In this document: in pieces, positions 1-64,000 of the stretch
Numbering within the stretch: the first letter of the stretch is position 1
Layout: each line of letters starts with the position of its first letter
Source of the DNA: Chloroherpetonaceae bacterium
GTDB taxonomy: Bacteria > Bacteroidota > Chlorobiia > Chlorobiales > Thermochlorobacteraceae
Direction of reading: 5' to 3'
NCBI GenBank assembly: GCA_025056565.1
Contig: JANWWA010000016.1
Location: forward strand, 1-64,000
DNA: 64,000 bases
The notes under the pieces: generated by a model
The model's input: the letters and a program-made list of their open reading frames with translations, nothing else
The model's database searches: none
What the model was told of the DNA's origin: nothing
Made by a program: the position numbers and the translations under genes

Positions 1-126
1 GCAGATTTGGCGGCGGGCAGTTACCGCTATCAAGTGAATCTGAGCAATCTGGCAAGTGGAATGTATCTTTATCGCTTGCGCAGCCGTGATTTTGCAGAAA
101 CGAAGAAAATGATGCTAATCAAGTAA
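1..126 (+). CDS. 3' end of a secreted protein with a type IX secretion C-terminal sorting domain (partial)
   Basis: Frame 1 is open from the window edge to a TAA at 124-126 and encodes the last 41 residues of a protein. The tail reads LASGMYLYRLR, then ETKKMMLIK and stop, which is the usual end of the Por secretion (type IX) C-terminal domain. It closely matches the tail of the complete protein ending at 60755 (LASGVYLYRLQ, TKKMTLIK). Such proteins are exported by Sec, cross the outer membrane through the type IX system, and have the tail removed at the surface. The function of the body of the protein cannot be seen because it lies outside the window. The next gene is on the opposite strand and its stop lies 1 nt away, so the two genes converge. 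Confidence 0.85.
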   Translation, partial: ADLAAGSYRYQVNLSNLASGMYLYRLRSRDFAETKKMMLIK

Positions 127-127
127 G

Positions 128-1312
128 TCAAGAGGCAGGCTGAACATATAGCAGAGCAAATTTCAGGTATCGTGTCTCGGGCATAGCAGGTAAGATAGGG
201 TGGTCAGGAGCTTGAGTGCTTTGTTCTAATATCTGAATGCATCGGGCGGCATCTTGCGCAGCCTTTGCAAGCATTTGCACAAACATCTCTTCCGTGAGAT
301 GATGAGAACAGGACGCAGTAGCCAAAATGCCGCCCGGTCGCAGTAGCCCCATTGCCAAACGATTGAGCTTGCGGTAGGCGTGCACAGCAGTCTGAAGCGT
401 CTTTTTGGATTTAGTAAGGCTTGGTGGATCTAGGATGATAAGGTCAAACTGTGCCTTTCGCTCAAGTAACTTCGCAAGATAATCAAAAGCGTCAGCCTCA
501 ATCGTCTCAAGCTGTGAAAAGCCGTTGCGAGCAGCATTGCATCGAGCGCGTGCAAGGGCATCAGCCGAGCTATCCATAGCGACAACCTCTGCGGCGCCAG
601 CGCGAAGTGCGTTAAGGGCAAAACCTCCGTCGCTGCAAAAGACATCTAAAACGCGCTGATGATAAGCAAACTTGCGAATGCGCTTACGGTTTTCACGCTG
701 GTCCAGAAAGAAGCCAGTTTTGTGTCCTCTGAGCACGTCGACTTGATAAGTGAGGTCTGCATCAAAAATCTCAATTGGGGCATCTACAGTGCCGCTTGCG
801 ATGCGCTGGTAGAGCGAAAGCCCCTCCAACTTGCGTAGCTCCGATTCATTGCGAATGACAATCGCTTTTGGAGCAAGAAGCGTCTCTAAGGCTGCACAAA
901 TCTCATCAAGACGCTGCTCCATTCCCGCTGAAAAAGTTTGCACTGACAACACATCTGCAAACCTGTCTACAATAAGCCCGGGCAAGCGGTCCGACTCAGC
1001 GTGCACCAAGCGATAAGTATTGGTCTCGCTGTCGGGGTAGAGACGTCGGCGAAGTTGCAGCGCTGCTTCAAGGCGTCGCAGAAAAAATGCCTTATCAATT
1101 GGCTCATCATGCCAGCTCAGATGGCGGAAAGCAATAAGTGAATGCCGATTGAAAAAGCCAATGCCGAGAAATTGGCGGGAAAATGAGTATAGTGAAACGA
1201 CTTCACCCGTCTCAATAGCAGGGTCTGCTTCCAAAATCTCGTTGCTAAAAACCCATTGATGTCCTGCAAGCAAGCGGCGTTCTTCGTTTTTTTTGAGGCG
1301 GATTTTCTTCAT
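128..1312 (-). CDS. rlmI: Class I SAM-dependent rRNA methyltransferase, RlmI family (PUA + methyltransferase)
   Basis: Predicted 23S rRNA (cytosine-5) methyltransferase of the RlmI/YccW type, 394 residues, close to the usual ~396. The N-terminus (MKKIRLKKNEERRLLAGHQW) is a PUA RNA-binding domain. The Rossmann methyltransferase follows, with a SAM-binding motif VLDVFCSDGGF near residue 205, the DPPSL motif IV, and a late ATASCSHH motif carrying the cysteine expected of m5C enzymes. The frame is open further upstream to 1363, but the ATG at 1312 is preferred. It overlaps the TAA of the upstream gene by one base (TAATG), which implies translational coupling, and it places the PUA domain at the very N-terminus. 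The exact target base is inferred from the family, not seen. Confidence 0.85.
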   Translation of the reverse strand: MKKIRLKKNEERRLLAGHQWVFSNEILEADPAIETGEVVSLYSFSRQFLGIGFFNRHSLIAFRHLSWHDEPIDKAFFLRRLEAALQLRRRLYPDSETNTYRLVHAESDRLPGLIVDRFADVLSVQTFSAGMEQRLDEICAALETLLAPKAIVIRNESELRKLEGLSLYQRIASGTVDAPIEIFDADLTYQVDVLRGHKTGFFLDQRENRKRIRKFAYHQRVLDVFCSDGGFALNALRAGAAEVVAMDSSADALARARCNAARNGFSQLETIEADAFDYLAKLLERKAQFDLIILDPPSLTKSKKTLQTAVHAYRKLNRLAMGLLRPGGILATASCSHHLTEEMFVQMLAKAAQDAARCIQILEQSTQAPDHPILPAMPETRYLKFALLYVQPAS

Positions 1313-2034
1313 TAGCGGCTGGTGAGCTGCAAGGTATCTTTGACTTTCCAGAGTTGCCACCATGGCGTGTTAGGCGAGTGGTGATGCTCCCAGTGATAGC
1401 CAAAAAAGTAGCATGAAAGCATGGCCCAAAAGTGGTGGCGTCGTAGAGTGCGAGCAAAATAAGGCTGCATTGAAGCATCAAAGGGTGGCTTATGCGGAAG
1501 GTAAGTGCCGAAGTAGAACAGCTGCAAAACGCCCCAAAAACAAGGCAGCATCCAAAAGAGCCAAATGCGAGACTCTGGAATGTGAAGAAGATGCTCAAAG
1601 ATGTTGTAGAGCGCTGCCATAGTCAGCACTTGCGACCTAGTCGCATAGCGGAGGATAAATGTCCCGAGCCACACCCAAAAATTTTGTGAGGCAGTGCAGA
1701 AATCAGGGTCTTTGTCTGAAGCAGGGTAAGCGTGATGCCGCGCATGCTGCCTCAGAAGTTGACGATACGACATCGCTCCAAAGAGCCAGCACGCCGCAGC
1801 CCCTAGGAGATGGTTGAGTCTTCTATGTTGGCTCACAGCCCCGTGCATTGCGTCGTGTGCCGTGATGAAAAGACCTGTTGTAAGATAGCCTTGAAGAGCT
1901 AAGTGCAGGTAGCTTTCTGGTGTTTCCCACGAAAGTGAGCTGCCAAAGAGATATGCTAAGTGCGTAAGCCAAAGCAGAATAATGCTCAGTGCAATTGTAA
2001 CGCCCATGTATCCAGTATAAGGTTTGTTGCCCAA
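1312..2034 (-). CDS. crtW: Beta-carotene ketolase, CrtW type (membrane di-iron oxygenase)
   Basis: A 240-residue integral membrane protein of the fatty-acid desaturase superfamily that resembles bacterial CrtW ketolases rather than lipid desaturases. The histidine boxes sit in CrtW-like contexts: HDAMHG near residue 60, HARHHAYP then DPDF near 97-109, the FGTYLPHKPPF segment, and CYFFGYHWEHHHSPNTPWW near the C-terminus. CrtW adds 4-keto groups to beta- or gamma-carotene rings using O2. The length is typical. It is coupled by a one-base overlap to the rRNA methyltransferase downstream and diverges from groESL. No other carotenoid gene is adjacent; crtC lies about 60 kb away in the window. Substrate ring type cannot be read from sequence. 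Start could also be Met10 at 2007. Confidence 0.8.
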   Translation of the reverse strand: MGNKPYTGYMGVTIALSIILLWLTHLAYLFGSSLSWETPESYLHLALQGYLTTGLFITAHDAMHGAVSQHRRLNHLLGAAACWLFGAMSYRQLLRQHARHHAYPASDKDPDFCTASQNFWVWLGTFILRYATRSQVLTMAALYNIFEHLLHIPESRIWLFWMLPCFWGVLQLFYFGTYLPHKPPFDASMQPYFARTLRRHHFWAMLSCYFFGYHWEHHHSPNTPWWQLWKVKDTLQLTSR

Positions 2035-2154
2035 TCCAAGTTTTTGCCTTCAAAAGAGATTTTGAGGCAAATGCGTTCCCGTAAAGGAGGCTAAGCGTGT
2101 GTCGCTTGTGAGGTGGGATAGATTGAGCCGCACAGCCAGCGATGGCAGAGGTGT

Positions 2155-2183
2155 TTGCGAGTGTGGTGATAATGTTGTATATT
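2155..2183 (+). promoter_or_regulatory. Predicted sigma-70-type promoter of groESL
   Basis: A TTGCGA -35-like hexamer at 2155-2160 is followed by exactly 17 nt and a TATATT -10-like hexamer at 2178-2183. The CIRCE operator begins inside the -10 element, the usual arrangement for HrcA repression of transcription initiation. Confidence 0.6.
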
Positions 2184-2208
2184 AGCACTCGCTATCAGTG
2201 AGTGCTAA
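2182..2208 (+). promoter_or_regulatory. CIRCE operator (HrcA binding site)
   Basis: TTAGCACTC (2182-2190), 9 nt, GAGTGCTAA (2200-2208) is a perfect match to the CIRCE inverted repeat. It lies 112 nt before the groES start and overlaps the -10 element. The known role is heat-shock control by the HrcA repressor, whose activity depends on GroEL. The hrcA gene itself is not in the window. Confidence 0.95.
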
Positions 2209-2240
2209 AAATTTGAAACTCTGTGTAGTCCAAATGCGTT

Positions 2241-2249
2241 TTAGCACTC
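2241..2249 (+). promoter_or_regulatory. Extra CIRCE half-site in the groES leader
   Basis: TTAGCACTC occurs again 59 nt after the first arm of CIRCE, but the sequence nine bases later (TTAGGAACT) does not supply the second arm. It may be a remnant or an auxiliary site; a single 9-mer could also be chance. Confidence 0.35.
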
Positions 2250-2278
2250 CGAATTTTGTTAGGAACTTAATTAAATCA

Positions 2279-2307
2279 GCAAACCCAAACTCGAGCAAAC
2301 CCAAACT
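2279..2307 (+). repeat. 13-nt tandem direct repeat in the groES leader
   Basis: GCAAACCCAAACT at 2279-2291 is repeated exactly at 2295-2307, separated by CGA, directly before the ribosome binding site TTGGAGGA. The repeat has almost no G, so this part of the leader should be poorly structured. Confidence 0.7.
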
Positions 2308-2320
2308 TGGAGGAACAGTT

Positions 2321-2608
2321 ATGAAGATTCAACCTCTGGCAGATCGCGTCGTTGTGCGTCCAGCGCCCGCTGAAGAGAAAACCAAAGGCGGTCTATACAT
2401 CCCTGACACTGGCAAGGAAAAGCCGCAATACGGCGAAGTCGTGGCAGTCGGGGAAGGCAAGCAAACTGACAACGGCACTGTTATTAAGCCACAGGTAAAG
2501 GTGGGTCAAAAGGTGCTCTATGGCAAGTATTCTGGCACCGAAATCAACATTGATGGCGAAGAACTGCTCATTATGCGTGAAAGTGACATCTTTGCAATTC
2601 TGAACTAA
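2321..2608 (+). CDS. groES: Co-chaperonin GroES
   Basis: A 95-residue Hsp10 co-chaperonin that caps the GroEL ring. It begins [14 protein letters not shown] and contains the mobile-loop region [19 protein letters not shown], followed by the [11 protein letters not shown] and [13 protein letters not shown] segments that form the beta-barrel core. The frame is open back to 2198, but the ATG at 2321 is chosen because it follows a strong GGAGG at 2309-2313 and matches the family N-terminus. It is the first gene of a two-gene operon with groEL 42 nt downstream, under CIRCE control. Nothing unusual apart from the repeated leader. Confidence 0.98.
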
Positions 2609-2623
2609 CACAAGTTTCGCTAA

Positions 2624-4282
<1,659 letters not shown>

Positions 4283-4307
4283 TCCTGTCCCAAAAGGAGC
4301 AGAGTGC

Positions 4308-4338
4308 AGGGCTGATTTGCCATGCGCAAGTCAGCCCT
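4308..4338 (+). terminator. Rho-independent terminator of groESL
   Basis: AGGGCTGATTTGC (4308-4320) pairs with GCAAGTCAGCCCT (4326-4338), with one T-G pair and a 5-nt loop, followed by TCGTATTTTCC. Confidence 0.7.
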
Positions 4339-4472
4339 TCGTATTTTCCAAACATTGGTTTCCTTAGTGAGGGAAGGCGAAGTATCACGAAGAAGCTAAG
4401 GAGTAGAGATTCTCGACTGAAATGTGTATTTTCGTGCGTAACGGAAACCCAAACCAATCAACAAATAGAAAA

Positions 4473-5051
4473 ATGAAGATGGCACGCTCTTTGGCCTCTG
4501 CGATAGGGCTTGCAGGTATCTGCTTGCTTGCGATGAGCTTACAGTCAGGCTGTTCAAGTTGCAAAAAGGAGGAAGGTTTAGGGCTTAAGCGCCCAGACGA
4601 TAGTGCCTTGATTGCGCAGCAAAAGCTAATGGAGGAATATCAAAAGACATTGGCGGAGCCTGCGCAGCGAAGCGGTGAAATTCAGATTGAAAAAAAGGTA
4701 ACCTACACAACTGTGCCTGCGCCAGAAAGCGACCAAGCAGGAGGCACTCAGATTGCTAAGCCCAAGTTTAATTACCAAGCCTTAGACGAAGTGATGGAAA
4801 ACTTGCAGGAGACCTTGATTCCAACCGTGAAATCTAATGCAGCACGTCTGGGCAAAACAGGCGGCGCAATTGCATTTAATGTCGTGGTCACGCCAGATGG
4901 CAAGGTCAAGCAAATCAACATTTCTCAGAACGACTTAGATGAGCAAACTGCCAATGCTGTAAAGGCTGTCATCAACCGCACAAAGTTTCCAACTTGGAAC
5001 CCTGCGGAACTAAAAGAGTATAAGAGTGAGAGAATTAAAATTCAGTTCTGA
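4473..5051 (+). CDS. Lipoprotein with a TonB-C/AgmX-like C-terminal domain
   Basis: A 192-residue exported protein. The N-terminus has a short basic start, a hydrophobic run and LQSGC, a probable though not ideal lipobox, so it is likely a lipoprotein. A charged middle (roughly residues 30-95) is followed by a C-terminal domain with the pattern GGAIAFNVVVTPDGKVKQ, then a helix (DEQTANAVKAVINRTKFP) and a final strand. This is the shape of the TonB C-terminal / AgmX-PglI C-terminal families that contact outer-membrane partners. The start at 4473 removes 17 residues of unlikely N-terminus; Met at 4479 is equally possible. No exbBD genes are near. Its role is unknown; it lies between groEL and clpP. 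Confidence 0.65.
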   Translation: MKMARSLASAIGLAGICLLAMSLQSGCSSCKKEEGLGLKRPDDSALIAQQKLMEEYQKTLAEPAQRSGEIQIEKKVTYTTVPAPESDQAGGTQIAKPKFNYQALDEVMENLQETLIPTVKSNAARLGKTGGAIAFNVVVTPDGKVKQINISQNDLDEQTANAVKAVINRTKFPTWNPAELKEYKSERIKIQF

Positions 5052-5105
5052 GCGTTCACGCAAAAAGTGCTGAAAGGAAACGGAACTCTAACTCTTAATA
5101 CAGCA

Positions 5106-5792
5106 ATGGCAAACATCAACTTTGGGTTTGATTATCACATTCGTAAGCTGTATCACCCGCGAATTGAAGATAGCATCAATCAAATGCGAGGTATGCTCGT
5201 CCCGATGGTGATTGAAACCTCAGGACGCGGCGAACGTGCATTTGACATTTTCTCACGCCTACTGCGTGAGCGCATTGTCTTCTATGGCACAGTGGTCGAT
5301 GACCACTCGGCAAGTCTGGTGATGGCGCAGCTGATTTTCCTCGAGTCCGAAGACCCTGAGCGAGATATTTATATGTATATCAACTCGCCGGGCGGCAGCG
5401 TCTCAGCTGGACTTGGGGTCTATGACACGATGCAGTTCATTCGCCCTGATGTCTCCACTGTGTGCGTCGGAATGGCAGCCTCAATGGGGGCGCTGCTCTT
5501 GGCTGCAGGGGCAAAGGGCAAGCGCGGTTCTTTGCCGCACGCCCGTATTATGATTCATCAGCCCTCTGGCGGTGCGCAAGGTCAAGAAACCGATATCCTG
5601 ATTATGGCACGTGAGATTGAACGCACGCGTCGTATGCTTGATGAAATTCTGGCAAAGCATACAGGTCAGCCGATTGAGAAAGTGCATCAAGATTCCGAGC
5701 GCGACCGCTGGATGAGTGCCCAAGAGGCAAAGGAATACGGGATTATCGACGAGATTTTTGAAAAACGCCCTATGCCCGATAAGAAAAACTAA
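5106..5792 (+). CDS. clpP: ATP-dependent Clp protease proteolytic subunit ClpP
   Basis: A 228-residue serine peptidase that forms the double heptameric chamber fed by ClpX or ClpA. The catalytic triad can be read directly: Ser126 in [10 protein letters not shown], His151 in [10 protein letters not shown] and Asp200 in DSERDRW, with the 25- and 49-residue spacings of the E. coli enzyme. The oligomer-forming [13 protein letters not shown] segment is present. The frame is open to 5067, but the ATG at 5106 gives the usual short N-terminal extension before the mature end. clpX is not adjacent, unlike in many bacteria. A strong terminator follows. Confidence 0.97.
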
Positions 5793-5808
5793 AGGCGAAT
5801 GGAATGAG

Positions 5809-5834
5809 AAAGCCGCTCCGTCTGGAGCGGCTTT
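5809..5834 (+). terminator. Rho-independent terminator after clpP
   Basis: AAAGCCGCTCC (5809-5819) and GGAGCGGCTTT (5824-5834) form a perfect 11-bp stem with a 4-nt loop, followed by AATTTT. The gene on the other strand converges, and the A-run on the other side could make it work both ways. Confidence 0.9.
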
Positions 5835-5864
5835 AATTTTCCACACAGTGCAAGCCAGGGAGCG

Positions 5865-6302
5865 CTAAGTTTTGCTCAGTTCCGTAATAACGCAGTTGCA
5901 ACTTCCCTTAGCAAGAAGATCGCCTGAGGCATTAGATATGTGGCACTCTGCGTGGATGATGCGTCGACCACGCCGGACTACCTTTGCTCTTGCTGTAATT
6001 ACTTCCCCGAGCTTTGCACTGCGCAGAAAGTCCACTGCAAGGTTAATAGCAACAAAGAAATGGGTATCGTCCAGCGTGTAGATGGCAATACCCATTGCTT
6101 CGTCCATAATCGTTGCCACAATGCCGCCGTGCAAAATTCCAACGGGGTTCGTCATATCAGGGCGGACGACAAAGTCGGCGATGAACTCGCCAGCTTCTGC
6201 GTGGCGAATCGTGCCGTTCAGCCATCGCCCCACTGGTGAAGGATGCTGATCGCCAAATGATTGACCGATGCGCGATTGCAAGTATGCTAATGCTGCGTTC
6301 AT
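5865..6302 (-). CDS. PaaI-family hotdog thioesterase
   Basis: A 145-residue single-domain hotdog-fold protein, predicted acyl-CoA thioesterase. The segment NPVGILHGGIVATIMDEAMG near residues 52-71 is the family signature: HGG and the acidic residue on the long central helix line the active site. The C-terminal half has the usual alternating strands (AINLAVDFLRSAKLGEVITA). It stands alone between convergent clpP and trpE, which is transcribed in the same direction from 138 nt upstream. Likely a soluble homotetramer. The substrate cannot be predicted. Confidence 0.85.
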   Translation of the reverse strand: MNAALAYLQSRIGQSFGDQHPSPVGRWLNGTIRHAEAGEFIADFVVRPDMTNPVGILHGGIVATIMDEAMGIAIYTLDDTHFFVAINLAVDFLRSAKLGEVITARAKVVRRGRRIIHAECHISNASGDLLAKGSCNCVITELSKT

Positions 6303-6439
6303 TCTTTTGTGCGCTTTTTAAGTTCAGAAAACTGCCTTTTGGTGATGGGTAAGTGCTGGCTGCGACATAAAAGAGCGTTATAGCGAACCCGTCTTGCTTG
6401 CAAGTTCTGTAGCCATTTCACGGACAGTGCTGGCAGGGG

Positions 6440-7939
6440 CTAATGATGTGTAATGAGCATATCTAATGCACGCAAACCTGCTTTCATCTTGCTAAGGGTT
6501 TCTTCATACTCTTTTTCGGGTTTCGAGTCCGCTACGATGCCCGCTGCAGCCTGAAGGTAGATGCGCGCGTCGCCTCGAGTTTGCTGTGCAATCATTGTGC
6601 GGATGGCAATAGCCATCTTGAGGTTACCTTGAAAGTCTATGTAACCAATTGCTCCGCCGTAGAGTCCGCGTCGCTCTTGCTCTAACTCGTAGATAATCTC
6701 CATCGCCCGAATTTTCGGTGCACCTGTCAGTGTGCCAGCAGGGAAGCACGACCAAAACGCATCAAGCGGTGAAAGTTCCTCTCGCAACTCACCCCGCACA
6801 TTGCTAACAAGGTGCATGACGTGTGAATAACGCTCAATTACCATCTGCTCAGTAACGGTAACCGAGCCGATTTTTGCAATTCGACCAATATCGTTGCGGC
6901 TAAGGTCAATGAGCATAAGGTGCTCTGCACGTTCTTTTTCATCACCGAGCAGGTCTTTTGCCGTTGCAATATCTGCTTCTATGGTCTCGCCGCGCGGACG
7001 AGTGCCAGCAATAGGGCGGGTCTCCACCCAGCGCTTGCCATCGTGAGAGGTGACGCTGACAAGCAACTCTGGCGACGAACCAATAATTTGCACAGAGCCT
7101 AAGTCAAAGTAATAGCAATACGGTGAAGGATTAATGGTGCGCAGGGCACGATAGACATCAAACGGCTTAGCGTTCAAGCGGCGCTCCAAACGCTGTGAGA
7201 TTTGCACTTGGAACACATCGCCTGCAAAGATGTAATCTTTCGCTCGCTGAACCTTCTGCAGGTAGGCTTCACGGGAGAGGTTTGAAACAATCGCTTCAGG
7301 CTGTTCCTTGCTCAGTGTAATGTCAGCAAGGTTGAGGGCTGCAGTAAGCTGCTGTTTGAGCTGGCATAGCTTTTCCTCAGCTGCGGCACGGTAATGCTCA
7401 CTGGTATAATTGGTAACCAAAGCGACCTTGCGAGCCACATTATCGAAGACGACGAGCGTATCGTAAAACCCGAGCCAGATGTCAGGCAGAGAGCACGGCA
7501 GTTCCTTCGAGGGAACAGGCAGCTTTTCAATAAAGGCAGCAGCATCATAGCCGATGAAACCAAATGCGCCTGATGTAGCCATCTTTATGCGATTGGGTAA
7601 GGTAGGGCTGGAGAAAGCATCAAGCAAGATTTGGACCTGCTCCGGAATGGGTAGCGAATCATCAAGCAGTGCTTCTAAACGCTCAAACTGTTCGTCTAAT
7701 ATGGACAGTTCTCGCCTGCCACTGAGCCATGCCTGAAAAATGGCAAACGGCTCGAGCGCAATGTAAGAAAAACGCGCGATGCGCTCCTCACCCTCAACAG
7801 ACTCGAGCAAACAGGCGTTTGGTTTGCCTAGCTTGAGAAAGAGCGAGATAGGCGTTTCAGTATCGGCAAGATGCGTTTCAATGAGGGGGCAGAGTTGAAA
7901 ATGAACACCCTTTTTGGCAGAACAGATGCGCTTTTGCAT
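6440..7939 (-). CDS. trpE: Anthranilate synthase component I
   Basis: A 499-residue chorismate-utilising enzyme making anthranilate from chorismate with ammonia supplied by TrpG. The N-terminal domain has LLESVEGEERIARFSYIA, containing the LLES motif linked to tryptophan feedback. The C-terminal chorismate-binding domain includes GDVFQVQISQRLER, IGSSPELLVS, TRPIAGTRPRGET, LIDLSRNDIGRIA, SHVMHLVSNV, FPAGTLTGAPKIRAMEII and a final AAAGIVADSKPEKEYEET. The length is normal for TrpE. The tryptophan feedback site and AGTRPRG favour TrpE over PabB. No trpG or other trp gene is next to it. It diverges from the pgpH-type gene with only 48 nt between start codons. Confidence 0.93.
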   Translation of the reverse strand: MQKRICSAKKGVHFQLCPLIETHLADTETPISLFLKLGKPNACLLESVEGEERIARFSYIALEPFAIFQAWLSGRRELSILDEQFERLEALLDDSLPIPEQVQILLDAFSSPTLPNRIKMATSGAFGFIGYDAAAFIEKLPVPSKELPCSLPDIWLGFYDTLVVFDNVARKVALVTNYTSEHYRAAAEEKLCQLKQQLTAALNLADITLSKEQPEAIVSNLSREAYLQKVQRAKDYIFAGDVFQVQISQRLERRLNAKPFDVYRALRTINPSPYCYYFDLGSVQIIGSSPELLVSVTSHDGKRWVETRPIAGTRPRGETIEADIATAKDLLGDEKERAEHLMLIDLSRNDIGRIAKIGSVTVTEQMVIERYSHVMHLVSNVRGELREELSPLDAFWSCFPAGTLTGAPKIRAMEIIYELEQERRGLYGGAIGYIDFQGNLKMAIAIRTMIAQQTRGDARIYLQAAAGIVADSKPEKEYEETLSKMKAGLRALDMLITHH

Positions 7940-7987
7940 TTTTGCGGTCTTATGTTTTTACACTTCGGTTGAGGCAAAAGTAGCAGT

Positions 7988-10204
7988 ATGCCACTTGACA
8001 AGAAAACGTTTCGCGAAAGTAAGACGGTTCGCGTTGTCATCTTCATCGGCTTCTTAGCTGCAGTAACGGCTCTCTTTCCCCGAAATAAAATCTCGTCGCT
8101 AAGCTACGAAGTAGGCTCCGTGTGGCTACAAGATGATGTAACTGCGCCCTTCACGTTCCCTGTCTACAAAAAAGAGGAGGTGTATGAACAGGAGAAAAAA
8201 GCAGCAAGAGAAAGCGTGTATCCAGTTTTCCGCAAGTCAGAAAAGGAGTTTGTGCCGCAAGAGTTCCAGCGCTACTTCGATAACCTGCTCACTTTCTTGG
8301 GGATAGAGTTGGGCCGTGCAGCGGCTAATAAAAAAGCACCTGCAATTGATTCCAGCTTATTGCGCTTAGCTGATAGCCTATTTGCGGCAATGGGGCTAAC
8401 ACCGCAAGAAAAGGCATTGCTACTCAGTGAGTATAAGCGCGTGTTAAAGACACGCAGCGAGCAACAGTCCCTCTTGGGGCTTTATCGCACACTGCTGCCT
8501 TCACTAATTATCTCGATTCGCTCTGATGGTATTCTAAATGTGCCGCGTCGGGAGTTTTCTACTGAAAAGTTCGTCATTCGAGCGGCGAATGACCGAGAAG
8601 AAAGCGCCGTCGCATTCAAGTCGGTGCGCGACAGTGTAGAGGCGGTGCTGACGCTGGGCGAGTTGTTAGTCGAGCGGCTACGGCGACCGCTAGAAAGCGA
8701 TACGGTGCAGGTGGCGCTGAAACTTTCGCTGCCATTTTTGGCGCCCAATCTTCTGTTTGATGCGGCGCAAACGCTGGCTGATAAGGTGCGTGCGGAAAGC
8801 TCTGTGCCAATTGCAGATGGAATTGTGCGGGAAAATGAAAAAGTCATCTCGCGTGGTGAGGTAATTACTGACCTAACAAAGCGCAAATTAGACTCCTACA
8901 TTCGAGCGAAGGCGGAGCGCGAGGTGCGCACGGGTGAGCTGCGGCTGTATATCGGCAAGCTGCTAATTGTGTTAATTATTTCATCACTATTTGCTGCCTA
9001 CCTATACTTTTCACGCCCACAGATTTTTTTTGACAACACGCTGCTGCTTTTGCTAGTCAGCGTAATTTTGCTGGAGCTTTTAGCCGCATGGTATTCGGTG
9101 CAGCTGACGTGGTTGTCGCCTTATATTGTGCCAATTGGTCTTGCCTCAATTCTGCTCACGATTCTCTTTGATTCACGCACAGGCATTTTTGCCACCGTTA
9201 CTATTTCGCTTCTGGCAGCAACCATTCGAGGCAATGACTTTTCATTTGCGCTGGCAACGCTGTTTGCAGGTGGGATGGGTGTCTTTTTTACACGCGATAT
9301 TCGTCGGCGCGCGCAGGTTGCGCTCTCGGTGCTGTATGTGTTTCTGGGCTATGCTGTGGCAATTTTAGCCTTCAACTTTTCGCGTCTTGCCAGCTTTGAG
9401 GAAATTCTCAATGACCTGAAGTTTGCAGCCATTAGCTCATTGCTCTGCTTTCTTGTCTATCCAGCCCTGCTGCTGATTGAGAAAGTCTTTGGTATCACAA
9501 CAGACCTCACGCTGCTGGAACTTTCTGATGCAAATCATCCACTTTTGCGGGAAATGGCAGCCAATGCACCGGGCACTTATACGCACACGATGCAAGTGAG
9601 CCTACTGGCAGAAGAAGCTGCCAATCGCATTGGGGCAAATGCCCTGCTGTGCCGCGTGGGCGCATACTTTCACGACATTGGCAAGCTACCACAAGCGCAA
9701 TACTTTGCAGAAAACCAAGGAGCACATAACCCGCATGACGAACTGACTGCGATTACCAGCGGTCGCATCATTGGAGACCATGTAAAGCAAGGTATTGAGC
9801 TTGGACGTGCTTACAAATTGCCTCAGCGTGTCTTGGATTTCATCCCACAGCATCACGGCACAACGATGATTCACTTCTTCTACGACAAAGCGCTCAAGTT
9901 CTTCCCGCCTGACAAGCTCAATCCCGAAGACTTCCGATACCCAGGACCAAAACCGCAAAGCCGAGAAGCGGCAATTGTTATGTTGGCTGATGGTGTAGAA
10001 GCCTCTGTGCGCTCCCTAACTACGGCAAATGAAGAAACAATTGCGCAAATTATCGATACAGTCATTCGCAAACGGCTGGACGAAGACCAGTTTTCTGAAT
10101 GCCCTTTGACATTTGCTGAGCTGAAAGCCATTAAAGAAAGCTTTATCAAGACTATTATTGCTCTGCGGCATAAGCGCGTCAAGTATCCAGGGCAGAAGAT
10201 TTAA
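7988..10204 (+). CDS. pgpH: 7TM-HD phosphodiesterase, PgpH family (c-di-AMP hydrolase)
   Basis: A 738-residue membrane enzyme. The order is: one N-terminal transmembrane segment (about 17-33), a large extracytoplasmic 7TMR-HDED domain (about 40-305), a cluster of seven membrane helices (about 315-510), and a cytosolic HD domain. The HD domain shows HTMQVSLLAEEAANRIG, then GAYFHDIGKLPQAQYF, the HDIG motif that binds the two metals, and the later FIPQHHGTT and MLADGVEAS histidine/aspartate sites. PgpH proteins hydrolyse cyclic di-AMP to pApA. The architecture matches closely. It is the first gene on the plus strand after a short divergent promoter region shared with trpE. A diadenylate cyclase is not in the window. 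Confidence 0.9.
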   Translation: MPLDKKTFRESKTVRVVIFIGFLAAVTALFPRNKISSLSYEVGSVWLQDDVTAPFTFPVYKKEEVYEQEKKAARESVYPVFRKSEKEFVPQEFQRYFDNLLTFLGIELGRAAANKKAPAIDSSLLRLADSLFAAMGLTPQEKALLLSEYKRVLKTRSEQQSLLGLYRTLLPSLIISIRSDGILNVPRREFSTEKFVIRAANDREESAVAFKSVRDSVEAVLTLGELLVERLRRPLESDTVQVALKLSLPFLAPNLLFDAAQTLADKVRAESSVPIADGIVRENEKVISRGEVITDLTKRKLDSYIRAKAEREVRTGELRLYIGKLLIVLIISSLFAAYLYFSRPQIFFDNTLLLLLVSVILLELLAAWYSVQLTWLSPYIVPIGLASILLTILFDSRTGIFATVTISLLAATIRGNDFSFALATLFAGGMGVFFTRDIRRRAQVALSVLYVFLGYAVAILAFNFSRLASFEEILNDLKFAAISSLLCFLVYPALLLIEKVFGITTDLTLLELSDANHPLLREMAANAPGTYTHTMQVSLLAEEAANRIGANALLCRVGAYFHDIGKLPQAQYFAENQGAHNPHDELTAITSGRIIGDHVKQGIELGRAYKLPQRVLDFIPQHHGTTMIHFFYDKALKFFPPDKLNPEDFRYPGPKPQSREAAIVMLADGVEASVRSLTTANEETIAQIIDTVIRKRLDEDQFSECPLTFAELKAIKESFIKTIIALRHKRVKYPGQKI

Positions 10205-10274
10205 GCCTGCACCTAAGAAAAGCCTTGCACAGCATAAGTATCAGAAGCCTGCAGCCTCAAGCGCGGTGCAACTA

Positions 10275-10326
10275 AAAAAGCGGACAGGCAGCGCTTTAAG
10301 CTGCATCGCAGAACGGCTCGCTTTTT
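10275..10326 (+). terminator. Possible terminator after pgpH
   Basis: AAAAAGCG (10275-10282) can pair with CGCTTTTT (10319-10326), enclosing a smaller GCAGC/GCTGC hairpin, followed by ATTTTTGTGATTTTTTT. The long enclosed loop makes this uncertain. Confidence 0.35.
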
Positions 10327-10425
10327 ATTTTTGTGATTTTTTTCTAAATACGGCGGAGAAGCACATTGCCAAGAGCGTTATGCGTTGGAGCGCGCTTTCC
10401 TTAACCACTTGATTGGACAACAGCA

Positions 10426-12252
10426 ATGGAGGACAGTCTCATTAACCCAAGCTTCAAGACGCTACCAGAGATGTTTGAGGGCGTCTTTAATTACTATAAA
10501 GGGCGCACTGACCACTATGCCTTGCTGCGGAAAGTAAATGGGCGCTATCAGGGCATTACACACGACGCACTAAGAGCTGATGTAGATGCCTTTGCAGCAT
10601 ACCTGCACAGTATCGGGATTCGCAAGGGAGACCGTGTGGCAATCCTTTCTGAAAATCGTCCCGAGTGGGTGGTATCCGATATGGCGATTCTCAAACTGGG
10701 TGCGATTGATGTGCCACTCTATCCTTCCCTGCCGCCCAATCAGATTGCGTATATCCTACAAAATTCAGAGGCAAAAGCGATTGTTGTGTCAACAGGCTTA
10801 CAGCTCGGCAAGATTCGAAAAATTCGGCAAGAAGTGCCCTCGCTCACGCACGTTATTTCAATGAACCCTATTGATAACAAAGGCGACAGCGAAGTTGAGC
10901 TAGACGAAGCTAAGCAAATTGGACAAAGACTTGCAGCACAGTCGCCACTGAAGCCAGAGCCGATTGACGAAGAAGATATTGCGACGCTCATTTACACCAG
11001 TGGCACAACGGGGTTGCCTAAAGGTGTAATGCTCACGCATCGTAACATCTGCGAAAATATCAAGTCAAGCGTAGCGTGTTTGCCTGTTGACCAGAACGAC
11101 CGTGCGCTGTCTTTTCTGCCGCTTTGCCACTCATATGAACGCACCGCAGGGTATTATGTGATGTTCGCCTGTGGCGTTCAGATATACTACGCTGAAAGCA
11201 TTGATACCGTTAGTCTCAATATCACAGAGGCGAAGCCAACAATAGTTATTACAGTGCCGAGGCTATTCGAGCGGATTAAGTCTTCGCTGTTCAAGAATGT
11301 AGATGCAGGTCCCGCTGCGCGTAAGAAGCTCTTTTACTGGGCAATAGGTGTAGGACAGAAGGCATTCAAGGCAAAGCAGGCGGGAAGGATATCACCCCTG
11401 TTAGCTGTGCAATACAAACTGGCAGACAAGCTGGTTTTCAGCAAAATCCGTGAAAAGTTCGGTGGGTGTATTCGTTATTTTGTCTCAGGCGGTGCGGCGC
11501 TGCCGAAGGAGACAGGAGAGTTTTTTGCTGCAATGGGTATTACAATTCTCGAAGGGTTTGGTTTAACGGAGACTTCACCTGTGACACACGTCAATCGAAT
11601 TGAGAAAGTAAAGTTTGGCACGGTAGGACCACCGATTAAAAATGTAGAGCAAAAAATTGCGCCTGATGGGGAGATTCTCATACGCGGCCCGAATGTGATG
11701 AAAGGATATTGGCGCGATGAAGCGGCTACACGCGAAGCAATTGAGCCAGATGGCTGGCTGCATACAGGCGATATCGGTGAAATTGATGAAGATGGCTACC
11801 TCAAAATCACCGACCGCAAAAAGCACATTATTGTCAATTCAGGTGGCAAAAATATTGCGCCACTACCAATTGAGAATATGATTCAGAATAGCCCGTTTGT
11901 AGACCAAGTTGTAGTGTTAGGTGAAAAGCGTCCGTTTCTGACCGCAGTGATTGTGCCGAACTTCGATGCTCTGCGTAACTTTGCCGAAAAAAATCACATT
12001 CAGTTTGAGAACAACAAAGACCTTATCCAGAAAGCAGAGATTCGAAAAATCTTTGAAGAGCATTTGCGCAACATTTCGCGTGAGCTAGCAAGCCACGAAA
12101 AGGTGCGCCGATTTATTCTTGCCCCTGAGCCTTTTACCATTGAAGCAGGCGAAATGACTCCGACCTTGAAAATCAAGCGCAAAGTGGTCGAAGAAAAGTT
12201 CAAGGCAGAGCTTGAGGAAATCTACAAGACCCTTGTGTATGAATCTGAATAA
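10426..12252 (+). CDS. Long-chain acyl-CoA synthetase (AMP-forming)
   Basis: A 608-residue ANL-superfamily ligase of the FadD15-like long-chain group that activates fatty acids to acyl-CoA. Visible motifs: the P-loop TLIYTSGTTGLPKGVMLTH near residues 187-205, the adenylate-binding GFGLTETSPV (about 378), the GWLHTGDIGEIDEDGYL hinge region, DRKKHIIVNSGGKNIAPLPIE, and a C-terminal lysine in TLKIKRK that fits the catalytic position. The N-terminal ILSENRPEWVVSDMAILK segment is typical. No signal peptide; probably membrane-associated at the cytosolic face. It stands alone and is followed by a GC-rich hairpin before the convergent sod gene. Confidence 0.9.
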   Translation: MEDSLINPSFKTLPEMFEGVFNYYKGRTDHYALLRKVNGRYQGITHDALRADVDAFAAYLHSIGIRKGDRVAILSENRPEWVVSDMAILKLGAIDVPLYPSLPPNQIAYILQNSEAKAIVVSTGLQLGKIRKIRQEVPSLTHVISMNPIDNKGDSEVELDEAKQIGQRLAAQSPLKPEPIDEEDIATLIYTSGTTGLPKGVMLTHRNICENIKSSVACLPVDQNDRALSFLPLCHSYERTAGYYVMFACGVQIYYAESIDTVSLNITEAKPTIVITVPRLFERIKSSLFKNVDAGPAARKKLFYWAIGVGQKAFKAKQAGRISPLLAVQYKLADKLVFSKIREKFGGCIRYFVSGGAALPKETGEFFAAMGITILEGFGLTETSPVTHVNRIEKVKFGTVGPPIKNVEQKIAPDGEILIRGPNVMKGYWRDEAATREAIEPDGWLHTGDIGEIDEDGYLKITDRKKHIIVNSGGKNIAPLPIENMIQNSPFVDQVVVLGEKRPFLTAVIVPNFDALRNFAEKNHIQFENNKDLIQKAEIRKIFEEHLRNISRELASHEKVRRFILAPEPFTIEAGEMTPTLKIKRKVVEEKFKAELEEIYKTLVYESE

Positions 12253-12255
12253 GAA

Positions 12256-12276
12256 GGGCAGGCCTTGTGCCTGCCC
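12256..12276 (+). terminator. GC-rich hairpin between convergent genes
   Basis: GGGCAGGC (12256-12263), 5-nt loop, GCCTGCCC (12269-12276): a perfect 8-bp stem 3 nt after the acyl-CoA synthetase stop codon. No T-run follows, so termination efficiency is uncertain. Confidence 0.5.
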
Positions 12277-12318
12277 TCGCAGAGTAGTTTAGGTAGCCTG
12301 CTCAGGGGGAAAACCCTG

Positions 12319-13080
12319 CTAAGCTAACTTTCGGGCAGTTTCATAGCGCTCGCTCACATTCTCCCAGTTGATAATGGAGAAGATGGCATTTACATAGTCA
12401 GCGCGTCGGTTCTGATACTTGAGGTAGTAGGCGTGCTCCCAGACATCAATCACCAAGAGTGGCACAGCACCCCAAGTCGTGAGGTCTTGATGTTTTTCAC
12501 ATTGCAGAATGGTCAGCCGCTTTGCAAATGGTTGATAGGCTAGCACGCCCCAACCTGAGGCTTCAACCGAAATAGAGGCATTAGCAAGCTGCGCCTTGAA
12601 TTTGTCAAAGCTGCCGAAGTCGGTATTAAGGGCTTTTTCTAAATCTCCTTTGGGCTTACCACTCTTAGCAGGGGCTGTGAGGTTTGTCCAGTAAATTGAG
12701 TGCAGAATATGCCCAGAGCCGTGAAAAGCAAGTTCACGAGACCAGTGCTTAATTAAGGCAAAGTCACCTGACTCACGAGCCTTTTGCAATTCTGCTTCTG
12801 CTTTATTAGCGCCTGCCACATAGCTGGCGTGGTGTTTGTCGTGATGCAGCTCAACCGTGGCTTTGTCAATGATGGGCTCGAGTGCATCTTTCGGGTAGGT
12901 CAGCTCTGGCAGTACATATTTGCCGCTGCTGTCGACAATTTGGTCGAGCAGCCATAGCTTGAGCCAAGCTGACTCGGTGCGTGGTGAGGCCTCAAGCGCT
13001 GGTAAGCCTGCTAGCATGACACCTGCTGAAGTAAATGAGGCTGCCTTCAAGAACGAGCGTCGTGAAGTTGAAGTCGGCAT
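12319..13080 (-). CDS. sodA: Superoxide dismutase (Mn/Fe family) with a Tat signal peptide
   Basis: A 253-residue protein that disproportionates superoxide. The N-terminus reads STSRRSFLKAASF followed by a hydrophobic stretch, a twin-arginine (Tat) signal, so the folded metalloenzyme is predicted to be exported to the periplasm. The mature part carries all four metal ligands: His79 (ELHHDKHH), His127 (ILHSIYW), Asp212 and His216 (DVWEHAYY). The residue before the second ligand is Gly in GSGHILH rather than the Gln of Fe enzymes, and a Gln occurs in the later EKHQDL segment, which favours the Mn or cambialistic type. Most bacterial Fe/Mn SODs are cytosolic, so export is notable. It is transcribed alone, convergent with the ligase gene. 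Confidence 0.93.
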   Translation of the reverse strand: MPTSTSRRSFLKAASFTSAGVMLAGLPALEASPRTESAWLKLWLLDQIVDSSGKYVLPELTYPKDALEPIIDKATVELHHDKHHASYVAGANKAEAELQKARESGDFALIKHWSRELAFHGSGHILHSIYWTNLTAPAKSGKPKGDLEKALNTDFGSFDKFKAQLANASISVEASGWGVLAYQPFAKRLTILQCEKHQDLTTWGAVPLLVIDVWEHAYYLKYQNRRADYVNAIFSIINWENVSERYETARKLA

Positions 13081-13169
13081 ACTCAGATAGGTAGTTACGG
13101 TGTTGAAGTTTACTATCCAGTCTCTACGCTCGAAAAATCTAACTTTCAGGTGTTTCGTTTCAAATAGCG

Positions 13170-13661
13170 TTAGGGGCAGGAGAAATCATACTGCTCTGCA
13201 CCGTGAATGAAATAAAATGATTGCAGTTTCTCCGAAGGGAAATGCATCACTTGCAGGATATTTTTCTGGTCGTCGAAGACTTCGAAAAGCAGCGTATTTT
13301 TTATGGAGAGCTGTTCAATCGGTGTGGAGCTGGAAAATTGCAATTGATACCACCACATATCTTTGTCTATCCCGCTGGTAACAAGTTGAGGCAACAAACG
13401 GTTGTGTGGTTGACGCAGCTCAAAACGAGAGTTGAGGTATGCTAAAAAAAGCGAATCACAAGTCGGTGTGGCGGAGAGTGAAAAACTTTCAAGGCGATGA
13501 AATTTCTGCAGTGCAAGTTCCAAATCGTCTTTGAAAAAGCGGAGGTTAAGCACAGCGATATTATCCTCAATTGCCATCTTGCCGTAACTGACATGGAAGT
13601 TGTGCACGGCGATGGTGCTAAGGCAAAGAAGCACCAAACTGGCCAAAATGCCTCTGGTCAT
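13170..13661 (-). CDS. Small exported protein, DUF6702-like
   Basis: A 163-residue protein with an N-terminal signal sequence (MTRGILASLVLLCLSTIAVH). The mature part has HVSYGKMAIEDNIAVLNLRF, then a DDLELALQKF segment and, near the C-terminus, IKNTLLFEVFDDQKNILQV. This pattern resembles a family of short Bacteroidota exported proteins of unknown function that I associate with DUF6702. Its ATG overlaps the stop of the upstream gene by 4 nt (ATGA), so the two small exported proteins form a coupled pair. No catalytic motif is seen. Confidence 0.65.
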   Translation of the reverse strand: MTRGILASLVLLCLSTIAVHNFHVSYGKMAIEDNIAVLNLRFFKDDLELALQKFHRLESFSLSATPTCDSLFLAYLNSRFELRQPHNRLLPQLVTSGIDKDMWWYQLQFSSSTPIEQLSIKNTLLFEVFDDQKNILQVMHFPSEKLQSFYFIHGAEQYDFSCP

Positions 13662-14119
13662 CGCTTGCGCGGTCGAAACGGTCTGTAATAGAGTGTTTCA
13701 ATTTCATCAGTGCCTAATTCACGGCGAATTTTTCTCAGGCGCAGCCGACTATCCTCAAGCTCAAAATCCAACACAAGTAGGATATAGTCGGGTTTGCTGA
13801 TGCGTTGATAATACTCAATATGCAGCGAAGTGGGGTGCGAGTGCCACTTCACGACTTCTGAGCGTTCTATGGTGTGTGCAGAAAGCGAAACAGGTAGGCG
13901 CAATTCTTGGCGAAAGACCGTTCCATCTTGAAGCCGAACAGAATCAATCATTATAACCGTATCGCGGTTTGCAGATTCTTTGATGCAAAGGTAAATTGGG
14001 ACATTAACTGCCGCTCGAGAGGCAAGCTCAAGCTGCCACTCGCCCAAGATGCTACGAGCACTTGTTTGCAACCATACATTACTCGCAAGGATAAGTATGA
14101 TAAACAAATAGTTTGGCAA
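13658..14119 (-). CDS. Small exported protein of unknown function
   Basis: A 153-residue protein I do not recognise. It begins with a hydrophobic signal sequence (MPNYLFIILILASNVWL), then SILGEWQLELASRAAVNVPI, which recalls the start of lipocalin-like beta-barrels, followed by alternating strands and a basic end (FRPRKR). The start codon is TTG at 14119, supported by a GGGGAGG ribosome binding site about 6 nt upstream. No ATG lies at a suitable place. It overlaps the downstream gene by 4 nt, so both are probably made together. Its function cannot be assigned. Confidence 0.6.
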   Translation of the reverse strand: MPNYLFIILILASNVWLQTSARSILGEWQLELASRAAVNVPIYLCIKESANRDTVIMIDSVRLQDGTVFRQELRLPVSLSAHTIERSEVVKWHSHPTSLHIEYYQRISKPDYILLVLDFELEDSRLRLRKIRRELGTDEIETLYYRPFRPRKR

Positions 14120-14239
14120 CGGATGCCTCCCCAGAGTTTTATCGCCAGGTGTGCCTGAGCCAGTGTGCTAAGCATGCCACCTTGCGCAGAATCGATGCAA
14201 ATTTAGTAGAAAAGACTCTGTTGCATCAACCAAAACAAG

Positions 14240-15382
14240 ATGTGCGAGATGAAAGGTGAAAAACTCTCGGTGCTGTTTGTCGACGATGAGCCATACATTC
14301 TGGAATCACTGCGTGAATTGTTCGGAAAGAAATATACCGTCTATACCGCAAACAGCGGTGAAGAAGCGATTGAAATTGTTAGACAGCACCCGATTGCAAT
14401 TGTGATGAGTGACCAACGAATGCCCGGAATGAAGGGCGTGGAGGTCTTGCGTGCAGTGCGAGAATGTTCACCGCAAACGATTCGAATTTTACTAACAGGC
14501 TTTGCAGATGTAGATGCCATTCTGGATTCGGTCAATGTAGGAGAAGTGTTTCGCTATGTGCGGAAGCCGTGGGATGTGGAGAACTTGATGTCAGTGTTAT
14601 CGCTGGCGGAGACCACTTATTTGAACAAGGTAAAAGCCAGCCAAAGTCTTGGAAATCAACAAACAAGTAAGGTGGATATGTCAAAAGGGGAACAAGTGCG
14701 TCGCTCAAGTCTGCCAGCTTCGGTGTTGCAAGAGTTGCGCCGTCAGCGTGAAGCTGAAGAGAGTTTTTTTCAAAAGGTCAGTGAAAAGTTAAAAGCAGGT
14801 GTAAGTCCAGACAAGCTGCTGGAAGGAACAACAGGTCGAGTGAGAGTGCTGGTCGTTGATGATGAACCCTCCGTGCTGACCGCACTGTCAGAGATGCTAG
14901 GCGATGAGTATGAAGTCTTAACCAGTCGGACTGCTGATGAAGCACTGGCCATTCTGCACCAAGATATTTTCATTGGCTCACTGATTAGCGACCAGCGTAT
15001 GCCAAGCAAGACAGGGACAGACTTGCTAATTGAAGTCAGCCGCCTTGCGCCGCTGCTGCCCAAGATTTTGATTACGGCTTACACCGATGTCGAAGATGTG
15101 GTGCGCCTTATCAACGAGGGGCAGATTCATCGCTATATTCAAAAGCCGTGGGATTCGCGTAAGCTCAAAGCGACAATTGCAGAGGCAATTGAACTTTACA
15201 AAGAGCGACTAAGCGCCTACTTAGCTGAGCGGGAACGATTGGGCGAAGCACTATTTCTCCCTGAAATATCTGAAGCGACACCAGCGCCTGAACCTGAAAA
15301 AGCGGACATAAAAGCCAGTCACTCGGAACTAGCAAATAAACTCAAAGCTCTAAGTGAAGTGCGCAAAAATAAAGGAGGATAA
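14240..15382 (+). CDS. Response regulator with two receiver domains (REC-linker-REC)
   Basis: A 380-residue protein with two CheY-like receiver domains and no recognisable output domain. REC1 (about 8-125) has VLFVDDEPYILESL, phosphoacceptor Asp58 in MSDQRMPGMKG, and the conserved lysine in RYVRKPWD. REC2 (about 205-320) has VLVVDDEPSVLTAL, Asp251 in ISDQRMPSKTG and RYIQKPWD. A charged linker with EESFFQKVSEKLK joins them, and a charged tail follows. The DQRMP and R-Y-x-x-KPW signatures occur in receivers that often precede HD-GYP or kinase modules. It begins a four-gene run with two histidine kinases and a second REC-REC protein. Met4 (14249) is an alternative start. Confidence 0.88.
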   Translation: MCEMKGEKLSVLFVDDEPYILESLRELFGKKYTVYTANSGEEAIEIVRQHPIAIVMSDQRMPGMKGVEVLRAVRECSPQTIRILLTGFADVDAILDSVNVGEVFRYVRKPWDVENLMSVLSLAETTYLNKVKASQSLGNQQTSKVDMSKGEQVRRSSLPASVLQELRRQREAEESFFQKVSEKLKAGVSPDKLLEGTTGRVRVLVVDDEPSVLTALSEMLGDEYEVLTSRTADEALAILHQDIFIGSLISDQRMPSKTGTDLLIEVSRLAPLLPKILITAYTDVEDVVRLINEGQIHRYIQKPWDSRKLKATIAEAIELYKERLSAYLAERERLGEALFLPEISEATPAPEPEKADIKASHSELANKLKALSEVRKNKGG

Positions 15383-15423
15383 ACTTGTCGAAGAACTTAT
15401 AACCAAGCAAGTGGCAATGCGTT

Positions 15424-17130
15424 ATGCAACTGGAAGATTCAAAAGCAAATTTTCAGACAGATTTACAGGTCAAGCGATACAGTGAATTGATTATCTACGC
15501 AATCATTTTTCTCTTCCTAGTAGCAGCCTCGTTTGTCGTCAGTATTGTGCTCTCACGTCAAAGTCAACAAGATGCGCAGCACATTTTTTGTGCCACGCAG
15601 CAGCAGCGTAGCTGGGCAAACGCTGTAGAGTCTTTTACCAGAGCAAACATTGCAATCTACATGGAGTCAGGGAATGCAATGCCTGACTTGAAGACAGCAG
15701 TAGAGGCAATTCAGCAATTCAAGCATCTAATGAATGCACTAGCGCACGGCGACTCTCTAGAGATGAACGGCAAGGTGTTCCAGATTTCAGCAGTCTCTGA
15801 GCCAAGCCTGCAGCAGGTGCTGAAAACAATGCAAACACGCTGGGCAGAAGTAGAGGGAGATTTTACAGCTTTTGCAAAGAAGTTCTCAGAAGGGCACATT
15901 GATACGGCACTTTTTACCAAAGTTGCCGATCCGATTCTAGCAAAGTTAGGACCTCAGATTGCAGAGGATACGCGAACCTTCATCGTTACGCTGGGCTTCC
16001 TATCCGAAGAACGCATTACAGGCTTGCAGACATTTCAGATTGGTGCGCTCATGCTCAGCGTTGTGGTCTTCTTAGTTATGGCGTTTCGACTGGCGATCTC
16101 GCTCCAAGCACAAGACCGTGTCATTGTGGAGCGCACGCGGCAAATTATGGAGCAGAACCAGAAAATTCTGGAACAGAATGAACTCATTAACGCAGAAAAG
16201 CGCACAGTAGAGAAACTCAATCAAGAACTAGAAAACAATCTCAAAAAGCTGCGTGAGACTCAAGCCTATCTGATTCAAACTGAAAAGATGAGTTCCCTAG
16301 GGCAAATGGTAGCAGGCATTGCACACGAACTCAACACACCAATTGGCTATGTGAATACAAATGTGGTGCTGGTAAAAGAGCGCTTCTTGGAGCTGGCAGA
16401 TACCTTGCGCAAAGCACTCAGGGCACAGGAGCTGATTTACAATGACCAGTTTGAAGAAGCAGTGGTCGAGATGCAAGCCATTGCCAGTTCCCCATATGGG
16501 ACAATTGCTGAGCTCGATGAAACCGAAGCACGCGTCAAGCGTCTGCTTGCCGCCTCACAGGCGGGGCTTGAGCAAATGGCAAATCTGGTGCGCAGTATGC
16601 GCAATTTCTCTCGCCTTGATGAAGCTGAAATGAAGAAAGCAGACATTCACGAAGGCATCAAGGGGAGTCTGCTGATGCTCTCGCCACAGCTGAAAACCAA
16701 CGACATTCAGGTTACAACCGATTATGGAGACCTGCCAATGATTGAGTGCTACCCTGCTCAGCTGAACCAGGTTTTTCTAAATCTTATTCAAAATGCAGTG
16801 CATGCGGTAGAAGGGCGACCAGAGCCAAAAATCCACATCTCAACAACACTGGAAAATGGCGAGATTGTGGTCAGAATTTCAGACAACGGACCCGGGATTC
16901 CTGAAGAAATCCAAAGCAAGATTTTTGACCCCTTCTTCACCACGAAACCTGTGGGCAAGGGCACTGGTCTAGGTCTTTCAATTTGCTACAGTATCATTCA
17001 AAAACATCAAGGCACAATTACCTTCGAGACGCAAAAGGGTGTTGGCACGACCTTTATTGTGCGCATTCCTGCACGGGATTTTATGCCGGTAAGCAGTCAA
17101 ACTGGACAAGTGCAAGTAGAAAAGGTATAG
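15424..17130 (+). CDS. Membrane sensor histidine kinase
   Basis: A 568-residue hybrid-less histidine kinase. It has a transmembrane helix at about 20-42, an extracytoplasmic domain of about 155 residues with no recognised fold, a second transmembrane helix at about 200-222, then a long coiled coil (about 230-285). The dimerisation box is [20 protein letters not shown] with phosphoacceptor His301. The ATPase domain shows the N box [15 protein letters not shown]1 [13 protein letters not shown] box FDPFFTTKP and G2 [10 protein letters not shown]. It lies 41 nt after the REC-REC gene and 12 nt before a second kinase of nearly the same catalytic sequence, so all are likely one operon. The ligand is unknown. 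Confidence 0.93.
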
Positions 17131-17142
17131 CAAAACGGTACG

Positions 17143-18873
17143 ATGAACGCGCTCGAGAAACAGATGCTGAGTTCAGAGCCGAAAATAAGTAGCCTGCTAT
17201 CGGGGCTGATTATAGAGAGTCTGCAAGATCCCTTGTGCGTCAAGGATAGTGGCGGGCGCTACACGTATCTGAATGCGGCAATGTGCCGCTTGCTTGGCGT
17301 AACCAGCCCAAAAGATGCAGTCGGCAGAACAGACTTGGCTTTTTTTCCTGATGATATAGTAAGACAGCGGCGCAATGATGACCTTCTTCTGCTCACTGCA
17401 CAGTTGCCAGCTATCTCAAAAGAAGAAGCATTGATTGAGCCGGCAACAGGGCTGCTCAAGTGGTTTCAAATCACTAAGTCGCCCCTAAAAGATAGTGAAC
17501 AGCGCATCATCGGTACCGTTGAGCTATACCGTGACATTGCGGCGCGCAAGGAAAGTATGGAGGTGGTGCATCGCATTCAAGCTGAGCTGCTGCAGAAGGA
17601 AGCAGCGCTCTCAAGCTTGATTAACAATACAGACGATTACATCTGGGCAATTGACCGAGAGTATAACCTGAGCGTGGCAAATGAAGCAGTAAGGCACTTT
17701 GCGCGCACAGCATTGGGCATTGAAATCCAGATTGGAATGCCATTTTTTTCAATCGTGCCGCCTGAGAATGTCGAGGTGTGGAATCGATATGCCAATCTGG
17801 CACTTGGCGGCGAGCATGTGGTGTTCGAGACTAGTCATCGATTAGCAGACGGAAGCGTGCGCTACGAGGAAGCAACGCTCAACCCTATCAAGGATTTTCA
17901 AGGGGAGATTTTTGGGGCAGCTGTCTTCGTGCGCGACATTACGCGTCGCAAACGCATTGAGGAAGAGCTGCAGGTGCTCAACAGAGAGCTTGAAAAGCAA
18001 CTGGCAGAGGTGCAAAAAACTCAGGCGCAGCTTATTCAAGCAGAGAAGATGAGTTCCCTAGGGCAAATGGTGGCGGGCATTGCACATGAACTCAACACGC
18101 CAATTGGCTATGTGCAGAATAATTTGGAGCTAATTGGCAAGCGCTTTGAGACGCTCTCAGAGCTGTATGCTAAAGCAATTGAGGCAATTGCGTGCATCAA
18201 CGACAATCGTCTGGAAGATGCGCTGTGCAAATTTCAAGAAATCTCAGAATCTGAGCTGGCAACAAAAGAGTCGCTGTCGCAACTTGTAAGCCGCACTCAG
18301 AAGCTATTCAACGGGTGCATGGTCGGCCTAGAGCAGATGGCAAACCTTGTTCAAAGTATGCGCAATTTCTCTCGCTTGGACGAGGCGGAGATGAAGCGCG
18401 CAAATCTTTTGGACGGCATTCGTAGCAGCCTGCTGATGCTAGGGCACATGTTGCGTGAAAAAGCTATCCAAGTCGAGACCTATCTGGAGCCCCTACCAAT
18501 GATTGATTGCTACCCAGCACAGCTGAATCAGGTTTTTATGAACATTATTCAAAATGCGATTCATGCAGTTGAAGCCAGCCCTGCACCCCGAATTCGCATC
18601 TATGCCCGACAAGAAGGCAACTTTGCTGTCGTAAAAATTCAAGACAACGGCACAGGGATTCCGAAAGAAATTCGCGGTAAGATTTTTGACCCCTTTTTCA
18701 CCACCAAGCCCGTTGGCAAAGGCACAGGATTAGGACTTTCTATTGCCTACAGCATTGTTGAGAAGCACAAAGGCTCTATTTCCTTTGAAACCGAAGAAGG
18801 CGTGGGCACGACCTTCGAAATCAAGATTCCAATTGTAGAATTTATACCCTCAAACCAAGACACAAGAGAATGA
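17143..18873 (+). CDS. Soluble PAS-PAS sensor histidine kinase
   Basis: A 576-residue cytosolic kinase without membrane segments. The N-terminal half carries two PAS-like domains: one around 20-140 ([20 protein letters not shown], ending [13 protein letters not shown]), the other around 150-270 ([20 protein letters not shown], ending [13 protein letters not shown]). A short coiled coil leads to [20 protein letters not shown] with phosphoacceptor His315, followed by the N box [35 protein letters not shown] and [10 protein letters not shown]. From the coiled coil on it is strongly similar to the membrane kinase upstream, including a shared DNA stretch around the H box, which indicates duplication. 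Its stop overlaps the next start by 4 nt (ATGA). Confidence 0.93.
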
Positions 18874-20252
18874 TGAAACTCAAGATGTTGATTGTCGATG
18901 ATGAGCCGCAGGTGCTGGAGTCGCTGCGCCAGTTGTTTGATGCCGAGTTTATTGTGTTTACGGCGCAAAGTGGAGAAGAAGCGCTGAATTTAGCCTTACA
19001 GTTGCCTGACCTTGCTGTGATAATTAGCGACCAGCGGATGCCTACGATGAAGGGCGTGGATTTGCTCAAGCAGATTAAGCAAATGCTGCCCGACACAATG
19101 CGCATTTTGCTAACGGGATACACTGACCTTGATGCCGTCTTGGATTCCGTTAATCTGGGCGAGATTTTTCGGTATGTGCGTAAGCCATGGCAGCCAGAGA
19201 CCTTGAAGTCTATTGTCTCACTAGCCGCAGCCTCATATGTGCTGCGCAAACAGAAGCAGACACGCGCCATGTTGCGCGAGCAACCTCCAGCGCAAGCGAC
19301 CCACACACCGAAATCCAATCTGGTGAGGCTTGATCTCTCAAATGCACTGGGCGAACCGCTGCCACAAGTGAAAGTGCCAGAGCCAAGCAACGCGCCGAAG
19401 CCTGTGGCAAAGGAGGAAAATCGCTCAAGCACGCCGCTACCCGCTAACCAAACTACGCCCAAACAGTATCTGTCATTTGAGGAAGAATTCTTTGCAACTT
19501 TCAAGCCCGAGACAATCGCAGAGGTAGAAAAATACGAGAGCTTCGAAGAAGAGTTTTTTGCGAAGCTCAATGAGCATGTGGCGATGTTGGAAGCAAAGCT
19601 GTCTGAGTCAGAAGAAACCCAAGCAGGCGTGCAAAATCCGCTACCTGCGGCGAACACATCATGGCTGAATGAGGAGCTGGAAGAAATGCGTGCGTTTCGT
19701 GAGGTCTTCTATGGACGCAGCGGTAAGCCGAAAGTGCTGGTTGTCGATGATGAAAAGCGAGTGCTGACTGCGCTAACAGACTTGCTCTCCGATGAATTCA
19801 ATGTAATTGCTTGCAATGATGCCCGCACCGCCTTAGATGTGCTAGAATCCAATGCCCTCATTTCTGTCTTGCTGTCCGACCAGCGAATGCCCGGTATGAG
19901 TGGCGTCGACTTTCTGATTGCAGCCCATCGCATTGCCCCGCTTGTGCCAAAAATTTTGATGACAGGCTATACCGACCTTGAAGACATTGTTCGCCTTGTG
20001 AATGAAGGTCAAATCTTCCGACATATTCAGAAACCTTGGGATGTAAGCAAGCTGCGAGAATGCTTGCTGCTGGCAGCGGAGGAATTCCGACGCCGCGTGG
20101 AACACGGTCTGCGTCAGCGGCATCTTTACCTCAAACAGCCAGAGAAAGCAGCGCAGCTTATGGCAGTAGAAGCCAAAGGCAGAACAGGACGAAACATAGA
20201 GAACGAGATCGAGAGCCTAAAAAAAATCGCAGCGCTACTTAAGAGGAACTAA
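18870..20252 (+). CDS. Second response regulator with two receiver domains
   Basis: A 460-residue REC-linker-REC protein, paralogous to the one at 14240. REC1 (about 3-120) has MLIVDDEPQVLESL, Asp54 in ISDQRMPTMKG and RYVRKPWQ. REC2 (about 288-405) has VLVVDDEKRVLTAL, Asp337 in LSDQRMPGMSG and RHIQKPWD. The linker (about 125-285) is longer than in its paralogue, rich in Pro, Ala and Glu, and contains two copies of a FEEEFFA motif, which could be a binding peptide. No DNA-binding or enzymatic output domain is seen, so it probably acts by protein contacts or as a phosphate relay. It is coupled by a 4-nt overlap to the PAS kinase, its likely partner. Confidence 0.88.
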   Translation: MMKLKMLIVDDEPQVLESLRQLFDAEFIVFTAQSGEEALNLALQLPDLAVIISDQRMPTMKGVDLLKQIKQMLPDTMRILLTGYTDLDAVLDSVNLGEIFRYVRKPWQPETLKSIVSLAAASYVLRKQKQTRAMLREQPPAQATHTPKSNLVRLDLSNALGEPLPQVKVPEPSNAPKPVAKEENRSSTPLPANQTTPKQYLSFEEEFFATFKPETIAEVEKYESFEEEFFAKLNEHVAMLEAKLSESEETQAGVQNPLPAANTSWLNEELEEMRAFREVFYGRSGKPKVLVVDDEKRVLTALTDLLSDEFNVIACNDARTALDVLESNALISVLLSDQRMPGMSGVDFLIAAHRIAPLVPKILMTGYTDLEDIVRLVNEGQIFRHIQKPWDVSKLRECLLLAAEEFRRRVEHGLRQRHLYLKQPEKAAQLMAVEAKGRTGRNIENEIESLKKIAALLKRN

Positions 20253-20392
20253 CAAAAGCCCGCTGATTGAAAGCGGTTCTACACGCATCGCCCTCCTCCT
20301 TTCAGGGAAAGCACTGCGCGTCCAATCGGACTCAAAGGAAGACATTTAAAAGACGCTGTAGAGGTAGCGTGCCCTAAGTACCAATGCGTAGC

Positions 20393-22312
20393 CTAATAGC
20401 TTCCACCGACCTTTCGAGCGTTGAGCATATCATCATTAAACCGTGGCAAGGCAGTAGGGCGCGCAGTTAAGCCCGTTGTGTCCGTGAGGGCTTTCATAAA
20501 AGCAATAATGTCTTGAATTTCCTGCTTAGTTAGGTTGAGTTTGTCTTCAGGCAGCGTTTGATGGTCTAAGTCAATACCAATACCCTTGCCGCCGCCAACG
20601 TTGTAGAAGCGCATCACTTCGTCAAGTGTCTTATAGACACCGTTGTGCATATAAGGTGCGGTAAGCGCCACATTGCGGAGCGTCGGGGTCTTGAACATAT
20701 ACCTGTTAAGCTCTATTCCATTAGTAGCCATTTTACCGATGTCAGGGTCAATTTCAGCGTTTTTCCACTTAGCCTCTTTCGGGACACCGATAACTTCTGC
20801 CTCTGTCTCAGTAAAATCAGGTGGCACAGTGCCGTTGAAAAACGGAATGAAGTGGCAAGTAGCACACTTGGCTTTACCCGCAAAGAGATTGAAGCCACGC
20901 TGCTCACTTTCACTCATCTTTGTTTTGTCGCCGCGCATATACTGGTCAAAACGAGAGTTGAGGGCAATAAGCGAGCGCATATAGCTGGCAATCGCTTGTG
21001 CAATGTGCTGACCCGTAACCGCATTGTCCACACCGAAAGCCGCTCTAAATAGGGCTTGATACTCGGCACTTTTGGCAAGTTTGGCTGCTGCGGCATCCAG
21101 TGAGCTTTTCATTTCATCGGGACTATGCACTACAAAGCGCACGCGGTCTTCGAGGTAAATCGTTTTCTGGTCATAAGATGAACTGGCTTGAAAGGCAGAA
21201 TTGATGAGAGTGGGTGTGTTGCGCAATTTATGCGTTTCGCGTGCTATCGTTAGCGCCCGTGGCAGCCCATCAGTGAAGGCATGTTCAGGCTGATGGCAGG
21301 AAGCACAAGAGCGCTGATTGTTTTCAGACAGAAGCGGTTCAAAGAAAAGCAGTTTGCCGAGCGCCACTTGTTGCAGGTTTAGTGAGTCCATGTAGTCGGG
21401 TGCATAAGCCGTTGGGTCAAATGCCTCAGGGTCGAACAAAGTTTTAGCAGTGGTGCGGAAAGGGCGCTTTGTCTCAAGAAATGGAATTTGTAGCAAGACC
21501 TGCACATCATAGAGTGCTTCAGAGAGCGGGTTAGCAAACTCTACGATGAAGTGAAGGCGATTGAAGGCATTGAAGTCCTGAGCGTGGCTTGCAAGGTAGC
21601 TGATGGCAGCACGGAAGCACTTGCGCACTTCCTGCAACTTAGCGGTGTCTTTTTGCACCAGCACTGCTGCATAACACTCAAAAGCTTCAGCAAGACCTTC
21701 TACAGCTGCCTGAGCTTCAGGAATGGAGTGTTGTGCAATAGGGGAATCAAAACCTGTAATGCCCAGCGTGATAATGCGAGCAATCTCAAGCCGCATAGCA
21801 TCGAATATGCGAGTGTCGCTGAGCGTCTTTTTGATAATCACATCATCAAAGCGTTTGCAGAGCGAGCGCATGATTTTAACTTGCCGAAGCATAGCATCAC
21901 GCTCCGCAAGGTTGACATCAGGGAAAAGCATTTCCTCTAAGACTTGAAAGCCAGTGGGCTGCTCGAGCTTGAATTCTTCACCGACCTTGACCAGTGCAGG
22001 ACCGTTCATTTCTTCAGAAGTACGCGGTGCATAATACTCTGAAAGAAACTCAATGCGCTTGTAAGCAAGACGAGCTGTTCTGAAGGCTTGCTGCACGACT
22101 GTTTTGGATAGTGTATCACTGGCTGCACTTGCAATCAGTGAATCTAATGCACCCAGTGCTGCATGCAGTGCGCGTAGGTTTTTCGAAAATGTGGCTTTGA
22201 CCGTTGAGTCTGCAATGTCTTTTGAAGCTGTAGAGCTGGTCTTGGGCAACTTCGTGCAGCTAGACGCCACGACAATGATAGCAATTGCAACAAAAGTTAA
22301 GATGCGGTTCAT
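20393..22312 (-). CDS. Di-heme cytochrome c peroxidase family lipoprotein with N-terminal helical domain
   Basis: A 639-residue exported protein. It starts at the ATG at 22312, giving a signal ending in VASSC, a lipobox, so it is probably anchored to a membrane. Residues about 25-290 form a helical region (RLAYKRIEFLSEYYAPRT, then PTGFQVLEEMLFPD) like the N-terminal extension of many Bacteroidota peroxidases and loosely like imelysin. The C-terminal part is a di-heme peroxidase/MauG-like domain with heme sites CASCH and CATCH and the segment MFKTPTLRNVALTAPYMHNG. Such enzymes reduce peroxide or oxidise a partner protein. It follows the PhoX-like gene in the same direction, but a terminator lies between them. 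Confidence 0.85.
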   Translation of the reverse strand: MNRILTFVAIAIIVVASSCTKLPKTSSTASKDIADSTVKATFSKNLRALHAALGALDSLIASAASDTLSKTVVQQAFRTARLAYKRIEFLSEYYAPRTSEEMNGPALVKVGEEFKLEQPTGFQVLEEMLFPDVNLAERDAMLRQVKIMRSLCKRFDDVIIKKTLSDTRIFDAMRLEIARIITLGITGFDSPIAQHSIPEAQAAVEGLAEAFECYAAVLVQKDTAKLQEVRKCFRAAISYLASHAQDFNAFNRLHFIVEFANPLSEALYDVQVLLQIPFLETKRPFRTTAKTLFDPEAFDPTAYAPDYMDSLNLQQVALGKLLFFEPLLSENNQRSCASCHQPEHAFTDGLPRALTIARETHKLRNTPTLINSAFQASSSYDQKTIYLEDRVRFVVHSPDEMKSSLDAAAAKLAKSAEYQALFRAAFGVDNAVTGQHIAQAIASYMRSLIALNSRFDQYMRGDKTKMSESEQRGFNLFAGKAKCATCHFIPFFNGTVPPDFTETEAEVIGVPKEAKWKNAEIDPDIGKMATNGIELNRYMFKTPTLRNVALTAPYMHNGVYKTLDEVMRFYNVGGGKGIGIDLDHQTLPEDKLNLTKQEIQDIIAFMKALTDTTGLTARPTALPRFNDDMLNARKVGGSY

Positions 22313-22342
22313 ACTGCTCGTACTGATGTGATGATGAATGAA

Positions 22343-22372
22343 AAGAGCCGCACTCTTTGGAATGCGGCTCTT
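22343..22372 (-). terminator. Terminator of the PhoX-like gene
   Basis: AAGAGCCGCA (22343-22352) and TGCGGCTCTT (22363-22372) form a perfect 10-bp stem with a 10-nt loop. Read on the minus strand the stem runs into TTTTCATT. It separates the PhoX-like gene from the peroxidase gene, 30 nt before the latter's start. Confidence 0.8.
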
Positions 22373-22394
22373 CGGTCGTCCATCTGCAAGGGTT

Positions 22395-23963
22395 TTAGCG
22401 AGGCACATTCGTGAGAATTAGAACATAGCTGCCCTCACCGAAGTTGGTAGGAACTTGTGCAGCAGGCAGAGTGCCGCCGTCTGGATTGCGGAAGTCTCTA
22501 CCGGGCGCTTGACCACCTTGCCGCCAAGTGTGCGTCTGCACACAGACAAGGAAAGTGCCAGGGCGACCGACTTCATTGGAGATATCAAGCATAGCACCGT
22601 ATTCCCATTCACCAATAGCAGGTCGTCCGTCAGAGCCGACGAACCAGTTAGTTGCACTGCCATCGGGGTTTCGCTCTGCCACATACTTACGCTGAGCAGC
22701 ACTGCCGTCGCGTGGTGGAGAGACTTCCAAGAAAACCGAGATGGTGCTTGGGCTTGAACCAATGCGCCACTGGTAGATACGGCAGTCATGATTTTGACGG
22801 CGGGCATCAAAGACATTTGCACCACGATAGCGGTTGGGGTCTTCTTGGATGTAGACGAAGTTTTCTGTCACGCAAATGTTATCAGGGTTCATAAACTCGC
22901 GGGCTGGACCATTCGGGTCATCGCCATCGAAGAGAACTTCAAGTGTGCCACGAAGAGGGTTGCTGGGGTCTAAGCGCAAGCGATACACACGACCATACAT
23001 TGTGCGAGCGCTATCGGCATTGGCGCCGGTGCCCCACACCTGACCAGTAACGCAGAAGTAAATCTCAGTGGCGGCTGCGTCTGACCCTTTGCGGTAGTCA
23101 AGGTCTTCAACGCGACCAAAGGCAATGGCATTCAAGCGAGCCGCTTCTTGGTTGAACTCTGCGGCAGCTCGAGACTTCGGATTAGTGATTTCACGGAACT
23201 CTACCTCATACACTTGCCCAGCCACCATTGAGCGTTCACGGCGGACATTGTCGCGGCGTGCCATCACATAGAGCTTGCCGTTGTCGAAATTGCCAGTGCC
23301 TTCGCCAACATAGAGCGCCACTTCACCTGCGCCTTGAAAATCATCATCACCGATGATAGTAACTGTGCGGTTCGGATAAGTGCCTTTCGGCAAGGTAACG
23401 GCGTTTTCGCCACTCCAGTAGCCAAAGTTGGTCAGAATACGGTCAGTTTCACTTGGGCGACCATATGGATCTACGATGTGAATCTGAGATTCAGGGCCGG
23501 ATTCACCGCAGGTGATAAACTGCGGGCGAGCAACGCCGTGCACTTCGGGCGTAACCATCGTCGCAGAGCAAAGACGCCACAAACCGTCGTTAGAGGTCAT
23601 CAAATACTCACCACGCACAGGACGGAAGGTCTGGTCAAGTGTGATGCGTGAGACAGCAAAGTTATCCTCATGGTTGCACACAAAGGTAAAAGTGCCGTCT
23701 GGATTCCTAAGAAGACCTGCGCCATCTGCCATACCGCCGAAGACGAAGTTTGGAGACTGACGCAGCGTATCGTCAGAGCTAATGAGCGTGAAGGCTTGCA
23801 CACCTTGCGCAATGCGTGAGACGAAAGTCGGTGTAACCGAATACTGACGCAGTTCAACCGTCGAGGCTGAGCTACTGTCGGTAGTGTTACTGCGGCAGCC
23901 TGAAAGGGTTATCCCACAAACGAGCAATCCAAAGAGTGCTTGCTGAAGTAGTTTCCTGAGCAT
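22395..23963 (-). CDS. PhoX-like (DUF839) lipoprotein, probable phosphatase
   Basis: A 522-residue exported protein of the PhoX/DUF839 beta-propeller group. The ATG at 23963 gives a signal sequence ending in LSGC, a lipobox; the frame extends upstream to 24167 but that part looks like non-coding sequence. Family-like segments are GLLRNPDGTFTFVCNHED near residue 60, SATMVTPEVHG, SGENAVTLPKGTYPNRTV, GRVEDLDYRKGS and a late FMNPDNICVTENFVYIQED. PhoX enzymes are Ca/Fe alkaline phosphatases, although DUF839 proteins of Bacteroidota are not all proven phosphatases. A Pho-box-like array and a -10 element lie upstream, and a PafA-like phosphatase gene diverges from the same region, which supports a phosphate role. 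Confidence 0.7.
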   Translation of the reverse strand: MLRKLLQQALFGLLVCGITLSGCRSNTTDSSSASTVELRQYSVTPTFVSRIAQGVQAFTLISSDDTLRQSPNFVFGGMADGAGLLRNPDGTFTFVCNHEDNFAVSRITLDQTFRPVRGEYLMTSNDGLWRLCSATMVTPEVHGVARPQFITCGESGPESQIHIVDPYGRPSETDRILTNFGYWSGENAVTLPKGTYPNRTVTIIGDDDFQGAGEVALYVGEGTGNFDNGKLYVMARRDNVRRERSMVAGQVYEVEFREITNPKSRAAAEFNQEAARLNAIAFGRVEDLDYRKGSDAAATEIYFCVTGQVWGTGANADSARTMYGRVYRLRLDPSNPLRGTLEVLFDGDDPNGPAREFMNPDNICVTENFVYIQEDPNRYRGANVFDARRQNHDCRIYQWRIGSSPSTISVFLEVSPPRDGSAAQRKYVAERNPDGSATNWFVGSDGRPAIGEWEYGAMLDISNEVGRPGTFLVCVQTHTWRQGGQAPGRDFRNPDGGTLPAAQVPTNFGEGSYVLILTNVPR

Positions 23964-24164
23964 TGTTTCAACAGAGTTTTGTTTTGTTCGAGTTGCTATG
24001 CTGTCAAAACCTGCATCGCAAAACGGCATAATTCTCCGACTTCCAACGGTTTTTTGGGAGCACCGCCTCAGCAAGGGCATTTGCATCATAGAGCACGCAG
24101 CAGGAAAAAGTGAAGGAACACGGTTTTTTCTGGATAGTCGGGCTGTCGTTTCACGATGCGGACG

Positions 24165-24172
24165 CAAAGATA
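24165..24172 (-). promoter_or_regulatory. -10 (TAnnTTTG) element for the PhoX-like gene
   Basis: TATCTTTG on the minus strand matches the Bacteroidota -7 consensus TAnnTTTG and lies 9 nt after the last Pho-box-like repeat. Confidence 0.45.
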
Positions 24173-24181
24173 GTGGCAGCG

Positions 24182-24220
24182 TGTTAGGGAAGCGTTAAAG
24201 TAACGATAAGTTTGCGTTAA
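24182..24220 (-). promoter_or_regulatory. Pho-box-like array of 11-bp-period repeats
   Basis: On the minus strand, TTAACG (24220-24215), TTATCG (24209-24204), TTAACG (24198-24193) and CTAACA (24187-24182) recur every 11 bp. This is the spacing of PhoB/PhoP boxes, and the hexamer is like the TTAACA of Gram-positive PhoP sites. Nine nt further on lies TATCTTTG (24172-24165), so the array occupies the -35 region of the PhoX-like gene. Binding protein is inferred. Confidence 0.55.
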
Positions 24221-24286
24221 GTTCTGACTTGCAGCAGACTTTTTAGCAAATTGCACTCAGCACTGCCAGCAATGGTGAAGAAGATG

Positions 24287-24294
24287 TATCTTTG
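24287..24294 (+). promoter_or_regulatory. -10 (TAnnTTTG) element for the PafA-like gene
   Basis: TATCTTTG on the plus strand, 43 nt before the ATG at 24338. No clear -33 TTTG is seen at the usual distance. Confidence 0.4.
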
Positions 24295-24337
24295 CAGCAA
24301 TCTAAAATGCTGCAACTTGCTGCAATCCACATACACA

Positions 24338-26053
24338 ATGAATACGCACCCTTTCTGGCTTCTTTTGCTTTTTTGTCTAATCAGCACAATCGCACCAGCG
24401 CAAACCAAGAAAACTGCAGCACAAGCACCCAAGTTGGTGGTCGCAATTGTAATAGACCAGTTTCGCTACGATTACTTGGAGCGGTTCAGGGCATACTACT
24501 TGCCAGCAAGTAAGTCATCAGGTGGGTTTAATCGGCTGCTGGCAAGCGGTGCACTCTTTACGAATGCGCACTACCCTTACATCAACACTTACACTGCACC
24601 CGGACATGCCACACTTTTTACGGGTGTAATGCCAGCGCGCAGCGGCATCGTAGGCAACGAGTGGATTGACCGTTCCACTAACCGCATGGTCTACTGCGTC
24701 GAGGATACAAGCGTGAGCACTGTTGGAATCAATGCGAGTGCCAATTCAGGTAAAATGTCGCCCCGAAATGCGCTGGTTTCAATGGTCACTGACCACTTGA
24801 AGACAATCTCGCCAAAAAGCAAGGTGATTGGAATTGCACTCAAAGATAGAGGTGCGATACTGCCAGCAGGTAAAAAAGCCGATGCAGCATTCTGGTTCGA
24901 TGCGGCAAGTGGCAAGTGGATTTCAAGTTCATACTACTTTCCAAATGGTAATCTGCCAAAGTGGTTAGAAAACTTCAACGAGAGAAAGTTGCCTGAAAGT
25001 TATTTAGGCAAAGAATGGGTTAGGCTGTTGCCTGATAGCGCTTACACAATGCCAGATGATGCAGTGGGCGAAAGTAACTTGTTAGGTGAAGAGCGCCCAG
25101 TATTCCCGCATAAGGTGATTGATGCGACAAAGCTAAGTGACCCGCGCTTACGAAATGTAAGACGGTTTGAGGCGATTGCACCCACACCATTTGGCAATGA
25201 GCTAACGATTGAAATCGCCAAAGCAGCAATTGAAGGAGAGGCGTTGGGACAGCGTGGCGTAACTGATGTGCTCACTATCTCGTTTTCCTCAGTTGACTAC
25301 TGTGGACATGCTTTTGGGCCAGATAGCCAAGAGCAGATGGATATCGTTGTGCGTTTAGACCGTCAGCTTAGCGATTTTTTTCAATACTTGGACAAAAAAA
25401 TTGGGTTTGAAAATTGCTGGTTTGCACTGTCTGCCGATCATGGCGTCTCGCCGTTGCCAGAACAGTTGCAGCCTGACGGCAAGCGTGGAGAACGGCTCTT
25501 CAAAGCGAACACATTAGATTCGTTGCGCAGGTTGGTCAGTGCAAAATACCCGAACGTGGTCGGCACTATAGAAAACGATGAAGTGGTGCTAAACCGCGAC
25601 GCTGTAGCGAAACTGGGCTACAGCCCCAGCGAAGTAGAGCGATTTGTAGGCGAGTGTGCACTGCAGCTACGCGGCGTGATTGGCTTTGTAACGCGCACGG
25701 ACCTGGAACAGGGCAGCTTAGATGCGACAGGTAAAATGGTAAAGCACTCTTTCTTCGCATCGCGCAGCGGTGATGTGAAGTTGCTGCTTAGACCCTATTC
25801 CTTCTTTGCATTTGCACAAACTGGCACCACACACGGCACGGCTTACGACTATGACACACATGTGCCAATGCTATTCTGCGGCAAAGGCATTCGTCCCGGC
25901 AAGTATCACGCGGCAGTGTGGACAACTGACTTTGCCCCAACCTTACACTACTGGCTTGGTCTACCCCCCGAGCTAGCCGATTATGACGGCAGGCCGCTCT
26001 ATGAAATCTTTGAGCAAAAGGATGCGCAAAGCGCAAGACGCTTTCGCCGTTGA
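24338..26053 (+). CDS. PafA-like alkaline phosphatase / type I phosphodiesterase family protein
   Basis: A 571-residue exported phosphatase of the alkaline phosphatase superfamily. The ATG at 24338 gives a clear signal peptide (LLLLFCLISTIAPAQT). Metal and nucleophile sites resemble PafA: VVAIVIDQFRYDYLERF with the first Asp, the Thr nucleophile in NTYTAPGHATLFTG, VDYCGHAFGPDSQE, ALSADHGVSPLP and a late TTHGTAYDYDTHVPMLF histidine site. PafA enzymes release phosphate from many monoesters in the periplasm. It diverges from the PhoX-like gene across a Pho-box-like array. The upstream frame to 24251 lacks coding character. A phosphodiesterase or nucleotide pyrophosphatase activity cannot be excluded. 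Confidence 0.85.
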   Translation: MNTHPFWLLLLFCLISTIAPAQTKKTAAQAPKLVVAIVIDQFRYDYLERFRAYYLPASKSSGGFNRLLASGALFTNAHYPYINTYTAPGHATLFTGVMPARSGIVGNEWIDRSTNRMVYCVEDTSVSTVGINASANSGKMSPRNALVSMVTDHLKTISPKSKVIGIALKDRGAILPAGKKADAAFWFDAASGKWISSSYYFPNGNLPKWLENFNERKLPESYLGKEWVRLLPDSAYTMPDDAVGESNLLGEERPVFPHKVIDATKLSDPRLRNVRRFEAIAPTPFGNELTIEIAKAAIEGEALGQRGVTDVLTISFSSVDYCGHAFGPDSQEQMDIVVRLDRQLSDFFQYLDKKIGFENCWFALSADHGVSPLPEQLQPDGKRGERLFKANTLDSLRRLVSAKYPNVVGTIENDEVVLNRDAVAKLGYSPSEVERFVGECALQLRGVIGFVTRTDLEQGSLDATGKMVKHSFFASRSGDVKLLLRPYSFFAFAQTGTTHGTAYDYDTHVPMLFCGKGIRPGKYHAAVWTTDFAPTLHYWLGLPPELADYDGRPLYEIFEQKDAQSARRFRR

Positions 26054-26090
26054 GCCAGTGTCCAGAGAAAATCCGAAGCAAAGGTTAGAT

Positions 26091-26765
26091 TCAAAACAAG
26101 AGCGTAAGCATTAAACCAGCGTCAGACGGTGTCAGTTTAAGCGATAGCATTGGGCGCAGAGCTTGCTCCAAGTCGCTGATACGTGCACTAGATGCCAGCA
26201 CTTGCCAGATATCGAAAAAGAGGAGAAATGCACCTTGCACGATAATGCCTAGTCCGCTACCAAAAAACTCATCGCTGCGGCTCAGTCCATTCCGAGCTGC
26301 CCAAGCCAAAGCACCGCCAACCAACATATAGCCAACATCTAATCCGACATTCACAAGTAAGATTTTGGAAAAATTTTGCTCTTCTGAAAGCTCCTGCAAG
26401 AGGGCTTTGCCGTCAGTGCCAAGCGTATCCAGCGCAGCAAGCTGCGAGCCGAGTCCGAGCAAAGCAGCGCTTGCAATCGCTGCATTCACAGCGCCCCAGC
26501 CGAGATTCTGAAAACCCCAATACCGCAGAACAGTGTTCTCTGATTGCAGAGATAGCCCAACGCCAGACAAGATAGAAGCACCTGCCCAAGCACCTAAAAT
26601 CCACATTGCGCGCTGCTGTGCAGCAAGGCGCGCCTCAGCGTAGCGTTTCACTAAAACTTGTGCCGGGCTGTCAGTAGCAAGCAAAAAGAGTAACGCGGCT
26701 GCCAAACTGACGCCTTGCGCCGTGAGGCGAATGCTGACAACTACCCGTATGCGCCCAGGCATCAT
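26091..26765 (-). CDS. Predicted membrane protein of unknown function
   Basis: A 224-residue hydrophobic protein. It has an N-terminal signal-like helix (about 17-35), then helices around 55-70, 85-105, 133-155 and 170-195, with a conserved-looking FQNLGWGAVNAAIA segment and a charged loop LGTDGKALLQELSEEQNF. Similar multi-helix proteins occur in Bacteroidota (I would place it near DUF6992), but I do not know a function. Its ATG overlaps the stop of the hydrolase upstream by 4 nt (ATGA), so the two genes are co-translated. It converges with the PafA-like gene. Confidence 0.65.
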   Translation of the reverse strand: MMPGRIRVVVSIRLTAQGVSLAAALLFLLATDSPAQVLVKRYAEARLAAQQRAMWILGAWAGASILSGVGLSLQSENTVLRYWGFQNLGWGAVNAAIASAALLGLGSQLAALDTLGTDGKALLQELSEEQNFSKILLVNVGLDVGYMLVGGALAWAARNGLSRSDEFFGSGLGIIVQGAFLLFFDIWQVLASSARISDLEQALRPMLSLKLTPSDAGLMLTLLF

Positions 26766-28657
26766 TGCGGCAAGATTTTCACTTTCAGGTGCGATGGCGC
26801 TTTGGCTGTGCGATAAATCCGATGTGTTGCAACCTGAAAATCGCTATCGCTGCACTTGTAGATGTCAACAAACTTCTGCGGATTGCGGTCAATAAGTGGG
26901 AACATTGAACTTTGCACTTGCACCATAATGCGATGCCCTTTTTTGAAAGTGTGCAGCACATCTTGCAGCTCGAACTTCACCTCTTCAATCTGATTGGGTT
27001 TCATTGGTTCAGGCTTTTCGTAACTCTTGCGGTAGCGGGCACGCATCACTTCCCAACGCACCAGCATCTGGTAGCCACCCAAGCGCACAGGGGCAGGAAA
27101 GACCCGTCGCCCAATAGGCTTATCGGTGTATTCATCTCTGGCAGTATCAGGAAAAACGTCAATGAGCTTGACGATGAAGTCAGCATCGCTGCCTGTTGTG
27201 GACGCAAACAGATTGGCAAAAATGTTTCCAGCTAATGTGATGTCTTCGGTGAGCACATCAGTTTGATAGACCAGCACATCAGGTCGGCGTGCCGCAAAGC
27301 GCTGGTCTTCAATCATATACTCAACGCTGCGGTCAATGCGTATCTCGTTGGTGTAAGGCACGGGCTTGTTGGGGTCGCTGATGTATTCGTCGTACCCTTT
27401 GGTGTCTTTAGGCGGCTCAAAAGAGAGCTTGCCATTGGCGTGAAAGTAGAGGTTCTTCTCTACGACATTCTTTGGATGCCATGTCTCAAAGGTACGCCAT
27501 TGGTCTCGACCAACGTCGTAAAGTATTGCTTCGGGTAGCGTATCGTTGCCATTGCCTTTGAGATGGGCGTTGAAGAAAGGTTTCAAGATGTGCTCGCGAT
27601 AAAACTGACCGGTCTTTGAGCCAAACTTGATGTATCCCAAGCGGTCGCCATCAGTTCTTGCCCATGCGCCGTGATACCATGGACCCATGACGAGAATGTT
27701 GCGTGCCTTTGGGTTTTGTCGCTCAATAGCATCATAGACTTTAAGCGGCCCATAGAGGTCTTCTGCGTCAAACCAGCCGCCGACGGTCATCACCGCAGGC
27801 GTGATATTTTTTAGATGCGGCAAGATTGTGCGTGATTTCCAGAACTCATCATAATTCGGATGATTCATCATCTCATTCCAGAACGCGATACTATCGCGGT
27901 AGATTTTTTCATTGACATTTCTTAGTGCGCCAAGCTCCAAATAGAACTTGTAAGCATCAGGCGTTGGAAAGTTGTAGGGTGGATTGCCCACAGTGGTGGG
28001 CTTCGGACGCGCTTTACCAAAGGAGTAAAGAAAAGTAAAGGCGTCCATTAAGAAGAATGCCCCATTGTGATGGAAGTCATCGCCAATCCACCAATCGGTT
28101 ACAGGGGCTTGTGGAGAGACGGCTTTCAGCGCAGGGTGCGCATCAGGTAGCGATGCAGCAGCATAAAAGCCCGGATATGAAATGCCCCAAATGCCAACTT
28201 TGCCATTGCAAAGCGAGACATTTTTCACCAGCCATTCAATCGTGTCGTAGGTATCACTGGATTCATCAATTTGATTGCCAGTGTTGCCCGGAATGTTCGG
28301 ACGGACATTGACAAACTCCCCTTCAGACATCCAGCGACCACGCACATCTTGATAGGCAAAAATGTAGCCTTCGCGCAAAAGTTCAGATGGCAGAAGCGTG
28401 GTGCGATAGTTCTCTTCGCCATAAGGTGCAACGCTGTAAGGGGTGCGGTTGAGAATAATCGGATACTTTTTTGATGAATCTTTTGGAATGTAGAGCGAGG
28501 TAAAGAGCCGCACACCATCTCGCATTGGAATGTAGAACTCTCGCTTCGTAAAGTTTTGCCGAATGTAGAGCGAATCATCGGTTTGTGCCCAAAGCGTTGC
28601 GCTAAAGAGCCAAAAGAGTATGAGCACAAGCGCTTTGCGGGAAGCGTTGCAGGTCAT
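26762..28657 (-). CDS. Exported CocE/NonD-type hydrolase (X-Pro dipeptidyl-peptidase S15 family)
   Basis: A 631-residue alpha/beta hydrolase. A signal peptide (ALVLILFWLFSATLWAQT) directs it to the periplasm. It starts with the S15 pattern YIPMRDGVRLFTSLYIP and LNRTPYSVAPYG, then QDVRGRWMSEGEF, and the nucleophile elbow IWGISYPGFYAAA with Ser in GISYPG near residue 160. Residues MTVGGWFDAEDLYGPL and MGPWYHGAWA supply the expected Asp and His. The C-terminal jelly-roll domain ends with the GHRIMVQVQSSMFP segment. Relatives include cocaine esterase and glutaryl-7-ACA acylase; the natural substrate is unknown, possibly peptides or amino-acid esters. It is coupled to a small membrane protein downstream. 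Confidence 0.88.
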   Translation of the reverse strand: MTCNASRKALVLILFWLFSATLWAQTDDSLYIRQNFTKREFYIPMRDGVRLFTSLYIPKDSSKKYPIILNRTPYSVAPYGEENYRTTLLPSELLREGYIFAYQDVRGRWMSEGEFVNVRPNIPGNTGNQIDESSDTYDTIEWLVKNVSLCNGKVGIWGISYPGFYAAASLPDAHPALKAVSPQAPVTDWWIGDDFHHNGAFFLMDAFTFLYSFGKARPKPTTVGNPPYNFPTPDAYKFYLELGALRNVNEKIYRDSIAFWNEMMNHPNYDEFWKSRTILPHLKNITPAVMTVGGWFDAEDLYGPLKVYDAIERQNPKARNILVMGPWYHGAWARTDGDRLGYIKFGSKTGQFYREHILKPFFNAHLKGNGNDTLPEAILYDVGRDQWRTFETWHPKNVVEKNLYFHANGKLSFEPPKDTKGYDEYISDPNKPVPYTNEIRIDRSVEYMIEDQRFAARRPDVLVYQTDVLTEDITLAGNIFANLFASTTGSDADFIVKLIDVFPDTARDEYTDKPIGRRVFPAPVRLGGYQMLVRWEVMRARYRKSYEKPEPMKPNQIEEVKFELQDVLHTFKKGHRIMVQVQSSMFPLIDRNPQKFVDIYKCSDSDFQVATHRIYRTAKAPSHLKVKILPQ

Positions 28658-28961
28658 AGTGTTACAGTGTTAAGTGTTGACGTTGAATTTGCGAAACTTC
28701 AATGGTTTTTTGCGGCTCTATGCAGAATACACCAATTTACCGCAAGGTCGCGCACCGTGTCGCTGATGCATAGTCGGGACTAAAGATAGCGTGATGCGTG
28801 ATATTAACCAGCTTCTCGGAAAGTACATATCTGGTTGAGTAGTGCAGTATTGCTGTCTCATCTTTTGCAGAGGACAGCGCAGAGTAGTGTTCGACAGACC
28901 AGTTAGCCAAAAGTATGTTGGCGAGCGCTGCTCTTAGGACCTTATCGTGCCGTTCGACTCT
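28658..28961. other. Gene-free spacer
   Basis: 304 nt between two minus-strand genes. Just before the hydrolase start, AGTGTTA/AGTGTTA/AGTGTTG occur at 28658, 28666 and 28673. TATCTTTA on the minus strand near 28780 resembles a -10 element. I see no RNA gene, convincing terminator or coding frame here. Confidence 0.5.
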
Positions 28962-30857
28962 TTATGCTACCTCATCTACGCTCTTCTGCTTCAAAGCGCG
29001 TGCAACTGCAGCATTCATCACGGCTTGAGCAAACGGTGTAGTAAGTGTGTTGGCTTTTTCTGTTAGTTCTGTGATTTTCTGACGGTCGTTACCCTCAACA
29101 GCCTGTTTCAGTTCCGCCAGTGTAGCGTAAATAGCAGTCTGCGTTTCCTTGGGCAGCTCTGCAAAAATCTCAGCCTCTTGCGCAATTTGCTTTTCAATTG
29201 CAGCGATGATACTGCGCGCTTCCACTTTTGCTTCAATCAGCAGGCGTTGCTCTACATCTTCTTTGGCATGTGTGAAACCTTCTAAGAGCATACGCTCGAC
29301 TTCTTCGTCCGTCAAGCCGTAAGTAGGTTTCACCGTGATAGATTGCTCTTTGCCAGTGCGCTGGTCTTTAGCGGAGACCGTCAGCACGCCATCGGCATCA
29401 ATTGCAAAGGTTACCAAAATTCGGGGCATACCTGCAGGCAGAGGCGGTAGTGGGCCTAAGGTAAATTTCCCAAGGCTACGGTTGTCCTTTGCCAGCTCAC
29501 GCTCGCCTTGTAAGATGTGAATTTCAATGCCTGTCTGGTTATCGACGGAGGTCGTAAATTCTTGTGCCACTTTGATGGGCACTTTGGTGTTGCGCGGGAT
29601 AATTGGCACGAAAACACCACCAACCGTCTCAATGCCCAGAGAGAGCGGTGTAATATCCAAAAGCAGCACATCTTCGGTATCACCTGAAATGACCCCAGCT
29701 TGCACGGCGGCACCAAGCGCTACGACTTCCTCGGGGTTAAGTGAATCGTACGGCTTTTTGCCACCAAAAATCTCTGAGACGAATCGCTTCACAAAAGGTG
29801 TGCGCGTCGAGCCGCCGACTAACACCACCGCATCAATGTCGTCTGCAGAAAGCCCTGCATCTTTCAGGGCTTTCAGGCAAGGAAGTTTGGTGCGTTCTAC
29901 AACTGGCGCAATGATTTGCTCAAACTCATCACGCGTGAGCTTGCGGTCAAAATTTTTACCACAAATGTCTAAGCGCAAAACGGTTTCAGTGTGGTCTGTC
30001 AGGTCGCGCTTGGCACGTTCGCATTCAAGGCGCAAGCGTTGCTTAATGTGTGGATTGGTGAAGATGTCAAAGCCCAAAGCCGTATCGATTTCCTTTGCAA
30101 TCACGGTCAGCAAGGCTTGGTCAAGGTCATCGCCGCCAAGATGGGTGTCGCCGTTGGTTGAAAGCACATCGAAGATACCATCTTCAAGCTTCAGGATAGA
30201 GATGTCAAATGTGCCACCGCCAAGGTCATAGACTGCAATGGTGCCATTCTTGGTCTTATCTAAGCCATAAGCCAGTGCAGCTGCAGTTGGCTCGTTGATA
30301 ATGCGCAAGACCTCGAGCCCAGCCAGTTTGCCTGCGTCTTTTGTGGCTTGACGCTGTGCATCGTTAAAGTAGGCAGGCACGGTGATGACGGCTTTTGTGA
30401 CAGGCTCTTCGAAGTAGTCGTCTGCCCAGTGCTTGAGCTCGCGGAGAATCATGGCGGATATTTCAATCGGGGTAAAGTAGCGTGTCTCTTTACCGTTGCT
30501 GATTGCAATTTTGCAGACGCGCTCCGATTCGCTTTCGCTCACGCGATAACTAAGGCGCGGTAGCTCTTCTCTCACATCAGCAAAGGCTTTGCCCATCAGG
30601 CGCTTCACTGAATACACCACTCGGTCAGGGTGCTCAGATAGAAAGGCTTTTGCGGCTGAACCAACAATCGGCGTAAAATCATCGCTGAAGTAAACCACCG
30701 ATGGCACGATGCGCTCTTTCGTATGCTTGTTGAAGATAACGGCAGGGGTATCGCCGTGCATATACGCCACAAGGCTATTGGTGGTGCCTAAGTCAATGCC
30801 GATGATGCGCTCTTTCTTGATAGTGCCGGTGCGAATGTCAATTGGAATCGTTGCCAT
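28962..30857 (-). CDS. hscA: HscA-like Hsp70 chaperone
   Basis: A 631-residue Hsp70 that resembles HscA (Fe-S cluster assembly) more than DnaK. The ATPase domain has [62 protein letters not shown] and [19 protein letters not shown]. The linker/substrate domain reads [17 protein letters not shown], then [18 protein letters not shown]. The late [14 protein letters not shown] and the end [11 protein letters not shown] instead of the DnaK acidic EEVK-like tail are HscA traits. HscA acts with HscB to transfer clusters from IscU. None of those partners is adjacent, so the link to Fe-S assembly is inferred from similarity only. It appears to be a single-gene unit. Confidence 0.8.
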
Positions 30858-30997
30858 AGTTAGAATGTGTGTGAATTAGGTCTTTTGCATATGGCTGATA
30901 GAGCTGCAGAGCAAAATTGCGAAGTTCTACTTGGTAGTGAAAGCCCCACCATGCCCAGTGAAAGAGGGTGGGACAAGAAGTTGCAACAAGTCAAGCC

Positions 30998-31378
30998 TTA
31001 CTTTGCATCTTCAATAGAAAGCACAGCGAACACATCGCCTTTCATTTCGCCCTTGACTTTCACCTTCAGATTGTTTTCTCGCTTTGTAGCTTGGAGATAG
31101 GCTTTAGCTTTTTCACTTCCTGCAGCGTCAAATTTGATGAGTTTCTTTTTTGTGTAAAGACCGTAGCCTGACGCAGCGCAATCGGGCATTAGGCAGCACT
31201 CTTTGGTGTGTCCAGCCGCCATTTTGTCGCTCTCGAAACTCTCACCACAGCGAATGTCGGTAAGGTAGCCCACTATCGTTTGAGGTTTAGCCGCCTTCTT
31301 GGAAGTTGGCTCTTGGGCGTAGAGTATAGAGCTTGTGAGCAAAAGAAGCACGACGAAATGCAAGCACTTTCTCAGCAT
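30998..31378 (-). CDS. Small exported protein with conserved cysteines
   Basis: A 126-residue protein with a signal peptide (VVLLLLTSSILYAQE) followed by a compact domain beginning QTIVGYLTDIRCGESF, then TKECCLMPDCAASGYGL, KKLIKFDAAG and KVKVKGEMKGDVFAV. The four cysteines and the strand pattern resemble a family of short exported proteins found in Acidobacteria and Bacteroidota, probably an OB-like barrel, with no known function. The cysteines could form disulfides or bind a metal. It diverges from the RlmD-type gene across 99 nt. Confidence 0.6.
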   Translation of the reverse strand: MLRKCLHFVVLLLLTSSILYAQEPTSKKAAKPQTIVGYLTDIRCGESFESDKMAAGHTKECCLMPDCAASGYGLYTKKKLIKFDAAGSEKAKAYLQATKRENNLKVKVKGEMKGDVFAVLSIEDAK

Positions 31379-31477
31379 ATTTGGTTGAGTGTTTAATTAG
31401 CCAAGTGTTATTTAACTGAGTCTCTGAACGCTCAGCAAAGGCTTATCGTTTTTTCAGCAAAACCTGCGTAGCCAGAA

Positions 31478-32914
31478 ATGCAACACACAGCATACCAAAA
31501 AGGGGCTTGCCTTGAAGTAACAATTTCTGACCGTGCTGAAGACAATCGTTGCTTTGCAAGGTTGCCTGATGGATGTTGTCTCTTTGTCAGTGGACTCGTT
31601 ACGATTGGCGACACGGTGGAAGTGGAAATTGTCAAGGTCAAAAAGAATTATTTGGAGGCACAGGCAAAGCGTGTGCTGCAGCCATCGCCCTTGCGTGTTG
31701 AACCACACTGTTCGCACTTTGGCATCTGCGGCGGATGCAAGTGGCAACACCTTGCATATAGTGCGCAGCTGGAACAAAAGCGCAAGCAAGTTAAAGATGC
31801 CTTGGAGCATATTGGCGGATTTTGTAATCCGAATGTGCTGCCAGCAATCGGGGCAACAGAGCACTTCGGGTATCGCAACAAGGTGGAGTTTTCTTTTTCT
31901 AACCAACGCTTCCTGCTGGAATCGGAGCGTGAGACGACGGCTCTGGAAAAGCCGCTAGATTTTGCCTTAGGCTTTCACGCACCCAATCGCTTCGATAAGG
32001 TAGTCGACATTGATGAGTGCCACATTGCAGCGCCAGAGATGAATCAAGCGCTGAGGGTAGTCAAAGCGTTTGCGCAGCAGTCTATGCTGCCAGCATATTC
32101 CATCAAAACAAACGAAGGATTCTGGCGGCATTTGGTTGTGCGCAAAGCCTTCCGCACAGGTGAGGTGATGGTAAATGTGGTGACATCGTGGTATGAACCC
32201 ACTGCAATGACCGAACTAGCCAGTGCGCTGCAGCGTGAGCTGGGTAGCTGCCTCACCAGTGTCGTCAATAACTTGACCACGCGCCGCAGTGGCGTCAGTA
32301 TGGGCGAAGAAGAAAAACTGATTTGGGGCAAAAGTTGTATCACGGAGCAATTAGGCAACTTACGGTTCAACATCTCTGCCAATTCTTTTTTTCAAACCAA
32401 CACGGTGCAAGCTGAACGGCTCTACGAGCTGGTGCGAGTGTTTGCACATCTTGAGCCCAGCGACATTGTCTATGACCTATACTGTGGCACAGGCTCAATC
32501 TCACTTTTTGTAGCCCCGCACTGCAAAAAAGTCTTGGGCATTGAGCTGGTAGAGAGCGCTATCAAGGATGCAGAGGAAAATGCTCGCCTGAATGCGATTG
32601 AGAACGCATCGTTTCGGCGCTTGGACCTCAAGGATTTTCGGCGCATTGTGCCTGAACTTCACGCATTTGGCCGTCCTGATGTGGTCATCACCGACCCGCC
32701 GCGTGCAGGGATGCACCCTGATGCAATTCAGACGCTTCTGCAGCTTGCCCCGCGCCGAGTTGTCTATGTGAGCTGTAACCCAGCCAGTCTGGCACGCGAT
32801 GGCAAGCGCCTGTGCGAGAAAGGGCTATATCGCTTGTGCGAAATACAGCCAATTGATATGTTTCCACAAACCAATCACATTGAAAGCATCGCATGCTTCG
32901 AGCGTCAACATTAA
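31478..32914 (+). CDS. rlmD: 23S rRNA (uracil-5-)-methyltransferase, RlmD/RumA family
   Basis: A 478-residue enzyme methylating C5 of a uridine in 23S rRNA. An N-terminal TRAM domain (about 10-65) is followed by the [4Fe-4S] cysteines: Cys in HFGICGGCKWQHL and upstream HCSHF. The SAM-binding motif is VYDLYCGTGSISLF, motif IV is DPPRAGMHPDA and the catalytic cysteine lies in VYVSCNPASLARD. All are classic RumA/TrmA motifs. The target (U1939 or U747 equivalents) cannot be decided. A small coiled-coil membrane protein gene follows after 15 nt. Confidence 0.92.
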   Translation: MQHTAYQKGACLEVTISDRAEDNRCFARLPDGCCLFVSGLVTIGDTVEVEIVKVKKNYLEAQAKRVLQPSPLRVEPHCSHFGICGGCKWQHLAYSAQLEQKRKQVKDALEHIGGFCNPNVLPAIGATEHFGYRNKVEFSFSNQRFLLESERETTALEKPLDFALGFHAPNRFDKVVDIDECHIAAPEMNQALRVVKAFAQQSMLPAYSIKTNEGFWRHLVVRKAFRTGEVMVNVVTSWYEPTAMTELASALQRELGSCLTSVVNNLTTRRSGVSMGEEEKLIWGKSCITEQLGNLRFNISANSFFQTNTVQAERLYELVRVFAHLEPSDIVYDLYCGTGSISLFVAPHCKKVLGIELVESAIKDAEENARLNAIENASFRRLDLKDFRRIVPELHAFGRPDVVITDPPRAGMHPDAIQTLLQLAPRRVVYVSCNPASLARDGKRLCEKGLYRLCEIQPIDMFPQTNHIESIACFERQH

Positions 32915-32929
32915 CTCTCTAAAAAGACG

Positions 32930-33382
32930 ATGCGAGTCTTGGTCCGTCTGCTATTTCTCATCTTCATTGCACTATTCATTTATTTTGCCTTTTTCCGCAA
33001 AGAAGAACCCGTTACGGTAGACAGAGTGAAGCAAGAGGCAGAAGCTGTGAAACGAAAAGCCAAAGAGGCAGTTGAAGCTATAAGCCAATGGCAGAAGGAA
33101 AAAGATGAACTGATAAGGCAAGCCGAAGAGGAGGTAAAAACAGCGACGCAGAAGATTGATTCACTAAAAGATGCAGTGCAGTACATCACAAGTGAACAAA
33201 AGGAGGCAATTCGCAAAGAAATCAAAGAGCTGGAGGAAAGGAAAACAGCGCTAGAAAAAGAGATTGAAACGATGAAAGATGCAGGTGCAGAGGCTTTCCA
33301 AAGCATTAGGCAAGGTTTTGAGACAGCCTTACAGTCGCTTAGAAAAGTGTTAGATAAGCCAGAGAAGGGGACAAAACCGTAG
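32930..33382 (+). CDS. Membrane-anchored coiled-coil protein of unknown function
   Basis: A 150-residue protein with one N-terminal transmembrane helix (about residues 4-21, LVRLLFLIFIALFIYFAF) followed almost entirely by a charged heptad-type coiled coil (about 30-120) rich in Lys and Glu. It has no known domain that I recognise. The orientation suggests the coiled coil faces the periplasm or cytosol depending on the positive residues after the helix (RKEEP), which favour the cytosol. It follows the methyltransferase by 15 nt, so co-transcription is likely. Confidence 0.6.
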   Translation: MRVLVRLLFLIFIALFIYFAFFRKEEPVTVDRVKQEAEAVKRKAKEAVEAISQWQKEKDELIRQAEEEVKTATQKIDSLKDAVQYITSEQKEAIRKEIKELEERKTALEKEIETMKDAGAEAFQSIRQGFETALQSLRKVLDKPEKGTKP

Positions 33383-33459
33383 TAGCGGTGGCAAAGTGAG
33401 GTGCTGGCTAACCCTTGTGGGGCTACGAGTGGCATGCGTAAAAGACGGTTTGCAATGCG

Positions 33460-35292
33460 ATGAGGTTCAAGAAGCGAGAACTGAAGCAGATTCTGTCTGA
33501 GATAGAGGCAATTTTGCTGCGCACCAAGTCGCTGGAAAAAAAATACCGCAAGCGGCTTGAGAGTGTTCACCCAGCAAATGTCCTCAGTGCCAAGAACTTG
33601 GTACACTACCTTGCGCTGCGCGCGTCAGATGTGCGGGCATTGCAGCATCAGTTAAGTCGTTATGGCTTGTCGAGCTTAGGGCGATCGGAGCGACATATTC
33701 AAGCTACACTGATGGCAGTGCGCGCAATTTTGAAAGCGCTGCTTTACGGCAAGAAAGTGCGCAAGATTAGCCCACCGATTTCAGTCAAGAAAGGGAAAGC
33801 ACTGCTTAGGCGCAATGCTGCAGCGCTTTTCGGCAAAAGGCCGCACGGTAGCCATATTGCTGTAATGGTGACGCTCTCGAGCGATGCGGCGGACGACGAG
33901 ACCTTGATTAGAGACTTGGTGGCCGCTGGAATGAGCTGTGCAAGAATTAACTGTGCGCACGATGACGAGACCATCTGGCGCAAAATGATTGCAAAGGTCA
34001 GAGCGGCTGAGCAGGAGCTGGGTCAGTCGTGCAAAGTATGCATGGATATGGCTGGGCCGAAGTTGCGCACAGGGCCAATGAAACAAGGTGAGCAGGTAGT
34101 GCATCTTTCACCCGTGCGCGACCTCTACGGACGCACTGTTGCGCCCGCAATCGTTTATCTGTCGCCAGCAGGAGTCAGCATAGAGCCAGATATGCTGCCC
34201 GTAGAATCGGAGTGGCTCAGCAACTTACAGGAAAATGACACGGTGTGCTTTACCGACACACGCGGCAAAGCAGGCAAACTTAAAATAGAGCAAAAGGTAG
34301 GAGAGCTTTGGCGCGCTAAGTGCTACGACTCTGCCTACCTTGCAGCAGGCGTAGAGCTTATACTGGAACGTTCAGGCAAGCGCACAGCCGTGCAGACACT
34401 ACCCCCTCGTGAAGAGAAAATCATCTTGCGAGTAGGCGATACGCTAATTTTGCATCGCAGTCCAGTGCCCGGCGAACCGGCAGAGTACGATAGTGAGGGC
34501 GGCTTGGTCAAAGCAGCACATATCTCGTGCACATTGCCAGAAGTCTTTGAGCAAGTAAAAGTCGGTGAGCCAATTCTCTTTGATGATGGCGCCATTGAGG
34601 GCGTCATTCGACAAGTGTCCAGCGAGGCATTAACCATTGAGATTACCCACACTACCAGTGAGGTCGGCAAACTGCGAGCCGACAAAGGCATTAACTTGCC
34701 TGAAAGCAACCTTCGGCTCAGTAGTCTGACACCGAAGGACAAGGAAGACCTGCGATTTATCGTCGAGCATGCAGATTTGGTAAGTGCGTCGTTCATTAAC
34801 TCGGCAGATGATATTTCGCTCCTGATTGAAGAGCTGCACCGATTAGATGCGCCGCACTTAGGAATTATTCTGAAAATTGAGACGCAGAACGCCTTTGCAA
34901 ACCTGCACGAGATTTTGCTAACCGCAATGCAGCACTACCCGATTGGGATGATGATAGCGCGAGGCGACCTTGCACTCGAGGTGGGCTGGGAAAATCTTGC
35001 TTCCGTGCAAGAAGAATTGTTGAGACTGGGCGAGGCGGCTCATATTCCAATTATCTGGGCAACGCAGGTTTTAGAAACACTGGCAAAGAAAGGACGACCT
35101 TCACGGGCGGAAATCTCCGATGCCGCAATGGCGGAGCGTGCAGAAGGCGTGATGCTAAACAAAGGCACGCATATTCTTGACACCATTCAAATGCTTGAGC
35201 GCATTATTAAGTCAATGCGACCCTATCAAGAAAAGAAAACGCCGCTTTTGCCCGCTTTGCAGATGGCAGTTGAAAGCAGCCTCGAGGAATAA
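33460..35292 (+). CDS. Pyruvate-kinase-like protein with altered catalytic motifs
   Basis: A 610-residue relative of pyruvate kinase. About 130 N-terminal residues (helical, basic) have no counterpart in normal enzymes. The TIM-barrel begins at HIAVMVTLSSDAADDETLI; CARINCAHDD replaces the usual R-N-x-S-H-G, and CMDMAGPKLRTG replaces LDTKGPEIRTG. An insert of roughly 150 residues is present in the B-domain region. The catalytic lysine/glutamate segment IILKIETQNAFANL and MIARGDLALEVGWE are kept, as is WATQVLETLAKKGRPSRAEISD, but the following SGET is GVMLNKGT. The C-terminal regulatory domain is absent. It may be an active variant, or a protein with another role; I would not call it simply pyk. 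Confidence 0.75.
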   Translation: MRFKKRELKQILSEIEAILLRTKSLEKKYRKRLESVHPANVLSAKNLVHYLALRASDVRALQHQLSRYGLSSLGRSERHIQATLMAVRAILKALLYGKKVRKISPPISVKKGKALLRRNAAALFGKRPHGSHIAVMVTLSSDAADDETLIRDLVAAGMSCARINCAHDDETIWRKMIAKVRAAEQELGQSCKVCMDMAGPKLRTGPMKQGEQVVHLSPVRDLYGRTVAPAIVYLSPAGVSIEPDMLPVESEWLSNLQENDTVCFTDTRGKAGKLKIEQKVGELWRAKCYDSAYLAAGVELILERSGKRTAVQTLPPREEKIILRVGDTLILHRSPVPGEPAEYDSEGGLVKAAHISCTLPEVFEQVKVGEPILFDDGAIEGVIRQVSSEALTIEITHTTSEVGKLRADKGINLPESNLRLSSLTPKDKEDLRFIVEHADLVSASFINSADDISLLIEELHRLDAPHLGIILKIETQNAFANLHEILLTAMQHYPIGMMIARGDLALEVGWENLASVQEELLRLGEAAHIPIIWATQVLETLAKKGRPSRAEISDAAMAERAEGVMLNKGTHILDTIQMLERIIKSMRPYQEKKTPLLPALQMAVESSLEE

Positions 35293-35306
35293 AAGACACA
35301 CAGGAC

Positions 35307-35807
35307 TTACCAGCCCGAGAGAATTTTGTTAAGCATATCGTCTGCAATCGTAAGAATGGCGCGCTCAATAGCTTGCTGCTGGGCGATGAAATTACCAATC
35401 GGATAATCTTGCACGCCACTGAACTCTTGCCGAAAAAGAGTTTTTTTCTTGACAAGGTCACGGTAAGTAGCAGAAACGCGAATCGTGATGCGGTTTTGCG
35501 TAGCGCGCTCTGTTTGCCCACCAATCACACTAGGCACATCGCTGTAGCCCGTTACAGTGGCTTCTACAATGGAGTGTGCCTCTGTGCGAGATTGCTCAAT
35601 GATGAGCGGACTTTGTGTCTGAATGCGTTTGGTAAGCTCTTGCGTAAGACGCTCACGCAGGTTAGGCACGCCGCTGCGCGATTCATCGTTGAAAATTGGA
35701 ATTGCAATCGTCTTGATGTGGGGCGGAAGCGCAGCACCCGTAAAGGAGTAGCACGATGCAAAGAGTGGTAGAACAAGACAAAGAAAAAATAGCCTAAAGC
35801 ACTTCAT
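35307..35807 (-). CDS. lptE: LptE-type lipopolysaccharide assembly lipoprotein
   Basis: A 166-residue lipoprotein: signal ending LFASCYSFTGAALPPH, where Cys18 is the lipidated residue. Family features are SFTGAALPPHIKTIAIPIF, a helix ERLTQELTKRIQTQSPL, and later strands (IVEATVTGYSDVP). Bacteroidota LptE proteins plug the LptD channel that inserts LPS in the outer membrane. It follows the SDR gene by 3 nt in the same direction and converges with the pyruvate-kinase-like gene. Confidence 0.8.
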   Translation of the reverse strand: MKCFRLFFLCLVLPLFASCYSFTGAALPPHIKTIAIPIFNDESRSGVPNLRERLTQELTKRIQTQSPLIIEQSRTEAHSIVEATVTGYSDVPSVIGGQTERATQNRITIRVSATYRDLVKKKTLFRQEFSGVQDYPIGNFIAQQQAIERAILTIADDMLNKILSGW

Positions 35808-35810
35808 TGC

Positions 35811-36638
35811 TCAGTATTCTTGACGGTCGATTTTGCCAAAGGCACGGCGAAAAGGATAAGTCAAAAGTAATTGTCTAGCGCGGTTGGCGTCAAGTGCAGA
35901 AAGAAATAGCCCATTTTTACCGTCACTCCAAGAGCTAGCCATCTTAACGGCCAGTTCAGCCGCCACGCTAGGTGGCTGTGCGAAAATGTCTTGCACCTTT
36001 AGAAAGCGCTCAAGTCGCTTTTGCATCTCAGGCGTTGGGTTGCGTGTGCCCAAAATTTCGGTGCGCACCATTCCCGGATTGAGCAGCATAATCTCAATGC
36101 CCAAGCCTTGATACTCTTCTGCAAGCGAAAAGGTAAGGCGCTTGATGGCTGCTTTTGATGCAGCGTAACCGCTAATGCACGCTGTGCTATCGAACTTTTT
36201 TTCGCTGGAGCCTGCGCCAGCCATGTTGATAATTTTGCCGCGTCGCTGTGCGAGAAAATAAGGCAGGACGGCGCGGCAGCCGTGATAAGTACCTTTCAGA
36301 TTGATTTCAATTGGCTCATACCACGCTTCCAAAGGCGCATCGACGATTTTGCGATAGGGTTCTGCTACGCCAGCGTTATTAATCCACACATCGAGCTTGC
36401 CAAACTCTTTAAGCGCGAAAGCAAGAAGCGCCTCTACATCTGAATACTTCGAAACATCGCACACTTTTCCACGTGCATTCGGCGATGAAAGGGCTTGCAA
36501 CGCTGCATCGAGATTGGTTTGACTGCGTGATGAGACAACTACGCAAGCGCCTTCCTCAAGAAATTTCTGAGCGATGGCTTTGCCAATCCCCTTCGTTGAG
36601 CCTGTAATGACAGCGACTTTTCCTTCTAAGCGTTTCAT
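35811..36638 (-). CDS. Short-chain dehydrogenase/reductase
   Basis: A 275-residue classical SDR, NAD(P)-dependent oxidoreductase. The cofactor site is AVITGSTKGIGKAIAQKF near the N-terminus, NNAG occurs in VWINNAGVAEPYR, and the catalytic Tyr/Lys in SGYAASKAAIKRL preceded by a Ser in AGAGSSEKKF. The C-terminal substrate region (MVRTEILGTRNPTPEM) is variable. Its start overlaps the upstream TPR lipoprotein gene by 4 nt and lptE follows at 3 nt, so it belongs to a three-gene operon with two outer-membrane proteins. Substrate unknown. Confidence 0.88.
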   Translation of the reverse strand: MKRLEGKVAVITGSTKGIGKAIAQKFLEEGACVVVSSRSQTNLDAALQALSSPNARGKVCDVSKYSDVEALLAFALKEFGKLDVWINNAGVAEPYRKIVDAPLEAWYEPIEINLKGTYHGCRAVLPYFLAQRRGKIINMAGAGSSEKKFDSTACISGYAASKAAIKRLTFSLAEEYQGLGIEIMLLNPGMVRTEILGTRNPTPEMQKRLERFLKVQDIFAQPPSVAAELAVKMASSWSDGKNGLFLSALDANRARQLLLTYPFRRAFGKIDRQEY

Positions 36639-37216
36639 TTCGGCGGAGATATGATGGAGACAGAAATGCCACTTGGCAAAAGGGAGGTCGAAGTATCTGG
36701 CGAAAACAATTGGTCTGCAGGCTGCCCTAAATGCTGCAGTTCAAATCGTGCAGATTCGGCTAAGCTGTGTGTGGGATAGCGTTCCAAAAAACGTGCATAG
36801 AGTAGGCGAGCAGTAGCTGTGTCATCCAAATAGTTATGCTGAATGTAAGCCATCATAAAAAGCGCTTGCGCACCTTCTTGGGAAGTTGGATAGCGGGCAT
36901 AGAGTAGCTCAAAGTGTTGAAGAGCTTGCTGCGGTTTCTGGGCGCTAAGTCGCATTTGTGCAGACTTAAAAAGCGCATAGGGTGCGCGCGGTGAATTAGG
37001 ATGGCGTTCATAGAACTGGAAATAGGCATCGGCGGTGGAAAGAAATGCGTCAGGCAAACTGGCCCGTGCAGCTTGCAAGTCTAATGCGTGCCAGTATTCG
37101 GCTTCATTCTGCCTGAGGCAGCCAGAAGCAAGTCCCACCACCAGCAGCGTCAGAGCCCCTCCTTTTCGCAGCAAAAATGTCGTCACGCTTTGCAGTGATG
37201 ATTGGTTCAAGCGCAA
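36635..37216 (-). CDS. TPR-like lipoprotein (BamD/YbgF-like)
   Basis: A 193-residue exported protein with the lipobox GLASGC around residue 33 and tetratricopeptide-like helices: AYFQFYERHPNSPRAPYALF, HFELLYARYPTSQEGAQALF and LYARFLERYPTHSLAESARF, three repeats with the BamD/YbgF pattern. Such proteins assemble outer-membrane or cell-division complexes. The start is uncertain: TTG at 37216 is the first codon, and a GTG at 37186 gives a shorter signal peptide that looks better. A TATTTTTG element (37221-37214) overlaps the TTG, which would favour the GTG. It heads the operon with the SDR and lptE. Confidence 0.7.
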   Translation of the reverse strand: MRLNQSSLQSVTTFLLRKGGALTLLVVGLASGCLRQNEAEYWHALDLQAARASLPDAFLSTADAYFQFYERHPNSPRAPYALFKSAQMRLSAQKPQQALQHFELLYARYPTSQEGAQALFMMAYIQHNYLDDTATARLLYARFLERYPTHSLAESARFELQHLGQPADQLFSPDTSTSLLPSGISVSIISPPK

Positions 37217-37260
37217 AAATACAGAGAAATAAAGTGCGGCTAAAATGCAGATAATCTATG

Positions 37261-38100
37261 CTAATCAGCAGAGTGAATCTCTTTCTCAAAGTCAGTTTGT
37301 AGCGTGTCAATGATTTGAAAGACCTCAAACTCGTTTTCGTTGAACTTAACTTTTCTGAGCCAACCCTCATTGTCAAAGTAATGCGTAACATTCGCATAAG
37401 TAAACTGGGCATGTGTGTTGGGGCTAACTACAAGCAAGTTCTTCGGATGGTGTCCTTTTGTGTCGTCAATATGATGCACTTCGAAATACGGTGTGCCATG
37501 TTTGGTTAAGAAGGTAAAGCCTGTAACCTGACACTTGCCCGAATACAGCGCAAGCAGAATCTTTCTTATTGAAAGAGGAATGTTTTCTTTCGCTCTTGCT
37601 TGGCGCTTGGGCACCACTCTTCTTGGTTCAATCGCTGCTTTTGACATTACGACAAACTTATTTCTCAGAATTTCTTCTCTCGACAGGTTTGTAACATCGG
37701 AGATTTGTCGCAAAATAGCTTCTGACTTTTCATCGTCATTAGCTTTGTCAAAGGTGTTAAGTTTTCGCCGCAGTGTAGCTTGAAAGACACGTTCAGGAAT
37801 GAGCCTATACTTTCGGTCATCGAGTATCTGGATAACTAACTCTTCGCCGTCTTTGACCTTGTATTTCTCGTAGAATGAGCGCAGCCCGCCGATTCTGCAT
37901 TCACGACTGCTGCTACGATATGGGGTAAATGTTTTAGGTTCAACTTTTCCGTGTTCGTCTTGCAAATACACCTGCCTGACATTCTGTGGAAATAAGTGGG
38001 ATAAGGAAGCAGGTATAGCAAGTAGCCCTTTGTCGATGCGGCTTTGAGTGGTTTTGATAGTGATGTAGTTAAGTGGTAAATCCGCTTTAACTCTTTGCAT
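37261..38100 (-). CDS. HNH endonuclease with a possible N-terminal pseudobarrel DNA-binding domain
   Basis: A 279-residue protein (from the ATG at 38100; TTG at 38151 would add 17 residues). The C-terminal third is an HNH nuclease: CQVTGFTFLTKHGTPYFEVH, then HHIDD and NLLVVSPNTHAQFTY. The central part has GGLRSFYEKYKVKDGEELV and IQILDDRKYRLIPE, reminiscent of B3/EcoRII-N-like DNA-binding pseudobarrels. A polar linker with many basic residues (RRVVPKRQARAKE) joins the halves. No methyltransferase or other restriction gene is adjacent, so it may be an orphan restriction enzyme or a McrA-like modified-DNA nuclease. It sits between the outer-membrane operon and bchH. Confidence 0.7.
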   Translation of the reverse strand: MQRVKADLPLNYITIKTTQSRIDKGLLAIPASLSHLFPQNVRQVYLQDEHGKVEPKTFTPYRSSSRECRIGGLRSFYEKYKVKDGEELVIQILDDRKYRLIPERVFQATLRRKLNTFDKANDDEKSEAILRQISDVTNLSREEILRNKFVVMSKAAIEPRRVVPKRQARAKENIPLSIRKILLALYSGKCQVTGFTFLTKHGTPYFEVHHIDDTKGHHPKNLLVVSPNTHAQFTYANVTHYFDNEGWLRKVKFNENEFEVFQIIDTLQTDFEKEIHSAD

Positions 38101-38318
38101 GATGCGCGGTAATAAGTTGTTATGAGCCTTTTGGTCAAGAAAATATCGCAATCAGGAGTTGGAGATTGGGAAGCATAGTGCGCTGAAAGCAAGCCGCTTA
38201 TCCTGAAAAAGCTTGCTGCCTTGGGGCAGATTTTGCAATTTAGAATCAGTTGCGAGTTCATAAAGAAGGTTGTGCAGCAGAATCTGCCCCGCTTCATAGC
38301 TATTGCTGCTGGCAGCGC

Positions 38319-41300
38319 CTAATTCACAATACCCTCGAGGCGGTCTTCTAAATCGGCGTATAGCTCGCGCAGTTTATTGAGCGTCTCGGTATCGGCTTGC
38401 CACAAGCCACGACCGCTGGCTTCAAGCAAACGACTGACAATGTTTTTCATTGCTTGTGGATTGAGCCGAGTCAGCCGCTCACGCATCGTCTCGTCGAGAG
38501 CAAAGATCTCGGCAGCTTTCTGATAGACCCAGTCATCGACGCTCTTTGTAGTGGCGTCCCAACCCAGCATATAAGTCATGCGGTTCGAGATTTCTGCCGC
38601 ACCGCTATGTCCATGTGCCAGCATTCCTTCATACCACTTGGGGTTGAGAAGTTTTGTCCGATACTCCACTCGTAAGGCTTTCGCTACCTCGTCAATCTTC
38701 ACATCTGCCGTGAAGGATTCTACATAATTCAGTTTCACCGCTTTCACTGTAGGGTTACGCTTTTCAGCGCAGAGCTTGAGCGCACCTGAAGTAGAGAAGT
38801 AGTGGTCAATATCCGAAATGCCAAACTCAACTGAATCAACCTGATGCACCACGCGGGAAACTGTGCCAAGCAACTGTTCCAGTGCCTCAGTTTCTTTCTT
38901 GCCATTTCGAGCACCACCATAGGTGAATGCATTGCGGCGAATGAACAGTGCATCAAGGTCGTTGTCGCTCTCCCACGCAGAGTCTTCAATCATATCGTCA
39001 ACATATGTGCCATACATACCAGGGGCTTGGGTAAAAAGCCGAGCCGTAGCGCTCTCAAACGAAAGACCTTGACGCAAAGCAGCGCTGACATGCTTCTTGA
39101 TAAAATTCATTTCTTCAGGTTCATTGGCTGCAGCAGCGGTTTTGATAAGGGTATCGAGATGATTCATCAAGATACCGAATGTGTCACGAAAGACAGGTGA
39201 AAGGTGCATCAGGACATCAATGCGGGGACGACCAAGTTCTTCGAGTGGGATAAGTTCATAATGCGAGATTTTATTTTGACCGTCATAAGCAGGACGCGCA
39301 CCAATAAGACGAATCACCGTTGCAACCGCTTCGCCTTTGGTCTTAATGGTGTCCAAGCCCCAAAGAACCTCTGCAATGGTTTCCGGATAAGTGCCATGTT
39401 CTTCCAGATGTTGAGCGATAATAGCCTCAGCAATTTGTGCGCCTTTTGCAAAAGCCAGTTCCGATGGAATGCGCCACGGGTCAATAGCGTGAATGTTTCT
39501 GCCTGTAGGCAATACATTTAGCCCATCGCGAATGAGGTCGCCGCCAGGTCCAGAGGGCAAATACTCTCCGTTGAGAGCCTTTACAAGTGCGTCAAGTTCA
39601 TGGGAGTTGTCGGCTAAGCTGTTCATCAAGGCTTTGGCGCTGTGTGTAATGGTCTCTAGTGCCTCCGCCGTTTGGCGTGAAATTTCAGGCGTAGAAGTTA
39701 AGTTGCGCCACACTTCAATAGGGCGCTCTTTGCCGAACACCGCTCGCTCCGTGAAGGTAGTGCATGCCGCATCTATCTGCTCACGAAGCGAAATCGCTTG
39801 TGCATCACCTTTGCGGGCAGCAGTAGCAAGATGCGCATAATGCTTGAAGGGGCTTTGCGGGTCAAAGGCACGAAGGAAGAGACTCGGTAGTGTATGCTCT
39901 AAGCCTTGCGCTTTGAGCACTTCCGTTACCGTCAGGATTTGTGTCTCAATGGGTGCAGCTTGCCCAAAAGTGTGAAGCGAGTGGGTAATCAAGCGATGCT
40001 CAAGCTCTCGAAGATAGACATAAAGACGGCTGGCATAGTCGCTAAATGCTTCACCCTCTTTGCGTGGAAGGTCGTTATTGAGCGAAAGCAGTTCTACTGT
40101 TTGCATAATCGCTTCTTCAATGCTGGGGTCGCTCTGGGAATAGCGCTCACGGTAGTCGCTAAGCATATCCCGCAGAACGGGAAGTTCGCGATAAAGTCCA
40201 GCACGTGCAAGGGGTGGAGTGATGTGTGAAATCATCACGGCGTAGCCACGTCGCTTAGCAAGAGCAGATTCACTGGGGTTATTAACGGGGTAGAGATAAA
40301 AATGCGGCACTTCACCAAGCAAGGCATCAGACCAGCACTTGCGGTTCATACCGAGCTGCAAACCGGGCAGCCACTCGGCAGAGCCATGCATTCCGACATG
40401 GATAAGGGCATCGGCTTTGAAAGCGCGGCTTATCCAACGGTAGAAGGCAAGATATTGGTGATGTGGTGTGTTTTGTTTATCAAAAAGCAATCGCATCGGG
40501 TCGCCTTGAACGCCAAGGCGCGGCTGAACGCCAATGAAGATATTGCCAAAGCGAAGCCCGCCGATGAATACAGAACCATCCGGCATGGGGGCAATGTCGC
40601 CTGCAAACTTTCCCCAGCGTGCCTCAATTTTGTGCTGCTCCCGCTCAGATGCAAGCTCTTCGAACTCAGCGGCCGTAACCGTAAGTGCTGCCTTAGAGCT
40701 ATGCATACGCTGGGGGTCAGTTGCAGCATCTAAGGCTTCGAAGAGTGCTTCAGGAGATTCTGGCAGCAGGCCAACTGTGTAGCCTTCTTTTTCCAATCGC
40801 TGCAAAATGGCAAAGAGGCTTTTGGGAACATCCAGCAATGCGGCTGTAGCTTTTTTGCCCAAACCCGGTGGATAGTCATAGACCACAAAAGCCAGTCGCT
40901 TTTCGCTATTTTTCTTGCGGCGCAGCGCGACCCACTTTTGCGCAAGATGAGTAAGGCGCGCCAAGCGGTCAGGCACAGTGGTCATCTTGCCTTTAGAAAG
41001 GGCGCCAAGAACGACGGGAGCGACAGCACCATCCATTTCTGGAATTGAGTAGGTAACGGTTGCTTGCATTGGCGAGACGCCCACTTTGCCCCACTGGTTG
41101 TAGTCCTGCGTTGCAAGTGGATGCGAGACGGTATATGGCACGTTTAGTTTTCTAAGTAGCTCTTCGGCGATTTTAGTCTGTGAGCCGGGCTTTGTGGAGC
41201 CAGCTGGTCCACCTACAAGTCCAAAGCCCATCGTGTTGACAAGAAAATCCAAGTGCGCCTTCGATAGCCACTCACGCACAGCGATATGTGCCTCCACACC

Positions 41301-42128
41301 CATTACGAACACAGGCAGCGTGTAGAAGCCTTTTCTTTCAAAAGCCCGAATAATGTCGTCAATGTAGGTGCGTTCTTGAAGCAAATGTTTGCGGAAAAAG
41401 AGAAGTCCAACGCGTGGAGCATGTTTTTCATCAATGCCAAGCTTGCGGAGATGTTTGGCTTGCCAGCTGAAAAATTGGCGAATATCCTTGAAGTATTCCG
41501 TGCCATCAAGGTGAGCATCAGGGTGGTAGAGACCCATGGTAGGAATCTCAATCAGCGGTGGCACTTCAAGTGCGGCACCAAAATACTCACGCAAAATAAG
41601 CTTGAACATAGAGACGATATTGTCCGAAATCGGCTGCAACCAGTATGCATAGACTTGCATCCAGTTCTTAAAGTCCCTTGCCTTGTCGGGAATAAGTGGA
41701 AGCAATGTGCGCATCAGTTTAAGTAGCTTGAGGTAACCATAGAGAGTATCTTCATCACGACCACGCACAAGTAGCTTGGTAACCTTCTTTACACTCTCGG
41801 GCATACCACTGCCTGTGCCCTTCGGGGCAAAAGAGCCGACTTTGGTTAGCGCCATCACTTCGGGCATAGACTCGAAAGCAAAGACCGCTGTGGCACGTGA
41901 GCGTTCAACTTGTGCTCTTAGCCACTCAGCGTGACTTTTGAAGGTAATCATCGACGCAAAGATGCAATCTGCATCTTTAAGAGCGTCTGCAAGACTTGGG
42001 TTCTGTGTCTCGAGGTCGTGGTCAGTAAAGTTTTGGAGTTCAGCGTGTGGTGCTAAGCGAGATTTGACATCAGCCCAGAAGCGATGATTGTAGTGCTCCA
42101 TTGCCAGCACAGCTACAATCTTCCTCAT
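38319..42128 (-). CDS. bchH: Magnesium chelatase subunit H (BchH family)
   Basis: A 1269-residue porphyrin-binding subunit that inserts Mg into protoporphyrin IX with BchI and BchD, the first step of bacteriochlorophyll synthesis. The start ATG at 42128 follows an excellent AAAGGAGG site, and the protein begins MRKIVAVLAMEHYNHRFWAD as in Chlorobi BchH; the frame to 42200 is not used. FAFESMPEVMALTKVGSF, MGLYHPDAHLDGTEYFKDI, IHVGMHGSAEWLPGLQLGMN and a late DWVYQKAAEIFALDE are typical. Chlorobi carry up to three paralogues (BchH, BchS, BchT), which I cannot distinguish here. No bchI or bchD is nearby. A long hairpin lies in the leader. Confidence 0.93.
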   Translation of the reverse strand: MRKIVAVLAMEHYNHRFWADVKSRLAPHAELQNFTDHDLETQNPSLADALKDADCIFASMITFKSHAEWLRAQVERSRATAVFAFESMPEVMALTKVGSFAPKGTGSGMPESVKKVTKLLVRGRDEDTLYGYLKLLKLMRTLLPLIPDKARDFKNWMQVYAYWLQPISDNIVSMFKLILREYFGAALEVPPLIEIPTMGLYHPDAHLDGTEYFKDIRQFFSWQAKHLRKLGIDEKHAPRVGLLFFRKHLLQERTYIDDIIRAFERKGFYTLPVFVMGVEAHIAVREWLSKAHLDFLVNTMGFGLVGGPAGSTKPGSQTKIAEELLRKLNVPYTVSHPLATQDYNQWGKVGVSPMQATVTYSIPEMDGAVAPVVLGALSKGKMTTVPDRLARLTHLAQKWVALRRKKNSEKRLAFVVYDYPPGLGKKATAALLDVPKSLFAILQRLEKEGYTVGLLPESPEALFEALDAATDPQRMHSSKAALTVTAAEFEELASEREQHKIEARWGKFAGDIAPMPDGSVFIGGLRFGNIFIGVQPRLGVQGDPMRLLFDKQNTPHHQYLAFYRWISRAFKADALIHVGMHGSAEWLPGLQLGMNRKCWSDALLGEVPHFYLYPVNNPSESALAKRRGYAVMISHITPPLARAGLYRELPVLRDMLSDYRERYSQSDPSIEEAIMQTVELLSLNNDLPRKEGEAFSDYASRLYVYLRELEHRLITHSLHTFGQAAPIETQILTVTEVLKAQGLEHTLPSLFLRAFDPQSPFKHYAHLATAARKGDAQAISLREQIDAACTTFTERAVFGKERPIEVWRNLTSTPEISRQTAEALETITHSAKALMNSLADNSHELDALVKALNGEYLPSGPGGDLIRDGLNVLPTGRNIHAIDPWRIPSELAFAKGAQIAEAIIAQHLEEHGTYPETIAEVLWGLDTIKTKGEAVATVIRLIGARPAYDGQNKISHYELIPLEELGRPRIDVLMHLSPVFRDTFGILMNHLDTLIKTAAAANEPEEMNFIKKHVSAALRQGLSFESATARLFTQAPGMYGTYVDDMIEDSAWESDNDLDALFIRRNAFTYGGARNGKKETEALEQLLGTVSRVVHQVDSVEFGISDIDHYFSTSGALKLCAEKRNPTVKAVKLNYVESFTADVKIDEVAKALRVEYRTKLLNPKWYEGMLAHGHSGAAEISNRMTYMLGWDATTKSVDDWVYQKAAEIFALDETMRERLTRLNPQAMKNIVSRLLEASGRGLWQADTETLNKLRELYADLEDRLEGIVN

Positions 42129-42160
42129 AGTTATCCTCCTTTGATGTGGTGCAAAAAGCA

Positions 42161-42206
42161 AGTGATTTGCAACAAGAAAGATAAGATTTTTCTTTTGCAA
42201 ATCGCT
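42161..42206 (-). promoter_or_regulatory. Long imperfect inverted repeat in the bchH leader
   Basis: AGTGATTTGCAA (42161-42172), a single C, and AAGAAA (42174-42179) pair with TTTCTT (42189-42194) and TTGCAAATCGCT (42195-42206), leaving a 9-nt loop. The stem has 18 pairs, one G-T pair and one bulge. It ends 33 nt before the bchH start codon on the minus strand and is followed by TGCTTTTTGC. It could be an operator, a 5' mRNA stabiliser or an attenuator hairpin. Confidence 0.6.
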
Positions 42207-42523
42207 TCCGCCGCCAAGCTGACGGCGTTAGCAGAAAGTAAATGCAGGCGCATTGTGCTTGACCATGCAGGCAGATGCTTTTGGCAGATGCTATTTGCTG
42301 CTGCTTGGGGATTGAACCAAGCTAGCCAAGATGCACACACACTGTTTGATGTGGAGGGCGTTTTAGTGGAACTTGCGTATATTCTTGCGCTACCTGCATT
42401 GATGCTGACTTACCGCATCCCAATGCATCCTAGCACCATCTCGTTAAGGCACATTCCTTGAAGTCGCTCAAAGCAAACATTGTTGAACAAACTGACTTTT
42501 CTTAACGCAAACTTGCTACGACA
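42207..42523. other. Gene-free divergent spacer
   Basis: Together with the bchH leader this makes 395 nt between bchH and the caspase gene. An open plus-strand frame (to 42461) overlaps the bchH start and has no family likeness, so I do not call it. A TACTTTCT sequence on the minus strand near 42230 resembles a -10. Nothing else is recognised. Confidence 0.5.
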
Positions 42524-45457
42524 ATGAACCCACTATCTGCTGCCTCGCTTTTCTTTTTAGTGCTGCTCTATGCGCTACCGCTTTTCGCGCAAGAAGAAGA
42601 GCGCGCCGATGTTCCCAAAGACCCTATTCTGCGAATAGAGACAGGGATGCACACAGCGATAATTAACAGAATTGGTGTTGACGCAGCGCAGCGTTTTCTC
42701 GTGACAGCTTCGCAGGATAAAACCGTTCGGGTCTGGGACTTAAAGACGCAGCGCTTGCTACGCACGTTGCGTCCGCCGATTGGACTCCACGAAGATGGAA
42801 AACTCTTTTCAGTTGCCATCTCGCCTGACGGCAAGACGGTGGTGTGCGGCGGTTGGACGGGATACGACTGGGACGGAAAGAATTGCATCTATGTTTTTGA
42901 CCGTGAAACAGGCAATTTGGTTCGGCGCATTACGGGCGTGGAAGGCGTTATCAATCACCTGACATTTTCTCGAGACGGGCGATACCTTGCGGCGACTTTG
43001 GGCGGCGGTTTTGGCTTGCGCGTGTATAGCGCTGCAAACTACTCGCTGGTTGCCAGAGATGCAGATTATGGCGGTAGCAGTTACGGCGCTGATTTTGACG
43101 CATCGGGGCGGCTAGTTACCTCGTGCGAAGATGGTTTCATTCGGTTGTATGATGAGCAGCTTAAGCTGAAAGGAAAAGCACGACTCAAAAGCGGCAAAGA
43201 TCCCTTCCAAGTAGCATTTTCACCCGATGGCAAGGTAGTGGCAGTCGGATTTAATGATGCTGCCTGCGTAGAAATCGTAAGCCCTGCACTATTAAACACG
43301 GGTATCACAGGGCTAAACATCACAGTTGGCAAGCCAGAGGGTGACTTCATCTTATCTGCAGTAGCGTGGTCAGCAGACGGCAAGACGCTTTATGCAGCAG
43401 GCACGTTGAGCAATGCAGACAGTCGCAAACTGATTCGTGTGTGGCGCAATGAGAATTCGGCCACAATCAAAGAATGGCTCACCGAATCGTCAAATGTGAT
43501 CACGCAACTCTTACCGCGAAAAGAAGGCGGCATCATTTTTAGCGCTGGTGACCCATGCTTCGGCGCCCTTGATGCCGCAGGCAATAAAGTCTTTCACAAA
43601 GGCGCACTGAACCCAGACTTTCGGGGTATGCACCAGAGTTTTCGCGTTTCTGAGACCGGAGCTATTGTGAATTTTAGCTATGCCTACAACGCAAAGAAAA
43701 TAGCGTCTTTCTTTGTCAATGAGCGCGCCATTGACCAATATGACCCCAAAGCCACAGGAATGTATGCACCCCTGACCGAAGGACTGCCCATTGCAGATTG
43801 GCGAGGCTATGAACCAAAGTGGCGGGGTAAGCCTATTGCGCTCAAAAGTTATGAGCGTTCACTCAGTTTGGCGATTGCGCCCGATAAAAAGTCGTTCTTA
43901 CTGGGCTGCGATTTTTCGCTGCGCCGCTATGATGCCTCTGGCAAGGCCGTCTGGCAAAACTCCGTGCCCGGCGCTGCGTGGGCGGTCAATGTTACGCAGG
44001 ATAACAACTTAGCAGTTGCGGCATTTGGCGATGGCACAATTCGCTGGTTTCGCTATGACGATGGCAAAGAACTGCTGGCTTTCTTTCCTGCAAACGATGG
44101 CAAGCGTTGGATTATCTGGACGCCCGAAGGTTACTACGACGCTTCGGCAGGTGGCGAAAGCCTCATCGGCTGGCATCTCAATCAAGGCAAAGCCAAAGAA
44201 TCGCTCTTTTTCTCCGTTGGGCGCTTTCGCAATAAGTTCTATCGCCCTGATGTAATCGCTAAAGTCTTGGAGACGCTGGATGTGGAAAATGCACTCATCG
44301 CGGCCGATGAAGAGCGCGGAATGAGCAAAAGCCAATCCGAGGCATCACGGCAAAATTTCAAGCTCAATGAGGCTCTGCCGCCTGTGGTGTCTATTCTTTC
44401 GCCTGAGAATGGCGCGGAGGTTTCTTCGTCGCAAGTGTTAGTGCGCTATGCTATAGAGTCGCCGTCCAAAGAAGCGATTGCGGCGGTCAAAATTCTGGTT
44501 GATGGGCGACCTGCTACAAGCACACGTGGCTTGAAAAAATCACTGGCGCAAGGCGTCGTTGAAGAGCAAGCGACGGTAACGATTCCTGAGCGTGACTGCG
44601 AAATTTCCATCGTAGCAGAAAACAAGTTTGCGGCTAGCGAGCCAGCCAGCGTGCGCGTAGCGTGGAAAGGCAAAGCGCCAGCGCAAGATGAATTTGTCGT
44701 CAGGCCGAAACTCTATGCGCTCGTGATTGGCGTGAGCCAGTATCAAGAGTCGTCGTTGCAGTTGAATTTGGCAGCCAAAGACGCGCAGGATTTTGCGCAA
44801 GCGTTGCTGGCTCAAAAAGGCGGGCTGTATCAAGATGTGGTGGTGAAATTGCTGACGGATGAGCAAGCCAGCAAGGATAATGTGCTGGACGGGTTAGAGT
44901 GGTTGCAAAAGGAGGTAACAAGCAAAGATGTGGGTGTGGTGTTCTTTGCAGGACATGGCATCAACGACAACAACGGCACATTTTATCTGATGCCTGTAGA
45001 TGCCAATCCAGAGAAGATTAAGCGCACGTGTTTGGAGTTTAGTCAGTTCAAAACGACGATTGCATCGCTGGCAGGGAAGGTGGTGGTGTTTTTAGATGCA
45101 TGTCATAGCGGCAGTGCAATGGGCGGGGCGCAGCGGCGCAGTGCAGCGGCAGATATTACGCTGGCGGTCAATGAGCTGAGCAGCGCGGAGAACGGGGCAG
45201 TGGTGTTTTCGTCATCGACAGGGCGGCAGTATTCGCTGGAAGATGCAGCTTGGGGCAATGGCGCCTTTACGAAGGCGTTGGTGGAAGGGCTGAGTGGCAA
45301 AGCCGACCTGACTGGCAAGGGCAGGATTACAGTCAATATGCTGGACGTGTTTATTTCGGAACGGGTGAAGGAAATTACCAAAGGCAAACAAACGCCCACG
45401 ACTGTCAAGCCACCGAATGTACCTGATTTTCCAATTGCTGTGAAGATGAAAAAGTAG
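42524..45457 (+). CDS. Exported WD40-caspase (peptidase C14, orthocaspase-like) protein
   Basis: A 977-residue protein with a signal peptide (LFFLVLLYALPLFAQEEE). Residues about 35-560 form WD40-type repeats, for example FLVTASQDKTVRVWDLKT, VAISPDGKTVVCGG, VAFSPDGKVVAVGFND and VAWSADGKTLYAAG. An Ig-like region (about 620-715, PPVVSILSPENGAEV) leads to a C-terminal caspase domain (about 725-975) with LYALVIGVSQYQ, catalytic His811 in FFAGHGIND and catalytic Cys860 in FLDACHSGSA. Relatives are bacterial orthocaspases, Arg/Lys-specific cysteine peptidases. Export to the periplasm is unusual among caspase-like proteins. The last ~750 nt look richer in G. Its target is unknown. Confidence 0.85.
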   Translation: MNPLSAASLFFLVLLYALPLFAQEEERADVPKDPILRIETGMHTAIINRIGVDAAQRFLVTASQDKTVRVWDLKTQRLLRTLRPPIGLHEDGKLFSVAISPDGKTVVCGGWTGYDWDGKNCIYVFDRETGNLVRRITGVEGVINHLTFSRDGRYLAATLGGGFGLRVYSAANYSLVARDADYGGSSYGADFDASGRLVTSCEDGFIRLYDEQLKLKGKARLKSGKDPFQVAFSPDGKVVAVGFNDAACVEIVSPALLNTGITGLNITVGKPEGDFILSAVAWSADGKTLYAAGTLSNADSRKLIRVWRNENSATIKEWLTESSNVITQLLPRKEGGIIFSAGDPCFGALDAAGNKVFHKGALNPDFRGMHQSFRVSETGAIVNFSYAYNAKKIASFFVNERAIDQYDPKATGMYAPLTEGLPIADWRGYEPKWRGKPIALKSYERSLSLAIAPDKKSFLLGCDFSLRRYDASGKAVWQNSVPGAAWAVNVTQDNNLAVAAFGDGTIRWFRYDDGKELLAFFPANDGKRWIIWTPEGYYDASAGGESLIGWHLNQGKAKESLFFSVGRFRNKFYRPDVIAKVLETLDVENALIAADEERGMSKSQSEASRQNFKLNEALPPVVSILSPENGAEVSSSQVLVRYAIESPSKEAIAAVKILVDGRPATSTRGLKKSLAQGVVEEQATVTIPERDCEISIVAENKFAASEPASVRVAWKGKAPAQDEFVVRPKLYALVIGVSQYQESSLQLNLAAKDAQDFAQALLAQKGGLYQDVVVKLLTDEQASKDNVLDGLEWLQKEVTSKDVGVVFFAGHGINDNNGTFYLMPVDANPEKIKRTCLEFSQFKTTIASLAGKVVVFLDACHSGSAMGGAQRRSAAADITLAVNELSSAENGAVVFSSSTGRQYSLEDAAWGNGAFTKALVEGLSGKADLTGKGRITVNMLDVFISERVKEITKGKQTPTTVKPPNVPDFPIAVKMKK

Positions 45458-45525
45458 CCATGAGGCCTTCCCCACCGATGGGCTGAGTGGTAGAAGAAGT
45501 AGGTGGGGCGGTTATAGCATTTTCA

Positions 45526-46776
45526 CTAGGCGCTATCGGTGCGAAATTTGGAGAGCGTGAGTTTCAGGAGTGCTCTGGCGGCTTCTTTCTTAGACATAAG
45601 CGGCAATGCGTGCTGCTCGCCTGTGCGAGAGAGAAGTGTGAGGCGGTTGGTGTCGACCTCAAAACCAGCGTTGGGGTCATTGGCGCAGTTGAGCGCAATC
45701 CAGTCCAGATTTTTCTTTTCAAGTTTGGCTCTGGCATTTTCGAGCGCATGACTGGTCTCTAATGCAAATCCAATAGCAATTTGATGCGCTCTCTTTTGTT
45801 GCCCGAATTCTAAAAGGATGTCTGGATTTTTGACCAGTGTGAGCACGAGTCGGTCGCTATCTTTCTTGAGCTTTTGCGGTGCGATATGTTCAGGGCGATA
45901 ATCGGCGACCGCAGCTGCCGCAATGAAAACATCGCATCGCTCAAAATAAGCGTGTGCCGCTGCCAGCATTTCTTCGGCGCTTTCGACATCAATGCGCTCC
46001 ACATTAGGTGGGGTTGGCAAGGGCGTTTTCCCTGTAATCAAGATAGTCTTTGCACCCCACTCAGCAGCTGCCTCTGCCAGTGCGAAGCCCATTTTACCAG
46101 TTGAAAAATTGGAGATAAAGCGCACAGGGTCAAGGCGCTCACGCGTTGCGCCGGCTGTTACGACAATGCACTTTCCCGCAAGCCATTTTGACGCAGAGGT
46201 CTCGAAAACCTCAGCGATATGCTTAAAAAGCGTCTCTGGCTCTGGTAAGCGACCCTTACCTATCAAGCCTGAGGCTAACTCGCCATATTCAGGTTCAATG
46301 ATGATGCACCCATCTTGTCGCAGCAAAGCTAAGTTGCGTTGCACTGCAGGCGCGCTAAGCATCTCGCCATCCATTGAGGGAAAAATGAGGCGTGGGCGTT
46401 CAGGTCGCAGCGCAAGAAAGAGCACACTGAGCATATCATCGCTGAGGCCATGTGCAAGTTTGGCGAGCGTGTGAGCCGTTGCAGGAGCAACTACGAACAT
46501 ATCTGCCCATTCACCTAAGCGAATATGCTCCGTCCAATCTTGTTTGGCATCGTGCGTGGGAAAAATGTCGCAGAGCACTTTGCGCTGTGAAAGTGTCTCA
46601 AGTACCGCAGGAGTGACAAACTCCTTTGCACGCTGGGTCAGAACCACTTGCACGTCTGCACCTGCTTTTTTGAGCAAACGCACAAGCAGTGGTAGCTTGT
46701 AGGCAGCAATGCCCCCTGAGATGCCTAATAGAATGTGCTTGCCGTGCAGCGCATTTAAGGTATCGTGGTGACTCAC
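45526..46776 (-). CDS. coaBC: Bifunctional phosphopantothenoylcysteine decarboxylase/phosphopantothenate-cysteine ligase
   Basis: A 416-residue enzyme of coenzyme A synthesis. The N-terminal CoaC flavodoxin-like domain has [34 protein letters not shown] with the active His region, and a PSMDGEML variant of the usual PAMNxxM. The C-terminal CoaB domain begins [20 protein letters not shown], then [17 protein letters not shown] and a late KKLDW-like [15 protein letters not shown]. The start is GTG at 46776, which overlaps the stop of the third PIN toxin gene by 4 nt (GTGA). No other start is close, so translation of this essential enzyme appears coupled to the toxin-antitoxin array. Confidence 0.9.
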
Positions 46777-46893
46777 TGTGGTTCAATGCGTTTAAGGTCA
46801 GTGCGGTCAAAGTCTGCATCAAAACTTACCAGCTCCAAGCCGTGCTTCTTTGCCAGCGTGTATTGATACGCATCGTCAAAATCTAAGCCCCAT
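46772..46893 (-). repeat. TA-array repeat, copy 1 (toxin 3' end only)
   Basis: 122 nt encoding the end of the third toxin, identical to the matching part of copy 3 (47981-48102). The repeat stops at the coaBC start, where copies 2 and 3 continue into an antitoxin. Confidence 0.9.
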
Positions 46894-47156
46894 CTGAAAA
46901 TGTTGTGTGTCAAAGCGCCAAAATCCTCAGGCATAAGTGCCAAGATGCGAATGCCTGCACGATTTAAGTCTTGCCCGAACTGTGCAAGCTCGCTGAGCTT
47001 GTTTGACCAGAAGAGTTTTAGCCCGATGCTATCGAGCGAGTAGTTTGAAAGAAAGAGCGTGCCCAAGTCTTGCGAAGTAATGTATTCAACGGCAGCTTGC
47101 GCCTTCTCTTGCTCCAAGAGAATCTCGAGGAAGATGTTCGTATCAAGCAGCTTCAT
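46773..47156 (-). CDS. PIN-domain toxin, third pair of the array
   Basis: A 127-residue VapC-like PIN ribonuclease, predicted to cleave RNA when free of its antitoxin. The first acidic site is in MKLLDTNIFLEILLEQ; the C-terminal third, from GLDFDDAYQY to the final [10 protein letters not shown], is identical to the other two toxins and contains DFDDA and SFDADFD acids. The middle (about 15-85) differs from its siblings. The frame extends to 47234, but the ATG at 47156 is right because it overlaps the antitoxin stop by 4 nt. Its own stop overlaps the coaBC GTG. Confidence 0.88.
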   Translation of the reverse strand: MKLLDTNIFLEILLEQEKAQAAVEYITSQDLGTLFLSNYSLDSIGLKLFWSNKLSELAQFGQDLNRAGIRILALMPEDFGALTHNIFRWGLDFDDAYQYTLAKKHGLELVSFDADFDRTDLKRIEPQ

Positions 47157-47371
47157 TTCGCGCCTCTTCGCTCTAAAATTTCCTTTTGCGCTTCTAATGC
47201 GGTTTGTTTCAGCTCTTTCAAGCAACCACGCCACGAAAAGCTCATACTAACTTTTGGCGATTTTTGGAGGGCTTCCTTCCAAGCAAGAAACTCAATGAAG
47301 TCCAGTGTTTCTTGCTGGTGCTGTGGGGAGAGTTGTCGTGCTTTTTCGGTGATTTGTTCCAGAAGGCTCAT
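47153..47371 (-). CDS. DUF2281-type antitoxin, third pair of the array
   Basis: A 72-residue antitoxin partner of the PIN toxin. The first 29 residues (MSLLEQITEKARQLSPQHQQ, then ETLDFIEFL) are identical to the other two antitoxins of the array and match the DUF2281 pattern. The tail (AWKEALQKSPKVSMSFSWRG, then a helix) is specific to this pair and is the part expected to bind the toxin. It lies 3 nt after the stop of the second toxin and overlaps its own toxin by 4 nt. Confidence 0.85.
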   Translation of the reverse strand: MSLLEQITEKARQLSPQHQQETLDFIEFLAWKEALQKSPKVSMSFSWRGCLKELKQTALEAQKEILERRGAK

Positions 47372-47482
47372 TGCTCACTGTGGTTCAATGCGTTTAAGGT
47401 CAGTGCGGTCAAAGTCTGCATCAAAACTTACCAGCTCCAAGCCGTGCTTCTTTGCCAGCGTGTATTGATACGCATCGTCAAA
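47292..47482 (-). repeat. TA-array repeat, copy 2 (antitoxin 5' end plus toxin 3' end)
   Basis: 191 nt identical to 47899-48089. It holds the antitoxin-3 N-terminus, the 3-nt junction and the toxin-2 C-terminus. Confidence 0.92.
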
Positions 47483-47755
47483 GTCCAAATTCCACTGGTC
47501 GCTATAGGCAATGAAAGCTGCGATGTCTGCATCCTGCAAATAAAGCCTCGTAACACGGTTGCGGCGCAAGTCTTCACAAAAACTTTGCCAAAGTGCTTTG
47601 CGCTTTACGGCAAAAAGCTTAAGCCCAATTGAGTTCAGCGAGAACTCTGAGATATACAGTGAGCCCTTGGGCTGTGCTTGCAGGAAATTTCTGGCGGCTT
47701 GCTCCTTTTTCTGGGCAAGCAGCACTTCCAGAAAGACATTGGTATCAACGAGCAT
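47375..47755 (-). CDS. PIN-domain toxin, second pair of the array
   Basis: A 126-residue VapC-like PIN ribonuclease. It starts MLVDTNVFLEVLLAQKKEQA, with the first catalytic Asp at position 4. The middle region includes ISEFSLNSIGLKLFAVKRK and differs from the siblings. From LDFDDAYQY the protein is identical to the other two toxins to the end. The ATG lies 1 nt after the antitoxin stop, a slightly different junction from the 4-nt overlaps of pairs one and three. Confidence 0.88.
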   Translation of the reverse strand: MLVDTNVFLEVLLAQKKEQAARNFLQAQPKGSLYISEFSLNSIGLKLFAVKRKALWQSFCEDLRRNRVTRLYLQDADIAAFIAYSDQWNLDFDDAYQYTLAKKHGLELVSFDADFDRTDLKRIEPQ

Positions 47756-47756
47756 A

Positions 47757-47978
47757 CTAGTCTGTTCTAAGCCACAGTTCTTTCAGCTCTGCTTTAAGTT
47801 CGTCAGCAGTTTGATGAAGCTCTTTAAGTCCGCCAGCCCAAGCAAAGCTCCATTCGCTGGGCTCGCTATCTTGTTGCATTTCTTTTGCAAGCAAGAATTC
47901 AATGAAGTCCAGTGTTTCTTGCTGGTGCTGTGGGGAGAGTTGTCGTGCTTTTTCGGTGATTTGTTCCAGAAGGCTCAT
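47757..47978 (-). CDS. DUF2281-type antitoxin, second pair of the array
   Basis: A 73-residue antitoxin. The N-terminal 29 residues are the same as in the other two antitoxins. The tail (LAKEMQQDSEPSEWSFAWAG, then GLKELHQTADELKAELKEL) is distinct, although the WSFAWAGGLKEL pattern parallels SFSWRGCLKEL and SCSWRGALSEL in the siblings. It starts 3 nt after the first toxin stop. Confidence 0.85.
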   Translation of the reverse strand: MSLLEQITEKARQLSPQHQQETLDFIEFLLAKEMQQDSEPSEWSFAWAGGLKELHQTADELKAELKELWLRTD

Positions 47979-48102
47979 TGCTCACTGTGGTTCAATGCGT
48001 TTAAGGTCAGTGCGGTCAAAGTCTGCATCAAAACTTACCAGCTCCAAGCCGTGCTTCTTTGCCAGCGTGTATTGATACGCATCGTCAAAATCTAAGCCCC
48101 AT
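47887..48102 (-). repeat. TA-array repeat, copy 3 (antitoxin 5' end plus toxin 3' end)
   Basis: 216 nt. The central 191 nt are identical to copy 2, the toxin part matches copy 1, and the antitoxin part extends further into copy 4. Confidence 0.92.
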
Positions 48103-48368
48103 TTGGAAATACTCTCTTCGAGGAGTAAATACTCACTTGGCATTAAGCCTAATACATTTAGGTTAGAGCTCACCAAATCCTGAACAAATTGGCGGAAGAC
48201 ATTCATTTTCTTCTGCCTATGTAGGATAATGCCAATAGAATCCAGAGAGAATACCGAGCAACAAAGGTAGCGAGCGGAGCGTGCCTTCAAGAAATGCTCA
48301 GCTGCATCAGCTTTTTGCTGCTCACACAGCACTTCCAGAAACACATTTGTGTCGACTAAATACTTCAT
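47982..48368 (-). CDS. PIN-domain toxin, first pair of the array
   Basis: A 128-residue VapC-like PIN ribonuclease beginning MKYLVDTNVFLEVLCEQQKA. The core has CCSVFSLDSIGIILHRQKK and then a pair-specific segment to SISKWGLDFDDAYQY, after which it is identical to the other toxins. The ATG overlaps the antitoxin stop by 4 nt. The next antitoxin start lies 3 nt after its TGA. Confidence 0.88.
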   Translation of the reverse strand: MKYLVDTNVFLEVLCEQQKADAAEHFLKARSARYLCCSVFSLDSIGIILHRQKKMNVFRQFVQDLVSSNLNVLGLMPSEYLLLEESISKWGLDFDDAYQYTLAKKHGLELVSFDADFDRTDLKRIEPQ

Positions 48369-48583
48369 TCCTTACTAACTCTCCAATCCATCACCTTCTT
48401 TTGCAATTCAAGCGAGCTATGATACTGCTGTCTAAGCTCTGACAGGGCGCCACGCCAAGAACAAGATAACCTTCGCTCTGCAGATGTTCTGGCAAGCAAG
48501 AATTCAATGAAGTCCAGTGTTTCTTGCTGGTGCTGTGGGGAGAGTTGCCGTGCTTTTTCGGTGATTTGTTCCAGAAGGCTCAT
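48365..48583 (-). CDS. DUF2281-type antitoxin, first pair of the array
   Basis: A 72-residue antitoxin that heads the array. Its first 29 residues match the other two antitoxins exactly, and its tail (ARTSAERRLSCSWRGALSEL, then QQYHSSLELQKKVMDWRV) is its own. The start lies 25 nt after the ychF stop. No separate promoter is obvious in this gap, so the array may be read through from ychF. Confidence 0.85.
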   Translation of the reverse strand: MSLLEQITEKARQLSPQHQQETLDFIEFLLARTSAERRLSCSWRGALSELRQQYHSSLELQKKVMDWRVSKE

Positions 48584-48584
48584 T
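48492..48584 (-). repeat. TA-array repeat, copy 4 (antitoxin 5' end only)
   Basis: 93 nt encoding the antitoxin-1 N-terminus; one base differs from copies 2 and 3 (GCC versus GTC around 48548). Sequence beyond the start codon is unrelated. Confidence 0.9.
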
Positions 48585-48608
48585 TAAACCATTGCGTTTA
48601 GTGAAATC

Positions 48609-49700
48609 TTACACGTTGAAACGAAAGAGCATAATATCCCCATCTTGCACAATGTAATCCTTGCCTTCAATCGCTAACTTACCAGCCTCTCTAACTTTCT
48701 GTTCAGAGCCAAATCGCAGTAAATCTTCATACTTCATTACTTCGGCGCGAATAAAGCCCTTCTCAAAATCAGAGTGTATCACGCCAGCTGCCTCAGGAGC
48801 TTTTGCACCTTTGCGGATTGTCCACGCATGCACCTCCTTTTCTCCAGCCGTGAAGTAAGTCTGAAGACCCAGAAGGTCATAGGCAGCACGAATAATTTTG
48901 TCTAAGCCAGACATGTCCAAACCGAGCGATGCCAAGAACTCTGGTTTTTCATCTTCAGGAAGTTGTGCAATTTCTGCCTCGAGCTTGGCGCAAACAACAA
49001 TGACTTTCGCACCTTCTTTGGCTGCTACTTCTTCCACTTGTCTTGTGTAAGCATTTCCAGTAAGCAAATCAGTTTCACTCACATTTGCGACATACAGCAC
49101 TGGCTTTGAGGTAAGTAGAAAAAGTGATTTCAGCAGTAAGGTGGCTTCCTCTGTCTCAGCAGCCAGTCGAGCAGGTTTGCCTTCGCCAAGCAAGGTGAGA
49201 ACTTTCCGAACCAGTGCAAGCTGCGGCTCGAGTTTTGCGTCTCGTTTGGCGTCTTTTTCTAACTTGGGTAGACGCTTTTCGAGCGATTCCAAATCTGCAA
49301 GGATAAGTTCCGTTTCTATGGTCTCAATATCGCGCTTCGGATTAACAGAGCCATCAACATGGACAATATTCGGATCATCAAAGCAGCGAACCACGTGAAT
49401 CAACGCATCGACCTCGCGGATGTGTGAGAGGAACTTGTTTCCCAATCCCTCTCCTTTTGAAGCCCCGCGCACTAAACCCGCAATGTCTACAATCTCTAAG
49501 GTAGCGGCAACAATTTTGTTAGTCCTGACAATTTTTGCCAGCTCCTGCAAGCGCTTATCAGGCACAGCCACTGTGCCAACATTCGGCTCAATCGTGCAAA
49601 ACGGATAATTCTCAGCGTCAACTTGCTGCGCTGTAATCGCATTAAACAGCGTGGACTTACCTACATTTGGAAGCCCTAAAATTCCAGCACGAAGCGACAT
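48609..49700 (-). CDS. ychF: Redox-regulated ATPase YchF (OLA1 family GTPase-fold)
   Basis: A 363-residue P-loop protein, normal length. G1 is [20 protein letters not shown], followed by [17 protein letters not shown] (switch region), [17 protein letters not shown] (G3) and YVANVSETD, the NxxE variant of G4 that favours ATP over GTP. The C-terminal TGS-like domain ends [11 protein letters not shown]. YchF binds ribosomes and influences stress responses. The toxin-antitoxin array begins 25 nt downstream in the same direction. Confidence 0.96.
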
Positions 49701-50018
49701 AGTTTCCTTTGAGCGTTACTTGAAGGAAAGGGCTAAGTTACAAAATCTCATAAGTAACTGCGAGTTTGAGGACAAGTTACATCGCAGAGATAGGAGAGTG
49801 AAAGTAGAACGGGCAGAAGAGCCGTGGAAACGCCAAGCACTTCGAACTATCCCCTTTCACACAAGAAGCGAACAGCACTGCGGTAGTGACTGCACTATGA
49901 GGAAACTTTCGCCCTGCCTTATGCTGAACGCGCTCCGCAGTAAGAAGGTGAAGCGAAAAACAAAGTTTGCTTTGCTGCAGCGTTTCTGCCCCTCAGAGCA
50001 CAGTGACGTAGAGAGCAA
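49701..50018. other. Gene-free spacer
   Basis: 318 nt between ychF and the TPR lipoprotein gene, both on the minus strand; it should contain the ychF promoter. A plus-strand open frame spans it but also runs over both neighbours and shows no family likeness. I see no tRNA, terminator or repeat. Confidence 0.5.
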
Positions 50019-51197
50019 CTACAGGTTGAACTCTTTCTTGACAATCTCTACGTTTTTCTTCTCGTTTGGGTCTTTGGAGCCAAGCTCTACATACTTTTTG
50101 AGCATTGGAATAGCTTCAGCTTTGCGCCCTGCATCAATGAGTGCCGTAGCAAGGTTAAAGTAGCCCAAAGCATAGTCTGGATTATCCTCAACAACTTTTC
50201 TGAGGACTTCGACGGCTTCACGAGCACGGCGGTTGTCTTTGAGGAAAAGTCCGTAGTTGGTGCGCGGCGCTACATTGCGTGGGTTGGTATTTAATTCCAC
50301 AGCTTTCTTGAAGGCTTCATCCGCTTTCTTCAATTCACCTGCTTCAGCACAGACATCGGCATAACGCATGTAGTTTGGTAAGTTTCTAGCCTCTAAGCCT
50401 ACTTTCTGCATATGGGCGATAGCACGCTCATAGCCTGCAATCATCTTTTGGTAATCCTCTTTGCTAGGACGGTCTTTACCTTGCGCTTTGGCGCGAGCGC
50501 GATAGGCTTGCTCCAAGTTGTAGACTGATTTTTCGTTGCCTTCTATGTTTTCATCGTTACGGTTGCGCATAAGAGCAGGACCATATGCGTCCACAGACTT
50601 TTCGAAGAGTTGAATTGCTTCGTCGAACTTCTTTTGTGCCTGCAGTTGGATACCAGCTTGGCGCGTGATTTTGGCGTAGAGCGAGGGAAATTCTTCTTTA
50701 ATCTTTTCGGCGTAATAGACGGCAGAATCTGCTTTGCCAGGTAGCATCATATAACAGTTGGCAATATAGTTATGAAAGCCCACGTAAAGATTTTGAAGTG
50801 AGTCTCGGGTTGCTTTATCGCCTTGAAAAGGCGGTTGCGGCAGAAGACTAAGACCTTGCAGAAAGACGGGAATAGCTTCGTTAGGGTAGCCTGTGCCTTG
50901 CAGGAAAAGCCCATAGTTGTTGATAGCATCAATGTTTGTTGGGTCTTCTTTAACGGCTTCCTGCATCATTTTGAGCGCTCGGGTTTGAATCTGATCGAGC
51001 TCAGCCTCGAGCTTCTTGATCTGGTCAGGTGGAGCCGTTGCCATCGCAGCTTGTTTTTCCTGATAAGTTCGATACTCGAGCAAAGCTGCCTTCATTTTCT
51101 CGTTAGAGCGCTCGCGTGGGGTGCCACAGCCCACAATGCTCACGCCCAAAATCAGCAAACAAGCCGTACGCAGAAGCAAAAAGCGGTTTTTCTTCAT
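50019..51197 (-). CDS. Tetratricopeptide-repeat lipoprotein
   Basis: A 392-residue exported protein with signal LLILGVSIVGCGTP, Cys24 probably lipidated. A coiled-coil segment (about 30-75) is followed by TPR units across the rest: INNYGLFLQGTGYPNEAIPV, ARITRQAG-type helices with KFDEAIQLFEKSVDAYG, RYADVCAEAGELKKADEAF, NYGLFLKDNRRAREAVEVL and GYFNLATALIDAGRKAEAIP. TPR lipoproteins scaffold envelope complexes; the partner is unknown. A single gene, with a 117-nt gap upstream. Confidence 0.85.
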   Translation of the reverse strand: MKKNRFLLLRTACLLILGVSIVGCGTPRERSNEKMKAALLEYRTYQEKQAAMATAPPDQIKKLEAELDQIQTRALKMMQEAVKEDPTNIDAINNYGLFLQGTGYPNEAIPVFLQGLSLLPQPPFQGDKATRDSLQNLYVGFHNYIANCYMMLPGKADSAVYYAEKIKEEFPSLYAKITRQAGIQLQAQKKFDEAIQLFEKSVDAYGPALMRNRNDENIEGNEKSVYNLEQAYRARAKAQGKDRPSKEDYQKMIAGYERAIAHMQKVGLEARNLPNYMRYADVCAEAGELKKADEAFKKAVELNTNPRNVAPRTNYGLFLKDNRRAREAVEVLRKVVEDNPDYALGYFNLATALIDAGRKAEAIPMLKKYVELGSKDPNEKKNVEIVKKEFNL

Positions 51198-51314
51198 AGT
51201 GCAAGTAAGTGAGTTTGAGTTGATGATCCTTGCGTTTAGATACGGTTTGGTTGCAAACGCGCAGTGTCAAGACAATGCTGCGTTATCTCTGCAAACTTTC
51301 CTGCGGGGTGGAGT

Positions 51315-52181
51315 TTATTTCTCCGCTAGCCCACATTGCGCACGAAGATACGCAATTTCTGCGGCAGAGAGATGTCGCCACTCCCCGCGCCGAAGCCCCT
51401 CTATGCTGAGCCCTGCATACCGAATGCGCTCTAACTTTTTAACCTCGTAGCCCAAAGACCAAAACATTCGGTGCACCTGACGATTTTTCCCCTCACTGAG
51501 ACGCAACCACACCACTGAACCATCACCCAAGATTTTTGCCTCGCACGGGCTGACCTTCTCACCTGTGTCTTTCAGGCGCATCCCACCTGTAAGCTTAGGC
51601 AAGTCGGCACGCTGAAATTTCTGCTCAAGCGTCGCCAGATACTCTTTTTGGATCCCGTGCGAAGGGTGCATGAGCCGGTTTGCCAATTCACCATCGTTGG
51701 TCAAAAGCAGCGCACCAACAGTGTTGCGGTCTAAGCGACCGACAGGATAGACACGTTCATCAATGCCAAGCACATCTAAGACGGTGCGGCGATGGCGCTC
51801 ATCACGATTGGTGGTGATAGTGTCTTTGGGCTTGTTGAGCAGAATGTAGAGCTTTCGCTTCGGCTCTTGAATGCGCCGTCCAGCGACAATCACTTCATCT
51901 TTGTAGCGGTTAATTTTGGTGCCAAGTTCTGTAACGACCTTGCCGTTTACAATCACCTCCCCTTGCTGAATAAGCTCATCTGCTTTGCGACGAGATGCAG
52001 CACCGCAGAGCGAAATAAACTTGTTAAGACGGATAAGGGCGTCTTGTCCGGAGAGTGAAGCAGGCAAAGCTGCACTTTTTGCTGCCGCAGAGGGCTTGAC
52101 TCTGCGACCTTGAAGCGATTTAGCAGTCGTAGCGTCAGACGAAGCAGGCGCCGCACGGTATAGTGAAGATTTAGTCTTCAT
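51315..52181 (-). CDS. rluB: Pseudouridine synthase, RsuA/RluB family
   Basis: A 288-residue enzyme isomerising uridine in rRNA. A basic, low-complexity N-terminus (about 1-45) precedes an S4 RNA-binding domain (IRLNKFISLCGAASRRKADE) and the catalytic domain with VYPVGRLDRNTVGALLLTND (catalytic Asp), then MHPSHGIQKEYLATLE and LSEGKNRQVHRMFWSLGYEV. RluB acts on 23S rRNA; RsuA-type targets cannot be excluded. The ATG at 52181 overlaps the end of scpB by 11 nt. Earlier starts (TTG 52226, ATG 52211) are possible. The scpB-rluB order is common in bacteria. Confidence 0.9.
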   Translation of the reverse strand: MKTKSSLYRAAPASSDATTAKSLQGRRVKPSAAAKSAALPASLSGQDALIRLNKFISLCGAASRRKADELIQQGEVIVNGKVVTELGTKINRYKDEVIVAGRRIQEPKRKLYILLNKPKDTITTNRDERHRRTVLDVLGIDERVYPVGRLDRNTVGALLLTNDGELANRLMHPSHGIQKEYLATLEQKFQRADLPKLTGGMRLKDTGEKVSPCEAKILGDGSVVWLRLSEGKNRQVHRMFWSLGYEVKKLERIRYAGLSIEGLRRGEWRHLSAAEIAYLRAQCGLAEK

Positions 52182-53031
52182 CCGACTCAGCGAGCTTTTG
52201 TGCCTTGTCATCTTTGTCGAACTCAACCTTCAAGCGCACATTCAGTTCCTGCTGCACAAAGGCTTGAGCTTCAGCTTCGCGCATAAGCTCCTCAATTTCG
52301 CGTGGCTTAGGCAAATCCGATAGTGAGCCTAAGTTGAAATAATCCAAAAATTCTTTGGTCGTGCTGTAGAGCAAAGGCTTGCCGACGCCTTCGCCCCGAC
52401 CACTGACCTCAATTAAATTGCGCTCCAAGAGCATACGAATGACATAATCCGCATTCGTGCCACGAATCGCCTCAATTTCAGCTTTGGAAATAGGCTGACG
52501 GTAGGCAATAATTGCCAGCGTTTCCAGCGCAGCTTGTGACAGCCGACGCTGCATCTTCGGCTGCATAAGTTTCTGGATAACGCTATGGAATTGCTTCTCC
52601 GTAAGAAAACGATACCCTTGTGCAATATGCCGAATACGAAAGGTGCGCCCCGTCTGCTCATACTCTTGATTGAGTTCATCAATCATCTGCTCTATATCCA
52701 AATCAGTGAGTTTCTCTGACCCAATGGCTTGGCGAATCGCTTTAACGGAGAGCGCTTCATCGCTGGCAAAAATGAGTGCTTCAATTTGTTGCTTGTAATC
52801 CTGCCGCCGCAAGTCTATGCCACCTTCAGGCAAGGACACAGTGGGCACATCTGCTTGGCTGGAAAAGTGCAATGTATGTCCATTCTGCGATGGCACCGAA
52901 GCAGAGTCGCTGTACGACGACGCTGTACCAGCTTGCGCCTCACCCTGCGGTGATAGAGACGACTGACTATGTTGATGTTCCAAGTTAGTTTGGCGTTTGA
53001 TTTCTAAGTTTATGTTTAGAGAATCTAGCAA
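52171..53031 (-). CDS. scpB: Segregation and condensation protein B
   Basis: A 286-residue subunit that links kleisin ScpA to SMC for chromosome condensation. The two winged-helix domains read QIEALIFASDEALSVKAIRQ through RFLTEKQFHSVIQKL, and RLSQAALETLAIIAYRQPIS through GRGEGVGKPLLYSTTKEF. The first ~80 residues are polar, low complexity and unlike other ScpB proteins. The start is therefore doubtful: TTG at 53031 has no clear ribosome binding site, and a later TTG near the start of the folded domain (LRRQDYKQQIEAL), preceded by GAAGGTGG, is plausible. scpA is not in the window. Confidence 0.85.
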   Translation of the reverse strand: MLDSLNINLEIKRQTNLEHQHSQSSLSPQGEAQAGTASSYSDSASVPSQNGHTLHFSSQADVPTVSLPEGGIDLRRQDYKQQIEALIFASDEALSVKAIRQAIGSEKLTDLDIEQMIDELNQEYEQTGRTFRIRHIAQGYRFLTEKQFHSVIQKLMQPKMQRRLSQAALETLAIIAYRQPISKAEIEAIRGTNADYVIRMLLERNLIEVSGRGEGVGKPLLYSTTKEFLDYFNLGSLSDLPKPREIEELMREAEAQAFVQQELNVRLKVEFDKDDKAQKLAESDED

Positions 53032-53217
53032 TGCAATATAACGCGCCTGAAAAGTTAGCCCAAGTCTGGGGTGCTGTAACTGTCCTTGTGGTAACTGGGT
53101 GAAACGAAATGAAAGGATAGCGGTGCTGCACGCGCCCTAGAATGAAGTTGAGGAAGAGACCTAAAAACGCCATAGCGGACAGGGCGTAGCGCAGCATGAG
53201 GAGATAGGGAAAAATTG

Positions 53218-53225
53218 TATCTTCG
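53218..53225 (+). promoter_or_regulatory. -10-like element (TATCTTCG)
   Basis: TATCTTCG lies 18 nt before the TTG start codon at 53244; the same octamer follows the Pho-box-like array at 56030. Confidence 0.35.
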
Positions 53226-53243
53226 CTCAAACTCAGGAGTTGC

Positions 53244-54974
53244 TTGACAGAGCCAGTTCACATCTCAGACGCAGTTTTTACTGTAATTGACCTCGAGACC
53301 ACAGGCGGCGCACAACCTGAAAACACGATTATTGAGCTGGCTGCCATAAAGGTGCGGCACGGGGAAATTTTAGATGAACTGTCCACGCTCATCAATCCTG
53401 AGCAACCTATTTCATACTTCATTTCGCAATACACTGGCATCACAAATGAAATGGTGAAAAATGCGCCGCGCTTGCCCGAAGTGTTGCCACGCTTGCAAGC
53501 ACTCATTGGTGAAAGCGTATTTGTAGCGCATAACATTCACTTCGACCTGCGCTTCCTCAATATGGAGCTAAGGCGGTATGGCTGTGAACCGCTGAAGAAT
53601 GCTGCACTTTGCACCGTGCGCTTGGCGCGTCGGCTGCTGCCAAAGCAACCACGCAAAAATCTAAGCGAGCTGGCAGCGTGGTTTGGCATTCCCATCTCAG
53701 AACGGCACCGTGCACATGGCGATGCACTAGCCACTGTGCAAATCTTGCAAAAGCTCATTGAGATTGCCGCTGAAGCCCATGGCGTAGAGTATCTCGATGA
53801 ACTGCTTTCACTGCAATTTCAGCCAATGCGGCGCTTTAAGAAAGAGCCAGTGCACATTCAGCGCATTCGCAAAGAAGTGCTTCCACGCTTACCTGAACGA
53901 GCAGGCGTCTATTTGATGCATGCGGCAAACGGCGAAGTGCTTTACATTGGCAAGTCGAAAAATCTTAAAGCACGCGTCAGTTCCTACTTTACGCACGATG
54001 TCAATAAGCCTGAGAAAGTGAAAGAGCTGATTCGATATGTGCGCACAGTTGAAACGATTGCGACAGGTTCAGAGCTGGAAGCGCTGCTACTGGAGTCGCG
54101 CCTTATTAAGCAGTATCGGCCGCGCTACAATACTTTGCTCAAGCGCTATAAGTCTTACCCATTTCTGCGTCTGACGCATCACCCGTATCCGCGCTTAGAA
54201 ATCGCAACGAGCATTGAAAATGACGGCGCAGAGTATTTTGGTCCATTCCCCTCAATGGAGGTGGCGCGTGATGTCTTTGATGTGCTAAATAAAAATTTGC
54301 TACTAAGAGAGTGCAGCGACGATGAATTCCGGAAAGGACGTGCGTGCATCTATTTTGAGCTGCATCGTTGTCTTGCGCCGTGCGAAGCACATCGTCAAGC
54401 CGAAGATGCCTATCAAAAAGAGTTAGAGCGAGCGCGTCAATTTCTGTCGGGCGAAGACAGTGCACTGATTCGGCAACTGACTGAAAAAATGCATCGTTTG
54501 GCAGCAGAACTACGCTTCGAAGAGGCGGCAGAGTTGCGGGGTAAAATCCAGAGCCTGAGGCGCGTCTTTTACAGGCAAGCCGATGTCGTGGCATCGGTCA
54601 ACGAAAACAACTTGTTAGTTATTCTGCCCTCGGAGCGCTTTTCTGAGCTTTGCAAAGAGTTTGTGGTGCTCTTTGTGCGCTTCGGTCGACTGAAACTTCA
54701 GCGCAAAATTTTGCTCAATGAAGCATTCTTGCTTGAGCCAGATATCCAAGCCGTTTTTTTCAGCGATGGTCAGAAGCCTGAGCACTGCCACAAAGAAGAG
54801 ATTGATGAAATGCAAATTCTCGCAAGCTGGATTTATCAGCATCGACAATCGCTTTCCTGCCTTTACATCAAACCGTTTGGCTCAGCAAGTGCAGTCTTAA
54901 ATGAACTGGCAGAGCGACTGCTGAGGCTTGCAGGCGCAACCGACATAGAGGCTGCAGCAGAGCTTACCAAGTAA
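53244..54974 (+). CDS. DEDDh exonuclease fused to a UvrC-like GIY-YIG endonuclease
   Basis: A 576-residue fusion. Residues 1-185 are a DnaQ-type 3'-5' exonuclease: FTVIDLETTGGAQPENTIIE (first acids), VFVAHNIHFDLRFL and HRAHGDALATVQIL with the catalytic His/Asp. Residues about 205-300 form the GIY-YIG module (GVYLMHAANGEVLYIGKSKN, Arg in KARVSSYF, and LLESRLIKQYRPRYN), as in UvrC and Cho. A cysteine cluster (CIYFELHRCLAPC) and a UVR-like helix (ELRFEEAAELRGKIQSL) follow. The UvrC RNase-H-like 3' nuclease is absent. Similar fusions occur in actinobacteria and others; a DNA-repair role is inferred. Start is TTG, with AGGAG at 53235-53239. Confidence 0.85.
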   Translation: MTEPVHISDAVFTVIDLETTGGAQPENTIIELAAIKVRHGEILDELSTLINPEQPISYFISQYTGITNEMVKNAPRLPEVLPRLQALIGESVFVAHNIHFDLRFLNMELRRYGCEPLKNAALCTVRLARRLLPKQPRKNLSELAAWFGIPISERHRAHGDALATVQILQKLIEIAAEAHGVEYLDELLSLQFQPMRRFKKEPVHIQRIRKEVLPRLPERAGVYLMHAANGEVLYIGKSKNLKARVSSYFTHDVNKPEKVKELIRYVRTVETIATGSELEALLLESRLIKQYRPRYNTLLKRYKSYPFLRLTHHPYPRLEIATSIENDGAEYFGPFPSMEVARDVFDVLNKNLLLRECSDDEFRKGRACIYFELHRCLAPCEAHRQAEDAYQKELERARQFLSGEDSALIRQLTEKMHRLAAELRFEEAAELRGKIQSLRRVFYRQADVVASVNENNLLVILPSERFSELCKEFVVLFVRFGRLKLQRKILLNEAFLLEPDIQAVFFSDGQKPEHCHKEEIDEMQILASWIYQHRQSLSCLYIKPFGSASAVLNELAERLLRLAGATDIEAAAELTK

Positions 54975-55887
54975 CTTTCTGGATTTTGAACGTAAGGGGC
55001 ACTGTAATTGCGCCAGCCACAGGCTTGCCGCCAGCTTGTGCGGGCGTGTAGAGGGTTTCCTCTGTCAAAACGCGCACTGCTTCTTCGGTCAAAAGTGGGT
55101 GCGCCGGTTTTAGCACATCAATCTTCATCACATTGCCTTTTGCATCCACAAAGACACGTGCAACAACCTTGCCTTCAATTTTTAGTGAAAGGGCAGCTTC
55201 AGGGTAGACAATTTTCTTCATCACCGACTCAATACCGCCCTGAATCTGAACTTCCTTCTCTACGCTAATTGTGTTAAGCTCGGCTACCAGTGCCTCAGCC
55301 TCCGCCGTGATGCGCTGAATATCCTCGTCCTCGTCAACTGCCACAGCGGCAGGCGCAGCTTTTGCAGCAGGCTCAGGTGCTGCCTTCTCCTCCTTTGGCT
55401 TGGTTACTGCAGCAATCGGAGCCGCAGATTTCTCAGTAGACTTTTCAGCTGGTTTTTCCGCCAAAGCTACAGGCTTTTCAGCTAATTTTTCCTTCGGCTT
55501 GCTTGATGCAAGCAGCGTTACCGTGCCACCTGATTCGCTCAGCACAAAATCTTTGCGCGTGGTTGTATTAGCAGCAATCGTAACGCTGATGGCATCCATC
55601 TTGGGTAAACCGCGCTTGAATGCTTTGAGCGTGTACTGCCCTTCTGGCACGGAGAGGAAGATATAGTATCCATCAGCGTTGGAAAGAGCTGCCTGAGTGG
55701 TGGTGCCGCTCGAGAGATAGACCGTAGCTGCTGCGAGCGGATTTCCACTACCATCAACGACCCGCCCTAATAGTCGTCCTTGTGAGAAGGCTATCTCTAC
55801 CAGCCAAAAAAATGTAATACCTAACAACAGAACTTTGTTCAGTAACACACTTCTAAGTAGCACGCCCCCGCCAAATCGAAATCCCAT
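54964..55887 (-). CDS. CarboxypepD_reg-TonB_C protein
   Basis: A 307-residue exported protein. A hydrophobic signal (LLLGITFFWLVEIAFSQG) is followed by a CarboxypepD_reg-like domain (about 38-115: GRLLGRVVDGSGNPLAAATV, GYYIFLSVPEGQYTLKAF), an Ala/Pro/Lys/Glu-rich linker with repeated EKPAEK-type units (about 130-185), and a TonB C-terminal domain (VYPEAALSLKIEGKVVARVF, then VLTEETLYTPAQAGGKP). TonB proteins usually have an N-terminal membrane anchor, whereas this one looks cleavable. Its stop overlaps the convergent nuclease gene by 11 nt at the 3' ends, and it diverges from a TonB-dependent receptor, a plausible partner. Confidence 0.8.
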   Translation of the reverse strand: MGFRFGGGVLLRSVLLNKVLLLGITFFWLVEIAFSQGRLLGRVVDGSGNPLAAATVYLSSGTTTQAALSNADGYYIFLSVPEGQYTLKAFKRGLPKMDAISVTIAANTTTRKDFVLSESGGTVTLLASSKPKEKLAEKPVALAEKPAEKSTEKSAAPIAAVTKPKEEKAAPEPAAKAAPAAVAVDEDEDIQRITAEAEALVAELNTISVEKEVQIQGGIESVMKKIVYPEAALSLKIEGKVVARVFVDAKGNVMKIDVLKPAHPLLTEEAVRVLTEETLYTPAQAGGKPVAGAITVPLTFKIQKVTW

Positions 55888-55991
55888 AGTTAGAGTTGTC
55901 TAAGGCTGCAAATCTACATAGGACGAGGGAGATAGTGTGTTAAGAAATCGTGAAAAAACAGGGTTGGCTTTATCGGCAAGGGGAGGCAAAG

Positions 55992-56019
55992 TTAATGAAA
56001 ACTTAACCTTCGCTTAACA
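55992..56019 (+). promoter_or_regulatory. Pho-box-like array upstream of the TonB receptor
   Basis: TTAATG (55992-55997), TTAACC (56003-56008) and TTAACA (56014-56019) recur at exactly 11 bp. Ten nt later comes TATCTTCG (56030-56037). The layout equals the array upstream of the PhoX-like gene. Confidence 0.6.
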
Positions 56020-56029
56020 CTGAAACTGC

Positions 56030-56037
56030 TATCTTCG
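56030..56037 (+). promoter_or_regulatory. -10-like element of the TonB receptor operon
   Basis: TATCTTCG, close to the TAnnTTTG consensus, 10 nt after the last repeat of the array and about 90 nt before the start codon. Confidence 0.45.
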
Positions 56038-56127
56038 GGCTGTCATTTCAGACAAGAAACCAACCAGCCCAGAAGTAGGTGGGGCGAAAAGCTTGAACCA
56101 AACTCCAAGAACCAGTAAATCGTGCAA

Positions 56128-58953
56128 ATGCTCTCCAAACTTGCCAAAACGCTTCTAACGCTTCTCGGCATTTTGTGGCTTGTTTCCAGTGCGACCTTAG
56201 CACAAGAGAAAGTAAGACTGTTCGGCAAGGTTACAGATAAGGATACAGGTGAAGAACTCATTGGAGCGAGCGTAACAGTGGTGGGGACGAATATTGGTGG
56301 CTTAACGAATGTCGACGGGGAGTATTCCTTTATGCTACCACCCGGCAAGTATGACATTCGGGTGAGCTACGTAGGCTACCAGACACTGGTGAAAAATGTA
56401 GAGGTGAAAGCAGGGCAAGTAAATCGCCAAGATGTGCAGCTCAAGGTGGAGGCATCTGTAACGGAAGAGATTGTGGTCGAGGCCTCAATCAGCAATGCAA
56501 CTGAAGCTGCGCTGCTCACTCAGCAGCGTAAATCTCTGGCAGTATCCGATGCAATTAGCGCTGAGTTTATCAAAAAGACACCCGATAGCGATGCAGGAGA
56601 AGCAGCAAAGCGCATTACAGGCGTGTCGCTAGTCGGTGGAAAGTTTGTTTTCGTGCGGGGCTTAGGCGAGCGATATAACAACACACAAATCAACGGTGCA
56701 AACCTTCCAAGTCCCGAGCCTGAGAAGCGAGTGGTGCCGTTTGACATTATCCCTGCAAACGTGGTGGAGAATATCGTTACGGTAAAGACCTTTCTCCCAG
56801 ACCAGCCGGGCACCTTTGCAGGTGGTACAGTGAAGATTCGCACAAAAGAATTTCCAGATGAATTCACGCTGGTGTTCAGCGCAGGCGCAGGTATCAATGC
56901 AAATGCGCATTTCCGTGAGATTCCCAAGTATGTCGGAGGGCGCTGGGATTTTCTGGGCATTGATGATGGCACGCGTCGTTTGCCAAGTAATTTTCCAGCA
57001 CGCATTGTAACGCCCGCACAGGAAGTCGAGGCGGCACGCATGCTGAGCAGTGGCGTATTCTATCCATTCAACCGCTCGTTTGCGCCAAACCAAAGCTACA
57101 CAATCACATTTGCTGACCAGTTTAATTTGGGTGAGCTACCGCTGGGCTATATTCTAAGTTTGAATTACAGCAACGATGTAACCTATCGTCGCAAGGCAAT
57201 TTTCTTCCCAAGCGCCGAACCCGATGTGCCTCAGTTCTCTTTTGACGAACAGAACTCACTGTTCAATGTCAACTGGGGTGGTATCTTCAATTTCAGCCTC
57301 CGTGCGGACGAGAACAACAAATTCGGGTTCAAGAACCTCTACAACCGCGTGATGGAAGATGAGACGCTGCTGGCGTTTGGCACAAAGGCGCTCTCGAATG
57401 ATTCAGTTCGTTCTTCTCGCTTGCGCTATGTAGAGCGCTCTCTTTTCTCTACGCAGCTGACAGGCACACACTTTCTTAACTGGCTAGCGCGCGCAGAGCT
57501 GGAGTGGCTCGGAGCTTACTCGGTGGCAACCCGCTTAGAACCAGATAACCGCGAAACTGCCTACATCCGAGACGCACTAACAAGAATCTACAACTTCGAC
57601 AATAGCGCAGGGCGAAACTTGCGCTTCTTCTCTGACCTCCGTGATGAAGCGTGGGAAGGCAAGCTGGACATTACGATCCCATTCTTGCAGTGGGACGCGC
57701 TAAAGTCCAAAGTGAAGTTTGGAGGGTCTTACAACACAAAGCGGAGAAACTTCTCTGCGAGACGATTTACATACCAATTAGGTTCAGGCGGGGCATTAGC
57801 CGTGCTGAACAAACAGCCTGATGAGCTATTCACTGCCGAAAATGTGGCAAACGGCACGCTGCAGCTTCAAGAAGCGACATTGGGGGTGGATACTTACAGT
57901 GCAAATGAGCTAATCACAGCAGGTTATGCGATGATGGAGTTGCCAATCATTCCGCAACTGCGTTTCATTGGTGGCGTGCGGCTGGAGCAGAATAAGTTGG
58001 AGCTAAACTCGACTGACGGCTTAGGGGCAGCAGCGGTGCCAGTTCGAGCAGGCTTTGACCGATTAAATGTGCTACCCTCTCTTAATTTCATCTACTCGCC
58101 AATTGAAGCCATCAATGTGCGACTGGCATTCAGCCAAACGATTGCTCAACCTGAACTGCGTGAATTTGCACCCTTCCGTTTTGATGACTACCGCACCAGC
58201 ACATTTGGCAATCCTTTCCTTGTGCAGACGCAAATTCAAAACTACGACTTCCGTTTTGAGTGGTATCCGAGAGTGGCTGAGCTGTTTGCGATTAGTGGGT
58301 TCTACAAAACGCTCGATAAGCCGATTGAACGTGTGCGCTTGGCTCGAACAGTTGGTTCATCACTCGCGCTAACCGTCATCAACTCACGCAGGGCGGTGAA
58401 TTTCGGCGCAGAATTTGAGCTGCGCAAGCGGTTAGATTGGATTGCCGAGCCACTGAAAAATTTCACCTTCAGCTTGAATGTCGCACTCATCAATTCTCAG
58501 ATTGAGATTGAGGACACCAGAGTATTCTTCCCAGCAGGAGCCGCAGGCGGTCGCGGCGACACGCTTGACATTTCAAGAGATGACTACACAAACCCCAATC
58601 GCCCAATGCAGGGGCAATCGCCCTTTATCGTTAATGCAAATCTCTCATATGAGAATCCTGAAATTGGCTTCTCAGCGATTCTACTCTACAATATCGTTGG
58701 ACGACGCGTGAGCGAAGTCGGAGTGCGGCAGGGCGCTGGCGCAGGTATTGGCGACCAAAACCAAGACACCTACGAAGAACCACGCAACCAGCTCGATTTA
58801 TCTATCAGCCAGCGGCTCTTTAAGAACTTCTCCGTTAAGCTAAGCATTCGCAACATCCTCGATGACCGATTTCTCTTCACAGTCGGTAGTAAAGAGGCAG
58901 AGCGATATCGAACAGGTCAGATTTTCTCTCTAACGCTCTCTTACAGTCCGTAG
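56128..58953 (+). CDS. TonB-dependent outer-membrane receptor
   Basis: A 941-residue receptor that imports a ligand across the outer membrane with TonB energy. Order: signal peptide (LLTLLGILWLVSSATLAQE), CarboxypepD_reg domain (about 28-110: GKVTDKDTGEELIGASVTVV, GEYSFMLPPGKYDIRVSYVG), plug domain (about 140-245: ISAEFIKKTPDSDAGEAAKR, VRGLGERYNNTQINGANLPS) and a 22-strand barrel ending in ILDDRFLFTVGSKEAERYRT and a final aromatic-type strand FSLTLSYSP. The ATG at 56128 is preferred over a GTG at 56122. A Pho-box-like array lies upstream and a T9SS protein gene follows at 26 nt, so it may take up a phosphorus compound; the ligand is not proven. Confidence 0.9.
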   Translation: MLSKLAKTLLTLLGILWLVSSATLAQEKVRLFGKVTDKDTGEELIGASVTVVGTNIGGLTNVDGEYSFMLPPGKYDIRVSYVGYQTLVKNVEVKAGQVNRQDVQLKVEASVTEEIVVEASISNATEAALLTQQRKSLAVSDAISAEFIKKTPDSDAGEAAKRITGVSLVGGKFVFVRGLGERYNNTQINGANLPSPEPEKRVVPFDIIPANVVENIVTVKTFLPDQPGTFAGGTVKIRTKEFPDEFTLVFSAGAGINANAHFREIPKYVGGRWDFLGIDDGTRRLPSNFPARIVTPAQEVEAARMLSSGVFYPFNRSFAPNQSYTITFADQFNLGELPLGYILSLNYSNDVTYRRKAIFFPSAEPDVPQFSFDEQNSLFNVNWGGIFNFSLRADENNKFGFKNLYNRVMEDETLLAFGTKALSNDSVRSSRLRYVERSLFSTQLTGTHFLNWLARAELEWLGAYSVATRLEPDNRETAYIRDALTRIYNFDNSAGRNLRFFSDLRDEAWEGKLDITIPFLQWDALKSKVKFGGSYNTKRRNFSARRFTYQLGSGGALAVLNKQPDELFTAENVANGTLQLQEATLGVDTYSANELITAGYAMMELPIIPQLRFIGGVRLEQNKLELNSTDGLGAAAVPVRAGFDRLNVLPSLNFIYSPIEAINVRLAFSQTIAQPELREFAPFRFDDYRTSTFGNPFLVQTQIQNYDFRFEWYPRVAELFAISGFYKTLDKPIERVRLARTVGSSLALTVINSRRAVNFGAEFELRKRLDWIAEPLKNFTFSLNVALINSQIEIEDTRVFFPAGAAGGRGDTLDISRDDYTNPNRPMQGQSPFIVNANLSYENPEIGFSAILLYNIVGRRVSEVGVRQGAGAGIGDQNQDTYEEPRNQLDLSISQRLFKNFSVKLSIRNILDDRFLFTVGSKEAERYRTGQIFSLTLSYSP

Positions 58954-58979
58954 TTTTCTCTAACCTAAAACGCATCACT

Positions 58980-60755
58980 ATGCCAAGAATGAAATATCTT
59001 TTTACTGCGCTTGCAATCCTTGTTTGTCTGTCAGAAGGGTTTGGGCAGACGCTGCCAAATATCAACCGCCCGATTGTCAGGGTGGGTGGTAACATTTCGG
59101 AAAATCGCACATTTTTTAGAGATACAGTCTACCTCATTGTAGGCTTTACGACTATTCCAGCAAACGTAACACTAACCATTCAGCCCGGCACAATTCTGCT
59201 CTCTGACTTTGAGTCAAAGGGTACACTGATTACGGAGCGTGGACGCGACGGAAGCCCAGCAGCACCTGGTGCAGCGCGCCGCAGCGGTCGAATTATTGCA
59301 AACGGCACCGCAACAGACCCAATTATTTTTACCTCCACACGCCCGAATGGTCAAAAGCGTCGCGGAGATGGAGGCGGAATTGTGTTGAATGGGTTAGCGC
59401 CCAACAACGGTCCCGGCGGTATTCTTGTCGGTGAAGGTAACACTGGTATTCATGGCGGGAATACACCAATGGATACCAGCGGCATTTTCCGCTATGTTCG
59501 CATTGAGTTTGGCGGCACAAAAATTACGCCCGACAACGAAGTAAATGGTTGGACCTTTAATAGCACAGGTGCTGGAACAGTTTGCGAATATCTGCAAGCC
59601 CACTTTATTGCGGATGACGGCTTCGAGTGGTTTGGTGGCACGGTCGACGGCAGATACTTGGTCGCAACAGGCGTCGACGACGATATGTTTGATATGGATA
59701 ACTCCTACTGTGGTCGCTTGCAGTTCCTTGTCGGTGTTGAAGACCGTGCTTTGGCAAACCGTGGCTATGAGATTGACAACGATGCTACAGGCTCAACAGC
59801 TCGCTCTACACTTGGTGTCTTGACCTGTCCTACCGTCTACAATGTAACGCTCATCGGGGCGGGTGTGGCTCGAGCTGGAGATGACAACAACGACGGCATT
59901 TATGTGCGCCGTAACGCGCAAGGGCTGTTCTGGAATCACATCGTTGTGAACTTTGGCGGCTTTGGTTTCGTGGTAGATGGCTCTGCTTCTCGCGGTCAGT
60001 TTGACCGAGATTCACTCTTTGTTAGAAACTCTATTATGCTGAACCGTGGTCTCTTGCCACTGGGAACAGGCACGGCGAAAGTAGACTCACTAGTTGCTTG
60101 GGGAGCGTTCCGTGCGGGCACGCCAGCTGTTTATGATACCGCAGGCTTCTATGGCAGAGCAAATGCGTGGGGAGTTAGAACGGTCAACCCACAGCTTGTA
60201 GGCCTAACGAGCGCAATTCTTAACGGGACAGCCAATCCAATCAGTGGTCAGCCGCTCGACCTGCGTCCGCAAGCTGGCTCGCCTGCACTGACGGGCGGCG
60301 CAAGACCGCGTAACTTCTCGCGCTTCCCGGGCGACAATGCAAACTTCTTTGATACAACTGCCACATTCATTGGAGCATTCAACCAAACAACCAACTGGAT
60401 GTCAGGCTGGACTGTATGGGCAACGAATGCAACGACCTTCAATCTTGTCTCGCGTGTCGTTGAAGAGAGAGCACTTGAGAGTCGCCCAACTCGCTTTGAA
60501 CTCTCGCAAAACTATCCGAATCCATTTAACCCCACTACAAACATTCGTTTTAGCCTACCAAGCTCGGAAGTGGTAACGCTGAAAATCTATGACATCACAG
60601 GGCGAGAGGTCGCTACGCTCATTAACGGAGAGCGCCGTGCAGCAGGGGTCTATCAGCTTACCTACGATGCATCAGCCCTTGCTAGTGGCGTTTATCTCTA
60701 TCGCTTGCAAGCAGGTTCATTTGTAGATACCAAAAAGATGACGCTAATCAAGTAA
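58980..60755 (+). CDS. Type IX-secreted protein, partner of the TonB receptor
   Basis: A 591-residue surface or extracellular protein. It has a signal peptide (YLFTALAILVCLSEGFGQT), a long body rich in Gly, Asn, Asp and Thr that looks like a beta-helix or beta-sandwich (GTATDPIIFTSTRPNGQKRR, FIADDGFEWFGGTVDGRYLV, GVDDDMFDMDNSYCGRLQF), and a C-terminal type IX sorting domain (FELSQNYPNPFNPTTNIRFS, then VYLYRLQAGSF). The acidic GDDNNDGIYVRR loop could bind Ca. It lies 26 nt after the TonB receptor gene, so the two are likely co-expressed, with this protein capturing substrate at the surface. No enzymatic motif is recognised. A terminator follows. Confidence 0.85.
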   Translation: MPRMKYLFTALAILVCLSEGFGQTLPNINRPIVRVGGNISENRTFFRDTVYLIVGFTTIPANVTLTIQPGTILLSDFESKGTLITERGRDGSPAAPGAARRSGRIIANGTATDPIIFTSTRPNGQKRRGDGGGIVLNGLAPNNGPGGILVGEGNTGIHGGNTPMDTSGIFRYVRIEFGGTKITPDNEVNGWTFNSTGAGTVCEYLQAHFIADDGFEWFGGTVDGRYLVATGVDDDMFDMDNSYCGRLQFLVGVEDRALANRGYEIDNDATGSTARSTLGVLTCPTVYNVTLIGAGVARAGDDNNDGIYVRRNAQGLFWNHIVVNFGGFGFVVDGSASRGQFDRDSLFVRNSIMLNRGLLPLGTGTAKVDSLVAWGAFRAGTPAVYDTAGFYGRANAWGVRTVNPQLVGLTSAILNGTANPISGQPLDLRPQAGSPALTGGARPRNFSRFPGDNANFFDTTATFIGAFNQTTNWMSGWTVWATNATTFNLVSRVVEERALESRPTRFELSQNYPNPFNPTTNIRFSLPSSEVVTLKIYDITGREVATLINGERRAAGVYQLTYDASALASGVYLYRLQAGSFVDTKKMTLIK

Positions 60756-60779
60756 GCCTTCTTGCCACAACCCACTGGG

Positions 60780-60807
60780 GAGCGCAGCCTGAAAAATGGC
60801 TGCGCTC
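60780..60807 (+). terminator. Rho-independent terminator of the TonB receptor operon
   Basis: GAGCGCAGCC (60780-60789) and GGCTGCGCTC (60798-60807) form a perfect 10-bp stem with an 8-nt loop, followed by TTTGACTTT. Confidence 0.85.
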
Positions 60808-60825
60808 TTTGACTTTAAGAAGACT

Positions 60826-61449
60826 ATGAACCGCTTTTCTGTCTGGTTTTTCATTCTAACTCTTACTTTTTTCGCTCTCTCGTGCCAAAAGGGAGAGCGA
60901 AGCACTCAGCAAGCTGACACGATTGACCCGAAGCGGCTGGCAATTTCTCACGATATGCCGCAGCTACCAAAGCCATACCCCTACCCTGAACCACTACCCG
61001 ATAGCGTAAAGCAGCGTCAGCTCTCACATAGTGCTAGAACGCCTGAGGAACTTATTGATATTGCATTAGAAGCTTTGGCTAAGCGCGACACAGCGACGCT
61101 GAAAAACATTATGATTAACGAGTATGAATTTCGAAATTGGCTTTGGCCTGAATTTCCTGCCAGCTTGCCAGTGATGAATATCTCACCTGATTTTGCATGG
61201 CAAAACCTGCTCCAGAACTCTGAAAAAGGGTTGCGTCTTGCGCTGGAAAAATATGGCGGGAAAAAATTCTCATATGTCTCACATCGCTTCCTCAAAGGGC
61301 AGGACTACTACCAAACCTTCATCGTGCATACGCAAACGCGCGTTGTAATTGCAGACTCGTTAGGGCGACAGCGCGAGATGAAAGAGCTCGGTTCGTTCGT
61401 TGAAATGAACGGCCGCTATAAACTAATGAGCTACCGCGACAGGGACTGA
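60826..61449 (+). CDS. Lipoprotein of unknown function
   Basis: A 207-residue exported protein. The ATG at 60826, just after the terminator, gives a short signal ending FALSCQ, a lipobox; the in-frame start at 60796 would lie inside the terminator hairpin. The mature part has a Pro/Tyr-rich stretch (KPYPYPEPLPDSVKQR) and then a compact domain with TPEELIDIALEALAKRDTAT and FRNWLWPEFPASLP, ending with ELGSFVEMNGRYKLMSYRD. This resembles small SnoaL/NTF2-like lipoproteins, but I cannot assign it. Despite closeness to the TonB operon, the terminator suggests a separate unit. Confidence 0.65.
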   Translation: MNRFSVWFFILTLTFFALSCQKGERSTQQADTIDPKRLAISHDMPQLPKPYPYPEPLPDSVKQRQLSHSARTPEELIDIALEALAKRDTATLKNIMINEYEFRNWLWPEFPASLPVMNISPDFAWQNLLQNSEKGLRLALEKYGGKKFSYVSHRFLKGQDYYQTFIVHTQTRVVIADSLGRQREMKELGSFVEMNGRYKLMSYRDRD

Positions 61450-61595
61450 AGTCTCATTCTCCTACGTGCAGCGTTGAAACGTATCACGCCGAAAAGCGAT
61501 TTATAGCCGAAAAAACTAAGCAGGCAGCTTGAGGCAGGAACTTATCTGCCGCGCGCTACACGCACCTGCTCACAAATTCAGAGAAAACTTCACCA

Positions 61596-62753
61596 ATGCA
61601 ACTTTCGGCTTCACTGAGGCACGATGTCTGGCACGACCTCACCGACTCTGGTTCATATGAATGGTGGTATTTTGATGCCCTTGATGAAAGCCAGACTTAC
61701 TCCTTTGTCGCGATTTGGTTCTCGGGCTTTCCCTTCTCACCGTATTATTTAAGGCGATATGTGCAGTCTCAGCGGTCTCAGCAAGCCTTGTGCGCCAACC
61801 CACTTGAGCATGTCGCATTCAGTTTCAACCTATATAAGCACGGCAGAGAAGTCATCAATTTCATCAAAGAAGGGGGAGCGGAGCTATTTTCTGCCTCGCG
61901 CAACGAACCGTTTGCTCGCTTTGAGCGCAATGTGTTTTATTTTGATGCAGAAAGCCAGACCTTCCACTTGAACCTAAATTTTGAGATGCCATTGCGGCGC
62001 AAAAAAGTGCGTGCGCAGCTCTGCTTTCATATTCGCCCAATTGAAGGCTTGCAGCAACTTTCTCGCTTTTCTTCTACCTCGCCGACACATGCTTGGGTGC
62101 TGGCGTCTCCCTCTAACGACGTAACAGGGGAACTACAAGTCTATGACGGCAAAACGTGGGAAATTATTTCCTTCAAGGGGCGAGGGTATCACGACCACAA
62201 CTACGGACGCACGCCGATGAACACCGATATTGAGCATTGGTATTGGGGGCGCGCACATTCGCACGACTTTGATTTGGTCTACTACCTGACGACCTACCGA
62301 GATAGAGCGCACAAACCATTCAGCTTTCTTTTGCTCACACAAAATGAGCGCGTGCTGGCAATTGAAGATGACCTCGTTGCAACAGAACACGAGCATGCGC
62401 GGCGATTCTTTTCGCCACGCTACGGTCGCCGATTTTCCCTTACAAACGAGCGCCTCTCATTCGATATTGAGCACTTGCAAGCGCTAGATGCAGGGCCGTT
62501 CTACCTACGCTTCAATTCTAAGTTCACGCTCTGGCGCGAAGATGGGCATGCGATTGAGCTCTGTGGGATTTCTGAGTCATTACATCCGCAAAACCTAAAC
62601 TCAGGTTTAGTGCGGCACCTTATCAAGAGCAAAATTTGGCGGGCAGGGAGACTGTCGGTGATGTACACACTCTACAACTTTTTTGCTCAGCTGTTTGAGG
62701 TCGGAACGAAAAAAATTCTGCCCGTTGTTCCAGAGACAGCCACGGACGAATGA
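61596..62753 (+). CDS. crtC: Carotenoid 1,2-hydratase, CrtC family
   Basis: A 385-residue enzyme that adds water to the C-1,2 double bond of acyclic carotenoid ends. The N-terminal signature is SGSYEWWYFDALDESQTYSF, followed by AIWFSGFPFSPYYLRRYV. The central part holds GRGYHDHNYGRTPMNTDIEH, with WYWGRAHSHDFDLVYYLTT, the core of the CrtC lipocalin-like fold including conserved His/Asp residues. The length fits CrtC of Chlorobi, which makes the 1'-hydroxy end of hydroxychlorobactene or hydroxy-gamma-carotene. It stands alone, upstream of the petCB genes by about 100 nt. Confidence 0.88.
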   Translation: MQLSASLRHDVWHDLTDSGSYEWWYFDALDESQTYSFVAIWFSGFPFSPYYLRRYVQSQRSQQALCANPLEHVAFSFNLYKHGREVINFIKEGGAELFSASRNEPFARFERNVFYFDAESQTFHLNLNFEMPLRRKKVRAQLCFHIRPIEGLQQLSRFSSTSPTHAWVLASPSNDVTGELQVYDGKTWEIISFKGRGYHDHNYGRTPMNTDIEHWYWGRAHSHDFDLVYYLTTYRDRAHKPFSFLLLTQNERVLAIEDDLVATEHEHARRFFSPRYGRRFSLTNERLSFDIEHLQALDAGPFYLRFNSKFTLWREDGHAIELCGISESLHPQNLNSGLVRHLIKSKIWRAGRLSVMYTLYNFFAQLFEVGTKKILPVVPETATDE

Positions 62754-62860
62754 AAAGTTTTCGCTATGTTCGCACACGGCTTTAACGCTGCAAGGCAACA
62801 TTTCACCGCTGAGGCAGCAACGCAACTCTCAAATCACAAACCTTGAGGAGAACCTGAACA

Positions 62861-63412
62861 ATGGCTCAAATTGTCAGAGGCGAATATGACCGCTCAAAGC
62901 GCCTTGCTGTAATTTCTGAGACTGACCAAGAGCGTCGTGAAGCGGTCGAGCAGGCACAAAAAGCTGTCCAAGAAGGCGCTGCAACAATGGGAACAGGTCG
63001 GCGCGATGTGCTGAACATTATCGTGGGGGCTTTGGCGACCGCATTTATCCTCCCTGTGCTCTATGTGATTGGTCGCTTCGTCGTTCCGCCTGAGCGCAAA
63101 AAGAAGGAGGAAACTTCTGTCGTGGTAGCAAAAACTTCAGACGTTCCACCTAATACAGGCAAAATCGTGCTCTTCAACAATCAGAAGCTGCTCCTGATGA
63201 ATGTGGGAGGCGAGTATAAGGCTATCTCGGCTATCTGCACGCACCTGCAGTGCATTGTGCAGTGGAAACAAGATGAGCAAGTCGTCTGGTGCGCATGCCA
63301 CAATGCCAAATACACCAGTGACGGCGAAAAAATCTCTGGCCCGCAGCCGGCAGGACTCGCCAAATATGTGGTAAAAGTTAAAGACGATAACATTGTGGTC
63401 GAAAAAGCATAA
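62861..63412 (+). CDS. petC: Rieske iron-sulfur protein of the cytochrome bc complex
   Basis: A 183-residue quinol oxidase subunit with one N-terminal membrane helix (about 50-73, LNIIVGALATAFILPVLYVI). The [2Fe-2S] ligands are Cys126 and His128 (CTHLQC) and Cys144 and His147 (CACHNAKY); Cys131 and Cys146 are placed for the stabilising disulfide. It transfers electrons from menaquinol to a cytochrome c. A good AGGAG site precedes the ATG, and the cytochrome b gene follows after 37 nt, the Chlorobi petCB order. Confidence 0.96.
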   Translation: MAQIVRGEYDRSKRLAVISETDQERREAVEQAQKAVQEGAATMGTGRRDVLNIIVGALATAFILPVLYVIGRFVVPPERKKKEETSVVVAKTSDVPPNTGKIVLFNNQKLLLMNVGGEYKAISAICTHLQCIVQWKQDEQVVWCACHNAKYTSDGEKISGPQPAGLAKYVVKVKDDNIVVEKA

Positions 63413-63449
63413 CTCGCATAACTAAAAATTACTGAAGGGAGTAATCGCT

Positions 63450-64000
63450 ATGGCAGAACTTGTCTCAACCAAGAATCCAACAACGCAGACTGCGGCAGCT
63501 GGCAGTGGTGCAGCCACTGCAAACGGTGCTTCTAAGGGATCTGGCTTGCAGGAGTGGCTCAATGTGCGCATTGGGTCAATGACCTATGCAATTGACTACC
63601 TTAGCAAAAAAGCTGTGCCAATTCACCGTCATTCTATCTGGTACTACTTCGGTGGACTCACGCTCTTCTTTTTCGTTATCCAAATCATTACCGGGTTGCT
63701 GCTCCTGCTTTACTACAAGCCCACCGAAAAGGAAGCATTTGACTCTTTCGTTTATATCCAAAAAGAGGTCGCCTTTGGTTGGCTGATTCGTCAGGTGCAT
63801 AGCTGGTCAGCAAACCTGATGACACTGATGATGTTTATCCATATGTTCAGCGCATACTTTATGAAAGCCTATCGCAAACCACGCGAGCTGATGTGGCTAA
63901 CAGGCTTTGTGCTGTGTCTTCTGACGCTGGGTTTAGGCTTTACAGGATACTTGCTCCCTTGGAATGAACTGGCCTTCTTTGCGACGCAAGTCGGCATCTC
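63450..64000 (+). CDS. petB: Cytochrome b of the bc complex (5' part)
   Basis: Open from the ATG at 63450 to the window edge, 183 codons. After an Ala/Thr-rich N-terminus come [20 protein letters not shown] (first helix), then [18 protein letters not shown], in which two histidines spaced by 14 residues are the heme b ligands of helix B, and [20 protein letters not shown]. It is the quinone-binding, heme b subunit working with the Rieske protein upstream. An AAGGGA site precedes the start. The rest lies outside the window. Confidence 0.95.

Follow-up and report, generated by a model that had tools for sequence, protein, structure and literature searches.

The window, that is, the whole 64,000-nucleotide stretch of DNA that was analysed, comes from a member of the Chlorobiales related to the green sulfur bacteria and carries three VapBC-like pairs, each made of a DUF2281 antitoxin and a PIN toxin, which lie head to tail on the minus strand in the interval between ychF (Obg-like ATPase, 48609-49700, minus strand, the upstream flank) and coaBC (45526-46776, minus strand, the downstream flank). 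Unit A consists of antitoxin A (48365-48583; 72 aa, with residues 1-29 forming the common head and the remainder a variable tail) and of the VapC-like toxin A (47982-48368; 128 aa), whose start overlaps the antitoxin stop. Unit B is made of antitoxin B (47757-47978; 73 aa) and toxin B (47375-47755; 126 aa), and unit C of antitoxin C (47153-47371; 72 aa) and toxin C (46773-47156; 127 aa), the stop of which overlaps the GTG start of coaBC at 46773-46776 (CAGTGAGTC). All six reading frames are intact, and they match Pfam DUF2281 (E 7e-11 to 1e-9) or PIN (E 2e-15 to 7e-13) as expected from the initial annotation of three head-to-tail pairs. The antitoxin and toxin frames overlap by 4 nt in units A and C and are separated by a 1-nt gap in unit B, and consecutive units lie about 3 nt apart. 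With genes overlapping or nearly touching throughout, the array is thus a tightly packed gene run.

Scans for promoters and terminators around the array returned little beyond chance, and three "terminator" predictions near it correspond to the repeated toxin end. As its start overlaps the toxin C stop, coaBC, a gene of coenzyme A synthesis, may have its translation coupled to that of toxin C. Near the array lies a 977-aa ORF (42524-45457), which by eye resembles WD40 repeats with a caspase-like peptidase domain behind them.

Identical ends and diverged cores

The three units share their ends and differ in their cores. The junction block at 47899-48089 (minus strand, 191 nt; toxin A 3' end plus antitoxin B head) recurs with 100% identity at 47292-47482 (minus strand, 191 nt; toxin B 3' end plus antitoxin C head), exactly as the initial annotation had it. 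As each toxin end adjoins the next antitoxin head, both form a single repeated block. The array is bordered on the minus strand by half-blocks, namely the antitoxin A head at 48504-48584 (81 nt, 99%) and the toxin C end at 46772-46880 (109 nt, 100%), and no further copy was found in the 2.9-Mb genome beyond both junctions and the two half-blocks. Between them lie, also on the minus strand, core A (48090-48503, 414 nt), core B (47483-47898, 416 nt), and core C (46881-47291, 411 nt), each covering an antitoxin tail and the N-terminal two thirds of a toxin. The cores align poorly with one another; their divergence had been correctly noted, and their lengths (411-416 nt) are slightly larger than the 390-410 nt first given.

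When codons for the same residue are compared between pairs of units, the codon is identical in 62/65, 60/65, and 62/66 cases in the ends, but only in 20/43, 18/52, and 9/48 cases in the cores. High similarity of the cores as well, which the initial annotation had named as evidence against its own reading, is not observed (identical codons at 9-20 of 43-52 positions). As the ends are almost identical at synonymous positions too, protein constraint does not explain why they are common to the three units.

Residues 1-29 of the antitoxin are identical in protein across A, B, and C. Sameness at the DNA level, claimed earlier for this whole head, does not extend to its last few codons in antitoxin C, which differ synonymously: strict DNA identity covers about 26 codons in comparisons with C and about 31 codons, with one mismatch, between A and B. 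The corresponding claim for the last ~35 toxin residues stands, with 35 codons identical in all three units and 39 between A and C. The borders of identity thus vary by pair, the antitoxin head being longer for A/B and the toxin end four codons longer for A/C, which is the pattern expected of separate exchange tracts.

The ychF-coaBC site in related genomes

Relatives were compared with one genome per species. In the other two genomes of the same genus (G001 and G002), coaBC directly follows ychF and the toxin is absent, so the array was either acquired in the present genome or lost from those two. Units of the same family also occur singly, directly downstream of ychF and with other genes behind, in two more distant genomes, the Chloroherpetonaceae MAG G007 and the Chlorobiales MAG G010, and the latter carries a second unit elsewhere (C144). 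Toxin fragments at the ends of two contigs gave the G007 locus the look of a broken array, but these ends overlap and, once joined, contain just one unit with another gene behind it. The presence of an A-type unit beside ychF in G010, and of a B-type unit at that place in G007, would be in keeping with an older array that underwent differential loss. No relatives were found in viral contigs or plasmids. A Thermococcaceae MAG (L028:5998-6381) encodes a PIN toxin with 50% identity, together with a DUF2281-like antitoxin that has a tail similar to core type A, possibly through transfer between bacteria and archaea or through a binning error.

Separate histories of ends and cores

Only six close units are known, with one foreign relative per core type: A, B, and C from the window, D (G010, C144), E (G010, next to ychF), and F (G007, next to ychF). 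In a tree of the cores of 15 units, core B groups with F (support 96/94), core C with D (98/94), and core A, weakly, with E (80/77). A clade uniting cores A, B, and C is rejected (p-AU 0.0014; 0.0005 for the toxin core alone). This group had been named in advance, and the B-F and C-D affinities had been spotted by eye in the alignment, ahead of any tree building. In the tree of the ends, forcing A, B, and C together gives p-AU 0.26, so that such a clade is compatible with the data and unproven, these near-identical short sequences holding little signal.

Among the six close units, identities of the antitoxin tail are correlated with those of the toxin core (r=0.85, exact Mantel p=0.0014), and no such relation exists between the head and the tail of the antitoxin (r=0.05), as a cassette model predicts. 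When pairs from within the array are left out, the tail-core correlation persists (r=0.87) and that between antitoxin head and toxin end is lost (r 0.22), the latter thus resting on the array itself. These results support the view that ends and cores differ in history, with core types crossing species and ends alike within the array, and that antitoxin tail and toxin core travel jointly as one matched block. The cassette reading put forward in the initial annotation holds in these two respects (p-AU 0.0014; r=0.85); equal divergence along the whole length among relatives, which it had listed as a counter-indication, is not what we see, since ends and cores diverge differently. As the core clade is rejected, the cores most simply predate the split from G007 and G010, or came separately by transfer. 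Judged from their sequences, they are not recent duplicates; the likeness of the A, B, and C ends would most simply be recent, and the cores older or separately transferred.

Matches to the DUF2281 model in many genomes often cover the head only (about positions 1-34) or the tail only (about 31-64), which suggests a family of two separable modules.

Alternative explanations

One alternative is that a unit was duplicated in tandem in the ordinary way and that the cores then evolved fast or diversified. This has precedents, as antitoxin/PIN tandem duplication is described in PMC2701414, for example for COG2880/PIN in Archaeoglobus fulgidus. Here, however, cores B and C each stand nearer to a unit of another genus than B does to C (the A+B+C clade being rejected at p-AU 0.0014), and synonymous sites are saturated in the cores, unlike in the ends, which makes this account improbable. 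We also give little credence to the idea that the ends are kept identical by selection on DNA or RNA, e.g. on a junction operator or coupling element, without any recombination. The block does cover the toxin stop and the antitoxin start, a possible place of regulation, but identity reaches synonymous sites across 35-39 toxin and 26-31 antitoxin codons, and same-family heads in G007 and G010 reach only 48-65% likeness at the protein level, so that such a DNA sequence is not conserved in the family.

Mis-assembly could in principle have made both the repeat and the copy number, since short-read assemblers have difficulty with exact 191-nt repeats and this genome consists of 75 contigs. Nonetheless, the array is bordered by half-blocks only, which fit ychF and coaBC, none of the six ORFs is broken, and, as the three cores differ, a single unit order would fit the repeat graph. 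An error could concern only how many exact copies of unit B there are, and we consider an artefact very improbable.

Shared-end arrays in other lineages

Comparable designs occur elsewhere. In G261, a distant genome of the same phylum, two tandem DUF2281/PIN units have differing cores (L087:1323-3061), a 246-nt block that is 85% alike (toxin 3' end plus downstream spacer), and leaders that are 93% alike. A short insertion truncates the toxin of the first unit after the conserved stretch LDFDDAYQYT. The junction repeats of G261 also hold, in degraded form, the first part of the gene that lies downstream.

In some Chlorobiaceae, the repeated block combines a DUF2281 antitoxin with the 3' end of a 138-aa gene, with different genes between copies (loci L113-L119, array strand, in G014, G018, G291, G175, G376, G368, and G159). 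Cassette number and core type vary among species at this site, and the cores can be non-homologous: G014 has DUF4160+DUF2442 and a PIN toxin, G291 DUF4160+DUF2442 and another DUF2442, and G368 DUF4160+DUF2442 and a putative addiction-module pair. G014 and G291 have DUF4160 cores that are 96% alike but adjoining antitoxins that are 84% alike, so that here too the locus is a mosaic. Likeness among antitoxin copies amounts to 86-89% within a genome and to 79-87% between genomes and, to judge from the sequences, homogenisation is weak in these arrays. The 3' end of the 138-aa gene looks like a hot spot for toxin-antitoxin cassettes.

Variation of unit number and core type at related loci, which the initial annotation had proposed to look for, is thus present, G261 and the Chlorobiaceae differing at shared ends. 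These loci are analogous to the window array and do not prove its mode of evolution. That shared-end cassette arrays arose recurrently and independently in several lineages, storing and exchanging matched specificities at fixed chromosomal sites (downstream of ychF and, in Chlorobiaceae, at the end of the 138-aa gene) by recombination in coding ends that would add, drop, or swap whole cores, is a tentative proposal that we find rather doubtful for now.

The toxins and a possible mechanism

A sequence search returned no homologue of known structure for the toxin, and a fold search was required. With the AlphaFold model of toxin A (pLDDT 95), the top matches are VapC proteins (TM 0.76-0.85), the best being 4xgq, VapC20 (TM 0.85). 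In all six close units, the motif-2 Glu of the PIN domain is replaced by Ser, the motif having been assigned by eye. Of the acidic residues, four of which are conserved and catalytic in PIN domains, D6, D93/D95/D96, and D114/D116/D118 are invariant in these units, with the placing of D95/D96 and their neighbours calling for a metal-bound structure. Given the Ser, toxin catalysis should not be assumed from sequence. Known VapBC complexes have the tail of the antitoxin wrapped around the toxin; by analogy, the core would hold the recognition surfaces, and we infer a toxin-antitoxin specificity particular to each core.

Altogether, we consider it probable (about 0.75) that the three VapBC-like type II modules form a tandem array in which homologous recombination takes place in the coding ends and matched cores are retained. 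Each unit has its matched core, made of the antitoxin tail and the N-terminal two thirds of the toxin, between shared ends, an antitoxin head and a toxin C-terminus, and homologous recombination in the blocks, through unequal crossover, unit capture or loss, and gene conversion, would leave the ends alike and the cores distinct. A crossover between two junction blocks would add or remove a whole unit with frames intact, gene conversion would keep the ends alike, and incoming DNA of the same family would be taken up at the ends, bringing its matched core. The recombination events, and their dependence on RecA, are what we infer from these patterns.

How a new toxin-antitoxin specificity can arise without an unneutralised intermediate is an open question, for which such an array offers a concrete route: with breakpoints in the constant ends, recombination tends to exchange matched toxin-antitoxin halves. 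This route is testable by chimaeras made at natural breakpoints. Moreover, as the parts of one small gene can differ in history, whole-gene trees of toxin-antitoxin families are misled.

Comparison with known systems

The units have the make-up of VapBC modules, with a PIN toxin of about 130 aa and a small antitoxin gene directly upstream, overlapping or adjacent. VapBC toxins act as RNases that their antitoxins neutralise, and the complexes regulate their own expression. The interval 45500-50000 contains no inverted repeats of at least 18 nt and the array repeats are coding, unlike what an integron array with its attC hairpin sites and integrase would show, and no integrase was recognised among the ORFs adjoining the array. 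Neither was a secretion or delivery domain of polymorphic toxin or CDI systems, the six proteins (72-128 aa) having only DUF2281 or PIN above Pfam cut-offs. The array has no PADLOC match for anti-phage defence.

In polymorphic toxin-immunity cassettes (CDI), the toxins are secreted and have a constant N-terminus. CDI orphan modules (PMC3482391) similarly combine a constant part with a variable specificity part kept with the matching immunity gene; the present module is intracellular, has both ends constant, and has a core that spans two genes. Among the closest described modules is ssl0385/sll0205 of Synechocystis 6803, a VapBC module with a DUF2281 (COG5559) antitoxin and a PIN toxin (PMC4963859). 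Both families, the order with the antitoxin first, and the small adjacent genes are alike, but here three tandem units have shared ends at the DNA level and the motif-2 Glu is changed to Ser; the word "tandem" does not occur in PMC4963859. For TAS islands, Makarova et al. 2009 (PMC2701414) report COG2880/PIN tandem clusters in Archaeoglobus and propose duplication or cassette-like transfer. Several pairs lie close together there too, and the passages on these clusters describe no design of shared ends and variable cores. Partner swapping in Panacea/NetFlax (PMC8832971, PMC10440598) resembles the present case in modular exchange of toxin partners around a constant antitoxin domain; there, whole domains are exchanged at the network level and no tandem array with junction repeats is involved, and the words "recombination" and "tandem" are absent from PMC10440598.

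The shared-end design was unfamiliar in the initial annotation and, likewise, our search of the open-access literature yielded no account of tandem pairs whose constant ends recombine and whose matched cores cross species. Precedents exist for DUF2281/PIN pairs, for tandem toxin-antitoxin clusters, and for partner swapping (PMC4963859, PMC2701414, PMC8832971, PMC10440598); set beside them, the window locus is a tandem array of VapBC type in which the ends are homogenised and the cores are trans-species.

Follow-up and report, generated by a model that had tools for sequence, protein, structure and literature searches.

A conserved Pho-box-type repeat array in front of a TonB-dependent receptor operon with a T9SS-sorted partner in a Chlorobi-group bacterium

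Results

The receptor locus and its surface partner

The 64,000-nucleotide stretch of DNA analysed here (the window) carries a TonB-dependent receptor gene followed by genes for a surface protein and a small lipoprotein-like protein, with a tonB-like gene pointing the other way (Table 1). The receptor scores under the TIGR01782 cut-off. The C-terminus of the surface protein matches both PF18962 (40.8 bits) and TIGR04183 (43.2 bits) above their cut-offs, as expected of type A cargo of T9SS. A preliminary description of this DNA was therefore right to speak of a receptor and its T9SS partner, although the divergent tonB-like gene and the third lipoprotein gene have to be added to the locus. The receptor-partner gene block recurs in relatives, and the third gene adjoins the pair in genomes G002-G005 and G007 and at loci L145-L147. 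Arrays are found upstream of the tonB-like gene in relatives too.

Table 1 Features of the receptor locus and of the second array region in the window
Feature	Position	Strand	Remarks
MauG-like di-haem protein	20393..22408	-	PF03150; paired with PhoX-like gene
PhoX-like lipoprotein	22395..24167	-	ATG near 23963; itself without Pfam match
Second array	24165..24221	-	CTTAACG/CTTATCG/TTTAACG/CCTAACA, pitch 11 bp, units 24182-24221; TATCTTTG included
PafA-type alkaline phosphatase	24251..26053	+	PF01663; NF042991 below cut-off; divergent from second array
TonB-like protein (CarboxypepD_reg + TonB_C)	54964..55887	-	PF03544; divergent from receptor
Weak two-unit array	55909..55955	-	TTTCACG-N4-CTTAACA, then TAGATTTG; faces tonB-like gene; two-unit p=0.008
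Pho-box-type array	55991..56019	+	GTTAATG 55991-55997, CTTAACC 56002-56008, CTTAACA 56013-56019; pitch 11 bp
TATCTTCG, -7-type promoter element	56030..56037	+	10 nt past last array unit
TonB-dependent receptor	56122..58953	+	PF00593, PF07715, PF13715; ATG 56128 likelier start
Surface partner	58980..60755	+	right-handed beta-helix-type body, T9SS type A sorting tail
Small lipoprotein-like protein	60796..61449	+	217 aa; third operon gene; without Pfam/NCBIfam match

The T9SS tail is present on the partners of the window's own genome, G002, G003 and G005, and is replaced by a lipoprotein-type start in G004, G007, G009 and G012; the body of the protein is conserved across both anchor types (41-85% identity). 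An AlphaFold model of the partner is all-beta (pTM 0.74, pLDDT 64.7). Fold searches with it gave weak matches (best E 4e-3, TM at most 0.35), so we use them for the fold class alone; the top ones are right-handed beta-helix proteins, and the model thus supports this class, as distinct from a function. Searched against PDB sequences, the partner profile gave no match, and no catalytic site was identified in the partner. Membership of the SusD family, as in SusCD/PusCD pairs, was considered for the partner and rejected, as neither PF07980 nor PF14322 matched. In G005 (L081 1712-5869) the partner gene is tandemly duplicated, the two copies flanking the third-gene lipoprotein. In G001 (L082 1246-8391; 13% contamination) a reading frame of 2381 aa begins with the receptor N-terminus, either a fusion or an assembly artefact.

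The repeat array in front of the receptor

The TTAA cores of the receptor array (TTAATG at 55992, TTAACC at 56003 and TTAACA at 56014) follow each other at 11-bp steps. The sequence and spacing are as first reported, down to the 10 nt that separate the last unit from TATCTTCG, which we take to be a -7-type promoter element on the consensus TAnnTTTG. The array has the features of a Pho box: tandem direct repeats with 7-8 conserved bases at an 11-bp pitch, placed about 10 bp upstream of a -10-type element. The exact pattern TTAA-N7-TTAA-N7-TTAA occurs once in the window as against none in 100 dinucleotide shuffles, and the single exact site in the whole 2.92-Mb genome is the receptor array; the bare TTAA pattern is symmetrical, and the reversed-pattern control returns this same site. 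The loose pattern CTTAAC-N5-CTTAAC with one mismatch was no commoner in the window's own genome than its reversed control, and only the longer array was therefore used further.

Conservation upstream of receptor orthologues

Within the order, 10 relatives carry a receptor orthologue; family f4, which makes up the bulk of the sampled order, yielded none. We scored the receptor promoters with a word set from the window before any relative was inspected. The array is present at all 10 close receptor loci with usable upstream DNA, the window included (the G002 contig ends 67 bp upstream), each at p<=0.002 against dinucleotide shuffles (Fisher p 2e-19). The close orthologues mostly show four TTAAC-N6 units followed by TATCTTTG, which in most orthologues stands in place of the window's TATCTTCG, and in each of them a pitch of 11 outscores every other pitch from 7 to 16. 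Among 19 distant Bacteroidota receptors, reached via the partner profile, 17 carry the array at p<=0.04 (Fisher 2e-24) and two do not. A promoter score of at least 14 was reached by 50% of receptors. Among 216 control promoters taken from these loci the share was 2.8%, with the acs/pstS intergenic site and the PhoX-like array still counted as controls. When 12 genomes were searched for the strict three-unit pattern, 14 overlapping matches fell at nine places, seven of them at the receptor locus; the reversed-pattern control gave none.

The preliminary description had held that two arrays of one geometry in the window were unlikely to arise by chance, and that absence of the array upstream of orthologues would refute the proposed role. 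With the array at 10 of 10 close and 17 of 19 distant orthologues, this test did not refute it.

A second array faces a PhoX-like/MauG operon

The second array reported for the window is real, with four units at an 11-bp pitch; nine nt after the last unit, TATCTTTG lies at 24172-24165 on the minus strand. The divergent PafA gene was considered as its target and rejected, as the array and its TATCTTTG point the other way. Lying on the minus strand, the array instead faces the PhoX-like/MauG operon. The window's PhoX-like protein has no match to PF05787, which a homologue (L206) matches at 29.9 bits against a cut-off of 24, and the sole PDB matches of the PhoX-like profile are the PhoX structures 4amf/3zwu, which are weak (E=0.012). 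PhoX-like and MauG genes are paired in 16 of 16 genomes. These 16, among 198 sampled genomes, are limited to the window's family and families f15 and f11, a distribution that suggests horizontal transfer.

Other genes preceded by the array and the candidate regulator

A relaxed search (four units, up to three mismatches) returned 60 matches compared with 35 for its control. It added pstS (G010, G009), PhoX-like genes (own genome, G003, G010), the PF00245 alkaline phosphatase PhoA (G012), a phytase-like PF13449 gene (own genome, C1:147637) and choice-of-anchor-I genes (G004, G007). The array also precedes the PhoX-like genes of G004 and G005, and direct inspection revealed forward arrays in the pstS promoters of G005, G009, G010 and G012. 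The stretches tested for the PhoX-like genes of the own genome and G003 and for pstS of G010 missed these arrays through misplaced start codons or arrays more than 250 bp upstream; they are visible by pattern search or promoter inspection. In the pstS promoters of the window's own family (L094-L100) a conserved two-unit GTTAAG-N5-GTTAAG, the same box reversed, lies about 24 nt before TATATTTG. In the clade, the box thus also stands before known phosphate genes, namely pstS, PhoA, PhoX-like and phytase-like genes. TTAAC-type repeats were also seen before a conserved 146-aa secreted protein (G006:C24:6503-6574, G008:C166 and G004:C10).

The own genome encodes one full-length OmpR-type regulator at E<=1e-30 (G000:C18:38061), which has no adjacent kinase. 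It is also the genome's best match to the PhoB equivalog TIGR02154, at 191.9 bits against a cut-off of 296 bits that none of eight order members passes, and shares 41-42% identity with the regulators beside pst and receptor pairs in G088 and G064. The regulator of the array is presumably of the PhoB type. Whereas pstS, pstC and pstA are present in the genome, PhoU (PF01895) was not detected. At L178 and L179 (G003:C9, G005:C11), some 290 bp separate arrays in reverse orientation from the start of a gene for an OmpR-type regulator, and autoregulation is possible.

The partner family across Bacteroidota

Of 297 Bacteroidota genomes sampled, 192 encode a member of the partner family. A scan of named genomes, for which the derived peptide patterns are narrow, found six close loci, the close records being Candidatus Thermochlorobacteriaceae and Chloroherpetonaceae MAGs. 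Among 20 distant loci, drawn from the best-scoring partner matches and so giving fractions that may not hold family-wide, the receptor directly adjoins the partner in 19, and in eight (L149, L151, L153, L154, L155, L158, L162 and L164) the 12 kb retrieved contain pst genes and/or an OmpR-type regulator, alone or paired with a kinase. The order at L162, partner-receptor-regulator-kinase, resembles the phoBR cluster of F. johnsoniae. This evidence from neighbouring genes is independent of the array.

Discussion

Taken as a whole, the data are best explained by a Pho-box array that switches on the receptor-partner operon at low Pi, a reading in which we have high confidence. Counting against it are the failure to detect PhoU, the sub-cut-off PhoB score of the regulator and its lack of a neighbouring kinase, the reversed two-unit box before pstS in the window's own family, the loose two-unit pattern being as common in its control, and the two distant receptors that have no array. 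The array's identity as a Pho box is suggested by its conservation and by the genes that share it. The bacterium very probably makes the receptor-partner pair to scavenge phosphorus. The preliminary description had proposed a phosphate- or organophosphate-uptake system, and this proposal gains support from conservation, the arrays before phosphate genes, the pst/phoBR neighbours and published F. johnsoniae data, with phosphate or an organophosphate as the presumed ligand.

In F. johnsoniae, depletion of Pi, but not of N or Fe, induces TBDTs and the lipoproteins FI/FII/FIII; the TBDT + FI/FII pairs are repressed under Fe limitation, FII belongs to the phoBR cluster, and low Pi strongly induces a PhoX_like and a MauG_like gene that lie side by side (PMC8115612). 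By analogy, low-Pi induction would be expected of the receptor operon in the present organism.

We propose that a phosphorylated PhoB/SphR-type response regulator would bind the tandem 11-bp repeats head-to-tail, and that the array would replace the -33 element and recruit RNA polymerase to TATCTTCG under phosphate scarcity. This would switch on the TonB-dependent receptor, the beta-helix-type surface protein and the small lipoprotein, with the divergent tonB-like gene probably in the same regulon. The surface protein would be exported and anchored by T9SS (by an N-terminal lipid anchor in relatives) and may capture or process a phosphorus compound, which the receptor would then import with TonB energy. 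Pi freed by PhoX-like, phytase-like or PafA enzymes would presumably enter via PstSCA.

Direct repeats at steps of about 11 bp are shared by the OmpR/PhoB family in general, and the array could therefore be the operator of another OmpR-family regulator, with the phosphate genes sharing a broader starvation or envelope response. Some sites do precede genes without a known phosphorus link (G012:C33, G006:C24), and the array has a candidate rather than a certain regulator. Nevertheless, we regard this as improbable, given that the sites are concentrated on pstS, PhoA, PhoX-like and phytase-like genes, that the pair adjoins pst/phoBR, and that the homologues in the literature are responsive to Pi but to neither Fe nor N. 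Still less probable is an iron-siderophore receptor system with incidental or Fur-related repeats. TonB-dependent receptors often import iron complexes, and MauG and an EfeO-like segment lie nearby in the window. However, a Fur site is a palindrome, unlike the direct-repeat geometry of the array, which is moreover conserved and common to phosphate genes; MauG travels with the PhoX-like gene in all 16 genomes, and the F. johnsoniae pairs are repressed, rather than induced, when Fe is limiting (PMC8115612). That the array is a chance repeat in an AT-rich promoter is scarcely credible. Shorter or degenerate two-unit matches are indeed no commoner than in controls, but the orthologue and control-promoter statistics and the conservation across families already refute this idea.

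A further alternative is a mechanistic sub-variant of our preferred reading, compatible with a Pho box, whereby the operon is Pho-regulated but does not serve uptake: the beta-helix protein would be secreted and act in binding or degradation, a role that has been proposed for ElpS, and the receptor would serve another step. Release of ElpS raises supernatant phosphatase activity (PMC2996285), FI/FII have been modelled as polygalacturonase-like (PMC8115612), and the window's partner weakly matches beta-helix enzymes. On the other hand, the receptor adjoins the partner in nearly all distant loci and in all close ones where contigs allow, the partners of the own genome and of some relatives bear anchors and are not plainly secreted, and the partner offers no recognisable catalytic site. 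We consider this alternative unlikely, though it deserves to be kept in mind.

More broadly, the TTAAC array may be a Pho operator common to the whole Bacteroidota/Chlorobiota phylum and built for the TAnnTTTG-type promoter; the pair may be a widespread core of Pho-regulated, SusCD-like phosphorus capture machinery, whose non-SusD partner swaps T9SS and lipoprotein anchors. We see the case for and against this generalisation as evenly balanced. The array would provide an operator with which the phylum's phosphate regulon can be searched for, and the regulon prediction is directly testable. Orphan TonB receptors and surface proteins of the beta-helix type, a large family, would also gain a nutrient, and the low-Pi systems known from Flavobacterium would reach into the photoheterotrophic bacteria of the Chlorobi group, there with a partner anchored by T9SS.

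Comparison with known systems

In the openly licensed literature searched, no account of a Pho box from Bacteroidota turned up, which is weak evidence of novelty. The box itself resembles known operators. PHO boxes are 11-nt direct repeats (PMC4415409), and the E. coli PhoB box likewise has 11-nt direct repeat units about 10 bp before the -10 element, although its unit is CTGTCAT as compared with CTTAACA here (PMC4415409, PMC1906773). The cyanobacterial SphR box, which consists of three or more CTTAACCT in tandem (PMC1906773), is closer, having a unit near-identical to CTTAACC, the same 11-bp pitch and three units; unlike it, the window's array is coupled to a TAnnTTTG-type promoter, and the window's relatives have four units.

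Since related pairs have been published, the role of the receptor-partner pair is not wholly new. Like SusCD/PusCD, it combines a TonB receptor and a surface-exposed partner in one operon, but the partner is of the beta-helix type and not SusD. FI/FII are reported to be homologous to ElpS, a low-Pi lipoprotein of C. crescentus (PMC8115612, citing PMC2996285), and through the text of the F. johnsoniae paper the window's partner may be linked to this surface protein; the low-Pi induction is that of ElpS, which in contrast to the window's partner is a lipoprotein released in a T2SS-dependent manner (PMC2996285). The closest parallels are PUSIII/PUSIV of F. johnsoniae (Lidbury et al., PMC8115612), where a TBDT gene is likewise followed by one for a pectin-lyase-fold-type surface protein. 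In the window locus, too, the TBDT has a surface protein beside it, probably from that family. The gene order of G224 (partner-TBDT-response regulator-kinase) is that of Fjoh_0546-0543, and its partner alignment is 42% identical. The window locus differs in that its partner has a T9SS sorting tail in place of a lipid anchor, that it does not lie beside phoBR, and that it also includes a tonB-like gene and a third lipoprotein; the term 'Pho box' does not occur in the text describing PUSIII/PUSIV (PMC8115612). The locus is best seen as a Chlorobi-group variant of the low-Pi TBDT-lipoprotein systems already published, one with a T9SS-anchored partner and a defined operator.
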